Source: Rheinheimera sp. A13L (GTDB lineage: Bacteria > Pseudomonadota > Gammaproteobacteria > Enterobacterales > Alteromonadaceae). Taken from it: a stretch of 64,000 bases of DNA. The DNA lies in NCBI RefSeq assembly GCF_000217935.1, contig NZ_AFHI01000067.1:62001-126000 (forward strand), written 5' to 3'. The notes under the pieces were generated by a model that made no database searches, was not told the DNA's origin, and saw only the letters and a program-made list of their open reading frames with translations. Shown in pieces: positions 1 to 64,000 of the stretch. How positions within the stretch are numbered: the first letter of the stretch is position 1; each line of letters begins with the position of its first letter. A program made the position numbers and the translations under genes.

Positions 1-12
1 CTTAATGAAAAG

Positions 13-43
13 CCGGACAGTTTGAAGTAGTCCGGTTTTTTTT
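13..43 (+). terminator. Rho-independent terminator of an upstream gene
   Basis: A 6 bp GC-rich stem (CCGGAC at 13-18, GTCCGG at 30-35) with an 11-base loop is followed by eight T residues. It would end transcription from a plus-strand gene lying left of the window. Confidence 0.8.
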
Positions 44-102
44 CCGGCAACGCTTGCGGAAGTTTGGCTATACTTTAAAAAAATTGGGTGGGCTTGAAGC
101 TG

Positions 103-780
103 ATGACAAGGTGGCTCTTTTTGTGTTTTGTGGCATCAGTGCAAGCCACACCTGTGGTCAAAGCTGGCCATCCAACGAATTTTAGTCTGTCTTTACCTGG
201 AGCAGCAGAGCCGCAAGGTTATGATGCTTCTGTATTACGCTGCATAGAGCAACAAAGCCAGTTGCAGTTTGACTGGAAAAGTTACCCAAACATGCGCTTA
301 TTTCATCATGTCGCAACAGGAGAGCTGGATTTAGTCTACCCGGCTTTGTTTGATGCTGAGCGTGATAAAAGCTCTGTGCGGTCTATCGAGTTTGTTACAG
401 TGAATAATATATGGTTAACCTTGCCAGACTCAAAAGTGGATCTGGCAAACAAGGCCATCTCCGTCTCTGTAAAACGTGGTTCGCTGCAAGCCAGCTATCT
501 GGAAAAAGCGGGGTATTTGAATGTTGTTTATGTTGAAGAATTTGATAAGCAATTGCGGACTCTGGACGCCAGAAGAGTGGATGCTGCCTTGCTACCGGAT
601 TTGTCATTAAACGCATTGCTGTCTGATCGCAGTCCGGTTTACCGTCAGCATATTTTTAATACCACATCAGGTGGTTTTTATCTGGCTAAAGAATTTGCCA
701 AACATCATCTGAACTCGGTGAATCAGGCTATTCTGCTTTGTCAGCAACAAATTCCAAAGCCAGCGTTGCCTGATGAATAG
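103..780 (+). CDS. Orphan periplasmic solute-binding protein (family 3 type)
   Basis: Predicted exported protein of the bacterial extracellular solute-binding family 3 type, which would bind a small ligand in the periplasm. From the ATG at 103 the first 15 residues (MTRWLFLCFVASVQA) form a short Sec signal peptide. The remaining 210 residues resemble the two-lobed fold, with a YDASVLRCIEQQ segment early and an ELDLVYPAL segment near the hinge. A GTG at 88 in the same frame would add five residues. I prefer 103 because GGGTGGG lies about 11 bases ahead of it and the signal peptide is then compact. No permease or ATPase gene adjoins it, so it is an orphan binding protein and its ligand cannot be told. 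Family membership is judged by eye only. Confidence 0.65.
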   Translation: MTRWLFLCFVASVQATPVVKAGHPTNFSLSLPGAAEPQGYDASVLRCIEQQSQLQFDWKSYPNMRLFHHVATGELDLVYPALFDAERDKSSVRSIEFVTVNNIWLTLPDSKVDLANKAISVSVKRGSLQASYLEKAGYLNVVYVEEFDKQLRTLDARRVDAALLPDLSLNALLSDRSPVYRQHIFNTTSGGFYLAKEFAKHHLNSVNQAILLCQQQIPKPALPDE

Positions 781-799
781 CCTGATTAACGGTCAGATG

Positions 800-1495
800 T
801 TATTGAGAAAGGGCCTGCTTCGCCTGAAACTCCAATTCAGCTTTGAGTTCAACCGGCAGTTTGAGCTGGCGTGCTAACTCCTGCAAATAAGCTCCTTCCA
901 TATAGTTTTGTTCATTGATCACCAATAAACTGGCCAGATACATCTCCGCAGCCAGTTCCTGTGTGGTCGCTGCTTTTGCTATCTCGGCAGGGTCCAGTGG
1001 CTTGGCCAGTTCCTGATCAAACCAGCGCTGCAGGCTTAAATCCGACGTCAGTTTGGCTATTTCTCTGTCGATCAATTCACGTTCCTGCTGATCGATATGG
1101 CCGTCGGCTTTCGCCGCAGCAATCAGCGCTTTTAGAATAGCGTTACTGTGTTGTTCCGCCTCTGCTGCAGGTAAACGATCCACTGTCTGAGGCTCATGTT
1201 GATCCACTGTCCCTTTGTTTTGTTGTTGCCAGTTACCATAAGCTTTGTAAGCCAGTACACCCAAAGCAGCCAAACCGCCATAAGTAATAACTTTTCCTCC
1301 CAGACTTCGGCCTTGTTTTGAACCGAGCAGCAAAGCTAAAGCTCCACCTGATAAGGCTCCGCCACCAAAGCCAGACATGAGTTTGCTGACTGAGGAAGTC
1401 GCTGAAGAGGGAAAAGAACTTTGTGGTGATGATTTTTGTTGCATCAGATCTGAGCCTGCTTTTAGCAGTTGGTCCAATAAGCCTTTGGTATTCAT
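800..1495 (-). CDS. yebE: YebE-like DUF533 inner-membrane protein
   Basis: Matches the DUF533 family (E. coli YebE), whose function is unknown. The N-terminus (residues 1-35) is polar. Residues about 38-90 are glycine- and alanine-rich and hydrophobic (GFGGGALSGGALALLLG, then GGLAALGVLAYKAYG), as in YebE, and probably associate with the membrane. Residues about 115-230 form an acidic helical TerB-like domain with an AAAKADGHIDQQE segment that resembles a metal-binding TerB signature. The length of 231 residues is close to the family norm. It lies downstream of mrcA on the same strand but behind a strong terminator, so it is probably a separate transcription unit. No function beyond the family is claimed. 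Confidence 0.85.
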   Translation of the reverse strand: MNTKGLLDQLLKAGSDLMQQKSSPQSSFPSSATSSVSKLMSGFGGGALSGGALALLLGSKQGRSLGGKVITYGGLAALGVLAYKAYGNWQQQNKGTVDQHEPQTVDRLPAAEAEQHSNAILKALIAAAKADGHIDQQERELIDREIAKLTSDLSLQRWFDQELAKPLDPAEIAKAATTQELAAEMYLASLLVINEQNYMEGAYLQELARQLKLPVELKAELEFQAKQALSQ

Positions 1496-1572
1496 AAATA
1501 GAAGTCCTTGAATTGCCGTTAGTTCTTCTCAGACTTATTTCACAGCGGAAAATTCAGACTAAGTTGCAAAAG

Positions 1573-1601
1573 GTAAAAAAAGAGGCCGCTAAAAAGCGGC
1601 C
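1573..1601 (-). terminator. Rho-independent terminator of mrcA
   Basis: Read on the minus strand, a perfect 7 bp stem (GGCCGCT/AGCGGCC) with a four-base loop is followed by TC and a run of seven T residues. It lies about 30 bases past the mrcA stop and separates mrcA from the yebE-like gene. Confidence 0.85.
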
Positions 1602-1631
1602 CTGGACGACAACAAATCAACTGAGACTAGC

Positions 1632-4268
1632 TCAGAACAGTTCTATTTCGTCCTGTTGTTGCTGGTTATTTTGAGTTGGCAATTGTTGCACTGAGGAATT
1701 CACATAAGTTTTGGGTTCAGTACCTTGTTTAAAAAACTCGAAGCCACTGCTGTTATCTGTCGCCTGAGTTAATAAACCTGTTTTCAGATCAATACGTACT
1801 GAGGTGATGCCCACAGGTGGCTGTATATATACTTGTGGTTTATCTTTTAACGCAAATCCAACAAATTCCTGCCAGGCAGGTAAAGCGGTTTTAGCTCCGG
1901 ATTCACCACCAGCTATTTGATCTTTGCCTAAATTATTATTCCAGGCGGTTTTACCTAAGCGGCTTTCAGCGTCATCAAAACCTACCCATGAAGTCACCAC
2001 CAGTTCAGGTGAAAAGCCTGAGAACCAGGCGTCTTTTACATCATTGGTGGTACCTGTTTTACCTGCTAAATCCTGTCGTTTTAGCTCTCGTAATCTGTGA
2101 GCAGTACCCAGCCAGCCAGTGCCTGCTTTCCAGTCGCCGCCACCCCAAATAGAACTTTTCAGCGCGTCAGCAATTAAAAAGGCATTTTGTGCTGATAAGA
2201 CTCTGGGAGCGTAAGCCGGAACTTTGACCTCTGGTTGCTCTGCTGCAGTGGCTTCAGTTGCTGTAGTTTGTTCTGCGAAAGTTGCTTCTAACAAAGCTTC
2301 AGGATCTGCGTTTTCTGCCAAAGCTGCAGCTTCTTTTGCCGCTTGTTCGGCCGCCGCTTTGGCTGCCAAATCCTGTTGTTCACATTCAGCGCAAACCGGC
2401 ACAGGAATATGCTCGTAAATCAGGTTGTTTTGATCATCCAGAATTTTGGTAATCACATAAGGCTTGACTAAAAAACCGCCGTTGGCGAATACCGCATAAC
2501 CTGTCGCCAATTCCAGCGGAGTTAAGGACGCAGAACCCAAAGCCAGGGTTTCACTGTGCGGCAGATCTTTTTCTCTGAATCCAAATTTAGTCAGGTGCTG
2601 GCGGGTGTTTTCTATACCCACGGCCCGTAATAAACGCACTGCGACCACGTTTTTTGATTTGGCTAAAGCTTCACGAATACGGATAGCGCCGTCATACACC
2701 TCAGGAGAATTTTTTGGCCGCCATGCCTGATTTGAGCCTTCATCCCATTGATGAATAGGCGCGTCGTTCATTAAGGTCGCCAGCGTTAAATCCTCTTCAA
2801 GCGCAGCAGAATAAATAAAAGGCTTGATGTTAGAACCTACCTGACGATTGGCCTGAGTAGCGCGGTTAAACTGTGTCATTGCAAAGCTGTAACCACCAAC
2901 TAATGCCTGCACTGCACCATCTTTAGGATTGATGGCCACTATAGCCCCACTGACTCCTGGAATTTGGCCTAAACGCCATTCGCCTGCATCAGGGCGCACC
3001 AACACATGCATACCTGGAGCTAATACATCAGCTGCAGCTTTAGGTGGATGGCTTTGTCTGTCATGGCTGATAAAAGCCCTGGCCCAGTTTAACCCTTGCC
3101 ATGGCAGAGTGATTTTACGACCTCCGGATAAAATAGCTTCGGCCTGCTGACCTGAAACTCCGGTAATCACGGCCGGAACTAAATCTTCCAGACCATGTTG
3201 TGTATCCAGATAAGCCAAAATAGCTTCATCTGTCATAGGTTCTGTTTCAGCAAATTTAACTGAGCCATCTTCCTGAGGTTGGGCTGTGGCCTGCCATAAA
3301 GTGGCGACAGGTCCACGGTAGCCATGACGCTCGTCATAACCCACGACATTTTTTTGCACTGCAGCTACAGCTTTGCCCTGTAATTTAGAATCTACAGTGG
3401 TAAATACCTGAAAACCTTTGGAATAAGCTTCTTCTTCGCCAAATTTGTCGACCACTTCCTGACGCACCATTTCGGCGATGTAAGGCGCTGATGCGGTAAT
3501 CTGAGCGCCATGCAGTTTGGATAAAATAGGTTCCTGCAGCGCTTCGTCATACTGAGCCTGAGTGATATACCCTTCATTCAGCATACGGCCCAGTACTATA
3601 TTACGGCGGGCTCGTGCGCGGCTTGGTGAACGTACCGGATTTAATACTGAAGGGCCTTGGGGTAAACCGGCAATAATAGCCATTTCAGATAAAGTTAAAT
3701 CCTGAATGTTTTTGCCAAAATACACTTGAGCTGCAGCACCCACACCAAAAGAGCGATGACCCAACTCAATTTTGTTTAAATAGAGTTCAAGAATTTCGTC
3801 TTTGGTGAGTTCCTGTTCAATACGTAAAGCTAAAAAGATTTCTTTAATTTTACGGATCAGCTTTTTCTCCCGGGTCAGGAAAAATACACGAGCCAATTGC
3901 TGAGTAATAGTACTGGCACCCTGCCGGGCTTCACCGCTCATAGCGACCACAGTAAAAGCACGGAACATACCAATCACATCAATGCCAGGATGTTCATAAA
4001 AACGGTTGTCTTCCGTGGCCAGCACCGCTTTGAGCAGCAAATCAGGCATTTCTTCCAGTTTCAATGGAATACGGCGTTTTTCACCAAATTGTGAAATGAG
4101 TTCACCGTCCTGACTAAAGACACGCATAGGCGTTTGCAGCTTTACATCTTTTAATGTAGCCACACTTGGCAGGTCATCTTTGACATACCAATAACTCGCC
4201 GCAACTGTAGCTACAACGGAAAAAACGCCTGCAATCACCAGAATGATTAGTTTTTTAAACCACGACAC
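1632..4268 (-). CDS. mrcA: Penicillin-binding protein 1A, bifunctional transglycosylase/transpeptidase
   Basis: Class A PBP that polymerises lipid II and cross-links peptidoglycan at the inner membrane. Residues 7-29 are an N-terminal membrane anchor. The GT51 glycosyltransferase domain follows, with the catalytic EDNRFYEHPG motif at about 86 and GASTITQQ at 117. The transpeptidase domain carries the nucleophile in VGSNIKPF (Ser at about 479), a SKN motif and KTGTT at about 731. The 878 residues are slightly longer than E. coli PBP1A (about 850). Residues about 623-680 are a low-complexity alanine/glutamate-rich insert just after a CxxC pair. The gene is divergent from pilM, the conserved enterobacterial and alteromonad arrangement, so the 187-base gap holds both promoters. 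Confidence 0.97.
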   Translation of the reverse strand: MSWFKKLIILVIAGVFSVVATVAASYWYVKDDLPSVATLKDVKLQTPMRVFSQDGELISQFGEKRRIPLKLEEMPDLLLKAVLATEDNRFYEHPGIDVIGMFRAFTVVAMSGEARQGASTITQQLARVFFLTREKKLIRKIKEIFLALRIEQELTKDEILELYLNKIELGHRSFGVGAAAQVYFGKNIQDLTLSEMAIIAGLPQGPSVLNPVRSPSRARARRNIVLGRMLNEGYITQAQYDEALQEPILSKLHGAQITASAPYIAEMVRQEVVDKFGEEEAYSKGFQVFTTVDSKLQGKAVAAVQKNVVGYDERHGYRGPVATLWQATAQPQEDGSVKFAETEPMTDEAILAYLDTQHGLEDLVPAVITGVSGQQAEAILSGGRKITLPWQGLNWARAFISHDRQSHPPKAAADVLAPGMHVLVRPDAGEWRLGQIPGVSGAIVAINPKDGAVQALVGGYSFAMTQFNRATQANRQVGSNIKPFIYSAALEEDLTLATLMNDAPIHQWDEGSNQAWRPKNSPEVYDGAIRIREALAKSKNVVAVRLLRAVGIENTRQHLTKFGFREKDLPHSETLALGSASLTPLELATGYAVFANGGFLVKPYVITKILDDQNNLIYEHIPVPVCAECEQQDLAAKAAAEQAAKEAAALAENADPEALLEATFAEQTTATEATAAEQPEVKVPAYAPRVLSAQNAFLIADALKSSIWGGGDWKAGTGWLGTAHRLRELKRQDLAGKTGTTNDVKDAWFSGFSPELVVTSWVGFDDAESRLGKTAWNNNLGKDQIAGGESGAKTALPAWQEFVGFALKDKPQVYIQPPVGITSVRIDLKTGLLTQATDNSSGFEFFKQGTEPKTYVNSSVQQLPTQNNQQQQDEIELF

Positions 4269-4420
4269 TGATTAACCTCAATGTATATTTTCGGATCTAG
4301 CGGGACTGCTAGTCTGTTTTTTTTCAAAAAGCTGTTTGCTGACCCTACGCAATCTTGTATGAAACGACTAAGCTCTTGACAGAAGTTCAATATAAATCAT
4401 TGACCTGTGTACAGGACGCT

Positions 4421-4456
4421 ATGCTAAAGCAGCTGTTTCAAACAAAAAAACCTTAA
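4421..4456 (+). other. Possible pilM leader peptide or frameshifted true pilM N-terminus
   Basis: An ATG at 4421 preceded by CAGGA (4412-4416) opens an 11-codon frame, MLKQLFQTKKP, ending in TAA at 4454-4456. The stop overlaps the next ATG (TAATG). The frame crosses a run of seven A residues (4444-4450). One extra A would fuse it in frame to the pilM reading frame as MLKQLFQTKKTLMLGVDIG, which is how PilM proteins usually begin. Either the assembly or the strain lacks one A, or pilM is read by slippage or by coupled re-initiation. Confidence 0.5.
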
Positions 4457-5499
4457 TGTTAGGGGTCGATATTGGCTCACATGCTGTAAAAGCTGTGTTA
4501 TTAAGCCAACACAACCAGCATTATAAAGTAGAAGCCTTTGCAATAGAACCTATGCTGAAAGGCACTATGGTGGATCGTGAAATTCAGGATATTGAAGCTG
4601 TGGCCCATGCTTTATTAAATATCAGGAAAAAGATAGATAAATCAATTAAGTATGCGGCAGCTGCTGTGTCAGGTTCCTTGGTGATCAGTAAAGTAATTTT
4701 TATGGATGCCAGTTTAACAGACGCTGAATTAGCACGTCAGATTGAATTGGAAGCCGATAGTTTAATTCCATACCCGCTGAATGAAGTCAGTTTAGACTTC
4801 GAGCGGCTGGAAGCCAATGAAACAGACCCAAGCAAGGTCAATGTGCTTTTGAGTGCAGCCCGCACCGAAAGTGTTCAGGCCAGGGTTACAGCCCTGGAAT
4901 CTGCAGGATTTACCGCCAAAGTGATCGATGTTGAAAGCTCTGCTTTAAGCCGGGCCGCTGAACTCTGTCTTGATCAGTTGCCTGAAGATGCAGCAGAGAA
5001 AGTGGTGGCTGTGCTGGATATAGGCGCCACTATGACGTTACTGAGCATAGTGGAGGGCGATAAAAATCTTTATACCAGAGATATTGCCTTTGGTGGCGAG
5101 CATTACAGCCGAAGCATTATGAATTACTACAATAAAACCTATGAAGAAGCAGAGCAGGCAAAAATTCTGGCTGACTTGCCCCCTAGCTACAGTTTTGAAG
5201 TACTGGCTCCTTTTCAGACCATGTTGTTGCAACAAATTCGCCGTGCTATTCAGATGTACCTGACCACAAGCGGCAAAGAGCAGGTGGATTATTTACTGGT
5301 CAGTGGCGGCACCAGCTTGCTGGATGGTATAGACAAATTGATCAGTGACGAGCTGGCTATTCAGACTGTGCTAGCCAATCCATTTCGTCATATGGAATTA
5401 GCGGCGGACCTTAATCGTCAGGAACTGACTGAAAAAGCCCCTTGCCTGATGATCGCGACAGGCTTAGCGTTACGGAGTTTTAACTCATGGCATCAATAA
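4456..5499 (+). CDS. pilM: Type IV pilus assembly ATPase-like protein PilM
   Basis: Cytoplasmic actin-like protein that binds the N-terminal tail of PilN and links the pilus motor to the alignment complex. The actin/FtsA fold is visible as GVDIGSHAVKAV at the start (phosphate loop 1), VLDIGATMT at about 190 (phosphate loop 2) and LVSGGTSLLDG at about 280 (adenosine motif). The open frame begins at ATG 4456, but there is no good ribosome site directly before it. The better site precedes the ATG at 4421, so the true N-terminus may be about 12 residues longer if the A-run is miscounted. It is first in pilMNOPQ and overlaps pilN by 13 bases. Confidence 0.93.
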   Translation: MLGVDIGSHAVKAVLLSQHNQHYKVEAFAIEPMLKGTMVDREIQDIEAVAHALLNIRKKIDKSIKYAAAAVSGSLVISKVIFMDASLTDAELARQIELEADSLIPYPLNEVSLDFERLEANETDPSKVNVLLSAARTESVQARVTALESAGFTAKVIDVESSALSRAAELCLDQLPEDAAEKVVAVLDIGATMTLLSIVEGDKNLYTRDIAFGGEHYSRSIMNYYNKTYEEAEQAKILADLPPSYSFEVLAPFQTMLLQQIRRAIQMYLTTSGKEQVDYLLVSGGTSLLDGIDKLISDELAIQTVLANPFRHMELAADLNRQELTEKAPCLMIATGLALRSFNSWHQ

Positions 5500-6083
5500 A
5501 CCTGCTGCCATGGCGAGAAGCCGCGCGCAAACAACAACAGCTGAATTATCTGACCCTGTTGGCTCAGGTGGCCGTGCTGGCTTTTGTGTTGATGTTTTTT
5601 GTCTATTGGCTGTATCAGGCTCGCGTGGAAGGGCAGCTCAGTCGTAATGCATTGCTGGAAACAGAAATTCAGACGTTGGATCAACGTATAGCCCAAATCA
5701 GTGAGCTGGAAAAACAAAAAGCGGGGTTGCAGCAGCGTATGTCACTGATTGAGCAGTTACAACGCAGCAGAAATCTGGGCACCCAAATTATGGATGAAGT
5801 GGCTAAAACCGTACCTGCAGGGGTGTACCTGGTGTCTTTAGATAAAAAATTCAACAGGTTACTTGTAGTTGGAAAAAGTGAGTCGAATAACAGATTATCC
5901 AGCTTACTGCGGGTAATTGAACAATCCCCTTTGCTGAATCAACCTGTGCTGGAATTTATTCAGGCCAGTAAAGAGGATAGTGGCTTATTGAGTGATTTTA
6001 AAATGCATTTAGGTCTGGTTGGGGCTGAACCTCCGCCATTACCGCCTGATGCCGCTGCCGCTAAAACCGGAGCAAGCAAATGA
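5487..6083 (+). CDS. pilN: Type IV pilus inner-membrane protein PilN
   Basis: Bitopic inner-membrane protein that joins cytoplasmic PilM to periplasmic PilO. It opens with the conserved INLLPWREA tail that docks into PilM. A membrane helix follows at about 22-43 (LLAQVAVLAFVLMFFVYWLY), then a coiled coil at about 50-100 and a small ferredoxin-like periplasmic domain. The C-terminus is proline/alanine-rich (EPPPLPPDAAAA). The length of 198 residues is typical. Its start lies inside the end of pilM and its stop overlaps pilO by four bases (ATGA), so translation of the operon is likely coupled. Confidence 0.95.
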   Translation: MASINLLPWREAARKQQQLNYLTLLAQVAVLAFVLMFFVYWLYQARVEGQLSRNALLETEIQTLDQRIAQISELEKQKAGLQQRMSLIEQLQRSRNLGTQIMDEVAKTVPAGVYLVSLDKKFNRLLVVGKSESNNRLSSLLRVIEQSPLLNQPVLEFIQASKEDSGLLSDFKMHLGLVGAEPPPLPPDAAAAKTGASK

Positions 6084-6679
6084 GCCTGAACATTAACTTG
6101 TCCGACATCGACTTATCAGAAATTGATTTTAACGATATGGGCGCCTGGCCCAAAGCCGGAAAAATTGCCTTGGCTTTGGTTGTTGCCTTTAGCGTAATGC
6201 TGCTGAGCTACTTTTTTCTGATTGAAACTCAGGTAACCAACCTTGAGGCCGCCCAGCAGAAAGAGCTGGAACTGAGGCTGGATTACCAGAGTAAATATGG
6301 CAAGGCGATCAATCTTGAGTTGTATCAGGAACAAATGCTGGAAATGGAAAAAACCTTTTCCACCTTATTAAAACAATTACCAGCAACCCATGAAACCCCT
6401 GGCATGCTGGATGATATTACTTTTGCCGGCACTTCTGTGGGTTTAACTTTTGTCCGTATTAACTGGATGCCGGAAATTGAGAAAGAGTTTTATACCGAAT
6501 TGCCAATTCAGATAGAAGTGATAGGGGATTACCATCAGATCGGAAATTTTGTCAGTGAAATAGCCAAATTACCCCGTATTGTCAGTCTGCATGATTTTGT
6601 GATCCAAAGCAGGGAAGATGGTAAACAAAGTTTTAGTGTTATTGCTAAAACCTATAGATACAAGGAGCTGAAAAAATGA
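6080..6679 (+). CDS. pilO: Type IV pilus inner-membrane protein PilO
   Basis: Partner of PilN in the inner-membrane alignment complex, also binding PilP. The short N-terminal cytoplasmic part is acidic (LSDIDLSEIDFNDMG). One membrane helix follows at about 30-50 (IALALVVAFSVMLLSYFFLI), then a coiled coil at about 52-95 and a periplasmic ferredoxin-like domain with the LPIQIEVIGDYHQIGNFVSEIAK region typical of PilO. The length of 199 residues is normal. It overlaps pilN and pilP by four bases each. Confidence 0.95.
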   Translation: MSLNINLSDIDLSEIDFNDMGAWPKAGKIALALVVAFSVMLLSYFFLIETQVTNLEAAQQKELELRLDYQSKYGKAINLELYQEQMLEMEKTFSTLLKQLPATHETPGMLDDITFAGTSVGLTFVRINWMPEIEKEFYTELPIQIEVIGDYHQIGNFVSEIAKLPRIVSLHDFVIQSREDGKQSFSVIAKTYRYKELKK

Positions 6680-7221
6680 AATTAGTTTCTTTATTTCTGC
6701 TCTTTTGTACCTTGTGTTTAACCGGATGTTTTGATGACACAGCCGATATTGAACAGTTTATGGCGGACGTGAAAGCAAGCACCAGCGCCAAAATTCCGCC
6801 TCTGCCACCGGTCAAAGCTTTTGAGCACTTGCCCTACACCAGTTCCGACTTACGCAGTCCTTTTAGTTTGCCTTCGCCAGAGGCTTACAACCAATTGCCT
6901 GTACATCAGCCCGGTTGTGTCCAACTGGATAATCAGCGCGAAAAACACGCCTTGGAACAATTCGCGGTAGACAACTTAAAAATGCGCGGCACTTTGGGCC
7001 ATGCCGAGCAGCTGTGGGCTTTGATTGAAGCTTCGGATCAAAGTTTGCACAGGATCAGTATCAATGACCGGCTAGGGTTATTTCATGGCAAGGTTATTGC
7101 TGTAAAGCCAGACTATATTGAAATTACCGAATTTATTCCTGATGGCAGTGGTTGCACTGTGCAGAGAAATAGCAAATTGCAATTGTTGAATGCGTCCGCT
7201 GATGCAACCGAAACTAACTGA
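6676..7221 (+). CDS. pilP: Type IV pilus lipoprotein PilP
   Basis: Inner-membrane lipoprotein that bridges the PilN/PilO complex and the secretin PilQ. The signal peptide ends in the lipobox LTGC, with the lipidated Cys at 18. A proline-rich disordered stretch (IPPLPPVKAF) and the SDLRSPF segment, by which PilP is thought to grip PilO, follow. The C-terminal half (about 95-175) is the beta-sandwich domain that contacts PilQ. The length of 181 residues is typical. It is fourth in the pil operon, ten bases before pilQ. Confidence 0.94.
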   Translation: MKLVSLFLLFCTLCLTGCFDDTADIEQFMADVKASTSAKIPPLPPVKAFEHLPYTSSDLRSPFSLPSPEAYNQLPVHQPGCVQLDNQREKHALEQFAVDNLKMRGTLGHAEQLWALIEASDQSLHRISINDRLGLFHGKVIAVKPDYIEITEFIPDGSGCTVQRNSKLQLLNASADATETN

Positions 7222-7230
7222 GCGTGCTGA

Positions 7231-8940
7231 ATGATGATAAAAATTAAAACAAGCTCCAGGCTCTTCCACGTCAATAAAGTGATAGTCCTGTTTTGTGCTG
7301 CGCTGGCTTTTTACACCTCAGCACAACAAAGTACAGACTTTATTAATGAAATTGATTCGATAGATTTTCGGCGTGGAGAACAAGGCGAAGCTAAGGTTCT
7401 GGTATTTCTGCAGCAAAATTCAGCTGCTGTGGATGTGGTTGAACAAAATGGCCAGATCCAGCTGGATTTTCATGATACCCAAATCAGTGATGAGTTACTG
7501 TATCAACTGGATGTGCTGGATTTTGCCACTGTGGTCAAAGGCATAGAAACTTTCCGTGAAGGCAGCAAAGCCAGGCTGGTGATTGCAACGCTCGATTCGT
7601 TCACCTACAGCTACCAGCAAATCGATCAGGTGTTTCATCTGGTGGTGCAAAAACGTGCTGCGGATCAGCAGCAGTCAGCTGCAACTGCTCAGTACGTTGG
7701 GCGAGCTATTTCTTTGAATTTTCAGGATATTCCGGTTCGTACCGTGTTGCAGATTATTGCGGATTACAACGGCTTTAATCTGGTGACCAGCGACTCAGTC
7801 ACAGGCAATATCACCTTAAGACTGGACGGCACTCCCTGGGATCAGGCGCTGGATATAGTGCTGAAAGTGCGGGGTCTGGATAAACGTATGGATGGCAATA
7901 TTTTGATGATAGCGCCCTCAGATGAACTGGCTGCCCGTGAAGCCAAAGAGCTGCAGGCTCAGCAACAGGTGGAGCAGCTTGAACCTTTAATTTCTGAATT
8001 CCTGCCTATTAACTATGCCAAAGCTGCGGATATTGCTGCTTTGTTAAATAACAAAGAAGCCACTTTGTTATCTGCCCGTGGCAATGTGGCTGTGGATGAC
8101 AGAACCAATACCTTACTGGTGAAAGATACCGCAACCACTATTGAAAGTGTGCGTCGCTTGCTCAGACGACTGGATGTGCCTGTGAAACAAGTGCTGATTG
8201 AATCCCGTATGGTGACAGTCAAAGATAATGTGCGGGATGAAATAGGCTTACGCTGGGGTTTTAGTGATCAGCAAAATGACAGAGCCTGGTCAGGTAACGC
8301 ACCAGGTGCCAATAATTTGGCAGGTGGCACTGTGCCTGCGCTCAATGACAGATGGAATGTGAATTTACCTGTAGCGAATCCGGCTGGCAGTATAGCTTTT
8401 CATGTCACTAAATTCGCCGATGGTACTTTACTGGATCTGGAGTTGTCAGCGCTGGAGCAGGAAAACAAGGGCGAAATCATTGCCAGCCCCCGTATTACTA
8501 CCGCGAATCAGAAAAAAGCCAGGATAGAGCAGGGTACTGAAATTCCTTATCTGGAAGCATCCAGCAGCGGCGCTACTACAGTGACCTTTAAAAAGGCGGT
8601 ATTAAGCCTTGAAGTTACCCCACAAATTACGCCGGACAATAAAATTATTCTGGATTTGGAGATCACTCAGGATACCCGTGGTGAAACTGTGTCGACTGGT
8701 AATGGCCCAGCGCAGGCGATAGACACGCAGCGCATCCAGACCCAGGTGCTGGTCGATAATGGCGCTACAGTGGTTTTAGGCGGCATTTACCAGCAGCAGA
8801 TGACCAATACCACCTCCAAAGTTCCGGTGTTTGGCGATATCCCTTATTTGGGTAATTTATTTAAGCGCCGCAATGACTTTAATGAGAAAACTGAATTACT
8901 AATCTTTGTCACTCCAAAAATACTGACCGAAAGCCTGTAG
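7231..8940 (+). CDS. pilQ: Type IV pilus secretin PilQ
   Basis: Outer-membrane secretin through which the pilus fibre passes. A signal peptide (about 1-31) is followed by a single AMIN-like beta domain (about 38-145). A secretin/TonB short N-terminal domain starts near 155 (ISLNFQDIPVRTVLQII), an N1 domain near 257 (FLPINYAKAADIAALL), and the secretin pore domain covers about 385-565 with VPVFGDIPYLGNLFK. At 569 residues it is shorter than Pseudomonas PilQ (about 714), which has two AMIN domains, and close to Vibrio and Shewanella forms. Start alternatives are MM at 7231 or the next Met; I kept 7231. It ends the pilMNOPQ operon. Confidence 0.95.
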   Translation: MMIKIKTSSRLFHVNKVIVLFCAALAFYTSAQQSTDFINEIDSIDFRRGEQGEAKVLVFLQQNSAAVDVVEQNGQIQLDFHDTQISDELLYQLDVLDFATVVKGIETFREGSKARLVIATLDSFTYSYQQIDQVFHLVVQKRAADQQQSAATAQYVGRAISLNFQDIPVRTVLQIIADYNGFNLVTSDSVTGNITLRLDGTPWDQALDIVLKVRGLDKRMDGNILMIAPSDELAAREAKELQAQQQVEQLEPLISEFLPINYAKAADIAALLNNKEATLLSARGNVAVDDRTNTLLVKDTATTIESVRRLLRRLDVPVKQVLIESRMVTVKDNVRDEIGLRWGFSDQQNDRAWSGNAPGANNLAGGTVPALNDRWNVNLPVANPAGSIAFHVTKFADGTLLDLELSALEQENKGEIIASPRITTANQKKARIEQGTEIPYLEASSSGATTVTFKKAVLSLEVTPQITPDNKIILDLEITQDTRGETVSTGNGPAQAIDTQRIQTQVLVDNGATVVLGGIYQQQMTNTTSKVPVFGDIPYLGNLFKRRNDFNEKTELLIFVTPKILTESL

Positions 8941-8956
8941 CATGACGTAAAGCAAG

Positions 8957-8980
8957 GCCGGAGCTGACGCAGGCTCCGGC
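8957..8980 (+). terminator. Hairpin between pilQ and aroK, weak terminator
   Basis: A perfect 8 bp stem (GCCGGAGC/GCTCCGGC) with an 8-base loop lies 16 bases after the pilQ stop. No T-run follows, so it may be an RNA-stabilising or partial terminator hairpin rather than a full one. Its arm resembles that of the bamB terminator near 47467. Confidence 0.45.
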
Positions 8981-9098
8981 AGAAAATTCGCTTGCCAAGC
9001 CAAGCTGATTGCTGACATAATTCACCGCTTCAAATTTTCGTGGGAGCTTTCGGGTCCTGAAATTAACCTTCTAAGTTAGCGCAGCAGCATTACGAACT

Positions 9099-9617
9099 AT
9101 GGCAGAAAAACGCAATATCTTCCTGGTAGGCCCAATGGGTGCAGGCAAAAGTACAATTGGCCGTCATTTAGCAGACATGCTTCATCTCGAATTCTACGAC
9201 TCAGATCAGGAAATTGAACGCCGCACTGGTGCAGATATAGCCTGGGTATTTGATCTGGAAGGCGAAGAGGGATTCCGTGTTCGCGAAGAAAACGTGATCT
9301 CGGACTTAACAGAGTTACAAGGCATAGTACTGGCGACTGGTGGTGGCTCAGTGCTGAGCAAAGAAACCCGCAACCGTTTATCCGCGCGTGGCATAGTGGT
9401 TTATTTAGAAACCCCTATAGAGAAACAAGTGGCCCGTACTCAACGTGACAAAAGACGTCCGTTGTTACAAACCGAAGAGGCACCTAAAGAGGTGCTGGAA
9501 CGTCTGGCGGCTGAGCGTAATCCTCTGTATGAAGAGATTGCTGACTTTACCGTACGTACAGACGAACAAAGTGCCCGTTCAGTAGCGAATCAAATCGTTG
9601 AACAACTTGGTTTCTAG
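9099..9617 (+). CDS. aroK: Shikimate kinase I
   Basis: Phosphorylates shikimate to shikimate-3-phosphate in the chorismate pathway in the cytoplasm. The P-loop GPMGAGKST is at 11-19. DSDQEIE (about 34) holds the shikimate-binding Asp, TGGGSV (about 80) is the Walker B-like glycine motif, and RPLLQ (about 121) belongs to the lid region. The length of 172 residues matches AroK (173 in E. coli). No clear Shine-Dalgarno precedes the ATG, but the start gives the canonical [11 protein letters not shown]. It lies 39 bases before aroB and is conserved next to pilQ. Confidence 0.97.
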
Positions 9618-9656
9618 TTTGAGATAACTTTTCAGGGATATTAAGGAGAGCTGTGT

Positions 9657-10724
9657 ATGCAAAAAGTTGCAGTACAACTTGGAGAGCGCAGCTACCCTAT
9701 CCTGATCAGTCCCCAGTTATTTGCTCAGCCTTTGACGGATTTTTTACCTCAAGCCCGTCAGGTAGTAATTATTTCTAATCCAGTGGTTGCAGGGCTTTAT
9801 TTGCCTGCTGTCACTGCATTATTTCCCAACTCTGTTGTGCACTCCTTTATTTTACCTGATGGTGAAGCCTATAAAACCCTGAGCTCTTTTGAGCAGGTGA
9901 TGTCCTTTTTGCTTGAACACAAAATCAACCGTGATGTGTTACTGGTGGCTTTGGGGGGCGGAGTGATTGGCGATCTGACTGGTTTTGTCGCTGCCTGTTA
10001 TCAGCGGGGGGTGCGTTTTATTCAGGTACCTACCACTTTGTTGTCCCAGGTAGACTCTTCAGTGGGCGGTAAAACCGCAGTCAATCATCCCTTAGGTAAA
10101 AATATGATTGGCGCTTTTAAGCAACCTGATCTGGTGCTGATCAATACCTCTGTCTTAAGTTCGCTGCCTGCTGCAGAATTTGCCGCAGGTATGGCAGAAG
10201 TCATTAAGTATGCACTGATCAGCGACCTGACCTTTTTTCACTGGCTGGAACAAAATCAACAGGCTATCCGTGAACTTCAGCCTGCCGTCGTAGGCGAAAT
10301 GATCCGCCATTGTTGTCAGATGAAAGCGGACATTGTCAGCCGTGATGAAACAGAACAAGGTGAACGGGCTTTATTAAACTTAGGCCATACCTTTGGTCAC
10401 GCCATTGAAGCTTTTTTAGGGTATGGACACTGGTTACATGGCGAAGCTGTGGCTGTGGGTATGGTGATGGCAGCACAACTGGCCGTCAGCCGTGGTGATG
10501 TCAACACTGAAGAATTACAACGTATAATTCAATTGTTATCTGCCTTTGATTTGCCTGTGGCGCCGCCAGAGCAGATGAAAATTGCAGATTTTATGCCTTA
10601 TATGAAAACCGATAAAAAAGTACAGGCAGGCAAAATGCGCTTTATCGTGCCCACCGCATTAGGGCAAAGCGCAATAGTCGATGATGTGACCGAACAAGAA
10701 CTAATGGCTCTCTTCAGCATATGA
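9657..10724 (+). CDS. aroB: 3-dehydroquinate synthase
   Basis: Converts DAHP to 3-dehydroquinate, the second step of the shikimate pathway, using NAD and a divalent metal. The NAD-binding glycine motif GGGVIGDLTGF is near residue 101 and the substrate and metal region includes KYALISD (about 184) and NLGHTFGHAIE (about 241), with metal-binding His residues. At 355 residues it is close to E. coli AroB (362). An AAGGAG ribosome site lies ten bases before the ATG. It overlaps damX by four bases, so the aro genes and damX are probably one transcript. Confidence 0.97.
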   Translation: MQKVAVQLGERSYPILISPQLFAQPLTDFLPQARQVVIISNPVVAGLYLPAVTALFPNSVVHSFILPDGEAYKTLSSFEQVMSFLLEHKINRDVLLVALGGGVIGDLTGFVAACYQRGVRFIQVPTTLLSQVDSSVGGKTAVNHPLGKNMIGAFKQPDLVLINTSVLSSLPAAEFAAGMAEVIKYALISDLTFFHWLEQNQQAIRELQPAVVGEMIRHCCQMKADIVSRDETEQGERALLNLGHTFGHAIEAFLGYGHWLHGEAVAVGMVMAAQLAVSRGDVNTEELQRIIQLLSAFDLPVAPPEQMKIADFMPYMKTDKKVQAGKMRFIVPTALGQSAIVDDVTEQELMALFSI

Positions 10725-12493
10725 GTAAACAAGCTCTGCAACAGCGTTTAACGCAACAATCAGGCCTTTTAGGTACCCAACGTCAGTTACTGCAACGTTT
10801 GCTGTTGCAGCTGGAATTTAATCAGCCTGACCGTTTACAACTGGTGGGGTCAAGCGGTAGTGGAAAATCTACCTTGATCCTGACGCTGGCTGAAATTTGC
10901 TCTGAGCAGTTTAATCTGGCTTTGTTACAGGCTGATGCCAGTCTGACCCCTGTTGATGTATTAAAAGTACTTCAGCAACAATGGCTTGGCTCTGCAGCTA
11001 TGCCCCGCACTTTGACGGACTTTGTGGCTCAGTTGGATAAATCACAACAATACCTGTTGCTGGTGGACGATGCAGATCAATTAAACGAAGCCAGTTGGCT
11101 GCTTGTTCAGCAACTGCCAGTCAGCGTGTTTATCAGTAGCCTCAAGGCTAAAAATGATATTCGTCTGGCGATGAATATTCCGGCATTCACTGAAGAAGAA
11201 GCCGCTGAATTGTTAGCTCCCTATCATTTACAGGGCCGTGAGCAACGCGAACGTATTGAAGATTGTGCCGGTGATTTGCATCTATTGCTGCATGGTCTGA
11301 ATGCCAGTTCCCCTCGTAAAGCTGCTATTTTCTCTAAACCCAAAGCAGAAGCCGCTGCTTCATCGCTGGATTTTACAGCCAGGGAAGAGAACGCTGCTCC
11401 TGTTTTTGTGGCCGGAGCCAGAGATCATAGTTTTGATTTAAATGACAGGGATGACCCGCTGGGACTTCGTGCTACAGATACAGCAGAAGAGCAGCCATCC
11501 TTTTCAATAGAAAACGAACAACGCAGTGATTATCGCAGTCGCGCTGTGGAAGAAAAAAAACCTGCAAAGCAGGCTTCAGGTCAGTTTTTTTCACCATTTT
11601 TAGTTATGAGCCTGGGTTTTGGTTTGATTGCTGCTGTGGTGATGTTCTGGTTGTGGACTGAGCAACAGTTCAGGGAGCCTATTGCTGCTGATATGGTGCC
11701 TTATTATCCAGCGGCGGATACCAGTGCTGCAGCGCGCCTGCAAGCGGATCGTCATTTTGAGCCTACAGTAGAAATCAAAGCAGAGATACCAGCCCAGTCC
11801 ACTGCTGCGGTAAATCATTCTGCAGCAGCAAACACAGCGCAAGCAGTGGTTGCTGATCAGGGCTTGCCACAAATGGCGATGGAAAGAAACACTGATGCTG
11901 CCAGCATGATAGAGCGCCGGGAAGTGGCTAAAGATGACAACGGTTTGCCGCAACAACAAATAGTCTCTATGACGATTGAATCTGTGCCTATGCGTGAGCA
12001 GCCCGTGATCCCTGCGTTACCTGCACCAGGTGAAGACGCTGTGTTCGTTGAACCTGAAGCCGCAGCAGAGCTCCCTGTTGTTCAGGCGCCAGTTCAGACT
12101 TCAACTGAAACTGCAGCCGGGCAAAATGATTTAGTTGCGGAAATGGCGGCTGATGCCGGACAAATTTCCCCAGCAGCCCAAACCTCAACTCAATACGATG
12201 CTGCTGTATTGTTGGGGATGCTGCCAGACACTGTCGCTATTCAACTGGGTGTCTTTTCGCAGGAAGCTGCGGCGAAGAAATTTTTACAGCAATATTCGAC
12301 CTTAAACTTGCAACTGTATCAACGTCAGCAGCAAGGTAAAACTCAGTTTGTTGTGGTTTCTGCTTCTTATGTGAATGGTGGTGCTGCCAGGCAGCAAGTG
12401 AAGTCTTTACCTGAAGAGTTAAGACAACAAACCCCATTTGTGAAGCCTTTAAGTGATATTCAGCGTGAGATCCGCTCAGCCAATGCGAACTAA
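10721..12493 (+). CDS. damX: DamX-like cell-division protein with ATPase and SPOR domains
   Basis: Bitopic membrane protein expected at the septum, binding denuded peptidoglycan through its SPOR domain. Residues about 30-190 form an AAA-type ATPase domain with Walker A GSSGSGKST near 42 and Walker B LLLVDDADQ near 112. A membrane helix lies at about 293-312. A long alanine-, glutamate- and proline-rich disordered periplasmic linker follows to about 500, and the SPOR domain is at about 503-580 (VAIQLGVFSQEAAAKKF). The N-terminal ATPase is absent or degenerate in E. coli DamX (428 residues) but usual in Alteromonadales and Vibrio. It overlaps aroB by four bases and lies 36 bases before dam. Confidence 0.92.
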   Translation: MSKQALQQRLTQQSGLLGTQRQLLQRLLLQLEFNQPDRLQLVGSSGSGKSTLILTLAEICSEQFNLALLQADASLTPVDVLKVLQQQWLGSAAMPRTLTDFVAQLDKSQQYLLLVDDADQLNEASWLLVQQLPVSVFISSLKAKNDIRLAMNIPAFTEEEAAELLAPYHLQGREQRERIEDCAGDLHLLLHGLNASSPRKAAIFSKPKAEAAASSLDFTAREENAAPVFVAGARDHSFDLNDRDDPLGLRATDTAEEQPSFSIENEQRSDYRSRAVEEKKPAKQASGQFFSPFLVMSLGFGLIAAVVMFWLWTEQQFREPIAADMVPYYPAADTSAAARLQADRHFEPTVEIKAEIPAQSTAAVNHSAAANTAQAVVADQGLPQMAMERNTDAASMIERREVAKDDNGLPQQQIVSMTIESVPMREQPVIPALPAPGEDAVFVEPEAAAELPVVQAPVQTSTETAAGQNDLVAEMAADAGQISPAAQTSTQYDAAVLLGMLPDTVAIQLGVFSQEAAAKKFLQQYSTLNLQLYQRQQQGKTQFVVVSASYVNGGAARQQVKSLPEELRQQTPFVKPLSDIQREIRSANAN

Positions 12494-12529
12494 AGTGATA
12501 CAACCGCAGAGCGCACAGGTGCTTTACTT

Positions 12530-13429
12530 ATGCTGAAAAAATCCAGAGCTTTTCTGAAATGGGCTGGCGGAAAATATAATTTAGTAGACGCCATTTCTCT
12601 GCAGCTGCCAAAGGCACCTTTGTTGGTCGAACCTTTTGTCGGAGCCGGTTCAGTATTTTTGAACACGGATTATCCGGAGTACCTGCTGAATGATATCAAT
12701 GCGGATCTGATCAACCTGTATCAGTTGTTGCAAACTCAGCCCGCTGAATTTATTGCCGATGCCAGAGGGCTATTTGTCCAAAGCAGTAATGAAAAAAGCA
12801 GCTATCTGTCATTTCGGGAAGAGTTTAATCAAAGTACGGACAGTTATCAGCGTTCCTTGTTATTTTTGTATCTGAATCGTCATGGCTACAACGGTTTATG
12901 CCGTTACAACAGCAGTGGTAAATTTAACGTGCCTTTTGGCAGCTATAAAAAGCCGTATTTCCCCGAAGCTGAATTATGGTTTTTTGCGGAAAAAGCGTTA
13001 AAAGCAAAGTTTGTTTGTATGGATTACAACAAGCTGATGCAACACATTAAAGCACCTGCAGTAGTGTATTGTGATCCACCTTATGTGCCACTGAGCCGCA
13101 CTGCCAGCTTTACGTCCTATGCTAAAAACAGTTTTGATTTGGATGATCAGGCAGAACTGGCGAATCTGGCCGAAAATTGCCAGAGCCGTGGTATTAGCGT
13201 TGTGATCAGTAATCACGACACTATTTTAACCCGTAAGTTATATGAGAAAGCAGAGTTGACCTCTATTCAGGTCGGGCGTTCTATCAGTCAAAAAGGTGCA
13301 ACACGAGGCAAAGTCGCAGAGCTTTTTGCTTTATATGCAAGCAGTGCTCAGCCTTCGACGACCCAACTGACCAACAGCAGCAATAACCCAATAAAAATAA
13401 CCACAGCAAAAATTCCTGCCACTAAATAA
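12530..13429 (+). CDS. dam: DNA adenine methyltransferase (GATC)
   Basis: Class D12 N6-adenine methyltransferase expected to methylate GATC sites, guiding mismatch repair and replication timing. The SAM-binding motif PFVGAGSV is near residue 37 and the catalytic DPPY motif near 181. KWAGGKY at the N-terminus and HGYNGLCRYN at about 120 are typical of Dam. The protein is 299 residues against 278 in E. coli. The extra 20 or so C-terminal residues, rich in Thr, Ser and Asn, are read antisense to the end of the DUF2970 gene, with which the frame overlaps by 82 bases. It lies 36 bases after damX, the conserved order. Confidence 0.96.
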   Translation: MLKKSRAFLKWAGGKYNLVDAISLQLPKAPLLVEPFVGAGSVFLNTDYPEYLLNDINADLINLYQLLQTQPAEFIADARGLFVQSSNEKSSYLSFREEFNQSTDSYQRSLLFLYLNRHGYNGLCRYNSSGKFNVPFGSYKKPYFPEAELWFFAEKALKAKFVCMDYNKLMQHIKAPAVVYCDPPYVPLSRTASFTSYAKNSFDLDDQAELANLAENCQSRGISVVISNHDTILTRKLYEKAELTSIQVGRSISQKGATRGKVAELFALYASSAQPSTTQLTNSSNNPIKITTAKIPATK

Positions 13430-13542
13430 GGCCAGATGCTTGTTGTCTGAAAGTCTTGTTGACGTTGTTGCTCAGATTGAACCCCAACAATAGCACCGAA
13501 TACGGCTTTGAGTACCTGCTTAAAGCCCGGAGCTTTTGCCAT
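13348..13542 (-). CDS. DUF2970 family small membrane protein
   Basis: A 64-residue protein matching the DUF2970 pattern: an N-terminal amphipathic part with FKQVLKAVFGAIVGVQS and a polar QRQQDF stretch, then one C-terminal membrane helix at about 40-61. The function of the family is unknown. An AGAGGG ribosome site lies just before the ATG. The start follows the stop of the upstream minus-strand gene by one base, suggesting a two-gene transcript. The last 27 codons, including the membrane helix, overlap the 3' end of dam on the opposite strand. The family assignment is from memory of the motif. Confidence 0.8.
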   Translation of the reverse strand: MAKAPGFKQVLKAVFGAIVGVQSEQQRQQDFQTTSIWPYLVAGIFAVVIFIGLLLLLVSWVVEG

Positions 13543-13543
13543 T

Positions 13544-13810
13544 TTACCCTCTTTGGTTAAAACGGTTCAGTAACTCAAGTAAGTCAACAAAGTGAAATTG
13601 AGTGGAGCGGCTGTTGCCTTGTAACCAACTAAACCAGCTTTGCTGAGAAGGTTGACACAATGACGTAATAGCCAATGGTTTAGCGGGATCAGCCTGAACT
13701 GAGGCCTGACATAATTCAGTGGTTGAATCTTTATGTTGGTAGGCCACAACACCAAGACACAAGCTAATGGCCAGAGCGGACACTATTTTGCGGTTTGCTT
13801 GCTGTTTCAT
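13544..13810 (-). CDS. Hypothetical small exported or membrane-anchored protein
   Basis: I do not recognise this 88-residue protein. It starts with a basic stretch and a hydrophobic helix (about 7-24, KIVSALAISLCLGVVAY), so it is exported or anchored by its N-terminus. The rest is polar with three Cys after the helix and a C-terminal amphipathic segment (FVDLLELLNRFNQ). The frame is open to an upstream ATG at 13852, but I chose 13810 because TTGAGG precedes it at good spacing and the hydrophobic segment then sits at the N-terminus. Its stop is one base from the DUF2970 start, so the two are probably co-expressed. Confidence 0.6.
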   Translation of the reverse strand: MKQQANRKIVSALAISLCLGVVAYQHKDSTTELCQASVQADPAKPLAITSLCQPSQQSWFSWLQGNSRSTQFHFVDLLELLNRFNQRG

Positions 13811-13939
13811 ACGAACCTCAACTGGTTGAATTATGTGCTGGATGATACTCAAGTTGAGAACAAGTTACAAGTTTATAACTTGGCCAGCCAGTGACAAAAG
13901 TCACTTTTAGTCGTGTTTTTTGCGGAAATCGAAGGGAAA

Positions 13940-13967
13940 GCAGGGCAAAATTGTGGATTTGCCCTGC
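13940..13967 (-). terminator. Terminator of the TorF-like porin gene
   Basis: A 10 bp stem (GCAGGGCAAA/TTTGCCCTGC) with an 8-base loop lies ten bases past the porin stop. Read on the minus strand it is followed by TTTCCCTT, a moderate U-tract. Confidence 0.65.
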
Positions 13968-13976
13968 AAGGACAGA

Positions 13977-14729
13977 TTAGAAGGATTTACTTAAGGTCAA
14001 TACGGCACGGCCATCACATAAATCGCATTCTGCAGAACCTTCGATATCAGTGTCTGCATACTTCAGCGATACGCCAGCACCCCAGACTTCTGTACTGAAG
14101 CCTAGACTCCAGTCGAGGTAAGTATCTTTACTTACAGGACCAGCAGCTAAAAAGGTGGAAAATTCCTCTGCGTCTTCAAAGACGTTGTAGCCAAAATGCA
14201 GATCAATGGCAAAATTCTCAGCCATCTGGTACTTGTAATCAGCAGATAAGTAGTAGTAGTCGTTTACATCAGTACCAAAATAGTCCGGCGAATAAGCGAC
14301 ACCTAAAGTCCAGCTGTCATAAAAAAACTTGGCGTAACCTTCGAAGAAATCAAATTGGTCTACATCGTTATCGCCTTTTGGATAACGGTACTGCATAACA
14401 CCTACATCCACATTCCAGCTTTCATTTAAAGCGCCAGTCCAACCGCCCAGAATGTCAAGCTCCATGCTACCTTCACCAAACTTGATATTTGAACCCCAGG
14501 CCGACACATAAAAGCCAGATTCTCCACTTAAAGTAAAGCCACCCTGAACTGCAGGGCCTTCATCCGTTTGCGAAATACCGCGGAATAAATAATCTGAGGT
14601 AAAGGCCACGTTACCTGAAAGGGTGGCCGCATTCACACCAAAACTGCTGCCCGCGATCAGTAAAGCCGCGAGGCTAAGGCGAATTGTATTAGGTGTTGCT
14701 TTTGATCCCAGTGTTACTTTTTTTGTCAT
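13977..14729 (-). CDS. TorF-family putative outer-membrane porin
   Basis: Predicted outer-membrane beta-barrel of the TorF/gcw_chp family (TIGR02001 type). The signal peptide runs to about residue 35 and ends in VNAA. The mature part opens with the family signature NVAFTSDYLFRGISQTD followed by VQGGFTLSGESGFYVSAWGS. Alternating aromatic strands follow and the chain ends in Phe (LTLSKSF), as barrel proteins recognised by the BAM complex do. The substrate is unknown; some relatives are linked to thiamine or trimethylamine oxide uptake, which cannot be shown here. The gene sits between dam and rpe, genes usually adjacent in relatives. Confidence 0.85.
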   Translation of the reverse strand: MTKKVTLGSKATPNTIRLSLAALLIAGSSFGVNAATLSGNVAFTSDYLFRGISQTDEGPAVQGGFTLSGESGFYVSAWGSNIKFGEGSMELDILGGWTGALNESWNVDVGVMQYRYPKGDNDVDQFDFFEGYAKFFYDSWTLGVAYSPDYFGTDVNDYYYLSADYKYQMAENFAIDLHFGYNVFEDAEEFSTFLAAGPVSKDTYLDWSLGFSTEVWGAGVSLKYADTDIEGSAECDLCDGRAVLTLSKSF

Positions 14730-14969
14730 TTTATTTGCCCTTATCTATTAGTTCCCGTGAATACAGTCCATTTTTTATGCCAGTGCTTTATTCATATATA
14801 AATCATATAGATAGTAGTTTGATACTGGGGGCTTTGCTAAATAATGTGCAAAAACGGTGCGTTATTGCCTGCTTTTTGTGCAGAAGACCTTGTCAACAAA
14901 GATGATTTTTCCTCAGCGATTCAGTAAAGTCTGGGCCTCGCTTTATGACAACAGCTTTTTGGAGAGAAA

Positions 14970-15644
14970 ATGCGCCAACAGAACTGGATTGCTCCATCAA
15001 TTCTATCTGCAGATTTTGCCCGTTTGGGTGAGGATGTCGCCCGGGTTCTGCATGCCGGGGCTGATGTTGTGCATTTTGATGTGATGGACAATCACTATGT
15101 GCCAAATTTGACCTTTGGCCCTATGATTTGCAGCGCTTTACGCAACTATGGCATCACAGCTCCTGTGGATGTGCATCTGATGGTCGAAAATGTGGACAGC
15201 CTGGTGCCTGCTTTTGCAGAGGCCGGGGCTTCTATCATCAGTTTTCATCCTGAAGCATCTAAACACGTTGATCGTACTTTGCAGCTAATCCGCCAACAGG
15301 GTTGTAAAGCCGGCCTGGTGTTTAATCCGGCAACTCCGTTAAGTTACCTGGATTATGTGCTGGATAAAGTCGATTTGGTGCTGCTGATGTCGGTCAACCC
15401 TGGTTTTGGTGGTCAGTCTTTTATTCCTGCTACCTTAAAGAAACTGCAACAAGCCCGGCAGATCATTGACCAAAGCGGTTTGCCAATCCGGCTGGAAGTT
15501 GATGGTGGCGTTAAAGTTGAGAACATCCGCGACATTGCAGAAGCAGGTGCTGATACCTTTGTGGCTGGCTCTGCCATTTTCAGTCAGAGTGATTACCAGA
15601 AGGTGATTGAGCAGATGCGTGCTGAGCTGGCCGGAGTGAATTAG
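14970..15644 (+). CDS. rpe: Ribulose-phosphate 3-epimerase
   Basis: Interconverts ribulose-5-phosphate and xylulose-5-phosphate in the pentose phosphate pathway. It is a TIM-barrel enzyme with [13 protein letters not shown] at the N-terminus, [16 protein letters not shown] near 36 (metal-binding His and catalytic Asp), VDVHLMV near 67, [10 protein letters not shown] near 141 and VDGGV near 175 (second catalytic Asp). The length of 224 residues is typical. A GGAGAG ribosome site lies before the ATG. It overlaps gph by one base. Confidence 0.97.
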
Positions 15645-16327
15645 TGCGTCCTTTTCAATTGTTAGCTTTTGATTTAGATGGCACTTTGGCAGACAGCGCG
15701 CCGGATATTTTACCTGCGTTAAATCAGATGATGGCAACACTTGGCAAAGAGCAGGTCAGTCTGGTTCAGGTGCAGCATTGGCTGGGCAATGGCATGGCGA
15801 TGTTGATTAAAAGAGCATTAACAGGCCAGCTTGAACCCGAACATTGTGATAGCACTGAGTTTAACCAGGCTCAGCAGCTGTTTATAGACTTTTACCAGCA
15901 AAGCAATGGCTCACAGACCCGTTTATTTGACCAGGTGCCCGAAGTATTGGCGCAGTTAAGTCTGCTGTATCCTTTAGCTGTAGTCACCAATAAACCACGG
16001 CAATTTACCGAACCTTTGTTGCGGCATTTAGGCATTCAGCACTTCTTTAAAGCGATTTGGTGTGCTGATGATGTCGACAAAGCTAAACCTGATCCACAGA
16101 TGTTGTTGGCTTTGGCGGCTCAGCAACAGCTGCCAGTTACCGACATTTTGTTGGTTGGGGATTCCGAAAACGATATATTTGCGGCCCGGGCTGCTGGTAT
16201 GCCTGTCATTGCGCTGAGCTATGGGTATAATCACGGCCAATCCATTGCACAAAGTCAGCCGGATCTGGTGTTGGAGTCTTTCTCCTTGTTACCAGATGCC
16301 ATTTGTTGTTTAGAACAGGAAAGATAG
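15644..16327 (+). CDS. gph: Phosphoglycolate phosphatase
   Basis: HAD-superfamily phosphatase that removes phosphoglycolate, for example that formed in repair of oxidised DNA ends. The HAD motifs are visible: DLDGTLADS (nucleophile Asp at about 10), VVTNKP near 109, and GDSENDIFAARAAGM near 167. The length of 227 residues is slightly below E. coli Gph (252). The start is a GTG whose first base is the last base of the rpe stop, and the stop abuts the trpS ATG. This tight packing supports the GTG start and an rpe-gph-trpS operon. Confidence 0.93.
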   Translation: MRPFQLLAFDLDGTLADSAPDILPALNQMMATLGKEQVSLVQVQHWLGNGMAMLIKRALTGQLEPEHCDSTEFNQAQQLFIDFYQQSNGSQTRLFDQVPEVLAQLSLLYPLAVVTNKPRQFTEPLLRHLGIQHFFKAIWCADDVDKAKPDPQMLLALAAQQQLPVTDILLVGDSENDIFAARAAGMPVIALSYGYNHGQSIAQSQPDLVLESFSLLPDAICCLEQER

Positions 16328-17359
16328 ATGTCAGAGTCAAAATCCAATACCCCAACAGCTAAACCTATAGTCTTAAGTGGTGCTCAGCCTTCAGGCCAGC
16401 TCACTATTGGAAATTATCTGGGGGCTTTGCGTCAATGGGACAGAATGCAGGATGACTACGATTGTTTGTACTGTATTGTGGATTTGCATGCCATTACCGT
16501 ACGTCAGGACCCTGTTGCGCTGCGTAACGCTTCACTCGACAGTCTGGCCTTGTATCTGGCCTGCGGCATAGACCCAAACCGTTCCAGTGTGTTTATGCAA
16601 TCTCATGTGCCAGAACACAGCCAGCTGAACTGGATTTTAAATTGCTACACCCAGTTTGGTGAATTAAGCCGCATGACGCAGTTTAAAGATAAATCTGAAC
16701 GTCACAACAATAACGTCAATGCCGGTTTATTTACTTATCCTGTGCTGATGGCGGCCGATATTCTGGTGTATAACGCGAATCAGGTTCCTGTAGGCCATGA
16801 TCAGAAACAGCATCTTGAATTAGCCCGGGATATTGCCAGCCGCTTTAATGCCTTGCACGGCGATGTATTTACTGTGCCTGAACCTTATATTCCTGGTGTG
16901 GCTGCACGAGTGATGAGTTTGCAGGAACCCACCAAAAAAATGTCCAAGTCGGATGAGAATCCGTGGAATTTTGTTGGTCTGCTGGAAGATCCGAAGATGA
17001 TCAGCAAGAAATTCAAAAAGGCTATGACGGATTCTGAAGATCCACCTCGTGTGGCTTATGATCTGGAAAACAAAGCGGGTGTGGCTAACTTGCTGAGCAT
17101 ATTAAGTGGTGTGACTGGTCAGTCGATTGACAGTCTGGTGGCTGAGTACGAAGGCAAAATGTACGGTCACTTAAAAGGTGATGTGGCGGATGCTGTCATT
17201 GCCTTATTAGAACCTGTACAAGCGAAATTCCATGAAATTCGCCAGGATCAGACACTGATAAATCAGGTATTAAAACAAGGTGCTGCACAAGCAAGATCCC
17301 GCGCTGCAGTAACACTTGAAAAAGTGTATGAGGCTGTTGGTTTTGTGTTACCTGCCTAA
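16328..17359 (+). CDS. trpS: Tryptophanyl-tRNA synthetase
   Basis: Charges tRNA(Trp). Class I synthetase with the HIGH-like motif in [14 protein letters not shown] near residue 21-34 and the KMSKS motif near 202 (KKMSKSDEN). The length of 343 residues compares with 334 in E. coli; the extra residues are an N-terminal Ser/Thr/Pro tail ([12 protein letters not shown]). The ATG follows the gph stop directly, within the conserved rpe-gph-trpS cluster. Confidence 0.97.
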
Positions 17360-17407
17360 ATTAATTAGGGTTAAGTTGCGACATCGTATTATAAAAGCCG
17401 GATTGTT

Positions 17408-18001
17408 ATGATTGTATTGATAGATAATTACGATTCTTTTACCTACAATTTAGTTCAGTATTTTGCTGAATTAGGGGAGCAGGTACTGGTAAGGCGTAAC
17501 GATGAAATCAGTCTGACTCAAATAGCTGCGATCCGGCCCTCCTGCCTGGTGATTTCCCCTGGTCCTTGTAGTCCTGATCAGGCTGGAATTTCACTCGCAG
17601 CTATTCAGCATTTTGCAGGACAAATTCCTATTTTAGGGGTATGTTTAGGCCATCAGGCGATAGCTCAGGCTTTTGGTGCTAAAGTGGTGCGGGCTAAAAC
17701 TGTGATGCATGGGAAAAACTCGCTGATTAAACATAAAGAGCGGGGCTTATTTCAGGGGTTGAATAACCCTTTGAATGTAACACGCTACCACTCTTTGGTT
17801 GTTGATCGTCATTCAGTGCCGGATGACTTTAGTATTGAAGCCTGGACTGAAGCAGAACAGCCGGAAATTATGGCTCTGTCGCATAAAAAGTTGCCTGTGC
17901 ATGGGGTGCAATTTCATCCCGAGGCGATATTAACTGAGCAAGGTCATCAGTTATTGCAGAACTTTCTGACATTGTGCAAAGGCCTGAACAATAATGGATA
18001 A
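17408..18001 (+). CDS. pabA: Aminodeoxychorismate/anthranilate synthase glutaminase subunit
   Basis: Class I glutamine amidotransferase that supplies ammonia to PabB (or TrpE) for making p-aminobenzoate or anthranilate. It opens with the typical [14 protein letters not shown]. The catalytic Cys is in [11 protein letters not shown] near 79, and the His-Glu pair is in [11 protein letters not shown] near 170. The length of 197 residues is typical of a stand-alone subunit. The neighbourhood (trpS before, astC/argD after, no trp genes) favours pabA over trpG, but the two cannot be told apart from sequence by eye. Confidence 0.9.
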
Positions 18002-18036
18002 ATAAGGTGTGTAAACACACAAAGTAAAGGGTAGTT

Positions 18037-19155
18037 ATGTCTTTGTCTTCTTTCTCCTCTCTGGAGCAGCTGTTTATTGATAATCTGATTGGTGTTGATC
18101 CTAATCAGAAGCGTTTACGTTATTTAAAAAACCAGCAAAGCACCAATGAACAGCGTCCTATGCTGGAGGTCGAACGTAAAGCACTCGAAGCCCGCCAGTC
18201 TGGTGAAAACGCCAAAAAAATCTTCCTCGACTTTACTCAGGCGCATCTGCACGACGAAGTTGCACAGGAATTGATGCAACGCCTGAGCAGCATCGAAGTG
18301 GTCAGCAGTTCATTATTTGATTTAGGTCCCAACTTCCCGGCATTAATTGATGCTTTAAGTGCAAAAGCCGTCACCTTAAACCAGTTGGATCCACTGATCA
18401 GTAATGTGGAATGGATGAAGGAAGATGTGCTGCGTTTAGTCAACCAGCCTCGTTATCGTAATAAAACCAGCTCAGGCAATTTGGTAAAGGATATTAAAAC
18501 CGCATTAAGATTCCTTGGCATCGAAGCGTTACAGGCCTTGGTTCCTGTGTATGCGTTCCGGCACTGTATCCCGCATTCCACAGACCCTTTTGCGCAATTT
18601 AAAGTCAAAATATGGGAATACTCTTTGGCCACAGCTATAGCTGCCCGTGAGATTGCCAATGCACAGGGCTTAAATGGTTTTGTTGCTTTTTGTGCTGCTA
18701 TGTTCCAGACCATGGGCCATATGGTGGTGATCCGCAACTACTTACGCAGTTATGCTCAGGTGAAACGTACTGAGTTATTACGAGCCCGTGATGCCCGCGA
18801 TAATGAACTGACCGATGCTTTAGAAGCTTTAGATGCTGACGCAGGCTTTTTATCCAGCAGCATTGAAGAATTTGCCGCTATTATCAGTGCGGATCTAATA
18901 GCGCGCTGGCAGTTAAAACGTATGCCATTGGCCGCTATTCTGGATCAAATTGCGGATGATACGCCGTTAAGCAGTTGCAGTGATTTAACCCGTGTGGTCA
19001 AACAAGCCAATACTTATGTGCAGGTAAAGTTTCTGGTGAATGAGCAGAGACTGGATGTAGAAGAAGCCAATAAAGCGTTAAACGACGCAGGCGTTCATAA
19101 CGAAATGCGCAAAATGTTGTCCCAACTTGACCTGAAAAAGCTGTCTTTTGAATAA
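18037..19155 (+). CDS. HDOD-domain signalling protein
   Basis: Predicted cytoplasmic HDOD protein, a relative of HD phosphohydrolases that usually lacks the metal-binding residues and acts in signalling. The HDOD core covers about residues 85-300, with FPALIDALSAK at the start, an AAREIANAQGLNGFVAFCAAMFQTMGHMV-like region in the middle and a C-terminal helical part ending in a charged tail. The His-Asp pair of a true HD domain is not seen. No output domain (GGDEF, EAL, kinase) is present, so partners must lie elsewhere. The start has a GTAAAGGG upstream motif. It sits alone between pabA and astC. Confidence 0.8.
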   Translation: MSLSSFSSLEQLFIDNLIGVDPNQKRLRYLKNQQSTNEQRPMLEVERKALEARQSGENAKKIFLDFTQAHLHDEVAQELMQRLSSIEVVSSSLFDLGPNFPALIDALSAKAVTLNQLDPLISNVEWMKEDVLRLVNQPRYRNKTSSGNLVKDIKTALRFLGIEALQALVPVYAFRHCIPHSTDPFAQFKVKIWEYSLATAIAAREIANAQGLNGFVAFCAAMFQTMGHMVVIRNYLRSYAQVKRTELLRARDARDNELTDALEALDADAGFLSSSIEEFAAIISADLIARWQLKRMPLAAILDQIADDTPLSSCSDLTRVVKQANTYVQVKFLVNEQRLDVEEANKALNDAGVHNEMRKMLSQLDLKKLSFE

Positions 19156-20694
<1,539 letters not shown>

Positions 20695-20744
20695 ATTTAG
20701 CTTCTGTACACTGTTTGACTACATAACAATAAAGCAAAAAATGA

Positions 20745-20764
20745 AGCGCCTTTTCAAAGGCGCT
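20745..20764. other. Perfect hairpin between astC and astA
   Basis: A perfect 9 bp stem (AGCGCCTTT/AAAGGCGCT) with a two-base loop lies in the 99-base gap. On the plus strand no T-run follows, so it is unlikely to stop transcription. It may protect the 3' end of astC mRNA or set different levels of astC and astA. Confidence 0.5.
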
Positions 20765-20793
20765 CTGAAGCAAAATAACTGGAGTAAGCGACT

Positions 20794-21810
20794 ATGATGG
20801 TCATTCGCCCAATCCGAGCCGAAGATTATCCTGAACTGTACGATATTGCTGTCGAATCAGGTCATGGCTTTACTTCGTTGCCCGTCAATGATGAGTTGTT
20901 ACAGCGTAAGATCAGCAGATCTGAAGCCTCCTTTGCCAAAAAGGTCGATAAGCCAGGCGATGAAGGTTATCTCTTTGTACTGGAAGATACAGAAACTGCA
21001 GCAGTGGTGGGGACCAGTGCTATTGAAGCCGCAGTAGGGCTGGAAGATGCGTTTTACCATTATCATTTGGGTAAAGTAGTGCATACCTCCAGAGCCTTAG
21101 GGGTTTATAACCCTGTGGATATTCTGACTTTGTGTAACGACTACACAGGGGTCTCTGAGCTTTGTACGCTGTTTTTACGTGAATCCTGCCGCAAACAAAA
21201 TAATGGCCGTTTGTTATCCAAATTCCGCTTTTTATTTATTGCTGAATTCCGCTCGCGTTTTGCCGACAGGGTCATTGCAGAAATGCGTGGTGTGTCGGAT
21301 GAAGATGGTCATTCACCCTTCTGGAAATGGCTGCAGGACAGCTTTTTTTCTGTGGATTTCCCGACAGCGGACTACCTGACCGGCATAGGCCAGAAGGTGT
21401 TTATTGCTGAGCTGATGCCAAAATACCCTATTTACGTCAGTTTATTGAGTAAAGAAGCTCAGGCTGTGATTGGCAAAGTGCATGAAAAAACCCGTCCGGC
21501 TTTGGCCTTACTGCAATCAGAAGGTTTTTCCAATACAGGTTATGTCGATATTTTTGATGCAGGCCCAACGGTCGAAGCCAAAGTGGAGCATATCCGCACT
21601 GTGCGCGGCAGCCGCAAGCTGCAGGTGCAGATTGGTACTGTGACAAGTGGTCTGCCTTATATGGTGTCTAACACTAAGCTGGAAGACTTCAGAGCGACCT
21701 GGTTGCAACTGCATGTTGATGAAAACAGCGAGGTAGTGATTCTGCCTCAGGACTGTGCTGATTTATTGCAGGTCACCAATGGCGACTGGGTGCGTTTAGC
21801 CCGGATTTAA
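20794..21810 (+). CDS. astA: Arginine N-succinyltransferase
   Basis: First enzyme of the arginine succinyltransferase pathway, moving succinyl from succinyl-CoA to arginine. It has the GNAT-like fold of AstA, opening with IRPIRAEDYPELYDIA and carrying GFTSLPVND near 29 and the LCTLFLRESCR region near 125. The length of 338 residues matches the family (about 344). Two Met codons begin the frame. An ATAACTGGAG ribosome site lies before them. It is followed by astD after 19 bases, and the two are surely co-transcribed. Confidence 0.95.
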   Translation: MMVIRPIRAEDYPELYDIAVESGHGFTSLPVNDELLQRKISRSEASFAKKVDKPGDEGYLFVLEDTETAAVVGTSAIEAAVGLEDAFYHYHLGKVVHTSRALGVYNPVDILTLCNDYTGVSELCTLFLRESCRKQNNGRLLSKFRFLFIAEFRSRFADRVIAEMRGVSDEDGHSPFWKWLQDSFFSVDFPTADYLTGIGQKVFIAELMPKYPIYVSLLSKEAQAVIGKVHEKTRPALALLQSEGFSNTGYVDIFDAGPTVEAKVEHIRTVRGSRKLQVQIGTVTSGLPYMVSNTKLEDFRATWLQLHVDENSEVVILPQDCADLLQVTNGDWVRLARI

Positions 21811-21817
21811 TCTTTAA

Positions 21818-23302
<1,485 letters not shown>

Positions 23303-23304
23303 TC

Positions 23305-23324
23305 CTGACTAAGTCAGTTTTTTT
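23305..23324 (+). terminator. First of two tandem terminators after astD
   Basis: A 5 bp stem (CTGAC/GTCAG) with a TAA loop is followed directly by seven T residues, three bases past the astD stop codon. Confidence 0.65.
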
Positions 23325-23337
23325 AGGTTTTATTTTA

Positions 23338-23362
23338 ATCGGGGCTATGCCCCGATTTGTTT
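23338..23362 (+). terminator. Second terminator after astD
   Basis: An 8 bp GC-rich stem (ATCGGGGC/GCCCCGAT) with a three-base loop is followed by TTGTTTT. It backs up the weaker hairpin just before it. Confidence 0.8.
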
Positions 23363-23478
23363 TATCAAACAAAATTTGCTTAAATGACATTCACTTATCG
23401 GCAAATTATCTGGGCTTTTTGGTCAAGCGCAGATAAAGTCCTGTATCCAGTGTTGTGCACTATAGGTGTCCCTTTTGT

Positions 23479-23829
23479 ATGGTAACTGATAAACCCGGCT
23501 ACGAGCATCTGATCCAGTTTCTGACTGAACATTTGTCGCTGTTTGAACAACGAGGACCGGTCGTCGCCGGCGCTAAAACTCTGGGAGAAGTGCTGGAAGA
23601 ATCCATTGCTGAACAAATTATTCAGCTCTGTACTCAGCATACCGAACTTGAGATGAATCATCGCAGCATGATAGTGCGCGAAGTGGACGGCATCTTGTAT
23701 GACTTTCAGGAAGTATTAGCTTCTGTACTGGAAGAGCCAGCGACTGAACAGCAAACAGAACTTATTCAGGAAATATCTTTATTGATTAAAAATCTGTTTG
23801 ATACAGCTGTTGCTGCGTTGATGGATTAA
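23479..23829 (+). CDS. DUF3802 family protein
   Basis: A 116-residue soluble, acidic, largely helical protein matching the DUF3802 family found in Vibrio, Shewanella and relatives. Its function is unknown. The segments MVTDKPGYEHLIQFLTEHL at the start and REVDGILYDFQEVL in the middle are typical. The open frame extends back to a GTG at 23455, which would add eight residues including two Cys. I prefer the ATG at 23479 because family members start with MVTD and AGGTG lies ten bases before it. It is separated from astD by two terminators and from the OsmC-like gene by 69 bases. Confidence 0.75.
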   Translation: MVTDKPGYEHLIQFLTEHLSLFEQRGPVVAGAKTLGEVLEESIAEQIIQLCTQHTELEMNHRSMIVREVDGILYDFQEVLASVLEEPATEQQTELIQEISLLIKNLFDTAVAALMD

Positions 23830-23898
23830 TCTTAACTAGCCTCATCTGACTGTTTTCCGTAAAATAGCCACTCTTTACTACGGACAACAGGATCTTCT

Positions 23899-24327
23899 AT
23901 GCAAGCCAGTGTAAAATGGGCCGGTGACCAGACGTTTATTGGCCGCTCTGACAGTGGTCATAATGTGGTGTTTGATGCTCACAAAGAAGGCAGTGCTGCC
24001 CCAAGTCCTATGGAAATGGTGTTGATGGCAGCGGGTGCCTGTTCTTCGGTGGACGTCGTTAGTATTTTGCAAAAAGCCCGGCAGCAAGTCACTGATTGTG
24101 AAGTGATCTTAACTGGCGAACGTGTAGAAACTATTCCTCGTGTTTTCAGTAAAATTCATCTGCATTTTGTGGTAACAGGCTTTGACGTCAGCGAAAAACA
24201 TGTGGAAAAGGCGGTGAATCTGTCGGCTGAGAAGTACTGCTCAGTGTCTATTATGTTGTCACAAAGCGTTGAAGTGACTCATTCTTTTAGTGTGAAACAA
24301 TCTGAAGTACAGCCCGTGGCTGAATAA
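23899..24327 (+). CDS. OsmC/YhfA-like thiol protein
   Basis: OsmC superfamily protein, closest in pattern to E. coli YhfA. Relatives reduce organic hydroperoxides with a Cys pair; for YhfA the role is unproven. Both Cys are present, in AAGACSSVDVV near residue 48 and KYCSVSIM near 114. PSPMEMVLMA ahead of the first Cys is also typical. The length of 142 residues is normal. In enterobacteria and Vibrio this gene neighbours crp and prkB. Here prkB is about 1 kb away beyond speD and crp is not in the window. Confidence 0.88.
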   Translation: MQASVKWAGDQTFIGRSDSGHNVVFDAHKEGSAAPSPMEMVLMAAGACSSVDVVSILQKARQQVTDCEVILTGERVETIPRVFSKIHLHFVVTGFDVSEKHVEKAVNLSAEKYCSVSIMLSQSVEVTHSFSVKQSEVQPVAE

Positions 24328-24389
24328 AGATTGCATCGGTGCAGCTGTTCTATACTGAATTGCAGCTCTGACTATTGAGGTAAGAAGAC

Positions 24390-25196
24390 GTGGTTAAACC
24401 TTTTGAAAAACTAAGACTGCATGGTTTTAATAACCTGACCAAAAGCCTGAGTTTCAGCATTTACGATATTTGTTATGCCCAAACTGAGCAACATCGTCAG
24501 GAGTATATCTCCTACATAGACGAGCAATACAATGCAGACCGTCTGACCGATATCCTGAGCGAAGTGGTGGATATTATAGGCGCAAACATTTTAAATATTG
24601 CCCGGCAGGATTACGACCCTCAAGGGGCAAGTGTGACTATTCTGGTTAGTGAAGAACCTATTGAAGGTTCTCCGGATAATTCAGAAAACCCTGGTCCATT
24701 GCCAGACTCTGTGGTGGCTCACTTAGATAAAAGCCACATCTGTGTGCACACCTATCCTGAAGTACATCCACAGGATGGGATCTGCACCTTCCGTGCTGAT
24801 ATTGAAGTCTCAACTTGTGGTTTAATTTCACCACTGAAAGCGCTGAACTTCCTGATCCATAGCTTTGAGTCGGACATAGTAACCATAGATTATCGTGTCC
24901 GTGGTTTTACCCGTGATGTGAATGGCGTGAAACACTATATCGACCATCCTATTCATTCTATTCAGAACTTTATGGACAAGCAGACCAAAAATGCTTTCCA
25001 GATGGTGGATGTGAATGTGTATCAGGAAAACCTGTTCCATACCAAAATGATGCTCAAAGAGTATGATTTAAACAACTATCTGTTTGGTACTGGTGTGGGT
25101 GAACTGGATGACACACAACGCAAAGTCATCAATAAAAAAGTGAAACGCGAAATGCGGGAAATTTTTTACGGTCGTAATTTACCGGAAATGGAATAA
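24390..25196 (+). CDS. speD: S-adenosylmethionine decarboxylase proenzyme
   Basis: Makes decarboxylated SAM, the aminopropyl donor for spermidine. It is the E. coli class form that cleaves itself to create a pyruvoyl group: the cleavage site is Lys-Ser in [13 protein letters not shown], with Ser at 115. Cys in [14 protein letters not shown] and the [13 protein letters not shown] segment are also conserved. The length of 268 residues matches E. coli SpeD (264). The start is GTG with GAGGTAAGAAG before it. No speE lies beside it, unlike E. coli where speED are paired. Confidence 0.95.
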
Positions 25197-25224
25197 GCAT
25201 TTAAAAATGTGATTAGCCCCTTTT

Positions 25225-25405
25225 ATACCCAAAGTAATTGGAGTTGCAGGGAGGCGACAAGAGCGTGAGACCCCAGGAGCATAGTTGTCCTATGTGCAAT
25301 TGGATTGACGCGAGAACTCGCCAGTCATGTCTGGCGGGTATTTTCAGAATTACTGGGGCGAGAGCTTGCAGGCAACAAAGCTGCGGCTTCAAGTACGAAG
25401 GGTAT
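25225..25405 (-). repeat. ERIC-like element, copy A, with a 55 bp internal insertion
   Basis: Imperfect palindrome of the ERIC/IRU type bounded by ATACCC (25225-25230) and GGGTAT (25400-25405). In the sense of prkB it begins one base after the prkB stop codon. Its core has the ERIC arms CCCCAGGAGCATAG and TATGTG...ACTGGGGCGAGAG. A 55 bp insertion at 25297-25351 splits one core arm and contains its own stem (CGCCAG/CTGGCG). It fills the gap between the converging speD and prkB genes. Confidence 0.85.
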
Positions 25406-26299
25406 CTACTCTAGCCAGTTAATCTGCCCCCTGGCCTGACGACGTTTAATAATCAGCTGCTCTACCAAGGGCGTTAATATCAGCTCCATGGCTAAATTCA
25501 TTTTTCCTCCCGGCACAACCAATGTATTGACCCGTGACATAAAAGCGCCATTGATCATTTGCAGGTAATAGGGGAAGTCGACATGCTTAATACCGCGAAA
25601 ACGGATCACCACAAAACTCTCATCCAAAGACGGAATATCTTTAGCACTGAAGGGGTTAGAAGTATCGACTGTAGGCACCCGCTGAAAGTTGATATGAGTG
25701 CGTGAAAACTGCGGCGTGATCTGATTCACATAGTCATCCATGCTACGCACTATGCTCGACATCACAGCTTCACGGCTATGACCCCGTTCTGAAGTGTCGC
25801 GGATAATTTTCTGGATCCACTCTAAGTTGACTATGGGTACCATGCCAATCAGTAAATCCACATGTTGGGCTACATTGTTTTCTTCTGTCACCACACCGCC
25901 ATGCAAGCCTTCATAAAACAACAGATCGGTATTGGGTCTTAAATCCTGCCATGGCGTAAAAGTACCAGGCAGTTGGTTGTAAGGCACGGCTTCATCAAAG
26001 GTATGTAAATACTGCCGTACTTTACCTGTGCCTGTTTCGGCATAGCTGGAGAACAGAGACTCAAGCGCGGCAAAGTCGTTGGCTTCAGCACCAAAATAGC
26101 TGATATGTTTGCCTTGCTCTTTGGCTTTACGGATCTCCAGATCCATTTCTGGTCTGCTGTATTTGTGAAAACAATCCCCTGCAACAAAACCGGCATCAAT
26201 ACCAAGGCTGCGGAATATATGGGAAAAGGCACTCATAGTAGTGGTTGTGCCAGCACCTGAGGAGCCTGTGACCGCAATGATGGGATTTTTGTGAGACAT
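25406..26299 (-). CDS. prkB: Phosphoribulokinase-like protein PrkB
   Basis: P-loop kinase of the phosphoribulokinase/uridine kinase family. The P-loop is GSSGAGTTT at about 12-20. YEGLHGGVV near 129 and HVDFPYYLQMI near 240 are typical of the PrkB branch. The length of 297 residues is near the E. coli protein (289). No RuBisCO gene is present, so carbon fixation is not implied, and the physiological substrate in such bacteria is uncertain. It is divergent from the TolB-like gene and its stop codon adjoins an ERIC element. Confidence 0.9.
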   Translation of the reverse strand: MSHKNPIIAVTGSSGAGTTTTMSAFSHIFRSLGIDAGFVAGDCFHKYSRPEMDLEIRKAKEQGKHISYFGAEANDFAALESLFSSYAETGTGKVRQYLHTFDEAVPYNQLPGTFTPWQDLRPNTDLLFYEGLHGGVVTEENNVAQHVDLLIGMVPIVNLEWIQKIIRDTSERGHSREAVMSSIVRSMDDYVNQITPQFSRTHINFQRVPTVDTSNPFSAKDIPSLDESFVVIRFRGIKHVDFPYYLQMINGAFMSRVNTLVVPGGKMNLAMELILTPLVEQLIIKRRQARGQINWLE

Positions 26300-26407
26300 A
26301 AAAAGCCTGGTTCCGTTGATTGTCAGCCGCCTACCATAAAGGATAAAGTGAGGTCACTGCAAGCACAGTAATAAAGCTGCTGCTGTTCAACAAAAAAGGG
26401 TCCACCG

Positions 26408-27277
26408 GTGCGATTACTTTCTCTTGCTTTGGCTGTTATGGTTTTTCCTCTGGCAGCAGCTTTGCCGCAATACAATCTATATCTGACTGATTTATCAGAA
26501 AATTTATCAGTTTCTAATCAAGTTAAAATCAATGAAACTCCAACCTATATCAACCAGCCAGCTTTTAGTAAGGATGGAAAAAGCTTATTTTTTACGCTGG
26601 AGCAGGGCAAAGATGCAGCAGTGCAAACCGATGTTGGGCTTTATTTAATTTCGGATAAAAAACAACAGCTGCTAACTAAAACAAGCCTAAGCGAGTATTC
26701 ACCAACTTTATTGCCTGATGGTTCAGGCTTGTCGCTCGTGGCAGTGGAAGCGGACCAAACCCAACGTTTGTGGGCTGTGGACTGGCAAGGCAACACGGGT
26801 CTGCTGAAAGCAGAGCCTAAAGGCGTGGGTTATCATGCCTGGGGACCACATCAGGATTTACTGTTGTTTATTCTGGGTGATAAAGAAGATAACCACACAG
26901 TGCGTTATCTGGATAAAGACGGAAATCTGACGACTCTGGCAACAGGTGTAGGCCGGGCTTTAAGCTGGCAACCAGGTACTCAAAAAGGGTTTTACACTCA
27001 GGCCAAACAGGGTCAGCTGTTTTTAAGTTCTTACGATGTAAAAACCAAAACGAATATTCAAACTGAATTGGCGCTTCCGGCAGGTGGCCAGGATTTAGTC
27101 TGGTGGTCTGAAGAGAAGTTGCTGGTGTCTGCAGGGACAAAAATTTATCAGTGGCAGGTTCAGGGCAAGCAAGAATGGAATTTGTGGCTGGATTTATCCA
27201 AAGAATGTGGTACTGAGATCAGTCGTTTTGCACTGAATAAAGCACGTAGCCAACTGGCTTTTGTTTGTAAGGCGTAG
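26408..27277 (+). CDS. Exported TolB/PD40-like beta-propeller protein
   Basis: Predicted periplasmic beta-propeller of the WD40-like (PD40) kind seen in TolB and oligopeptidases. From the GTG at 26408 a signal peptide covers about residues 1-18 (MRLLSLALAVMVFPLAAA). At least two PD40-like repeats are visible: TYINQPAFSKDGKSLFFT near 43 and LSEYSPTLLPDGSGLSLV near 95, and further blades are likely to 289. It lacks the N-terminal TolB domain and a peptidase domain, so partners or ligands are unknown. The GTG is supported by the signal peptide, though no strong ribosome site is seen. The gene is divergent from prkB and convergent with the nuclease gene. Confidence 0.75.
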   Translation: MRLLSLALAVMVFPLAAALPQYNLYLTDLSENLSVSNQVKINETPTYINQPAFSKDGKSLFFTLEQGKDAAVQTDVGLYLISDKKQQLLTKTSLSEYSPTLLPDGSGLSLVAVEADQTQRLWAVDWQGNTGLLKAEPKGVGYHAWGPHQDLLLFILGDKEDNHTVRYLDKDGNLTTLATGVGRALSWQPGTQKGFYTQAKQGQLFLSSYDVKTKTNIQTELALPAGGQDLVWWSEEKLLVSAGTKIYQWQVQGKQEWNLWLDLSKECGTEISRFALNKARSQLAFVCKA

Positions 27278-27282
27278 AAGAA

Positions 27283-27307
27283 GGGTCAGAGCTAACAGCT
27301 CTGACCC
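27283..27307. terminator. Bidirectional terminator-like hairpin
   Basis: A perfect 11 bp stem (GGGTCAGAGCT/AGCTCTGACCC) with a three-base loop sits between two converging genes. The flanks have only short T- or A-runs, so strength is uncertain, but position and symmetry suit use from both sides. Confidence 0.6.
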
Positions 27308-27313
27308 AGAGGT

Positions 27314-29089
27314 TTAAAACTTAAAGTCGATCAAAACCGGATCGTGGTCCGATGAACGGAATGGATCCGGTGCGTATAAGGTTTTTTGCTGTGCTTCCGA
27401 TTTAAACTCAGTGTTGTAATCAAGTATCGCTGGCTCGTCGGCGTTAATAGCCCAGTGCTGGAATAGGGTCAGCTGTGTTGCCATGGTCTTGCTGGCAAGC
27501 GCATGGTCCAATGAACCTGTGCGGCCTCTGAAGACATAAGAATAATGCCTGCTTTCATCTTTGGGAGCCAGATGCACCCAACCTACTTGTTCCAGTGCAT
27601 AAATCGGATCTTCCTGACGGTAAGCATTTAAATCTCCTATCACCAATTGATGGGGTGTGTTGACACCCGTTGGCTGGGTCTGTAACCAGGCAGACAAGGT
27701 TTTGGCTGCTTCAACACGGGATTGATTCCAGCAGCTTTGGCCGTCTTTATTATCCCTGTTGCCATTGTCTACAGCGGCTTTATCTTCCGGGCAGCTGCCT
27801 TTGGATTTAAAGTGATTCACACTGACAGTAAAAAGTCCTTCTGTGGATTTGGCTTTAAATGTCTGAGTCAAAGGAGCTCTCGAACCATAAGCAAAGGGGC
27901 CTTCGGCAATCATCACTGCTTTGCCAGCCTCTGTGACTTTATCTTGGTTGTAGATAAGAGCCACTTTAATAGCGTCACCACCTAACGCCTTTTGCGGCTG
28001 CACAAATGCATAACGTTGCTCTCCCAGGGCTTTATTCAGCTCGCGGACCAAAGTAGCCAAAGCACCATGTTTATCAAAGCCGTTATTTTCTACTTCCAGT
28101 AAACCTATGACATCAGCATCCATACCGGATAAAGCCGCTATCATTTTGGCTTGTTGGCGCTGCAGCTCATTTGCATTTGTAGCACCACGGCGGGTAGGGA
28201 AAGGCTTAGCAGCAGTTTCACCGGTAAAAAAGTTCAGCACGTTAAAACTCGCGACCCGAATATGATCATCGGCTTTGGCTTTAGGTGCAGCTGGCCGGGC
28301 ATTGGTTGCAACAAAGTCAGGACGCTGTGCCGCTACTAAACGATAACCCTGCTTAGTTTCAATTAAATAACCCTGCAGGTTTTTTACGGTATCCCCTATC
28401 CGAACTGTATTAGTGGCAGATAAATTGCCATTGGGGAAGATCACAGGATCAGGGTTTTGCTCAAAAATCCCATCATCCAGCCAGAGCTGACTTAAATGCT
28501 GCTGTTGCTCTAGCTCTTTTGCTTCTTTACCTGGTCTGTGCAGCTCGGTGGCTATCCAGAGTCTTTTATCGGCCAGTAAAATTTCGCCATAGCGTGCTAA
28601 CGGATAGGTGTCATTGACTATCAAAGGTTGGGGGAACGATAAATACTGGCCTTCCAAAGCTTCCCAGTCTTGTCTGGACTTGACTGGCAATGTGGCCACC
28701 ACAGGTTTTGGCGCTTCCTGTTGACCACAGACTGAGGTTTTTACATCCACCAAAGCTGTCATGCCATTCAGTTCAACAACTTTGCCTGTAATTTCAAGCT
28801 GTTGACCTGCTTTTGCCTGTTGAACCAGCTTTTTATCAGCGATAAATAAGGCTTCACTAGTTTTAGGGTTGGTATCAGGGCTCAGGCTTTGGATCAAAAC
28901 CCCTGCTGCTTTACTGCCCGGATACAACACTGCTGTGACTACACCTGCAGTGGATACTGTTTTATTCAGCAGCGGGCTTTGTTGACCTTCGCCCTGAATT
29001 GCCGCAATAGGGGTTTCTGTCTGACAAGTTGCAGATACACCAAAGGATCCAGCAGAGAGCAGCAGTAAAGTAAAAATGGATAATTTCAT
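27314..29089 (-). CDS. ExeM/NucH-type extracellular endonuclease
   Basis: Predicted secreted DNase of the ExeM/NucH type, likely used to digest extracellular DNA for nutrients or biofilm remodelling. The signal peptide is about residues 1-20 (MKLSIFTLLLLSAGSFGVSA). The N-terminal third carries OB-fold-like beta domains. From about 275 comes an endonuclease/exonuclease/phosphatase domain with IRVASFNVLNFF, the metal-binding Glu in GLLEVENNG, NHFKSKGSC, GDLNAYRQEDP and SSDHDPVLIDF at the C-terminus, so the catalytic set appears complete. No C-terminal sorting helix such as GlyGly-CTERM or Rhombosortase follows, unlike the Shewanella enzyme. The length is 591 residues. Confidence 0.88.
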   Translation of the reverse strand: MKLSIFTLLLLSAGSFGVSATCQTETPIAAIQGEGQQSPLLNKTVSTAGVVTAVLYPGSKAAGVLIQSLSPDTNPKTSEALFIADKKLVQQAKAGQQLEITGKVVELNGMTALVDVKTSVCGQQEAPKPVVATLPVKSRQDWEALEGQYLSFPQPLIVNDTYPLARYGEILLADKRLWIATELHRPGKEAKELEQQQHLSQLWLDDGIFEQNPDPVIFPNGNLSATNTVRIGDTVKNLQGYLIETKQGYRLVAAQRPDFVATNARPAAPKAKADDHIRVASFNVLNFFTGETAAKPFPTRRGATNANELQRQQAKMIAALSGMDADVIGLLEVENNGFDKHGALATLVRELNKALGEQRYAFVQPQKALGGDAIKVALIYNQDKVTEAGKAVMIAEGPFAYGSRAPLTQTFKAKSTEGLFTVSVNHFKSKGSCPEDKAAVDNGNRDNKDGQSCWNQSRVEAAKTLSAWLQTQPTGVNTPHQLVIGDLNAYRQEDPIYALEQVGWVHLAPKDESRHYSYVFRGRTGSLDHALASKTMATQLTLFQHWAINADEPAILDYNTEFKSEAQQKTLYAPDPFRSSDHDPVLIDFKF

Positions 29090-29190
29090 TAAAAAAGTCC
29101 TTTAAAACAGATCTGTACAGCCTAAGGCACTCAGAAAAATCTACAAGGGCAAATCGTTGAATTTCGTATGAAATTGCTGTGAATAGCGAA

Positions 29191-29222
29191 GATCAAATAA
29201 TAAAGGCGCCGAATGGCGCCTT
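29191..29222 (-). terminator. Terminator of purD, beyond the ERIC element
   Basis: A perfect 8 bp stem (AAGGCGCC/GGCGCCTT) with a GAAT loop, read on the minus strand, is followed by TTATTATTT. It lies past the ERIC copy, so that element would be transcribed with purD. Confidence 0.65.
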
Positions 29223-29233
29223 AGAAATAAACT

Positions 29234-29360
29234 AATACCCTAAGTAATTGATGTTGCAGTTAGGCGACAAGCCAGCGAGACCCCAGGAGCATAGTAGTCC
29301 TATGTGACTGGGGCGAGAGGCGAAGTCAACAACACTGCGGCTTCAAGTACGACGGGTATT
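29234..29360 (-). repeat. ERIC-like element, copy B, overlapping the purD 3' end
   Basis: A 127 bp imperfect palindrome, the canonical ERIC length, bounded by AATACCC and GGGTATT. The core matches the ERIC consensus arms (CCCCAGGAGC and GTGACTGGGG). Its end at 29343-29360 encodes the last five residues and the stop of purD. It is oriented with the CTTGAAGCCGCAG side towards the gene, as in the other copies. Confidence 0.88.
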
Positions 29361-30638
29361 TTCGCGGGCGATGGCGCGATAGCCTATATCCCGGCGACTA
29401 AATACACCGTCCCACTGCACCTTGTCAGTCAGCTCATAGGCTGCTTGTTGTGCCGCAGTGACATTCACGCCCAAAGCTGTGGCGCACAGTACACGACCGC
29501 CAGCTGTCAGTACCTGACCCTCTTTTAACACAGTACCAGCATGGAATACTTTGGCTTCACGGCTGTCTTCTGTAGGTAAACCAGAAATAACATCACCTTT
29601 GCGGTAATCATCCGGGTAACCACCAGCGGCCAGCACTACACCTACAGCGGCGCGGCTGTCGAATTTAATCTCTTGTTGGGCTAATTTGCCTTCCACAGCA
29701 GCCTGACACAGCTCCACTAAATCGGACTGTAAACGCATCATAATAGGCTGAGTTTCAGGGTCACCAAAACGGCAGTTAAATTCCAGCACTTTACAGGTGC
29801 CATCAGGTGAGACCATCAGGCCTGCATAAAGGAAACCTGTATAGATATGACCTTCAGACGCCATACCATTCACTGTTGGGTAAATGACGTTTTGCATCAC
29901 CCAGTCATGCACGGCAGGAGTTACTACCGGCGCTGGCGAATAAGCACCCATACCGCCGGTATTTGGACCTTTGTCGCCATCATCACGGGCTTTATGATCC
30001 TGAGATGAAGCAAAAGCCAAAGCGTGAGTGCCGTCAACCATCACAATAAAGGAGGCTTCTTCACCTGTTAAAAACTCTTCAATCACCACACGGCTGCCAG
30101 CAGAGCCAAACTTGTTGCCAGCAAGCATATCGTCAATAGCAGCAAAAGCTTCAGCTTCAGTCTGGGCGATAATCACACCTTTGCCTGCAGCTAAACCATC
30201 GGCCTTGATCACAATAGGAGTGCCATTGGCTTTGACATAAGCCTTTGCGGGCTCTATCTCAGTAAAGTTGGCATAAGACGCTGTTGGAATTTTATGACGG
30301 GCTAAAAAGTCTTTAGCAAAAGCTTTAGAGCTTTCTAACTGAGCAGAGGCCTGGGTCGGGCCAAAAATAGCCAGACCCTGCTGACGGAAGGTATCAACCA
30401 CACCTTTGGCCAGTGGTGCTTCAGGGCCCACTATAGTCAAAGCTATGCCTTCGCTTTTGGCAAAAGTGGTCAACGCTTGCACATCTTCTGCTGCTATAGC
30501 CACGTTAGTCAGGTTGGCTTCGAGCGCAGTACCTGCGTTGCCCGGAGCTACAAAGACTTGTGTGACATGAGCCGATTGTGCTGCTTTCCATGCCAGAGCA
30601 TGTTCACGACCACCACCACCTATTACTAATACTTTCAT
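29343..30638 (-). CDS. purD: Phosphoribosylamine-glycine ligase (GAR synthetase)
   Basis: ATP-grasp enzyme that joins glycine to phosphoribosylamine, the second step of purine synthesis. It opens with MKVLVIGGGGREHALAWK, has the ATP-grasp segments KADGLAAGKGVI near 146 and MGAYSPAP near 231, and EFNCRFGDPETQ near 285 with metal-binding Glu and Asn. From the ATG at 30638 it is 431 residues, like E. coli PurD (429). A TTG at 30659 would add seven residues, but the conserved start is MKVLVIG. The last five residues (NTRRT) and the stop are read from an ERIC element, so the C-terminus is strain-specific. The gene purH is not adjacent. Confidence 0.96.
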   Translation of the reverse strand: MKVLVIGGGGREHALAWKAAQSAHVTQVFVAPGNAGTALEANLTNVAIAAEDVQALTTFAKSEGIALTIVGPEAPLAKGVVDTFRQQGLAIFGPTQASAQLESSKAFAKDFLARHKIPTASYANFTEIEPAKAYVKANGTPIVIKADGLAAGKGVIIAQTEAEAFAAIDDMLAGNKFGSAGSRVVIEEFLTGEEASFIVMVDGTHALAFASSQDHKARDDGDKGPNTGGMGAYSPAPVVTPAVHDWVMQNVIYPTVNGMASEGHIYTGFLYAGLMVSPDGTCKVLEFNCRFGDPETQPIMMRLQSDLVELCQAAVEGKLAQQEIKFDSRAAVGVVLAAGGYPDDYRKGDVISGLPTEDSREAKVFHAGTVLKEGQVLTAGGRVLCATALGVNVTAAQQAAYELTDKVQWDGVFSRRDIGYRAIARENTRRT

Positions 30639-30689
30639 CGTCAGTCTCGCCCTAATCAAAAAATATCAAAAACTAAAAAATCAGTGTGA

Positions 30690-30720
30690 CTAAAACAAAC
30701 AGCAGCCTATTGGGCTGCTG
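30690..30720 (-). terminator. Terminator overlapping the methyltransferase stop codon
   Basis: On the minus strand AGCAGCC and GGCTGCT form a 7 bp stem whose loop contains the TAG stop, followed by GTTTGTTTT. Translation to the stop would melt the stem, so termination may depend on ribosome position. Confidence 0.65.
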
Positions 30721-31531
30721 GTTTGCGGAATTTCAGAGTCATACGGTCACTTTCACCTATGGCCTGGTACTTGTCTTTGTCCTGCTCTTTTTGTGAAAGC
30801 GTAGGAGGCAAAGTCCAGACACCACCTGGGTGGTCGGCTGTATCTTTTGCATTGGCGTTTATTTCACTGCTCTGTTCTAAGACAAAACCAGCTTTTTGCG
30901 CCAACTCAACAGCTAAACTTTGTGGGAAATAGCCCGACTTTAACCAGTCAGCCGATTTTTTATCTTCTGGTAAACGGTGTTCCACTACGCCTAAGACACC
31001 GCCTGGTTTTAATGCCGCATAAAAAGACTTAAAGGCATCGATCGTGCCTTGTTCACCTTTTTGCATATACCAGTTGTGCAGGTTGCGGAAGGTCAGTACC
31101 ACATCAGCGCTGTTGGCTGGGGCCACTTGCTGGTCTGGTAATGGAGAAAATTCGGTCACAACCACGTTTTTATACGCTTCATTAGAGGCAAGCTTTTCTT
31201 TAAAAGCTTTCAGGTTGCGTGTTGCGTATTCAGAGGTGCTGTTGGCCGGGAAATGGGCAGCGTAGTATTTGCCTTCTTTGGCTAATAAGGGCGCCAGAAT
31301 TTCAGTGTACCAGCCACCACCAGGGGATATCTCTACCACTGTACTTTGTGGTGTAACTCCAAAAAAGTGTAAGGTTTCAACAGGGTTTCTGTATTGATCA
31401 CGAGCTTTATTTGCTTCAGAGCGGGTAGGGCTTTGCATCGCCTGCTGTAACGCTGTGGTGTCGGTGTTTGCGAAAGAAAACTGACTAAGCACTAAACTGG
31501 ATGCTAAAACGAATTGCGATAACGCCTTCAT
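30707..31531 (-). CDS. Exported class I SAM-dependent methyltransferase-like protein
   Basis: A predicted methyltransferase with a signal peptide, resembling the COG4798 type. Residues 1-21 (MKALSQFVLASSLVLSQFSFA) are a clear Sec signal ending in FA. The Rossmann core follows: VVEISPGGGWYTEILAPLL near 64 is motif I, VVLTFRNLHNW near 143 is motif IV-like, and ALKPGGVLGVVEHR near 170 is motif post-II. The length is 274 residues. SAM is not expected in the periplasm, so either SAM reaches it, the protein works before export, or it has lost methyl transfer. The substrate is unknown. It stands alone upstream of purD with its own terminator. Confidence 0.8.
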   Translation of the reverse strand: MKALSQFVLASSLVLSQFSFANTDTTALQQAMQSPTRSEANKARDQYRNPVETLHFFGVTPQSTVVEISPGGGWYTEILAPLLAKEGKYYAAHFPANSTSEYATRNLKAFKEKLASNEAYKNVVVTEFSPLPDQQVAPANSADVVLTFRNLHNWYMQKGEQGTIDAFKSFYAALKPGGVLGVVEHRLPEDKKSADWLKSGYFPQSLAVELAQKAGFVLEQSSEINANAKDTADHPGGVWTLPPTLSQKEQDKDKYQAIGESDRMTLKFRKPAAQ

Positions 31532-31671
31532 AACACGATCCTTCTGAGTTAAAAACCGGCGCTAGTGTAACAAAGCACAGCGGCTTTTGCAGTCAGAAAT
31601 CACCAGCGGTCGTATTTGTGGGATGTAAATCTGCACTAAAAATTTCAGATGGCTGGACTGCCAAATTTCAA

Positions 31672-31700
31672 TCTACAAAAATTATATGCTGTGATAAAAT
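31672..31700 (+). promoter_or_regulatory. Possible trmJ promoter
   Basis: A TCTACA (31672-31677) and a TAAAAT (31695-31700) 17 bases apart resemble a sigma-70 promoter, about 90 bases before trmJ. The transcribed leader contains a small stem-loop CTGAAG/CTTCAG. Confidence 0.35.
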
Positions 31701-31791
31701 GCCGCCCCTTGAATTTTTAAGCTTGTTGCCCTGCTGAAGCTGGCTTCAGAACAGTAACAGGCTTCTTTTATAAATATAGGCTGGAGCGGGC

Positions 31792-32514
31792 ATGTTAGAG
31801 CAGATCCGAATTGTGTTAGTGGGTACCTCTCATACCGGAAACATAGGTTCAGTTGCCCGCGCCATGAAAACTATGGGCCTGAGCAAGCTGGTGCTGGTGT
31901 CTCCAAAAGAATTACCAGACGGTCAGGCTTATGCGTTATCTGCAGGCGCCAGTGATATTCTGGCCAATGCACAAGTAGTGGATACTTTAGAGCAGGCTAT
32001 TGCTGATTGTGGTTTAGTGGTTGGCAGCAGTGCCCGTTCCCGCACTTTATCCTGGCCTATGCTGGAGCCGCGTGAATGTGGTGAAAAATCTGTGCTCGAA
32101 GCCACACAAAAACCTGTAGCTCTGGTATTTGGCCGTGAAAACAATGGCCTGACCAATGAAGAGCTGCAAATGTGTAATTACCATGTTTGTATCCCGGCCA
32201 ATCCTGAATACAGCTCCCTGAATTTAGCCATGGCAGTACAGATTATTGCTTATGAAGTTCGGGTGGCTTTTTTAGCGCAACAGGATAAAACCCCTGAAGC
32301 GGATTTAACTGTTTATCCGGAAATAGACCAGATGGAGAAGTTTTATACCCATCTGGAACAAACCTTAAGTGACACTGGTTTTATTATTAAACAGCATCCG
32401 GGCATTGTGATGGCGCGTTTACGCCGCTTATTTGCCCGTTCCAGACCTGATGATCAGGAACTGAATATTTTGCGTGGCATTCTGGCCTCGATTCAACGCA
32501 CAACTAAGCAATAG
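31792..32514 (+). CDS. trmJ: tRNA (cytidine/uridine-32-2'-O)-methyltransferase TrmJ
   Basis: SPOUT-class methyltransferase that 2'-O-methylates position 32 of several tRNAs. The SpoU core covers about 4-160: [22 protein letters not shown] at the start, [14 protein letters not shown] near 110 and [18 protein letters not shown] near 133, which forms the SAM-binding knot. A C-terminal helical extension to 240 is typical of TrmJ. It is the first gene before cysE and iscR, as in Vibrio and Shewanella. CysE begins 11 bases after its stop. Confidence 0.95.
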
Positions 32515-32524
32515 GATTTGTAAG

Positions 32525-33334
32525 ATGTTTGCAGGTATCAAAGAAGACATTAAAAGTGTGTTCGAGCGGGACCCGGCGGCGCGCAGTGCTTTTGAAGTAC
32601 TGACTAACTATCCAGGTTTGCATGCCATATGGTGGCACAGAATGAATCATCGATTATGGCAAGCCAACTGGAAATGGCTGGCCCGTTTTTTAAGCACCAT
32701 AGCGCGCTGGCTGACTGGGGTAGAAATTCACCCCGGCGCTAAAATTGGTCGTCGTTTTTTTATCGACCATGGCATGGGTGTGGTGATAGGCGAAACTGCT
32801 GAAATTGGTGATGACGTCACTTTGTACCATGGTGTGACTTTAGGTGGCACCAGCTGGAGTCCGGGCAAAAGACACCCGACTTTAGGCAATGGTGTGGTGA
32901 TAGGAGCTGGCGCTAAAGTATTAGGGCCTTTGTATGTGGGGGAGTCTGCCCGTATTGGATCCAACGCTGTAGTAGTGAAAGATGTACCAGCAGGCGCGAC
33001 AGTGGTGGGTATTCCAGGTCGTATTGTCGCTAAGCAGGATATGGAACTGACTGAACAACGCCAACAAATGGCAAAAAAGTTTGGTTTTGATGCTTATGCG
33101 GTCTCAAGCGATAACCCGGATCCGGTCGCCAATGCCATGGGCCTGATGCTGGATCATATGCATTTTCTGGATAATAAAGTGACAGAGCTTTGCCAGAGCG
33201 TGAACAAGCTCGGTGGCAATGTTTGCGAGATAGTGCCGGAAATCGCCATTGAAGATGAAACCTTTATCCAGGCCGAACGTGACGCTGCTGAACAACGTAA
33301 AAAAGCAGTAGACGCTTTTGACCCGACTATTTAG
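32525..33334 (+). CDS. cysE: Serine O-acetyltransferase
   Basis: Makes O-acetylserine for cysteine synthesis, which in turn feeds IscS next door. The N-terminal helical part is about 1-65. The left-handed beta-helix of hexapeptide repeats follows, with [22 protein letters not shown], and [12 protein letters not shown] holding a catalytic His. The C-terminal tail (about 190-269) is longer and more acidic than in plants. From the ATG at 32525 the protein is 269 residues (E. coli 273). The open frame extends back to 32474 inside trmJ, but [21 protein letters not shown] is the conserved start. Confidence 0.95.
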
Positions 33335-33393
33335 CAATTGTGATAAGCAAAGCTGATCAATCCATCGAAAAAAGAGTTGAACCTAAACGGATA

Positions 33394-33443
33394 ATACCTG
33401 ACTAAAACAGTAGGATTAATACTTGACTAAAACAGTCAAGAAT
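33394..33443 (+). promoter_or_regulatory. Two tandem IscR-type operators before iscR
   Basis: Two adjacent 25 bp sites, 33394-33418 and 33419-33443, share ATACYTGACTAAAACAGT and fit the type 1 IscR motif (ATASYYGACT, four A/T-rich bases, YAGTCRRSTAT). The second is the better match, with the palindrome TTGACT/AGTCAA. It overlaps the -35 of the iscR promoter, so holo-IscR bound here would block RNA polymerase. Confidence 0.85.
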
Positions 33444-33450
33444 GTACAAT
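33423..33450 (+). promoter_or_regulatory. Sigma-70 promoter of the isc operon
   Basis: TTGACT (33423-33428) and TACAAT (33445-33450) with a 16-base spacer form a near-consensus promoter about 30 bases before the iscR ATG. It lies within the second IscR site. Confidence 0.75.
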
Positions 33451-33478
33451 TTGCGCCATTCGTTTCAGGGAGCCAGTT

Positions 33479-33961
33479 ATGCGTTTAACTTCAAAAGGCC
33501 GTTACGCTGTGACCGCTATGCTGGATGTTGCATTACATGCACAATCTGGCCCTGTGTCATTGGCGGATATCTCTGAACGGCAGGGTATTTCCCTGTCTTA
33601 CCTTGAACAGTTGTTTGCCCGTTTACGCAAACAAGGTCTGGTCAGCAGTGTGCGTGGTCCTGGTGGTGGTTACCAGTTGGGCCAGGATCCGATGCAAATA
33701 TCTGTGTCTGCTGTGATCAGTGCGGTCGATGAGTCCGTAGATGCCACACGTTGTCAGGGTAAATCTGATTGTCAAAGCGGTGCTAAATGTTTAACCCACA
33801 CCTTGTGGACAGACTTAAGTGATCGTATTGAAGACTTCCTCACCGGTATCACCTTAGGTGAACTGGTTCGCCAGAATGAAGTGAAAAAAGTGGCGAAGCG
33901 GCAAGATGGCCGTGTGTTAAAAAATCCAGCAACTGAAATTGAAGTCAGTTGCCAGTTGTAG
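33479..33961 (+). CDS. iscR: Iron-sulfur cluster regulator IscR
   Basis: Rrf2-family repressor that senses cluster status and controls the isc operon. The winged helix is about 1-80, starting with [18 protein letters not shown] and the recognition segment [17 protein letters not shown]. The [2Fe-2S] ligands are Cys92, Cys98 and Cys104, the same numbers as in E. coli, with the fourth ligand His expected in KCLTHTLW. The length of 160 residues is typical. It is preceded by an AGGGAG ribosome site and two IscR operators, so it represses itself. Its stop is 19 bases before iscS. Confidence 0.97.
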
Positions 33962-33980
33962 GCAAAAGCCGGAGCAGAAA

Positions 33981-35195
33981 ATGAAGCTACCTATTTATTT
34001 AGACTATGCAGCCACAACCCCGGTTGATCCGCGGGTGGCCGAAAAACTGATGCAATTTTTGACTATGGATGGCTGTTTTGGTAATCCAGCGTCTCGTTCG
34101 CACAAGTTCGGCTGGCAGTCAGAAGAAGCGGTAGAAATTGCCCGTGCGCAAATTGCCGAACTGGTGAACGCCGACCCACGTGAAATTGTATTCACCTCAG
34201 GCGCGACCGAATCAAACAACTTAGCTATTAAAGGCGCAGCGCAGTTTTACCATAAAAAAGGTAAACACCTGATCACAGCCAAAACTGAACACAAAGCTGT
34301 GCTGGATACTATGCGCTCTTTGGAGCGTGAAGGTTTTGAAGTGACCTACCTGGATGTAGAAGCCAGTGGTTTAGTCGACTTAGACAAGTTAACTGCTGCT
34401 ATCCGCCCAGATACCACTGTTATCAGCATCATGTTTGTAAATAACGAAATTGGTGTGATCCAGGACATCGCTGCTATTGGCGAGCTGTGCCGCAGCAAGG
34501 GTATTATTTTCCATGTGGATGCGGCTCAGGCCACAGGCAAAGTGGATATAGATTTAGAGACTTTAAAAGTCGATCTGATGTCGTTCTCCGGTCATAAAAC
34601 TTATGGTCCAAAAGGCATTGGTGCTTTGTATGTGCGCCGTAAACCACGTATTCGTTTAGAAGCTCAGACGCACGGTGGTGGTCATGAGCGTGGTATGCGT
34701 TCAGGCACTTTAGCCACGCACCAGATAGTGGCTATGGGTGAAGCTTTCCGTATTGCCAAAGAAGAAATGCACGCTGAGCGTGAACGTGTTGCTGTGTTAC
34801 GTGACCGTTTATTAGACGGCATTAAAGACATTGAACAAGTGTTTTTAAATGGTGATGCAGTGCAACGTGTGCCTGGCATTACCAATGTCAGCTTTAACTA
34901 TGTGGAAGGTGAGTCCCTGATTATGGCGTTAAAAGATATCGCCGTATCTTCAGGTTCAGCCTGTACTTCAGCCAGTCTGGAACCTTCGTACGTATTACGT
35001 GCTTTAGGTTTAACTGACGAGCTGGCACACAGTTCTATTCGTTTCAGCATCGGCCGTTACACCACGGAAGAGCAAATTGATCACACCATTAAGATAGTGC
35101 ATGACGCCATTGATAAATTACGCGACATGTCACCTCTGTGGGAAATGTACAAAGACGGCGTGGATTTAGGCAGCGTAGCCTGGGTTGCACACTAA
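33981..35195 (+). CDS. iscS: Cysteine desulfurase IscS
   Basis: PLP enzyme that takes sulfur from cysteine for iron-sulfur clusters, thiamine and tRNA thiolation. It opens with [17 protein letters not shown], has the PLP-binding [10 protein letters not shown] near 203 and the active-site loop [10 protein letters not shown] with the persulfide Cys at 328, as in E. coli. The length of 404 residues is exactly that of E. coli IscS. The open frame extends back to 33939 inside iscR; I chose the ATG at 33981 because GGAGCAG precedes it and the protein then matches the family. Confidence 0.98.
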
Positions 35196-35224
35196 GTTAT
35201 TTGCAGGATTAGAGGGTAAGTACC

Positions 35225-35608
35225 ATGGCATACAGCACTAAAGTCATCGATCACTATGAAAACCCGCGTAACGTCGGTTCATTTGCTAAAGACGACCCAA
35301 GCATAGCTACAGGTATGGTTGGCGCACCGGCTTGTGGTGACGTGATGAAGTTACAGTTAAAAATTAACGCAGAGGGCATTATTGAAGATGCCAAGTTCAA
35401 GACTTATGGCTGTGGCAGCGCTATTGCATCCAGCTCATTAGTGACTGAATGGGTCAAAGGCAAAAGCATAGACGAAGCGGCTTTAATCAAAAACACCGAT
35501 ATAGCGCAGGAACTGGCTTTACCTCCGGTAAAAATCCACTGCTCTATTCTGGCGGAAGATGCAATCAAAGCAGCCATTGCTGATTACAAACAACGTCACG
35601 GGAACTAA
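35225..35608 (+). CDS. iscU: Iron-sulfur cluster scaffold IscU
   Basis: Scaffold on which IscS builds [2Fe-2S] clusters before transfer by HscA/HscB. The three ligand Cys are in GAPACGDVMK, YGCGSAIASS and IHCSILAEDA, and the HscA recognition motif LPPVK is present near 99. The length of 127 residues is typical (E. coli 128). It sits 29 bases after iscS and is followed by iscA after three bases. Confidence 0.98.
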   Translation: MAYSTKVIDHYENPRNVGSFAKDDPSIATGMVGAPACGDVMKLQLKINAEGIIEDAKFKTYGCGSAIASSSLVTEWVKGKSIDEAALIKNTDIAQELALPPVKIHCSILAEDAIKAAIADYKQRHGN

Positions 35609-35611
35609 GTT

Positions 35612-35935
35612 ATGGCTATTTCAATGACACCAGCGGCAGCGGATCGCGTCAGAAGTTTCCTGGCCAACAGAGGCAAAGGCCTTGGCTTGCGTGTGGGTGT
35701 AAAAACCACAGGCTGTTCAGGTTTGGCTTATGTGCTGGAGTTTGTTGACGAGTTAAACGATGACGATCAGGTGTTTGAACAAAACGAACTGAAACTTATT
35801 GTTGACGGCAAAAGCCTGGTTTATATCGACGGCACTCAGCTTGATTTTGTCAAAGAAGGTTTAAACGAAGGGTTCCAGTTTAACAACCCAAACGTCAATG
35901 GCGAATGTGGTTGTGGCGAAAGCTTCACCGTTTAA
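35612..35935 (+). CDS. iscA: A-type iron-sulfur carrier IscA
   Basis: Carrier protein that takes clusters or iron from IscU to apo-proteins such as IspG. The three ligand Cys are in [14 protein letters not shown] and the C-terminal GECGCGESF. The length of 107 residues is typical. Three bases separate it from iscU and 12 from hscB. Confidence 0.97.
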
Positions 35936-35947
35936 CAAAGGGCGCAG

Positions 35948-36469
35948 ATGAATTACTTTCAGCTTTTTCATCTGCCAGCTCAGTTCGAGCTGGATTTGAC
36001 TGAATTAGGCACTCGTTATCTGGAATTGCAGCGTCAATTTCATCCGGATAAACATGCCGCAGGTTCTGAGCGCGATAAGCTGATGGCAGTACAACAGGCT
36101 GCCAATATCAACGATGCCTATCACAGCTTAAAACAGCCGCTATTGCGTGCTGAACATTTGTTGGCGTTACGGGGTTTAAAAATCAGTAACGAGCAGCGCA
36201 GCTTTATGGAGCCTGCGTTTTTAATGCAGCAAATGGAATTACGCGAATTGCTGGCTGAGATTAGCGATGCCTCTGATCCTGATGCATTAATTGATGAAGC
36301 GGACCAGCAAATTCAGCAACAGAAAAAAGCTTTATTACGACAGTTGCAATCGGCACTGGATGCCAACAACCCTGAGCATGATCACCAGGCGGCTGATATA
36401 ATCCGCAAACTCAAATTTTTCTTTAAGCTACAGCACGAGCTGGAGCTGATTGAACAAACACAAGATTAA
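35948..36469 (+). CDS. hscB: J-domain co-chaperone HscB
   Basis: Brings IscU to HscA and triggers ATP hydrolysis. The J-domain covers about 1-75, beginning NYFQLFHLP and with the HPD motif in RQFHPDKHA near 34. A C-terminal helical bundle (about 85-173) binds IscU. The length of 173 residues is typical. It lies directly before hscA, the usual partner, with eight bases between them. Confidence 0.96.
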
Positions 36470-36477
36470 AGAGCAGC

Positions 36478-38334
36478 ATGGCGTTATTACAAATTGCAGA
36501 GCCCGGTCAAAGCGCGGCTCCACATCAGCACAAGTTAGCCGCAGGTATTGATCTCGGTACCACCAATTCTCTGGTTGCTACTGTCCGCAGTGGCGAAGCC
36601 AAAACGCTGTTTAATAAAGCAGGCCAGGACATGGTGCCTTCTGTGGTGCGTTACACCAAAGACAACGTCATAGTCGGTCATGCCGCTGCAGCGGATGCTG
36701 TGCTCGACCCACACAACACTATAGTGTCAGTCAAACGTTTAATGGGCCGTGGTTTTGCTGAAATCAACGCAGATGCCGAACATATTCCGTATGAGTTGGT
36801 CGATCAATCTGGTTTAGTGGCTATTAACACTATTCAGGGTATTAAAAACCCGGTTGAAGTGTCAGCTGAGATTCTGGCGACTTTAGCAGATACAGCAAGC
36901 CTGACCTTAGGTGGTGAGCTGACTGGTGTGGTTATTACTGTGCCTGCTTATTTTGATGACTCACAGCGTCAGGCCACTAAAGACGCTGCCAAGCTGGCAG
37001 GTTTAAATGTATTACGTTTACTGAACGAACCTACAGCAGCAGCTTTAGCTTATGGCCTGGATTCAGGTCAGGAAGGTGTGGTTGCTGTTTACGATTTAGG
37101 TGGTGGTACTTTTGATATCTCCATATTGCGCTTAAAGCGTGGTGTGTTTGAGGTGTTGGCCACAGGCGGTGACTCGGCTTTAGGTGGGGATGATTTTGAT
37201 CACACTATAGTTAACTGGTTACAGCAGCAAACTGGCCAGGCTAAGCTTTCGCATTCAGAGCTGCGCCAGTATCTGGTGAGCGCCCGTCAAATCAAAGAAA
37301 ACTTAAGTGCCACAGAGCAGCTGGATTTTGTCCTGCCACTCGCCTCCGGCGAATTTAAAGGCCAGATCAGCCGTGCCGACTTTGATGCCTTAATTCAGCC
37401 TTTAGTGCGCAAAACCATTCGTGCCTGTAAACAAGTGCTGCGTGATGCCGGTTTAGACACCGAAGAAATTCAACAGGTGGTGATGGTCGGTGGTTCTACC
37501 CGAGTGCCATTGGTGCGAAGTGCTGTGGCGGAGTTTTTTGCCGCTGAGCCTTTAACGTCGATAGACCCGGATAAAGTAGTAGCCATAGGCGCTGCTATTC
37601 AGGCCAATGTGCTGGTGGGTAATAAATCTGACCACGATACCTTGCTTTTAGATGTGATACCTCTGTCTTTAGGTTTAGAAACTATGGGCGGATTAGTGGA
37701 AAAAATCATTCCGCGTAATACCGTTATTCCTGTGGCCCGTGCTCAGGAATTTACCACTTTTAAAGATGGCCAGACCGCTATGGCTATCCATGTGTTGCAA
37801 GGTGAGCGCGAACTGGTGGATGCCTGTCGTTCACTCGCCCGTTTTAATCTGACCAATATTCCGGCTATGGCCGCCGGTGGCGCTCATATTCGTGTCACTT
37901 TTCAGGTCGATGCCGATGGTTTATTAAGTGTCACAGCACAGGAAAAATCCACAGGCGTCAGCGCCAGTATTCAGGTGAAACCTTCCTACGGTTTAAGTGA
38001 CGATCAGGTCGCAACCATGATCCAAAGCTCTATGTTGTATGCCAAGCAGGATATGCAGCTGCGCTTGTTAAAGGAGCAACAAGTGGAAGCGGAACGGGTA
38101 CTGGAAGCTGTCAGTGCGGCCTTAAATGCCGATGCTGCACTGTTAACTGCAGAAGAAAAATTAAGTGTAGAACAAGCCCTTGCCGAACTTGCGACAGTGA
38201 AACAAGGCGACAACACGGCCGCTATAAAAGCCGCCATTGAACATACCAATCATATAACGGATGAGTTTGCAGCGCGCCGTATGGATATCTCCATCCGTAA
38301 GGCATTGCAAGGTCATAAGGTCGACGAGGTCTGA
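36478..38334 (+). CDS. hscA: Hsp70-type chaperone HscA
   Basis: Specialised Hsp70 that releases clusters from IscU. The nucleotide-binding domain starts with [16 protein letters not shown] near 22, with [14 protein letters not shown] near 202 and [13 protein letters not shown] near 337. The substrate-binding domain begins near 390 and the helical lid ends at 618. The length of 618 residues matches E. coli HscA (616). It is eight bases after hscB and its stop is two bases before the fdx ATG. Confidence 0.97.
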
Positions 38335-38335
38335 T

Positions 38336-38674
38336 ATGCCACAAATCATCTTTTTACCCCATGCACAATTGTGCCCTGAAGGCGTAGCAGTCGAAGCCCA
38401 AACAGGTGAAACTGTGCTGGATGTCGCTTTACGTTGTGGTATTTCCATTGAACATGCCTGCGAGAAATCCTGCGCTTGTACCACCTGCCACGTCATAGTA
38501 CGTGAAGGCTTCCGCTCTCTGAATCCAAGCGATGAGCTGGAAGACGATATGCTGGATAAAGCCTGGGGCTTAGAGCCAGACTCACGTTTAGGTTGTCAGG
38601 CTCGTATAGCGGATGAAGATTTAACAGTCGAAATTCCAAAATACACTGTCAATATGGTCAGCGAAGGGCATTAA
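38336..38674 (+). CDS. fdx: ISC-type [2Fe-2S] ferredoxin
   Basis: Electron donor for cluster assembly. The four ligand Cys are in EHACEKSCACTTCHV (three, with a fourth non-ligand Cys) and RLGCQARI near 87. From the ATG at 38336 it has 112 residues, as in E. coli (111). The frame is open back to 38261 inside hscA, but MPQIIFLPHAQLCPEG is the conserved start. It is the last gene of the isc operon: the small iscX gene that often follows is absent and a strong terminator comes 20 bases later. Confidence 0.96.
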   Translation: MPQIIFLPHAQLCPEGVAVEAQTGETVLDVALRCGISIEHACEKSCACTTCHVIVREGFRSLNPSDELEDDMLDKAWGLEPDSRLGCQARIADEDLTVEIPKYTVNMVSEGH

Positions 38675-38691
38675 TTCTGGTCTTGTTCTAT

Positions 38692-38718
38692 AAAAAAGCA
38701 GCTTCGAGCTGCTTTTTT
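38692..38718 (+). terminator. Terminator of the isc operon
   Basis: A 7 bp stem (AGCAGCT/AGCTGCT) extended by A-T pairs, with a TCG loop, is followed by six T residues just after the fdx stop. Confidence 0.9.
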
Positions 38719-38803
38719 ACTAGTTGCAGCACTGGTTCTGATCACAAAATAAAAGCTTTATCGGCTCTATTTAGAAAAAATAGGTTTTTTATTTTGCTTA
38801 GCG

Positions 38804-38809
38804 TATAAT
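38804..38809 (+). promoter_or_regulatory. -10 box of the ndk promoter
   Basis: A perfect TATAAT lies 46 bases before the ndk ATG. The sequence 17 bases upstream (TAGGTT, 38781-38786) is a poor -35, so an activator or an A/T-rich upstream element may help. Confidence 0.6.
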
Positions 38810-38854
38810 TCTCGCCCTTAAATTTATTCACCCTTTTGATTACAGGAGTCTGTC

Positions 38855-39286
38855 ATGGCTTTAGAACGTACTTTTTCAATCGTAAAACCAGATGCAGTAG
38901 CTAAGAACCATATCGGTGCTATCTACCACCGTTTTGAATCTGCAGGTTTACGTATCGTTGCTGCTAAAATGCTGCACTTAAGCCAGGAACAAGCTGAAGG
39001 CTTCTACGGCGAGCACAAAGAGCGTCCATTTTTCAACGCTTTAGTATCTTTCATGACTTCTGGCCCGGTAATGGTTCAGGTTTTAGAAGGCGAAGACGCT
39101 GTTCGTAAAAACCGTGAAATCATGGGTGCTACTAATCCAAAAGACGCTGCTGCCGGTACTTTACGTGCTGATTACGCTGCAAGCATTGACGAAAACGCTG
39201 TTCACGGTTCAGACGCTGCTGCTTCTGCTGCCCGTGAAATCGCGTTCTTCTTCACTGAAGCTGAATTGTGTGCCCGTACTCGTTAA
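38855..39286 (+). CDS. ndk: Nucleoside diphosphate kinase
   Basis: Balances nucleoside triphosphate pools by phosphate transfer through a catalytic His. It opens [17 protein letters not shown] and the active-site His is in [20 protein letters not shown] near 117. The length of 143 residues is exactly typical. An ACAGGAG ribosome site precedes the ATG. An ERIC element begins three bases after the stop and a terminator lies beyond it. Confidence 0.98.
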
Positions 39287-39288
39287 TT

Positions 39289-39411
39289 AAACCGTCGTTC
39301 TTGAAGCTGCAGCTTCGTTGACCGCGCGCTTTCGCCCCAGTCACATAGTGAACTATGCTCCTGGGGTCTCAAGCACTTGTCGTCTCGCTGCAACTCCAAT
39401 TACTTAGGTTT
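39289..39411 (+). repeat. ERIC-like element, copy C, after ndk
   Basis: A 123 bp imperfect palindrome bounded by AAACC and GGTTT. It shares the core arms CGCCCCAGTCACATAG and CTATGCTCCTGGGGTC with the other copies and has the same orientation relative to its upstream gene. It has diverged most at the ends, yet the terminal arms still pair. Confidence 0.85.
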
Positions 39412-39439
39412 AAAAAAGTGTAAAGGGACGATTTATAGT

Positions 39440-39462
39440 GAAAGGGAGCTTAGCTCCCTTTC
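39440..39462 (+). terminator. Terminator of ndk, past the ERIC element
   Basis: A perfect 10 bp stem (GAAAGGGAGC/GCTCCCTTTC) with a TTA loop is followed by TATCTATTT. The ERIC copy would therefore be transcribed in the ndk 3' untranslated region. Confidence 0.65.
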
Positions 39463-39517
39463 TATCTATTTAAACTGTCCTATTTTTTATCTATCTATGT
39501 TGTGAGGGAAAGCCCAA

Positions 39518-40642
39518 ATGAGCCAAACAGAAAACAAAGTCAATCTGCTTGATCTGACCCGTACCCAGATGAAGGAGTTTTTTGTCTCTATTGGTGAAGC
39601 AGGCTTCAGAGCCGATCAGGTGATGAAATGGATTTACCATTTCTGCATCGACGACTTTGATAAAATGACCAACATCAACAAGAAGTTGCGTGACAAATTA
39701 AAAGAAAAAGCCGTGATTGCAGCACCAGTAGTGGTGACTCGTCAGGACAGCGCTGATGGCACTATCAAGTTTGTGATGGGTTTAGCTGGTGGTCAGGAAG
39801 TAGAAACTGTCTGGATCCCGGAAAAAGACCGTCGTACTTTATGTGTGTCTTCGCAAGTTGGCTGTGCTTTAGAATGCACCTTTTGCTCTACAGCCCAGCA
39901 GGGTTTTAACCGCAATTTGAAAGTGTCTGAAATTATTGGTCAGGTATGGCGTGTAGCTCAAATCATTGGCAGCTACGGCGATACAGGCGAAAAACCAGTC
40001 ACCAACGTAGTGATGATGGGCATGGGCGAACCTTTGCTGAATCTGAACAACGTAGTGCCAGCTATGGAGCTGATGCTGGAAGACTTTGGTTTTGGTTTAT
40101 CCAAACGCCGTGTCACTTTAAGTACTTCAGGTGTAGTACCAGCTTTAGATATGCTCAAAGAGCGTATCGACGTGGCCTTGGCGATTTCGTTACACGCGCC
40201 GAATAACACGCTGCGTGATGAATTAGTGCCGGTGAATAAAAAATACCCTATGGAAGAATTCCTGGCTGCGGCTAAACGTTATGTCACAGATTCACGGGCC
40301 AACGATAAAGTTACAGTCGAATATGTAATGCTGGATGGTGTGAACGACAGCATGGAACAAGCCCATGAATTAGCGCATGCCCTTAAAGGTACGCCATCTA
40401 AGGTGAACCTGATCCCATTTAACCCATACCCTGGTTCGCCTTATAAACGTTCAAGCAATTCCCGTATCGACCGCTTTAATAAAGTGCTGCAGGAACACGG
40501 TTATACGGTGATGGTACGTAAGACCCGTGGTGATGATATTGACGCTGCTTGTGGTCAGTTAGTGGGTGATGTAATAGACAGAACTAAACGTTTAGAAAAA
40601 AAACAGATGAAAGCTCATGAGATTTCAGTAAAAATGGTGTAA
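39518..40642 (+). CDS. rlmN: 23S rRNA/tRNA C2-adenosine methyltransferase RlmN
   Basis: Radical-SAM enzyme that methylates C2 of A2503 in 23S rRNA and A37 in some tRNAs. The cluster motif CxxxCxxC is in [11 protein letters not shown] near 115-122. [16 protein letters not shown] near 167, SLHAPNN near 225 and [12 protein letters not shown] near 305 are typical. The resolving Cys near 352 (DIDAACGQL) is present. The length is 374 residues (E. coli 384). GAGGGAAAG precedes the ATG. PilW follows after 23 bases. Confidence 0.97.
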
Positions 40643-40665
40643 CACTCCATTCAACTGGTATCCCT

Positions 40666-42078
40666 ATGCAAAAACTCAGGCTCCTGGCTTGTGTTGTTTT
40701 CAGTTTACAGTTAGCGGCTTGTGTCACTGAAACCACGGTAGTGGGCAGTGACCGTCAAATCCGTCCTAAGATGGATCAAAAAGAAGCCGCCCGCACCCGC
40801 ATAGCTCTTGGCATTAATTACCTGCAAAGGGGAGATAATGCTCAGGCCAAGTTTAATCTGGAAAAAGCCAAAAGCTTAGCACCTGAACTGGCCGAAGTGC
40901 ATAACGCCCTTGCTTATTATTATCAGCAGGTGGCGGAGTTCGAAGACGCAGAAAACTCCTACAAAACAGCCATAGAACTTGAGCCCAACAACGCCGACTC
41001 TTATAACAACTACGGTGCTTTTTTATGCCAGCGCGGCAAGTATGAGCAAGCCGAGCAGTTGCTGTTGCAAGCGATAAGCCGCCCTGGCTATATCCGTGCC
41101 GCCGACAGCTACGAAAACATCGCCTTGTGTCGCTTAGAGCAAAGAGACTTTATTCAGGCCAAAACTTATTTAGATTTATCCATTAAACACAATGCCAGTC
41201 GCCCCAGCGCTTTATTTAATTTAGCTTCAGTCAATTATGCGATGGCTGATTTACCCGCAGCCCAGGTTCTGCTCGACAGAATGCAAAGTGCTTCTCAAAT
41301 TTCGCCCCGTTCTGTCTTGCTCGGCTATTTGATAGCGCAGGAACAGCAAGACTACAGCCGGATGCAAATGGCTGAGCAGTTATTGCTGACCACTTATCCG
41401 CAAAGTCAGGAAACTTTGTTGTTTAGTCAGGGTAAACTTCGGGAGTCTGAATTCAGTCTGCTCAGACAAGACTATAAGCAGCAATTGTTGCAACAACCGA
41501 AAGAACAGCTCAAAGCAGGGGTAGTTCAGCCTAAAATTAAAATCACCCGTAAAAAGCCTCCGGCGGCAGTGGCAGAGCGTACCGAAGATGCCCGGTTAAG
41601 CGCTGCCATTGTCACAGAGCCTTTGCCTGAATCCAGGGTTGTATCCGAAAACTTAGCGGTAACAGAACCTGCTGTATCTTCTTCTGAGTCAGATCTTCAG
41701 CCTGAAGTGATAGAAGCTGCCTCTGCCACTGAAGTTCAGCAACACGAAGTACAACAAGATGAAACCTTGTATGGCATAGCAGAGCGTTACAGTGTTACTA
41801 TTAGCGATATAATCAGCTGGAACTCTTTGCGTGATAATCAGCCTATAGTCAAGGGCCAGGTCCTGTGGATTGGACAACAAGCACCCCGGCAGATCGAACC
41901 ACAAATTGAAGTACCAGAACGTTATCAGGTCCAGTATGGCGACACCTTATTCCGGATTTCGATGCGTTACAGGGTGAAACTAACCAGCCTGCTGCAATGG
42001 AACAACTTAACTGAGCAAAGCCCGATACGGGCTGGGCAATTTATCTACTTAAAAGATCCGGCACAATTAGAATTATGA
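40666..42078 (+). CDS. pilW: PilW/PilF-type pilotin lipoprotein fused to two LysM domains
   Basis: Outer-membrane lipoprotein needed for PilQ secretin assembly in relatives. The signal peptide ends in the lipobox LAAC with the lipid-bearing Cys at 19. Five or six TPR repeats cover about 40-245 (for example AEVHNALAYYYQQVAEFEDAEN and ADSYNNYGAFLCQRG), matching PilF/PilW. A disordered Pro/Glu-rich linker follows to about 355. Two LysM domains then occupy about 360-402 (DETLYGIAERYSVTISDIISWN) and 418-466 (GDTLFRISMRYRVKLTSLLQWN). Ordinary PilF is about 250 residues, so this is a long fused form that could tie the pilotin to peptidoglycan. It overlaps rodZ by four bases. Confidence 0.9.
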   Translation: MQKLRLLACVVFSLQLAACVTETTVVGSDRQIRPKMDQKEAARTRIALGINYLQRGDNAQAKFNLEKAKSLAPELAEVHNALAYYYQQVAEFEDAENSYKTAIELEPNNADSYNNYGAFLCQRGKYEQAEQLLLQAISRPGYIRAADSYENIALCRLEQRDFIQAKTYLDLSIKHNASRPSALFNLASVNYAMADLPAAQVLLDRMQSASQISPRSVLLGYLIAQEQQDYSRMQMAEQLLLTTYPQSQETLLFSQGKLRESEFSLLRQDYKQQLLQQPKEQLKAGVVQPKIKITRKKPPAAVAERTEDARLSAAIVTEPLPESRVVSENLAVTEPAVSSSESDLQPEVIEAASATEVQQHEVQQDETLYGIAERYSVTISDIISWNSLRDNQPIVKGQVLWIGQQAPRQIEPQIEVPERYQVQYGDTLFRISMRYRVKLTSLLQWNNLTEQSPIRAGQFIYLKDPAQLEL

Positions 42079-43166
42079 CGACTGAATTAACGCAGCCCAG
42101 TAGCGCAGGACAAACTTTAAGCGCAGGACAAACCCTTCGTCAGGCCAGAGAGCAACAAAATCTGACGACAGCGCAAGTGGCACAGCAACTGAATTTAGGC
42201 AAAAGCCTGATTGACGATCTTGAAATGGATCAGGTGGATGCTAAGTTGTCCTCAACTTTTGTCCGTGGTTATTTACGCTCTTATGCCAAATTACTGAAAA
42301 TACCGGCTCAGCAAGTGCTGGACGCTTACAGCAGTAACTCTAAAGGTTTACATCAGGTGCCAAGCCTGACCCGCAGCTTTTCCAAACGCACCGCCAAGGA
42401 AGCCACAGAAAACCGCTTTATCTGGGTCACCTACTTTGTGATCGCAGTTTTTGTGGTGTTGTTAGTGCTGGGATTCTGGCAGAGCCGTTTTGGCAGTTCG
42501 GCCTCAGGCACAGCTTTGCCTATGGCGCAAACAGATGAAACTATGTTGGCCAGCGAAGAAGCGCAGCCAATACAAAGCGAAGTGTTCGGGCAAAGCCAGC
42601 AGGTACAGAATTCAATACCTGTTACGCAACTGGAAAGCTCGCCAACTCCCACAGAAACTTCTGCGCTGAGCACTCAACCACAAGCCACTGTAGCGACAGA
42701 TGCACCAGTGTTGCCTGTACAAGAGCAAATAGCTGCACCCACTGCTGTTGATACTGAGCCACAAGTACCACCAGCCGCTGTACCACAAAATGCAGCATCA
42801 CAATCTGACATTTTAACTCTGTCGCCAGAGCCTGAAGTAACAACCACAGAGGTTCCTGCAGTGGAGGCTCAGGTTACAGCTATCGCAGAGTCTCCAACCA
42901 CAGCATCAACAGATGCAGCGGCCAATGCCAGCATCAGTCTGTCATTAACCGCAGAATGTTGGGTTGATGTGGTGGACGCTACAGGCAAACGTCTGGCCTT
43001 TGGCAGCAGACAAGCCGGAGAAGAGTTAAATTTACGTGGTGTAGCACCGGTTAAAGTTTTATTAGGCAACGCCGCCGCCGCCACTCTTAGCTTTAATGGC
43101 GAAGCCATTGATCTGTCAGGTTATCCAACAGGTCGGGTCGCCCGGTTAACCCTCGGACAAAACTGA
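42075..43166 (+). CDS. rodZ: Cytoskeletal membrane protein RodZ
   Basis: Links MreB to the envelope and helps set rod shape. A Cro/XRE-like helix-turn-helix domain is at about 15-80 ([22 protein letters not shown]), a juxtamembrane basic stretch precedes the membrane helix at about 115-136, and a long Ala/Pro/Thr/Glu-rich periplasmic linker leads to the DUF4115 beta domain at about 290-360 ([20 protein letters not shown]). The length of 363 residues compares with 337 in E. coli. It overlaps pilW by four bases and ispG by one base. Confidence 0.95.
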
Positions 43167-44281
43167 TGAGTTACGCAGAAAATCCAATTAAAAGACGCCA
43201 GTCCACTCAGATTAAAGTGGGTAATGTACTGATAGGTGGCGATGCCCCTATTGCAGTGCAGTCGATGACGAATACCAAAACCACAGATGTCGCAGCCACA
43301 GTGGCACAAATTCATGCGATAGCCAAAGCTGGCGCTGATTTAGTGCGGGTGTCTGTGCCTACCATGGAAGCGGCGGAAGCCTTTAAACTGATCAAACAGC
43401 AATCGCCTATTCCGTTGGTGGCCGATATTCATTTTGACTACCGTATTGCGCTGAAAGTGGCAGAGTACGGTGTGGACTGTTTGCGCATAAACCCGGGCAA
43501 TATAGGTCGTGAAGACCGTATCCGTTCTGTGGTTGAAGCGGCCCGCGATAAAAATATTCCTATCCGTATTGGGGTGAATGGCGGTTCGCTGGAAGCTGAT
43601 TTGCAAGAGAAATATGGCGAACCTACGCCTGAAGCTCTGGTCGAGTCGGCAATGCGCCATGTCGAAATTCTGGACCGACTGAACTTCGACCAATTTAAAG
43701 TCAGTGTCAAAGCCTCCGATGTGTTTTTAGCTGTAGGTGCGTACCGCCTGCTGGCGAAACAAATTAAGCAGCCGTTGCATTTAGGTATTACTGAAGCAGG
43801 CGGTGCTCGTGCTGGTTCAGTGAAATCTGCTATTGGTCTTGGTATGCTGTTGTCTGAAGGCATAGGCGATACCTTACGTATTTCGTTAGCTGCCGATCCG
43901 GTGGAAGAAGTGAAAGTGGGTTTTGATATTTTAAAATCACTGCGCATTCGTTCCCGAGGCGTTAACTTTATTGCCTGTCCAAGTTGTTCCCGTCAGGAAT
44001 TTGATGTGATCAAAACTATGAATGAACTGGAACAACGACTGGAAGATATTATCGACCCTGTCACAGTGTCCGTCATTGGTTGTGTCGTCAATGGCCCTGG
44101 CGAAGCGCTGATCTCTGATTTAGGCGTCGCAGGGGCCAACCGTATGAGTGGTTTTTACCTCAAAGGTCAGCGCCAGAAATTACGCATTGATAACAACACT
44201 GTCGCAGAGCAGCTGGAAGCTCAGATCCGTTTGTATCTGGCAGAGCAAAAACGACTGATTGAAATTAAACAGCTGGATTGA
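43166..44281 (+). CDS. ispG: 4-hydroxy-3-methylbut-2-enyl diphosphate synthase (IspG)
   Basis: Iron-sulfur enzyme of the MEP isoprenoid pathway. The [4Fe-4S] Cys ligands are in [12 protein letters not shown] near 270 and [10 protein letters not shown] near 305. It opens with [28 protein letters not shown] and has [27 protein letters not shown] near 87. The length of 371 residues is typical. It needs the Isc system encoded upstream for its cluster. It lies between rodZ and hisS, as in E. coli. Confidence 0.98.
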
Positions 44282-44325
44282 GTAGCTTCGCTGCATCATC
44301 CGCTTAGGATAAAGAGATAAAACCC

Positions 44326-45600
44326 GTGTCAAAAGATATCCAGGCCATTCGTGGCATGAACGACTGTTTACCAGCCGATACTCCGGCATGGCAGTACGTG
44401 GAACAGATTTTACGTAAAACAGTGCGCAACTATGGCTATGAAGAAATTCGTTTTCCTATAGTCGAAATGACGGAGCTGTTTAAGCGTTCTATCGGCGAAG
44501 TGACCGACATAGTCGAAAAAGAAATGTATACCTTTGCTGATCGTAATGGTGACAGCCTGACTTTACGTCCTGAAGGCACTGCGGTCTGTGTGCGTGCCGC
44601 TAATCAGAACGGTTTGCTGTACAACCAGGAACAACGCTTGTGGTATATGGGCCCTATGTTTCGTCATGAGCGCCCACAAAAAGGCCGTTACCGTCAATTC
44701 CATCAGTTTGGTTTAGAAGCTTTTGGTATGGCTGGCCCGGACATTGACGCTGAAGTGATTCTGCTCAGCGCCCGTTTATGGAAAAGCTTAGGTTTGTTGT
44801 CTCATGTGACTCTTGAGCTGAACTCTTTAGGTTCGAATCAGGCTCGTGCTGATTACCGTGCTGCTTTAGTGGCCTATTTAGAGCAGCACAAAGAGTTACT
44901 GGACGAAGACAGCTTACGCCGTATGCACAGCAACCCGCTGCGGGTGCTGGATAGTAAAAATCCGGTGATGCAGGACATGTTGGGTAAAGCGCCGCAACTT
45001 TTGGATTATTTAGATGATGAATCCAAAGCTGATTTTGATGGTCTGCAACAACGTTTAAAGGCCGCTGGTATTGAGTTTGTGATCAACCCACGTTTAGTGC
45101 GTGGCCTGGATTATTACAACAAAACTGTCTTTGAATGGGTGACCAGCAGCTTAGGTTCACAGGGTACTGTCTGTGCCGGCGGCCGCTACGATGGTTTAGT
45201 GGAGCAACTGGGTGGTAAAGCCACTCCGGCAGTTGGTTTTGCCTTAGGTATGGAACGACTGGTATTATTGCTGCAAACCTTAGACTTATTACCAAAAGCC
45301 CAGGCGCAAACTGATATTTATCTGATGGCCTTAGGGGATGCAGCGGAACTTGCCGCAGTTTCTATTGCCGAAGCCCTGCGTAATGATTTACCTGACTTGC
45401 GTTTAATGACGCACTCCGGTGGCGGCAACTTAAAGAAACAACTGAAAAAAGCAGATAAATCCGGCGCCAGCCTTGGTTTGTTATTAGGTGAAACTGAACT
45501 GGCTGCGGGCGAAATTACGCTGAAATGGCTCAGAGAAGAAAAGCCACAACAAAATATTAAATTGACTGAATTAAGCTGTTTTTTAAAGCAGCTGGTTTAA
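44326..45600 (+). CDS. hisS: Histidyl-tRNA synthetase
   Basis: Class II synthetase that charges tRNA(His). Motif 2 is [20 protein letters not shown] near 113, and the histidine-specific segment [15 protein letters not shown] is near 258. The anticodon-binding domain covers the C-terminal 90 residues or so. The length of 424 residues is the same as in E. coli. The start is GTG with AGGATAAAGAGA before it. It lies 44 bases after ispG and 11 bases before yfgM. Confidence 0.97.
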
Positions 45601-45611
45601 AGGGATCGAAG

Positions 45612-46250
45612 ATGGAAATTTACAACAGCGAAGAACAACAAGTTGAAGCCATTAAGCGCTTTTGGAAAGAAAACGGTACCTCTATTATCGCAGGTGTAGT
45701 TTTAGGTTTAGGTGGATTGTACGGCTGGCGTTACATTCAGGACACTCAGCTGGAAAACACTATGGCTGCTTCCAGCGCTTATACCCAGTTACTGGAGCAA
45801 CAACAAACAGCAACGGAAAACCCGGAGTTGTTGGCGCAGTTCCAGACTTTTGTGGATGAAAACAGTGATTCTTCTTACGCTTTGCTGGCAGCCTTAGTCG
45901 CCGCCAAAGACGCTGTTGCCAAAGAAGATTATGCGACTGCTGCTAAACAACTGAGCTGGGTTGCCACTAATGCCACGCAACCAGAAATCAAAGCTTTGGC
46001 ACAACTACGTTTAGCCCGTGTGCAAAATGAACAAAAAGATTACCCTGCTGCTTTAGCTACGCTTGCTTTGGCTGTGCCTGACGCTTTTAAAGCGCAGCAG
46101 CAAGAGCTGGTTGGTGACGTGCTTGTCAGTTCAGGTGAATTGGCCAAAGCTAAAACCGCCTATCTGGCTGCCGCAGCAGAGAATAAAGATGCTCAGAATC
46201 CAATTCTGAAAGTGAAATTAGACGAACTGGCGCACGTAACTGCTGCTTAA
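45612..46250 (+). CDS. yfgM: YfgM-type SecYEG-associated membrane protein
   Basis: Bitopic protein with periplasmic TPR-like repeats, an ancillary subunit of the Sec translocon that works with periplasmic chaperones such as PpiD. The N-terminal cytoplasmic tail (about 1-22, EEQQVEAIKRFWKENG) precedes a membrane helix at about 23-42. The rest is helical. The length of 212 residues is near E. coli YfgM (206). It occupies the usual place between hisS and bamB. Confidence 0.94.
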   Translation: MEIYNSEEQQVEAIKRFWKENGTSIIAGVVLGLGGLYGWRYIQDTQLENTMAASSAYTQLLEQQQTATENPELLAQFQTFVDENSDSSYALLAALVAAKDAVAKEDYATAAKQLSWVATNATQPEIKALAQLRLARVQNEQKDYPAALATLALAVPDAFKAQQQELVGDVLVSSGELAKAKTAYLAAAAENKDAQNPILKVKLDELAHVTAA

Positions 46251-46259
46251 GGTGTAAGA

Positions 46260-47444
46260 GTGAAGTTATTCAGGTCCCGTATCGGCTTAATGCTGGTGTT
46301 GTTGACGACTTTGGCTGCCTGTTCTTCCAAGGACGAATTGGTCTATCCGGAAATTAACAACAAAATTGAACCGAAAGAAATTTGGAGCACATCCGTTGGT
46401 AATGGTGTTGAGCATTACGATTCAGCGCTACGCCCTTTGATTTATCAGGATAAAGTGTTTGCTGCCAGTCGTGCTGGTTTGGTCATGGCTTTTGAACGTG
46501 AGTCAGGCAAACGCCTTTGGACTTTTGATGTGCGTAATGATGGCTCAGGCAGTTTGCTGGATGGTCTGAAATTCTGGAACTCTGAAACAGCACGGGTTTC
46601 CGGTGGTATCAGCCAGGGGTACGATAAAATATTTGTCGGTACTGAAAACGGCGATGTGCTGGCGTTAAATCCTGAAACCGGCGAGCTGGTATGGCGTGTG
46701 AAAGTGAAAGGCGAAGTGATTGCCAGACCAGCTGCAGGCGAAGGTTATGTACTGGTGAATACTTCCGCTGGTTATATGTTTGCATTGCACCCTGATACAG
46801 GTGAGCAACGCTGGATGCATGAGCAGGAAAGTGCTTTATTAAGTTTACGTGGTACCAGTGAACCTGTAGTGGCCAACGGCGGCGTGATTTTTGGTAGTGG
46901 TGCAGGCAAAGTGTCAGTACTCATTGCGGATAAAGGCATCTTAGCCTGGGACGCAGCCATTGCTGTGCCAAAAGGCGCAACAGATTTATCCCGTATGGTA
47001 GACGTGGATGCAACACCTGTAGTGGTAGACGGTACTATTTACGCCATTGCTTTTAATGGTGAATTAGTTGCATTAGAGCTGCGTACTGGACGGGTAATGT
47101 GGAAACGTGAATACGCCAGCTTCCGTGATATGACCATCGAAGGTAATACGATTTACCTGGTGGACAGCGTAGGCAAAATTTTTGCCATTGACCGTCGTAA
47201 CGGTTCAGAACAATGGGCACAATTAGGTTTACACAAACATTTCCTGACAGGCCCTGCAGTTTACAAAGACTACCTGGCTATTGGTGATGTGGAAGGGAAT
47301 TTGTTCTGGTTAGATAAAAACAGCGGTGACTTTGTTGCTCAGGAATCTTACGGTTCAGGTTTTTATGTGCAGGGCGTAAGCTCCGCTAATGAATTAGTGA
47401 TCCAAACCCGGGACGGTGAGCTAAGTTTAATACGCTTACCTTAA
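46260..47444 (+). CDS. bamB: Outer-membrane assembly lipoprotein BamB
   Basis: Lipoprotein of the BAM complex that folds outer-membrane proteins. The signal peptide ends in LAAC with Cys at 21. An eight-bladed PQQ-like beta-propeller follows, with repeats such as ALNPETGELVWRVKVKGEV and ALELRTGRVMWKREYAS. The length of 394 residues is typical (E. coli 392). The start is GTG, ten bases after the yfgM stop; a GGTGTAAGAG segment precedes it. A long terminator follows, then der. Confidence 0.97.
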   Translation: MKLFRSRIGLMLVLLTTLAACSSKDELVYPEINNKIEPKEIWSTSVGNGVEHYDSALRPLIYQDKVFAASRAGLVMAFERESGKRLWTFDVRNDGSGSLLDGLKFWNSETARVSGGISQGYDKIFVGTENGDVLALNPETGELVWRVKVKGEVIARPAAGEGYVLVNTSAGYMFALHPDTGEQRWMHEQESALLSLRGTSEPVVANGGVIFGSGAGKVSVLIADKGILAWDAAIAVPKGATDLSRMVDVDATPVVVDGTIYAIAFNGELVALELRTGRVMWKREYASFRDMTIEGNTIYLVDSVGKIFAIDRRNGSEQWAQLGLHKHFLTGPAVYKDYLAIGDVEGNLFWLDKNSGDFVAQESYGSGFYVQGVSSANELVIQTRDGELSLIRLP

Positions 47445-47466
47445 ACCAGCTGAGTATGGAATAAGA

Positions 47467-47509
47467 CAAGGTCGGAGCCGATGAAACATCGCCTCCGGCC
47501 TTGTTGTTT
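47467..47509 (+). terminator. Terminator of the rodZ-bamB region
   Basis: An 11 bp stem (CAAGGTCGGAG with CTCCGGCCTTG, one G-T pair) continues into an inner GATG/CATC stem and is followed by TTGTTT. It lies 22 bases past the bamB stop. Confidence 0.85.
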
Positions 47510-47631
47510 AATAAAGTTTAACCAATTATACGTAGTTGCCATGGCTGAAAAGCCTGGCGTCACAGAGTGAGAAGGCCAGTTGGCCTGCGGTATCCACAAG
47601 GATACATAGTAATTTTATTTGAGGTAAAACC

Positions 47632-49104
47632 ATGTTACCTGTAGTGGCTTTGGTTGGCAGAGCCAACGTTGGAAAATCAACATTATTTAACCGTTTAACC
47701 CGCACCCGGGACGCCTTAGTGGCGGATTTTCCGGGCCTGACGCGCGACCGTAAATACGGTTCAGTCAAATACGAAGGTTACGAATTTATTGTGGTCGATA
47801 CCGGTGGTATAGACGGCAATGAGCAAGGCATTGAAGTGGAAATGGCCGAGCAGTCACTGAAAGCGATCGACGAAGCTGACATAGTGCTGTTTATGGTGGA
47901 CGCCCGTGCCGGCGCTACTGTAGCCGATGATGCGATAGCGCAACACTTACGTCGTATCAATAAAAAGGTGTTTTTGGTCGCCAATAAAACCGATGGTCTG
48001 GATGCTGATACAGCCACTGCCGACTTTTACAGTCTGGCGCAGGGTGAAGTCTATCCTATAGCCGCTGTGCATGGCCGTGGTGTCTTGTCTTTGTTGCAAC
48101 ATGCGTTATTGCCTATGTTGTCTGAACAGCAGCAACAGCGTATTGCCGCCATTGAAAAGGGCGAAGAATTACCGGAAGACTTTGAAGAAGAAAGCGAAGA
48201 GGACATTACTCAGGCTAAGGATCAGCATATCAAGCTGGCCATAGTGGGTCGTCCAAACGTGGGTAAATCAACCTTAACCAACCGTATTTTAGGTGAAGAG
48301 CGTGTTGTGGTATTCGACATGCCAGGCACAACACGGGATTCGATTTATATCCCTATGACCCGGGGTGAGCGCGAATACACCCTGATTGATACGGCTGGTG
48401 TACGTCGTCGTGGCAAAATTGACGATATGGTCGAGAAGTTTTCTGTCATTAAAACTTTGCAAGCCATTGAAGATGCCAACGTGGTGATTTTAGTGCTGGA
48501 TGCCCGTTTAGGTATTTCTGATCAGGACTTAAGTATTTTAGGTTTTGTGCTGAACGCTGGTCGTTCATTGGTACTTGCCGTCAATAAATGGGATGGCCTG
48601 GACGAACGTGTTAAAGAAGATGTCAAACGTGAACTCGACAGACGTTTAGGTTTTATCGACTTTGCCCGCCTGCACTTTATCTCTGCGTTACACGGCTCAG
48701 GTGTAGGTAACTTATTTGAATCGGTAGAAGAAGCGTTCGACTCGGCCACCCGTCGTGTCAGTACAGCGCTTTTAACCCGTATTATGAAAATGGCAGTGGA
48801 AGATCACCAGCCACCTATGGTGAAAGGCCGTCGTGTGAAGCTGAAATACGCCCACGCCGGTGGTTACAACCCGCCTCTTATCGTGATCCACGGTACTCAG
48901 GTAGACGACCTGCCAGATTCGTACAAACGTTATCTGATGAACTATTTCCGAAAATCTTTACAGATGATGGGCACCCCAGTGCGGATTGAATTCCGCGAAG
49001 GCGAAAACCCATTTGCCGGTAAACGTAATATGCTGACACCCAACCAGCAGTACAAGCGGGACCGGATCTTAAAAGCCAGAGCGAATTTGGTGAATAAGAA
49101 GTAA
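47632..49104 (+). CDS. der: Double-GTPase ribosome assembly factor Der (EngA)
   Basis: GTPase needed for maturation of the 50S ribosomal subunit. It has two G-domains: the first P-loop GRANVGKST near 8 and the second GRPNVGKST near 206. [11 protein letters not shown] and NKWDG belong to the second. A C-terminal KH-like domain follows (about 385-490) with [19 protein letters not shown]. An acidic linker ([11 protein letters not shown]) separates the G-domains. The length of 490 residues is the same as in E. coli. A strong terminator follows, and it is the last gene of the conserved block before the variable region. Confidence 0.98.
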
Positions 49105-49110
49105 GTTTTA

Positions 49111-49140
49111 CAAGGCCAGCGAAAGCTGGCCTTGTTGTTT
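49111..49140 (+). terminator. Terminator of der
   Basis: A perfect 10 bp stem (CAAGGCCAGC/GCTGGCCTTG) with a GAAA tetraloop is followed by TTGTTT. Confidence 0.9.
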
Positions 49141-49164
49141 GTGGGCTTCTCGTCTATTCGAAAT

Positions 49165-49190
49165 TGTAGGGGGGGTCTTGCACCCGCCCG
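49165..49190. repeat. Short TGTAGGGG-type palindrome
   Basis: A palindrome-like GC-rich segment starting TGTAGGGG and ending CCCGCCCG. It resembles, in reverse complement, the insert in ERIC copy E near 56316-56368, so both may belong to one small repeat family. Only two copies are in the window. Confidence 0.45.
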
Positions 49191-49317
49191 TGGTGTCTTA
49201 CGGCTTTGTAGCTGTAACTGTTATTGATGGCTAGATTTCTTACTTTAAAGCGTTTCGCCGCTGGCGAGATACTTTCTTTTGTAGCTAGAAGTTTAGCATG
49301 CCACTATAGTTTCAATT

Positions 49318-50283
49318 TCATTGACAATTTTCATTAATCCACTCTATAGAAAATTGAATAGGCTCTTTTGTTACTACATCAGGGCTAATAGATTTTGAGT
49401 AAATAACATTATTTCGGTCTCTAGTCACAGCTGTTGTTAAAGCAAATCTAACATTATTAGGCAATTTGAAAACTCTGTTAGAGGTAGGGACACCCATTGT
49501 TGGTTCACCGAAAAATTTAACATTTGGCTGTCCTCGCATAAAGATCGACAATATTTCACCTGAGCTGGCAGTACGTCGCCCCGTAACTACTGCAACTTTC
49601 TTGTCATACATCACATGCGAATGGTCTTCCCTAAATGGACTAAACATGCCTCTAATGTTGATGACACCCTTAGAGTTTATTATCTCTTGTACTTTCCCAT
49701 TAGAATCAACAAATGATCCGATAACGCCTTCACTTATTAATGTGCTAATACCATTAGCCATTGGCCATACGTTACCGCCATAGTTTTTCGAGATATCGAT
49801 AATTATACCGCACCTACTGCTCGTAACTGCTTTAGTAATATTTTCCTTTATCTTCAAATATGCGCTTTCGACATCAGTACCACTCCAATTATTAATAACT
49901 ACAACTGGTGTTTCATTTTTAGAGTAATAATCAGTGAAGCTTTTGACATTAGATTTATGGGTTTTCTTATCAGGAATAATTCTAGAATGATTATCTTTTA
50001 GAGATTTCAATAAATGACTAAGCGAGTTATGAAATGAATTTTCATGTTTTTCAGACATCAAAATACTTTCAGATATCAAAAACTCCTTTTCCCAGTCAAC
50101 GTTACTTGAGTTAAAAGCATTTTCTTTGATTACTGTTTGAGCATATTTCAAATTGTATCTATCTGATTTTTGATAAAGAAAATAAGAAAACGCTGCCAAT
50201 GAGATGATCAGCAAGGTTACTAAAATATAAACCACTTTTTGACGCACGCTTTGAATCTCCGTATTTTTAGCATCAGGATGCAA
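49318..50283 (-). CDS. S41-type peptidase-like membrane protein, AT-rich
   Basis: Probably a membrane-anchored S41 (C-terminal-processing) serine protease. A membrane helix lies at about 18-36 (VYILVTLLIISLAAFSYFLY). The catalytic-domain features are GIIIDISKNYGGNVWPM near 158 and VAVVTGRRTASSGEILSIFM near 231 with the candidate nucleophile Ser, followed by FFGEPTMGVPTSNRVF. There is no PDZ domain. The start is a weak TTG at 50283; the frame stays open about 60 bases further with no Met, so a 5' truncation is possible. The gene is clearly more AT-rich than its neighbours (about one-third GC by eye), suggesting horizontal gain. Function unknown. Confidence 0.7.
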   Translation of the reverse strand: MHPDAKNTEIQSVRQKVVYILVTLLIISLAAFSYFLYQKSDRYNLKYAQTVIKENAFNSSNVDWEKEFLISESILMSEKHENSFHNSLSHLLKSLKDNHSRIIPDKKTHKSNVKSFTDYYSKNETPVVVINNWSGTDVESAYLKIKENITKAVTSSRCGIIIDISKNYGGNVWPMANGISTLISEGVIGSFVDSNGKVQEIINSKGVINIRGMFSPFREDHSHVMYDKKVAVVTGRRTASSGEILSIFMRGQPNVKFFGEPTMGVPTSNRVFKLPNNVRFALTTAVTRDRNNVIYSKSISPDVVTKEPIQFSIEWINENCQ

Positions 50284-50437
50284 ATCTTTATCTGTCCATT
50301 TTTTAGGTAATTTGAAAGTGTTAGAATCTTGCGGTGTGCGTCATTTCCGTTTTCGCTCATTTCTACTAATCAGAAAAGCAGTCGATACACAGCACAAAAA
50401 AAAAGACCAGTAACTCAGGATTTATTTCAGCTCCCGC

Positions 50438-50971
50438 TTATATACAACCATACCTACTCTGCACAAAACCACTCTGGTACACCCGGGTTTCCAAATGCTG
50501 TAGTTTGATATCCGCAGGCAAAGTACCAAACAGTGGGATGCCTTCACCTATCAGCACCGGAATACGGGTTAGCGTCAGTTCATCCACCAGGTTATGGCGC
50601 AGGCTTTGTTGAATGATAGTGCCGCCATCCAGATAAACAGCTTTATAACCTTGCTGCTTAAGCTGATGAATAATATCCACCATAGCACCCTGACGGATCT
50701 CTACTTTGTCTTGTAGTTCAGGCGGTAAATCAGCAGAGCTTAGCTGATGACTCAACACCACAGTTTTAACCTGATAAGGCCAGTCGATGCCAAAACTCAG
50801 TACTTTTTCAAAGGTGGCCCGGCCCATTAAAATTACGTCAATACCAGACATAAAGGCGCTGTAACCATGATCGTCGGTAGAATCTGTTGCTGATGTCAGC
50901 CACTGAATGTCACCGTCCTTTTTAGCGATAAAACCGTCCAGGCTGGTGGCTATAAATACTTTTACTTTCAT
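50438..50971 (-). CDS. Dihydrofolate reductase family protein (RibD C-terminal type)
   Basis: Small NADPH-binding reductase-like protein of the DHFR/RibD C-terminal superfamily. It opens MKVKVFIATSLDGFIAKKDG, has VILMGRATFEKVL near 47 for nucleotide binding, and VYLDGGTIIQQSL near 112 and ELTLTRIPVLIGEGIPLFG near 130, all typical. The length of 177 residues is normal. Substrates of most such stand-alone proteins are unknown, so neither folate nor riboflavin synthesis is implied. It lies between the S41 gene and the nucleotidyltransferase-like gene in the variable block. Confidence 0.88.
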   Translation of the reverse strand: MKVKVFIATSLDGFIAKKDGDIQWLTSATDSTDDHGYSAFMSGIDVILMGRATFEKVLSFGIDWPYQVKTVVLSHQLSSADLPPELQDKVEIRQGAMVDIIHQLKQQGYKAVYLDGGTIIQQSLRHNLVDELTLTRIPVLIGEGIPLFGTLPADIKLQHLETRVYQSGFVQSRYGCI

Positions 50972-51081
50972 TGGTGCAGGCCTTCTGTTTGCTTGTTACT
51001 TTACAAAAATACAGCCACTATCAGAACATAAAACTATCTGCAGAACAGTTACAACTTGTATGTCGGCCTGAACTGAGATTT

Positions 51082-51555
51082 TTATCTATTCGTCTTTATT
51101 GTGTGGGTCGTGTCATTGAAATACTGCTGCAGTTGTGCCACCCGCTTTGGCCGCTCAAACAGCTGATACAACACCAGCCAGTCAGCTAACTGCATAAGCG
51201 GTAACCCTTGCTGCCAACTGGTTTTTTCAGGCTGAAACAAAAATTGCTGCAAGCCGTCGTCTTTTAACACCTGTATGCCTGCCATCAGTTCGATCACAAG
51301 GCCATTTTTGTTAAAACGGGCAAAGCCCTTGCTGCGATAAATGGGATGCAGCGATACAGGCACAAGGTGAGCATACTGGCTGAGCAGGGTTTTAAACTGC
51401 TCAAAGCGTTCCAGTGTGCAGACTAAATCTAAATCCCGGGCTTGTGGCTCTATGCCATAACACTGCAATAAGAAGCTGCCGCCTATGGCCCAGTCTGTTG
51501 GCCCTAGCACTTGCACTAATTCTGTGGCTATTTGCCTGATATCAGTTGGCTGCAT
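51082..51555 (-). CDS. Nucleotidyltransferase-like protein
   Basis: A 157-residue soluble protein with the start of a minimal nucleotidyltransferase fold: WAIGGSFLLQ near 22 and the metal-binding-like pair in ARDLDLVCTLE near 38. KNGLVIELMAGIQ later may provide a third acidic residue. It resembles stand-alone relatives of the AbiEii/MNT type, but no partner antitoxin gene is adjacent. Its ATG overlaps the last base of the xseA stop codon, so it is likely translated with xseA. The function is not known. Confidence 0.6.
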   Translation of the reverse strand: MQPTDIRQIATELVQVLGPTDWAIGGSFLLQCYGIEPQARDLDLVCTLERFEQFKTLLSQYAHLVPVSLHPIYRSKGFARFNKNGLVIELMAGIQVLKDDGLQQFLFQPEKTSWQQGLPLMQLADWLVLYQLFERPKRVAQLQQYFNDTTHTIKTNR

Positions 51556-52895
51556 CAGTGTTTTGGAAAAACTTGTTCTATACGGGCGAGAAAATGCCCC
51601 TTCGCCAGCTGGGTTTTCACCTGCTGGCCCGGTTGTAGCGTTGATGCATCCGTAATCACTTGCTGCTGCTCGTCAAAGCTGATGCTGTAACCGCGCTCTA
51701 AAGTGGCTAAGGGGCTGACGGTATGCAAACGGCTGCTTTGCAATAACCATTGCTGCTGCTTTTGCTTCAGTAACTGCTGCATGGATTGGTGTAACTGATG
51801 GTTGTGCTGTTCAAGCTTTTGTTGCTGCTGTTTAATCCGCACCAGTGGCGTCAGTTGTTGCAAACGATGTTGTAAAAACTGCTGCTGTTGCGCCGCTTTA
51901 TCGATGCGTCGTACTAAGGCTGTTTGCAGCCGCATCTGTAATTCATCCAGATACTGCTGCTGTTGTTGTAAACGCCGAGCCGGGTCGAGCAAGGTTAATC
52001 GATGCACCAAGGCCGTTAAACGCGGTTGCTGCTGTCTTAAATAGCTTTGCATCGAACGTTGCAAGCGTTGTTCTGCTGAGAGCACTAACTGCAGCTGTTG
52101 TTGTTGATCAGGCGATACCAGCTCAGCTGCAGCTGATGGCGTAGCTGCACGCACGTCAGCAACAAAGTCGGCTATGGTAAAGTCAATTTCATGGCCTACG
52201 GCACTGACGGTTGGAATAGGGCAGTTGGCTATTAAGCGCGCCACCTGCTCATCGTTAAAACACCACAAATCTTCCAGCGAGCCACCACCACGGCCAATCA
52301 GCAGCACATCCACTTCATTGCGGGAGATAGCTTTTTGAATGGCATTGTAAATTTGCGCCGGAGCCTGAGTCCCCTGGACTAAACAAGGATAAATAATCAC
52401 TTCCAAAGCTGGAGCGCGGCGTTTCAGTACTGTGATGATATCGCGAATGGCAGCGCCAGTAGGGGAGGTGACTACTCCAACTTTTTGTACTTTTTTAGGC
52501 AGCGGCTTTTTGCGCTCAGGTGCTAATAAACCTTCAGCAGCCAGCGTGGCTTTAATTTGTTCGTATTGCTGTTTAAGCAAGCCATCGCCAGCAGGTTCCA
52601 GCATATCGGCCAATAACTGATATTCACCCCGGGGTTCGTACACACTGATACGGGCGCGGATCAAAATTTGCTGACCATTCTTTGGCTGCAAACTGGCGTA
52701 TCTGTTGCTTTGTTTAAACATCGCCACTTTGACCTGAGCGGCCTGATCTTTTAACGAAAAGTACCAGTGACCGGAAGAGGCAGCAATAAAGTTGGACACT
52801 TCGCCCACTAACCACAGCTGACGGAATTGCAGCTCAAGCGTCAGGCGAACTTCAGAGTTTAAGCGGGAGACAGTGTAAATATCAGCTTGCGACAT
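51555..52895 (-). CDS. xseA: Exodeoxyribonuclease VII large subunit
   Basis: Catalytic subunit of exonuclease VII, which degrades single-stranded DNA. The N-terminal OB-fold is about 1-100 (LWLVGEVSNFIAASSGHWYFSLKD). The catalytic domain includes VVTSPTGAAIRDII near 142, LIGRGGGSLEDLWCFNDE near 200 and SAVGHEIDFTIADFVAD near 234. The C-terminal coiled coil (about 265-410), which binds XseB, is unusually glutamine-rich with many QQQQ runs. The length is 446 residues (E. coli 456). It is divergent from guaB, the common arrangement. Confidence 0.96.
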   Translation of the reverse strand: MSQADIYTVSRLNSEVRLTLELQFRQLWLVGEVSNFIAASSGHWYFSLKDQAAQVKVAMFKQSNRYASLQPKNGQQILIRARISVYEPRGEYQLLADMLEPAGDGLLKQQYEQIKATLAAEGLLAPERKKPLPKKVQKVGVVTSPTGAAIRDIITVLKRRAPALEVIIYPCLVQGTQAPAQIYNAIQKAISRNEVDVLLIGRGGGSLEDLWCFNDEQVARLIANCPIPTVSAVGHEIDFTIADFVADVRAATPSAAAELVSPDQQQQLQLVLSAEQRLQRSMQSYLRQQQPRLTALVHRLTLLDPARRLQQQQQYLDELQMRLQTALVRRIDKAAQQQQFLQHRLQQLTPLVRIKQQQQKLEQHNHQLHQSMQQLLKQKQQQWLLQSSRLHTVSPLATLERGYSISFDEQQQVITDASTLQPGQQVKTQLAKGHFLARIEQVFPKH

Positions 52896-53025
52896 AAGGT
52901 GGATTCCGGTGGTTCAGGCAGTTAATGTAACACAAAAGCGAAAAACTGATTGTGGCAAAGCGTAAAAGCGGATAAAATTGCGCCGCAACATTCCCCCCTC
53001 TTTTTTTAACAGCGAGATTGTTGCA

Positions 53026-54495
53026 ATGCTCAGGATCGTGAAAGAAGCCATTACATTTGACGACGTGTTACTTGTACCGGCGCACTCCACTGTGTTACCC
53101 CATACCGCAGACCTGCGGACTCAATTGACCAGCAAAATTACGTTAAATATTCCTATGGTATCGGCGTCTATGGACACTGTCACCGAGGCTCGTTTAGCTA
53201 TTGCTTTAGCACAGGAAGGTGGCTTAGGTTTTATTCACAAGAATATGACTATTGAAGAGCAGGCAGCCAATGTTCGTAAAGTAAAAAAATACGAAAGTGG
53301 TGTAGTCTCAGACCCTGTCACTGTACGTCCGGAACAAAGTATCCGTGAAGTGCAGCAGCTGGCGGCTCAGCATGGTTTTTCTGGTTTCCCTGTAGTGGAT
53401 GCTGACAACAACCTGGTTGGCATAGTGACAGGTCGTGACCTGAACGTGGAAACCAACCCGCAACTGGCTATTTCTTCTGTGATGACGCCAAAAGAGCGTT
53501 TAGTGACAGTGAACGAAGCAGGCCCTCGTGCCGAAGCTTTAGCTTTGATGCACAAACACCGCATTGAAAAAGTATTAGTGGTCGACAACGCTTTTAAATT
53601 AAAAGGCTTGATCACAGTACAGGATTACAATAAAGCCGCCAGCAAACCAAATGCCTGTAAAGACGAATTTGGTCGCTTACGTGTGGGTGCTGCTGTGGGC
53701 GTAGGCCCTGGCACAGACGAACGTATTGCCGCTTTAGTCGAAGCTGGTGTGGATATTTTATTAATAGACACTTCACACGGTCACTCTGAAGGCGTGTTAG
53801 ATCGCGTACGTCAAACCCGCGCTTTATACCCTGATTTGCAAATAGTTGCAGGTAACGTTGCCACAGCTGAAGGCGCAAAAGCCTTAGCCGAAGCTGGTGC
53901 CAATGCTGTCAAAGTGGGCATAGGTCCTGGTTCTATTTGTACTACCCGTATTGTCACAGGTTGTGGTGTACCACAGCTGACGGCTATCTCTGATGCAGTA
54001 GATGGCGTTCAGGGTATGGACGTTTGTATTATCGCTGACGGTGGTATTCGTTTCTCAGGTGATATAGCTAAAGCTTTAGTGGCTGGTGCACATTGTGTGA
54101 TGGTCGGTTCTATGTTTGCCGGTACTGAAGAAGCGCCGGGCGAAGTTGAGCTGTATCAGGGCCGTTACTACAAATCCTACCGTGGTATGGGTTCATTAGG
54201 TGCTATGGCGCAGCGTAATGGCTCATCTGACCGTTACTTCCAGGGCAGCAACAATGCAGAGAAGTTAGTGCCTGAAGGTATTGAAGGCCGTGTGGCCTAC
54301 AAAGGCCCAATCGGCACTATTATTCACCAGCAAATGGGTGGCCTGCGCTCTTCTATGGGCTTAACAGGTTGTTCTACTATCGCTGAAGTTCGTACTAAGC
54401 CGGTTTTTGTTAAAGTAACCTCAGCTGGTATGGGTGAATCGCACGTGCATGATGTGCAAATCACCAAAGAAGCACCAAACTACCGCTTAGGTTAA
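53026..54495 (+). CDS. guaB: IMP dehydrogenase
   Basis: Oxidises IMP to XMP, the committed step of GMP synthesis. Tandem CBS domains are at about 93-205, inserted in the TIM barrel. The catalytic Cys is in [13 protein letters not shown] near 306, and [17 protein letters not shown] near 340 binds the phosphate. From the ATG at 53026 it has 489 residues (E. coli 488). The frame is open back to 52978, but [19 protein letters not shown] is the conserved start. Its mRNA ends at a strong terminator before guaA. Confidence 0.98.
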
Positions 54496-54506
54496 CCGCT
54501 TAATCA

Positions 54507-54537
54507 GAGGCTGGCTTTTCGCCAGCCTCAGTTTTTT
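54507..54537 (+). terminator. Terminator between guaB and guaA
   Basis: A perfect 9 bp stem (GAGGCTGGC/GCCAGCCTC) with a TTTTC loop is followed by AGTTTTTT. It means guaA is either partly uncoupled from guaB or has its own promoter in the short gap. Confidence 0.85.
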
Positions 54538-54569
54538 ATTCGTTCGACATTTGTTACTACAAGGTGATT

Positions 54570-56147
54570 ATGAGCAAAAACATTCACTTCCATCGAATTT
54601 TAATCCTCGACTTCGGTTCGCAATATACTCAGCTGATCGCCCGTCGTGTGCGTGAAATTGGCGTTTACTGTGAGCTGTGGGCATGGGACGTTACTGCTGA
54701 ACAAATCGCTGAATTTGCTCCAACCGGTATTATTTTATCCGGTGGTCCTGAAAGTGTGACCGAAGCCGGTTCACCTCGTGCTCCTTCTTATGTATTTGAA
54801 GCCGGTGTGCCTGTACTGGGTGTGTGCTACGGCATGCAAACCATGGCTGAGCAACTGGGCGGTAAAGTGTCTGGTTCTGAGCATCGCGAATTTGGTTATG
54901 CCCAGGTTGAGCTGATTGCAGAAAATGCCATGTTCACCGGTATTGAAGATCATCTGAACGAACAAGGCCACGGCTTACTCGATGTCTGGATGAGTCATGG
55001 TGACAAAGTAGTACAAATCCCAGAAGGTTTTGTCACTACAGCGCAAACGCCAACTTGCCCTCATGCTGCTATGGCAGACGAAGCCCGTCAGTTCTATGGC
55101 GTACAGTTTCACCCTGAAGTGACTCACACCCGTCAGGGCCTGCGTATGTTAGAGCAGTTTGTGGTCGATATCTGTGGTTGTGAAAAACTCTGGACTCCGG
55201 CCACCATTATTGACGACGCTATTGCCAATATCAAAAAGCAGGTCGGTGATGATCAGGTCATTTTAGGTTTATCCGGTGGTGTCGACTCTTCCGTTGTGGC
55301 TATGTTATTACACCGCGCTATAGGTAAAAACCTGACTTGTGTATTCGTCGATAACGGCTTATTGCGTTTAAACGAAGGCGCTCAGGTGATGGATATGTTT
55401 GGTGATCATTTTGGTCTGAACATTATTCATGTGAAAGCTGAAAACCGTTTCCTCGACGCCTTAAAAGGTGAAGCAGAACCTGAAGCCAAACGTAAAATTA
55501 TCGGTCGCGTATTTGTTGAAGTATTTGACGAAGAAGCGAAAAAGCTAAGCAACGCTCGTTGGTTAGCTCAGGGCACTATTTACCCTGACGTCATTGAGTC
55601 TGCCGCTTCTAAAACTGGTAAAGCTCATGTGATTAAGTCGCACCATAATGTTGGCGGTTTACCTGCTGATATGAAAATGGGTTTAGTCGAGCCACTGCGT
55701 GAACTCTTTAAAGATGAAGTGCGCAAAGTAGGTTTAGCTTTAGGTTTGCCCTACGACATGCTGTACCGTCACCCTTTCCCAGGCCCGGGTTTAGGTGTGC
55801 GGGTATTAGGTGAAGTGAAAAAAGAATACTGTGATTTATTACGTAAAGCCGACGCGATTTTCATCGAAGAGCTGCGTAATTCAGGCTGGTACGACAAAGT
55901 CAGTCAGGCCTTTACTGTATTCCTGCCAGTGAAATCTGTCGGCGTGATGGGCGATGGCCGTAAATACGACTGGGTCGTGTCTATCCGCGCAGTAGAGACT
56001 ATCGACTTTATGACAGCACACTGGGCACATTTGCCGTATGAGCTGTTAGGTCAGATTTCTAACCGCATTATCAATGAAGTGAATGGTATTTCCCGTGTGG
56101 TGTACGACATCTCAGGTAAACCACCAGCAACTATTGAGTGGGAATAA
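54570..56147 (+). CDS. guaA: GMP synthase (glutamine-hydrolysing)
   Basis: Converts XMP to GMP. The class I amidotransferase domain (about 1-205) has the catalytic Cys in [14 protein letters not shown] near 86 and the His/Glu pair in [10 protein letters not shown] near 181. The ATP-pyrophosphatase domain has LSGGVDSSV near 235, and the C-terminal dimerisation domain ends [12 protein letters not shown]. From the ATG at 54570 the length is 525 residues, the same as in E. coli. AAGGTG precedes this ATG; a GTG six bases earlier is less likely. Two ERIC-like elements follow the stop. Confidence 0.98.
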
Positions 56148-56275
56148 TTTATCCTTCGTACTTGAAGCCGCAGCGTTGTTGACTGCGTGTTCTCGCCCAA
56201 GTCACATAGGACAACTATGCTCCTTGGGTCTCGAACACTTGTCGCCTAGCTGCAACTCCAATTACTTTGGATAAA
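56148..56275 (+). repeat. ERIC-like element, copy D, after guaA
   Basis: A 128 bp imperfect palindrome bounded by TTTATCC and GGATAAA, starting at the base after the guaA stop. The core arms are CGCCCAAGTCACATAG and CTATGCTCCTTGGGTC. The change CCCAAG/CTTGGG from CCCCAG/CTGGGG in other copies keeps pairing. Confidence 0.87.
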
Positions 56276-56400
56276 CCCCTTCGTACTTGAAGCCGCAGCG
56301 TTGTTGACTGCGTGTTCCCGGTTTAGATTTTAAATCGGGACGGGCGCGGATAAACCACGCCCCTACAGGTCGTTGCGCTGCAATACCAATTACTATGGGT
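56276..56400 (+). repeat. ERIC-like element, copy E, with replaced core
   Basis: A tandem second copy abutting copy D. Its outer parts match (CTTCGTACTTGAAGCCGCAG at the left; CTGCAATACCAATTACTATGGGT at the right). The central hairpin is replaced at 56316-56368 by a different GC-rich sequence made of two stems (CCCG/CGGG and GGGCGCGG/CCACGCCC with one G-T pair). Confidence 0.8.
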
Positions 56401-56403
56401 AGA

Positions 56404-56432
56404 AAAAGGGGCAGATTTAATCTGCCCCTTTT
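56404..56432. terminator. Bidirectional terminator after guaA
   Basis: A perfect 12 bp stem (AAAAGGGGCAGA/TCTGCCCCTTTT) with a five-base loop. The A/T ends give a U-tract in both directions, suiting the converging guaA and PspB-like genes. Confidence 0.88.
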
Positions 56433-56438
56433 CACTTT

Positions 56439-56657
56439 TTACAGCTTATTGATTTCGTGTTTCAGCTGATAGGATTTATCCGTCACTATCGCTTCTAAAG
56501 TGGCAACCCTTTCTTTTAGTTGCTCTATTTGTTGTTTAATTTCGTCATTTGATTGACCGGCACTTTTCATTTTGATTTGTGTTTTAGTGTAGTTTTCATA
56601 AAAAGCATAACCAAAAGCGCCAACAACAGCGACAAAACCTATTTCAAATGGTCCCAT
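56439..56657 (-). CDS. PspB-like small membrane protein with coiled coil
   Basis: A 72-residue protein with an N-terminal membrane helix at about 4-22 (FEIGFVAVVGAFGYAFYENY) and a C-terminal coiled coil at about 38-68 (IKQQIEQLKERVATLEAIVTD). The architecture and the RVATLEAIVTD segment resemble phage shock protein B, but no pspA or pspC is adjacent. AGGGAAGG precedes the ATG at good spacing. Assignment to PspB is a resemblance only; other small membrane coiled-coil proteins look similar. Single gene with its own promoter and the shared terminator. Confidence 0.65.
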   Translation of the reverse strand: MGPFEIGFVAVVGAFGYAFYENYTKTQIKMKSAGQSNDEIKQQIEQLKERVATLEAIVTDKSYQLKHEINKL

Positions 56658-56865
56658 GATATTCCTTCCCTAAGTCTGTATAAACTGAACTGATAAATGA
56701 GCGTACAACAAGTAGCAAGTGTTATACCATAGTTAACATCTTGTTTTTATTCAAATGCTTAGCCTATTTTAAGCTAGGTAACTTTAAGTAAACTCACTAA
56801 AATATAGTCAAAAGCTTAACCTTAGCTGGTAAAATTAGCCAGATTCAGCAGCACAAGAGGCAAAG

Positions 56866-57387
56866 ATGACCGCAGACAACGATTTATACTGGATGCAGTA
56901 TGCTTTGCAACTGGCCGATAAAGCTGAGCAAAGCGGCGAAATTCCTGTAGGTGCTGTGCTGGTCAAAGATGGCGTGGTGTTGGGGGAAGGCTGGAATCAG
57001 TCCATTCAACTCAATGACCCATCGGCTCATGCCGAGATGATGGCGATTCGGCAGGCGGCAGAAAAAATTGGCAATTACCGCTTAATTGATTGCACCTTGT
57101 ATGTCACCTTAGAGCCTTGTGCTATGTGCGCAGGTCTTTTAGTGCACAGCAGAGTAAAACGTCTGGTGTTTGGCGCTAAAGATGCCAAAACAGGGGCCGC
57201 AGGTTCAGTGCTGGATATAGTGAAACATCCGGTGTTGAATCATCAGCTTGATGTGTCGGATGGTCTTTTAGCGCAGCAATGCGCCGACAAACTCTCTGAA
57301 TTTTTCCGCCGTCGCAGGGCAGAACAAAAGGCTTTAAAACAGCAGGAAAAACAACAGAGTGTTGAGGAAGGGCAGGTTAAGCAATAG
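56866..57387 (+). CDS. tadA: tRNA-specific adenosine-34 deaminase
   Basis: Makes inosine at the wobble position of tRNA(Arg). It is a zinc deaminase with the HAE motif in SAHAEMMAI near 57 and the zinc Cys pair in LEPCAMCAG near 86. EIPVGAVLVKDG near 25 is typical. The length is 173 residues (E. coli 167), with a basic Lys/Gln-rich tail. AAGAGGCAAAG precedes the ATG. The last bases overlap, on the other strand, the end of a small arginine-rich gene. Confidence 0.97.
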   Translation: MTADNDLYWMQYALQLADKAEQSGEIPVGAVLVKDGVVLGEGWNQSIQLNDPSAHAEMMAIRQAAEKIGNYRLIDCTLYVTLEPCAMCAGLLVHSRVKRLVFGAKDAKTGAAGSVLDIVKHPVLNHQLDVSDGLLAQQCADKLSEFFRRRRAEQKALKQQEKQQSVEEGQVKQ

Positions 57388-57544
57388 CCTCGTTAGCGCT
57401 GGCTAAATCCTGAATAGATTGAAAAGAGCGGCGGCGTCTGTTTAATTTTAACATCGTCATATTGCGGCTCACTCGTCTTCTGCTGGATGCAACATCCATT
57501 AATCGCCGCTTGCGCAGCATTGTAGGTTTTTTACGTTTTAACAT
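57377..57544 (-). CDS. Small arginine/lysine-rich protein of unknown function
   Basis: A 55-residue open frame, MLKRKKPTMLRKRRLMDVA at the start, that is highly basic, with about 16 Arg/Lys in the first 40 residues and a mildly acidic tail (IQDLASANEAIA). I do not recognise a family. Support for a real gene is a strong GGGAG ribosome site seven bases before the ATG, full use of the 230-base gap between tadA and mltF, and a convergent 11-base overlap with the tadA end. The composition suggests binding to nucleic acid or the ribosome, which is only an inference. Confidence 0.6.
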   Translation of the reverse strand: MLKRKKPTMLRKRRLMDVASSRRRVSRNMTMLKLNRRRRSFQSIQDLASANEAIA

Positions 57545-57619
57545 TCAATGACTCCCAATTAGTGCCGCTACTATAAAAGCTTAACGTTGCAGTTACAATA
57601 ATAAGACTAATAAGGACAG

Positions 57620-59053
57620 CTATATGTTCCCGGACTTTTCTATTGAATTTACGGTTTTATCGCCAAATTGCTCATTAAGGCGCTGTTTTTGCTGATCTAA
57701 CCTTTGTTCGGTTTTTTTCTTTTCATCTACCCATAACAGCGTATCGTAGAAACGACGTACGTTCTCCACATAATAAACCGCCTGAGCACCACGGGCGTAC
57801 CCCAGTTTTGTATTCTGGTAATAGCGTTTTTGTTGCAGCAAAGGCAAGCGTTGTTTCACTTCATGCCATTGATCCGGATTGCCACCATCCCGCTCAGTTA
57901 ATACGCGAGCGCTTTCGACATGGCCCCAACCAATATTGTAGGCTGCTATAGCAAACCAAAGACGGTCCGGCATCTGAATACGCTCAGGGATACGTTCAAC
58001 CATACGTTGCAGATACTTAGAACCGCCTCTGATACTTTGCGCCGGATCCAGCCTGCTACTGACGCCCATCATTTGCGCTGTGCTGACCGTTAGCATCATT
58101 AAACCAATGACACCAGTGGAGCTGCGGGCGTCAGGCCGCCAGTTGGATTCCTGATAACCTATGGCTGCCAATAAACGCCAGTCAAAGTTGCCTGCATATT
58201 TTTCGAATAACGGCTGATAGCGAGGTAAATCTTTTTCAATAGCTTTGATGTAATCCAGCGTGGCTATGTAATCAAAACGTCGAATATGACCAAAGTACTT
58301 ATCTTCCAGGCTCAATAAATCACCGGACTGGTAATTCTGGCCAAAAAACTCAATCAATACGGCCCAGAAGGAATCGTCAGCTTTATTATTTAACAGCCAG
58401 GCCACTGGCTGCTGCTCTTTGACTTTAAAGGCAACCGTTAAGTTGGGGAAAAAGCGCTGATTCACCGCCAATAAGTTGGAATCGACCAGCGTATAAGGAA
58501 TTTTTCCGTCTTCTACTTGCTGCAGCAGTTCATCTGCATCTTCAGATTCACTTTCCTGCCATTGCAGTTGTGGGTGGTCTTTTTGAACTTCTTTGAGTGT
58601 TTCAGCCAAAGAGCTGTCTTTAGGTACCAGAATAGGGGCTTTAATATCGTTAAAACTGCCCGGCTTTTTTTTACCTTTACGGTACACCACCACTTCATTG
58701 CGCCATAAATAAGCTGGTGCTATACGGTACTTTTGTTTGCGGCTGTCCGTCACAGCTAAACCACCAGCTATGTAATCAACCTGACCCGAATCCAATTTTT
58801 GCAGTAATTCTTCACGCTGAAAACTGGGGTATAACTCCAGCTCGACACCTAATTTTTCTGCCAAAGCCACCGACAGTTCATAGTCGTACCCTGTTGGGCC
58901 ATCGGCTCCTACATAATAGCTGGTAGGGCTGTTTAAAATGCCAACACGAATGCTATCTCTTTGATAAATTTCATGAAGCTGAACAGGTTCCTGTACCGGA
59001 GTACAAGAAACTACTGCTGTCAGTGCAGCTGCTGAAATACCAAATCGAATCAT
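57620..59053 (-). CDS. mltF: Membrane-bound lytic murein transglycosylase F
   Basis: Outer-membrane lipoprotein that cleaves peptidoglycan glycan strands. The signal peptide ends in VVSC with lipid Cys at 17. An ABC-type solute-binding regulatory domain covers about 28-265 (IRVGILNSPTSYYVG), and the SLT catalytic domain about 285-440 with catalytic Glu in AAIGYQESNWRPDA and GLMMLT. AAYNIGWGH is also conserved. The length is 477 residues (E. coli 518). It is divergent from purL, an arrangement shared with E. coli. Confidence 0.95.
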   Translation of the reverse strand: MIRFGISAAALTAVVSCTPVQEPVQLHEIYQRDSIRVGILNSPTSYYVGADGPTGYDYELSVALAEKLGVELELYPSFQREELLQKLDSGQVDYIAGGLAVTDSRKQKYRIAPAYLWRNEVVVYRKGKKKPGSFNDIKAPILVPKDSSLAETLKEVQKDHPQLQWQESESEDADELLQQVEDGKIPYTLVDSNLLAVNQRFFPNLTVAFKVKEQQPVAWLLNNKADDSFWAVLIEFFGQNYQSGDLLSLEDKYFGHIRRFDYIATLDYIKAIEKDLPRYQPLFEKYAGNFDWRLLAAIGYQESNWRPDARSSTGVIGLMMLTVSTAQMMGVSSRLDPAQSIRGGSKYLQRMVERIPERIQMPDRLWFAIAAYNIGWGHVESARVLTERDGGNPDQWHEVKQRLPLLQQKRYYQNTKLGYARGAQAVYYVENVRRFYDTLLWVDEKKKTEQRLDQQKQRLNEQFGDKTVNSIEKSGNI

Positions 59054-59146
59054 CCGGTTATGCCTTTGCTTCCAATCTGCGCCATTTATACCAAAATTCC
59101 TGCAGGCCGTCAGATCTTATTCATACCATTACTGACGTTTTTTCTT

Positions 59147-59152
59147 TATAAT
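59147..59152 (+). promoter_or_regulatory. -10 box of the purL promoter
   Basis: A perfect TATAAT lies 53 bases before the purL ATG, with a poor -35 (TACCAT, 59124-59129) 17 bases upstream. I saw no PurR-type operator (ACGCAAACGTTTGCGT) nearby. Confidence 0.55.
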
Positions 59153-59204
59153 GCGGCGCCTGATTTTGGGTTCCATTGTCGCTCAACCAACGGAAAAAAA
59201 ACCT

Positions 59205-62200
59205 ATGTTGATCCTGCGTGGTGCACCTGCACTGTCCGAGTTTAGAGTTCAGAAGTTCATCGATCTTTGTGCCAAAGCCTCCTTGCCTGTACATGGTGTT
59301 TATGCCGAATTTATGCATTTTGCTGATTTAAGCAGCGAACTGTCGGCTGAACAACAAACTACATTAAGCAAGTTGCTGACTTACGGACCTACTATCGTCA
59401 GCCATACACCAGAAGGTTTGTTGCTGGTGGTGACGCCACGCCCTGGCACTATTTCTCCATGGTCTTCCAAAGCCACTGATATCGCCAAAAACTGTGGCCT
59501 GAGTCAGGTCAAACGTTTAGAACGTGGTGTGGCTTATTATATTCAGACCACTGCCACTTTAACTGAAGCTCAGCTGCAGCAGTTAAAAGGCTTAGTACAC
59601 GACCGTATGATGGAAGTGGTGTTCAGCGAGTTTGAACAAGCCTCAGCTTTATTCCGCAAAGCTGAACCTGCGCCTTTAAGTTCAGTGGATATCATCACAG
59701 GTGGCCGTGAAGCTTTAGTGAAAGCCAATATAGATATGGGTCTGGCCTTAGCCGACGATGAAATCGATTATCTGGTGACAAATTTTAATCAGTTGGGCCG
59801 CAACCCAAATGATATCGAACTTTATATGTTTGCGCAGGCCAACTCTGAGCACTGCCGTCATAAGATTTTTAACGCCGACTGGACTATAGACGGCGAACAA
59901 CAGCCGAAGTCGCTGTTTAAAATGATCAAAAATACCTTCGAAAAAACACCGGAACATGTGTTGTCAGCCTATAAAGACAACGCCGCTGTAATGACAGGTT
60001 CTAAAGCCGGTCGTTTTTTCCCGTCTGCTGACACTCAGGAATATGGCTACAACCATGAAGATATTCATGTGTTGATGAAAGTCGAAACTCACAACCACCC
60101 AACAGCTATTTCGCCTTTCCCTGGCGCTGCTACTGGTTCTGGTGGTGAAATCCGTGATGAAGGCGCAACAGGTGTTGGCGCTAAGCCAAAAGCCGGTTTG
60201 TCAGGTTTTTCTGTATCCAACTTACGTATCCCGGGTTTTGAACAACCGTGGGAAACCGACTTCGGTAAACCTGATCGTATAGTGACGGCTTTGGACATCA
60301 TGACGGATGGTCCTTTAGGTGGTGCTGCTTTTAATAACGAGTTTGGCCGTCCAAATATTCTGGGTTACTTCCGTACTTACGAAGAAAAAGTGCCAAGCCA
60401 CAATGGCGAAGAAGTGCGTGGTTACCACAAGCCTATTATGATTGCCGGTGGTTTAGGCAATATCCGTGCTGAACACGTGCAAAAAGGTCTGTTGCCTGTA
60501 GGTGCCAAACTGGTTGTGCTGGGTGGCCCGGCCATGAACATTGGTTTAGGTGGTGGTGCAGCTTCATCTATGACTTCAGGCCAGTCGGCTGAAGATTTAG
60601 ATTTTGCCTCAGTACAACGTGAAAACCCTGAAATTGAACGCCGTTGCCAGGAAGTGATAGATCGCTGCTGGCAGCTGGGCGATAAAAACCCGATTTGTTT
60701 TATCCATGACGTAGGTGCAGGTGGTTTGTCCAACGCCTTCCCTGAGCTGGTGAACGATGGTGGTGTGGGCGGTAAGTTCGAATTACGTAACGTGCCAAAC
60801 GACGAACCAGGCATGTCGCCACTGGAAATCTGGTGTAACGAATCACAGGAACGTTATGTAATGGCGATTCCAGCCGACCAGATGCCTGTATTTGAAGAAA
60901 TTTGTAAACGTGAACGTGCACCTTATGCTGTAGTAGGTGAAGCCACTGCAGAGCACCACCTGACCTTATCTGATCAGCATTTTGGCAATACGCCTATTGA
61001 TTTGCCACTGAACGTGCTGCTGGGCAAAGCGCCTAAAATGCACCGTGATGTGAAAACTCAAGTGACAGAAGGTAAAGCTTTAGATCTGAACGGCGTCACA
61101 GTAGCTGATGCCGCTGAGCGTTTATTACGTTTACCTACTATTGCTGAAAAAACCTTCCTGATCACCATTGGCGATCGCACAGTCACAGGTTTAGTGGCGC
61201 GTGATCAGATGGTAGGTCCATGGCAGGTGCCGGTAGCGAACTGCGGTGTGACTTCAGCTTCGTACGATACTTACCATGGTGAAGCCATGTCTATGGGCGA
61301 ACGTACCCCTGTCGCCTTATTGGACTTCGCAGCTTCTGCCCGTTTAGCTGTGGCTGAATCTATTACTAACATTGCAGCGACTCAGATAGGCGATATTAAA
61401 CATATCAAACTGTCGGCCAACTGGATGTCTGCAGCAGGTCACCCTGGTGAAGATGCTGGTTTGTATCAGGCCGTTAAAGCCATAGGTGAAGAGTTGTGTC
61501 CTGCTATGGGTTTAACTATTCCTGTAGGTAAAGACTCCATGTCGATGAAAACCAGCTGGCAACAGGATGGTGAGCAGAAGACAGTGACTTCGCCTTTATC
61601 TTTGATTATCACAGCTTTTGCCCGTGTTGAAGATGTACGTCGTACTGTGACACCACAGCTGCGCACTGACAAAGGTGCAAGCAGCTTGATCCTGTTGGAT
61701 TTAGGTCAGGGTGCCAACCGTTTAGGCGGCTCTTGTTTAGCTCAGGTCTATAAGCAATTAGGCCAGACAGCACCGGATCTGGAAAGCCCTGAATTACTGA
61801 TGAACTTCTATCAGGCTGTTCAGGCTTTAGTTGCACAACAGAAATTACTGGCGTACCACGACCGCTCTGACGGTGGTTTGTTTGTGACTCTGGCAGAAAT
61901 GGCCTTTGCCGGTAAAGCTGGTGTCAAAGTGGATATTCAGACTTTAGGCACAGACAATTTAGCCGTGCTGTTCAGCGAAGAGTTAGGTGCTGTAGTGCAG
62001 GTGGCTAACAGCGATTTACCAGTAGTGCAGGCGATTTTAGCTCAGCATGATTTATCTGCAGTTGCGCATTTATTAGGTGAAGTGACAACGGACGATCAAA
62101 TTCAGATCAGCCACGGTGATCAGTTGGTGTATAGCAACAGCCGTACTACTTTGCGTACCATCTGGGCAGAAACCACCTATCAAATGCAGTTGATGCGTGA

Positions 62201-63098
62201 TAACCCTGAAGGTGCTCGTCAGGAATTTGTGGCTAAAGCTGACGTGACGGATCCTGGCTTAAATGCAAAATTAAGCTTTGACCTGAACGAAGATGTGGCT
62301 GCCCCTTATATCCTGAAAGGCGCACAACCGAAAGTTGCTATTCTGCGTGAGCAGGGCGTGAACTCTCATGTTGAAATGGCAGCTGCCTACAACAGAGCAG
62401 GCTTTAATGCGGTAGACGTGCATATGAGCGACATCTTATCTGGTCGTCGTTCATTGGCTGAGTTTAACGGCTTAGTGGCTTGTGGTGGTTTCTCCTACGG
62501 TGACGTTTTAGGTGCTGGCGAAGGCTGGGCGAAGTCAGTGCTCTTTAACGACAAAGCACGGGCAGAGTTTGCGGCCTTTTTCGAACGTGAAACGACCTTC
62601 AGCTTAGGTGTATGTAACGGTTGTCAGATGATGTCGAATCTGAAGAGCCTGATCCCTGGTGCTGATTTATGGCCACGTTTTGTCCGCAACAAGTCTGAGC
62701 GTTTTGAAGCCCGTTTCAGTCTGGTTGAAGTGCAGGAAAGTGCCTCTTTATTCTTTAAAGGTATGGCAGGATCCCGTATGCCTATCGCTGTATCCCATGG
62801 TGAAGGCCATGCGGAGTTTGCATCGCAAACAGCACTGCAGGCTGCGGATCAAAGTGGCACCGTAGCCTTACGTTTTGTCGATAACTACGGCAATGTGACT
62901 ACTCAGTACCCGTCGAATCCTAATGGCTCACCGCTGGGTATTACCTCGTTAACGACTACCGATGGCCGTGTCACCATCATGATGCCTCACCCTGAGCGGG
63001 TATTCCGCACTGTGGCGAACAGCTGGCATCCGGATGAATGGCAGGAAGACAGCCCGTGGATGCGGATGTTCCGCAACGCACGAGTCTGGTTAGGTTAA
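59205..63098 (+). CDS. purL: Phosphoribosylformylglycinamidine synthase (PurL, large form)
   Basis: Converts FGAR to FGAM in purine synthesis using glutamine and ATP. It is the single-chain type with an N-terminal PurS-like domain, a linker, two AIR synthetase-like ATP domains ([15 protein letters not shown] near 222, [20 protein letters not shown] near 293) and a C-terminal glutaminase domain with catalytic Cys in GVCNGCQMM near 1135. From the ATG at 59205 it has 1297 residues (E. coli 1295). The frame is open back to 59151, but that includes the promoter -10 and is unlikely. Confidence 0.97.
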
Positions 63099-63114
63099 GA
63101 GCCTAAAAATGATA

Positions 63115-63147
63115 CAAACAAGACCTGCTTCGGCAGGTTTTGTTTTA
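63115..63147 (+). terminator. Terminator of purL
   Basis: ACCTGC/GCAGGT form the core stem with a TTCG tetraloop, extended by A/T pairs (AAACAAG with TTTGTTT) and followed by TATTC. Confidence 0.85.
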
Positions 63148-63181
63148 TTCGCAGCCATCCCTGGCGCTCACCCTGCCGGGC

Positions 63182-63290
63182 CAACGCTTCGCGTTGTTAA
63201 AAAAACGGCAGGATAGCCGTTTTTCACAGCTTTAGCTGCCGGAGGCGAACGTCACGGACGACGTGAGTGAAAATCGTTCCTGACGATTTT
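63182..63290. repeat. Array of short perfect hairpins
   Basis: Four clear stems in a row: CAACGC/GCGTTG (63182-63196), AAAAACGGC/GCCGTTTTT (63201-63224), TCACG/CGTGA (63252-63266) and AAAATCGT/ACGATTTT (63270-63290), plus a weak CAGC/GCTG (63227-63238). No coding frame fits, and the stretch looks like an intergenic repeat or degraded element. Confidence 0.6.
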
Positions 63291-63469
63291 GTTGTTTTAT
63301 GTAAAAGAGTTTTTAATTAAACCTTTCATTTTTATTGTATCTGCAGTTATTTTCATTTTTATCTTGATCCCAAGGTTATTTTTTTACACACTAGTTCCAT
63401 CTCTTTTTTTATATAGCCCGTTTGAGTGAGATGGCCGACAAGAAGTCGATGTAACCTGAAGGATAAGGT

Positions 63470-64000
63470 ATGCAAGTTGCTGTGAGTTCTGAACCCCAAG
63501 ACAATAAAGAATGGTTGTCACATGTCAAAATTGGCCAGCGTTTTGATGTCGAATTGCTGGATCAACGCAAAAGCCGCTGCAGCTGTGAGCTGGTGGGTTA
63601 TAAAGCCGGTAAATATGTGTTGTTCAGGCTTGATGACGACAGCTTGCCAGACCGGTTTTTTATTAATGGTCTGGCTGTGGTCTGCCGCTTTTTAGTGGAG
63701 GATTCTGTCGGTGAATGTTTTGCCTTTAAATCTGAACTGCTTCAACTGATGCGTTTCCCAGATAAATTAGTGGTGATCAGCTTTCCAGCGGTGATCCAAC
63801 GCCGTGCTTTGCGCACCGAACGACGTAACAGCATTTTTATTCCTGCTTCGGTACGTTTAAATTTGGAAGTTGTGCAGCATGCCCGCAGTTTCCGTGGGCA
63901 TTTAGTTGACGTATCCAGTGGCGGTTGTCGTTTCCTGTTTGAGCCCTCTCATCAGGGCAGCAAGGTGAATCTGGCGCCTGTGGTTTTACATATTCAATGT
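63470..64000 (+). CDS. PilZ-domain (YcgR-like) c-di-GMP binding protein, 3' end cut by the window
   Basis: Partial gene of at least 177 codons running off the right edge. The N-terminal part (about 15-100) resembles the YcgR/PilZN flagellar-brake domain, with IGQRFDVELLD near 22. The PilZ domain begins near 112 with the c-di-GMP arginine motif RRALRTERRNS and continues with HLVDVSSGGCRF, the D/NxSxxG motif. It would bind c-di-GMP and affect motility or adhesion. GGATAAGG precedes the ATG at 63470. The C-terminus is not visible. Confidence 0.82.
   Translation, partial: MQVAVSSEPQDNKEWLSHVKIGQRFDVELLDQRKSRCSCELVGYKAGKYVLFRLDDDSLPDRFFINGLAVVCRFLVEDSVGECFAFKSELLQLMRFPDKLVVISFPAVIQRRALRTERRNSIFIPASVRLNLEVVQHARSFRGHLVDVSSGGCRFLFEPSHQGSKVNLAPVVLHIQC

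Follow-up and report, generated by a model that had tools for sequence, protein, structure and literature searches.

The Repeats and Their Neighbours

The window, that is, the whole stretch of 64,000 nucleotides of Rheinheimera sp. A13L that was analysed, holds five palindromic repeats (copies A to E) located behind a prkB-like gene, purD, ndk and guaA. The features are as follows (interval, strand, description):

25225..25405, + strand: ERIC copy A, 181 bp, behind prkB, right end immediately after TAG; tips ATACCC/GGGTAT, paired
25297..25351 (approximate), + strand: insert of copy A, about 55 bp, near the apex, with its own 12-nt inverted repeat
25406..26299, - strand: prkB-like gene, whose stop codon adjoins copy A
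29234..29360, + strand: ERIC copy B, behind purD (- strand), right end overlapping purD by 17 bp
29343..30659, - strand: purD, C-terminal end changed by copy B compared with relatives without the element
38855..39286, + strand: ndk, TAA stop about 1 bp ahead of copy C
39289..39411, - strand: ERIC copy C, behind ndk; tips AAACC/GGTTT
54564..56147, + strand: guaA, TAA stop about 1 bp ahead of copy D
56148..56275, - strand: ERIC copy D, behind guaA; tips TTTATCC/GGATAAA
56276..56400, - strand: copy E, in tandem behind D, with ERIC ends and an interior consisting of a GTAG..CGTC REP-like palindrome

The strand that starts with ATACCC(A/T)AAGTAATTG, or with a tip variant of it, is called here the forward strand, and its other extremity, ..TACGAAGGGTAT, the right end. 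In 5/5 copies of the window, the ATACCC..AATTG end is distal to the gene and the right end nearest to it, which confirms the single orientation reported by the first-pass annotation; the forward strand is thus antisense to prkB, purD, ndk and guaA in all five copies.

That annotation had listed five ERIC copies of about 127 bp, all placed at stop codons. Copies A, B, C and D indeed match over their full length a model derived from their own sequences (129.5, 140.2, 139.8 and 152.7 bits) and abut stop codons, the TGA of purD being supplied by copy B itself. Copy E (43.4 bits) is a hybrid devoid of the ERIC core that is positioned behind D, no stop codon adjoining it, and copy A departs from the expected length owing to an insert that is polymorphic between species. 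The paired change in the core of copy D and that in the inner stem of copy B are as had been claimed. In the same way, terminator-like hairpins, recognized by reading the sequence, lie beyond copies B, C and D/E, as had been proposed for purD and ndk. A comparison with Rfam gave no gathering-level match in the window. PrkB shows 100% identity to its counterparts in Rheinheimera sp. 1928-s and YQF-1.

Identity, Copy Number and Host Range

ERIC elements were described in 1990-91. Like the ERIC/IRU/RU-1 repeats of enterobacteria and Vibrio, the copies of the window are dispersed, intergenic, imperfect palindromes of about 126 bp with a core CCCCAGGAGC..CTGGGG. Copy C matches an intergenic repeat of E. 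coli with 78.3% identity over 93% of its length (E 6e-17), a match being present in 4131/5426 E. coli genomes. This repeat lies between pepB and iscX and, in two records, its right end directly follows the TAA of iscX, i.e., it shows the same orientation and the same stop-codon abutment as here. The ERIC-PCR primers have 5-9/22 mismatches in copies A to D and 11-12 in copy E, the best sites elsewhere in the window having 6 and 7; on the E. coli copy, they have 3 and 3. The copies of the window are real ERIC/IRU repeats, as the first-pass annotation had recognized from their letters. They differ from the known ones by their Rheinheimera host, by an identity of 78% to the best E. coli match, by the polymorphic insert of about 55 bp and perhaps by their many tip variants.

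A search of the 4.52-Mb draft genome with the covariance model built from copies A to D (E<=1e-3, 150/1039 candidates scored) gave at least 115 match rows, some copies contributing a row for each strand. Within 1.02 Mb of this genome, taken around the copies and elsewhere, 113 copies, including 97 full-length ones, are distributed in 97 arrays. Most of the full copies (71/97) measure 125 or 126 bp, with a fold that spans their full length. Ninety-four arrays lie in no called gene and are flanked on both sides, the three others lacking a neighbour at a contig end, and thirteen arrays hold two or three copies, with a uniform orientation within each. Longer runs, each in a single orientation, were seen in another genome (G002), where six and four listed copies follow one another with a spacing that is nearly always about 125 bp (C1:693153-693904 and C1:3271866-3272542).

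All 22 genomes of the genus, own genome included, have matches (3-148 rows each among 150 scored candidates per genome). When 229 sampled genomes of the class were searched, with filters made stricter and 15 candidates per genome, matches appeared in 12, own genome included; a genome of another genus of the same family has none under these settings. Four of the other 11 positive genomes, which belong to different families and measure 1.4-2.6 Mb, carry 4 to 31 matches. In these lineages (G050, G136, G196 and G080; loci L255-L308), the ends of the copies are similar and the stems largely divergent yet paired. The copies of one of these small-genome lineages, G050, are near-identical and apparently recent.

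As regards insertion at TA with duplication of the TA, a few empty sites are clean, many others being unalignable, and copies of another lineage have TA at both ends. For ERIC, PMC2759123 describes TA at the ends and its duplication, copies fused to the 3' ends of genes, and a relative in Vibrio. Among the matches listed, no transposase or folded intermediate was found. A search for an autonomous partner with ERIC ends gave no compatible left-right pair among about 100 matches listed for each end (of 110 and 112). Solitary ERIC ends exist, for example at C54:2549, C69:20319 and C65:66190.

The interior of copy E relates it to another group of intergenic palindromes. The REP or GTAG- and CGTC-tagged palindromes measure 20-40 bp (PMC3733652), and such a GTAG..CGTC unit fills the interior of copy E. 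They have other ends as well as this smaller size, and the ERIC copies themselves are not members of this group.

Placement Behind Stop Codons

Placement was analysed with genes called by a simple script, without a standard gene finder, so that single gene ends may be wrong, and abutment was defined as a stop codon between -35 and +10 bp from the end of the element. In own genome, when a gene points at the element, its stop codon abuts the right end in 33/46 cases and the left end in 8/51 (Fisher P 1.8e-8); an earlier bracket of -25 to +10 gave 32/46 and 8/51. The second species studied, G001, shows the same bias (right 54/69, left 12/56, P 1.5e-10; 3/135 listed places left out, some copies being shared with own genome). 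A stop codon lies within 4 bp of 56.5% of right ends, 7.8% of left ends and 7.9% of random intergenic TA sites; with the wider bracket, random TA sites reach 22.4% and left ends 8/51. The 3' placement, called strict by the first-pass annotation, thus holds for copies A to D of the window and is, genome-wide, a strong and orientation-specific bias rather than a rule. The genome-wide covariance-model search that it had suggested gave many dispersed copies whose orientation and position are non-random.

The bias is also found outside the genus. In three unrelated lineages pooled, right ends abut stop codons in 9/20 cases and left ends in 4/33 (P 0.01), these tables comprising 23, 10 and 15 loci (15/31 matches for G196) with genes called from little sequence. 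Two of the three are biased (7/11 vs 0/14) and G050, with its near-identical copies, is not (2/9 vs 4/19).

Terminators are about as frequent past the element as past control genes: one lies within 80 bp past the element for 5/35 abutting arrays, a sixth case being a contig-start artefact, vs 113/685 control genes. For terminators next to right ends, the count is 7 vs 2 of 97 (P 0.17), which is only a hint. Furthermore, no replication-strand bias was seen in G002 (57/109 copies; 127 of 128 listed rows, tandem copies collapsed, origin and terminus placed by GC skew over 20 samples of 12 kb), which argues against a simple insertion into single-stranded DNA of the lagging strand.

In Yersinia, ERIC copies next to stop codons reportedly share one orientation (De Gregorio, 2005). 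The orientation named B there is presumably the stop-abutting orientation described here. Yersinia and Rheinheimera would then be alike in stop-codon placement and in having one preferred orientation.

Paired Changes and Matching Tips

In an alignment of 91 copies, which leans towards structure because it is fitted to the model, 90.2% of cells pair and two-sided changes occur in 30/38 pairs, vs a mean of 16.3 after shuffling; the paired share drops to 31-39% in slid controls. The statistical test of covariation that had been called for thus gives values far above shuffles and slid controls. Furthermore, when 223 copies of the two species were aligned by sequence only, most of the strongest couplings between columns fell on the register of the palindrome. 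Some couplings join states that do not pair, namely AA with TC at 6-119, GA with TC at 26-99 and GC with TT at 51-73, as if specific mismatches were required in internal loops.

Tip hexamers differ between copies and yet tend to match inside one copy: at positions 1-5 of 96 copies, the within-copy match is 66-97% per position vs 41-82% when shuffled. The pairing of tips is correct for copies A, C and D, and over the 96 copies it does not extend to every copy.

Changes in situ were followed in orthologous copies of own genome and its congener. Fifty-one candidate pairs were reduced to 24 by masking other ERIC copies and dropping tandem ones, then to 21 (three had no full-length copy) and, in a stricter test, to 18 (three had only one matching flank). 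In the 21 pairs, stem pairs changed on one side 73 times and on two sides 8 times, 5 of these between Watson-Crick states (3.4 expected from permutation, P 0.012); when both flanks are required (18 pairs), the 4 two-sided changes are not a significant excess over the 2.5 expected (P 0.24). Compensation in situ is clear in L221, where an A-T of site C became C-G, and in the tip of D (T-A and C-G). Changes without compensation were found at A and D, and site A shows altered right tips without a matching change in the left tip.

The Forward Strand Folds Better

The two strands do not fold equally well. The forward strand gives the better fold in 81/81 full copies under 130 bp of own genome, with a mean of -53 vs -41 kcal/mol. 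The same is true in four other families, for 20/23, 14/15, 7/10 and 1/2 copies respectively, and for the two E. coli records (-66.0 vs -43.4 and -61.1 vs -43.6 kcal/mol).

This asymmetry has a counterpart in mismatches. Among the minority states at mostly Watson-Crick pairs, G-T outnumbers A-C by 305:94 in two species; in the plain palindrome register, limited to the outer 27 positions, the ratios are 216:63 and 286:101. For the pairs of the forward-strand fold, they are 427:69 (own) and 530:69 (G001), values that lean towards G-T because the pairs were taken from that fold. Mutation alone, acting over both strands, would be expected to yield G-T and A-C alike. The wobble asymmetry is compatible with folding as RNA or as single-stranded DNA.

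The abutted genes run opposite to the forward strand, so that their mRNAs carry the weaker fold. The share of A-C is similar in abutting and other copies (18/1072 vs 30/2164 in own genome, 25/1954 vs 37/2862 in G001), a test of little power because most copies are unshared and probably young, and would retain the state of their source.

Turnover Between Species

Only 24/84 single copies are common to own genome and its congener, and abutting copies are shared no more often than others: 8/28 vs 16/56 in own genome (P 1.0) and, from the G001 side, 10/49 vs 14/72 (P 1.0). By thirds of consensus-likeness, the placement bias is 7/12, 10/12 and 9/12 in own genome and 14/20, 18/20 and 15/20 in G001, the copies closest to the consensus showing no weaker bias than the rest. 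Equal sharing, joined to the bias of consensus-like copies, suggests that the bias is present early, through targeted insertion or quick sorting. Early selection and targeting give the same picture here. Relatives without the element already have the stop codon in place, L003 at prkB and L213 at ndk; for many further sites, no clean alignment with element-free relatives was obtained.

The sites of the window are themselves variable. Among 21 other genomes of the genus, the ndk site has a full copy in 4 and a shortened one in 3; L225, L227 and L228 carry another ERIC farther downstream, in the opposite orientation, and none was seen in the remaining genomes. At guaA, 5 of the 21 genomes have a full copy and 5 a form that is shortened or rebuilt, L235 carrying a different palindrome. 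In L238, L240 and L243, GTAG-type REP-like palindromes sit at guaA inside kept ERIC ends, and the rebuilt forms differ by species.

The insert of copy A is absent from the same-site ERIC of R. tangshanensis (L005) and present in that of R. mesophila (L006), so that it comes or goes independently of the copy that carries it. At C69:93785, C69:126925 and C54:27838 of own genome (G000), an insert of about 55 bp near the apex is likewise present in one and absent from another of the orthologous copies.

Another family of near-perfect palindromes, with arms GGGGTCAGA..TCTGACCCC, lies a few bp behind stop codons. It occupies ERIC sites of the window in relatives, at prkB (L001, L004, L007 and L077) and at guaA (L235), and was also seen in G001 at C39:375467, C33:361900 and C33:408809.

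What Maintains the Stem and the Placement

About 110 copies, a concentration of right ends on stop codons, a strong covariation and a strand bias of both fold and wobble are the observations to be explained. With the better fold on the strand antisense to the gene, and with abutting copies that last no longer than others, the stem appears to serve the spread of the element rather than a device of the 3'-UTR. We consider it probable that the stem is kept for this spread, the copies being short mobile repeats that turn over fast and whose right ends are placed behind stops. ERIC/IRU would be non-autonomous elements spreading through Rheinheimera, whose forward strand would have to fold, as RNA or single-stranded DNA, for them to spread. 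This need would maintain the stem, and the paired changes of tips would originate in the mobility cycle. Insertion, or a very early sorting, would set right ends behind stops and leave the forward strand antisense to the gene. If it is transcribed at ndk, purD and guaA, the element would form the weaker hairpin there, between the stop codon and the terminator, and any effect on mRNA decay would be secondary. Several observations count against this reading: neither a transposase nor a folded intermediate was found among the matches listed, the copies of G002 show no replication-strand bias, the slight excess of two-sided changes in situ, some of them compensatory, could be explained by host selection, and the near-identical copies of G050 show no placement bias.

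It was alternatively proposed for Yersinia that the sense transcript controls the decay of the upstream mRNA through a ribosome-dependent exposure of RNase E sites, and copies could be kept in Rheinheimera as such selected 3'-UTR RNA devices. The orientation-specific placement at stop codons, the occupation of the ndk and guaA sites in several species and the small excess of two-sided changes over all pairs are in line with this, as are the cotranscription and the orientation-dependent effect on upstream transcripts that PMC2229807 summarises for Yersinia. Such a device seems rather doubtful here, since copies at stops persist no longer than others and it is the strand opposite to the mRNA that folds better, two differences from the Yersinia case. 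Furthermore, 3 genomes at ndk and 5 at guaA tolerate deletions and replaced interiors, and the low-powered wobble test shows no shift of abutting copies to the sense strand. By analogy with Yersinia, a role in decay is possible at single loci. In the earlier proposal of a selected stem, the covariation stands, and the selection placed in these 3' regions seems to agree poorly with the evidence from strand, sharing and orthologues.

Placement could also result from retention only, TA insertion being random and copies in genes or before starts being lost while those behind stops survive. Left ends are indeed no more frequent than random TA sites within 4 bp of a stop, and the other palindrome family lies 4-5 bp behind stops in the 3/3 cases found within the stretches of G001, those of own genome having yielded none. 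However, the concentration of right ends alone is left unexplained, and between co-directional genes, away from the stop, 22 copies are right-end-first vs 52 left-end-first (24-15 + 46-33 vs 29-4 + 33-6), which makes retention alone distinctly improbable. The covariation could in turn come from mutational copying, since template switching between the arms of imperfect palindromes would create it without selection on folding; it is a published source of compensatory changes in hairpins, as set out in PMC8794818, and would suit tips that match inside a copy and differ between copies. However, it gives perfect pairs and no excess of G-T over A-C such as that observed, the covariation of the register also couples non-pairing states, and the right-tip changes of site A were not copied leftward. 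As the source of the covariation it is very unlikely, although it may act alongside the spread of a folding mobile element.

Within the reading of a stem kept for spread, a more precise scheme can be drawn, which we regard as unlikely in this full form: ERIC would move as a folded single strand, RNA or single-stranded DNA, of fixed polarity and would integrate in the template strand just past the end of translation, one of its ends thus marking the ends of genes, the tip being rewritten at each round so that the ends match.

Significance for Rheinheimera and for ERIC

A search of the literature found no paper pairing Rheinheimera with the full ERIC name and, as far as we know, this genus is a new host. 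Also new, to our knowledge, are the asymmetry between strands, the test of retention, and tips that match within a copy while varying between copies. The case for a use of ERIC to its host comes mostly from Yersinia, and no machinery is known to move these elements. Rheinheimera offers about 100 copies per genome with a fast turnover, many close species and an orientation rule strong enough to be tested, and its strand signal tells which strand must fold. The other small-genome families of Gammaproteobacteria reached by the same search suggest that ERIC may have an older origin and a wider range than the name implies. We know of no targeting rule of the kind outlined above for mobile repeats that insert at TA; if the scheme of a folded strand integrating past the end of translation were true, it would provide such a rule and would identify the missing step in the mobility of ERIC.
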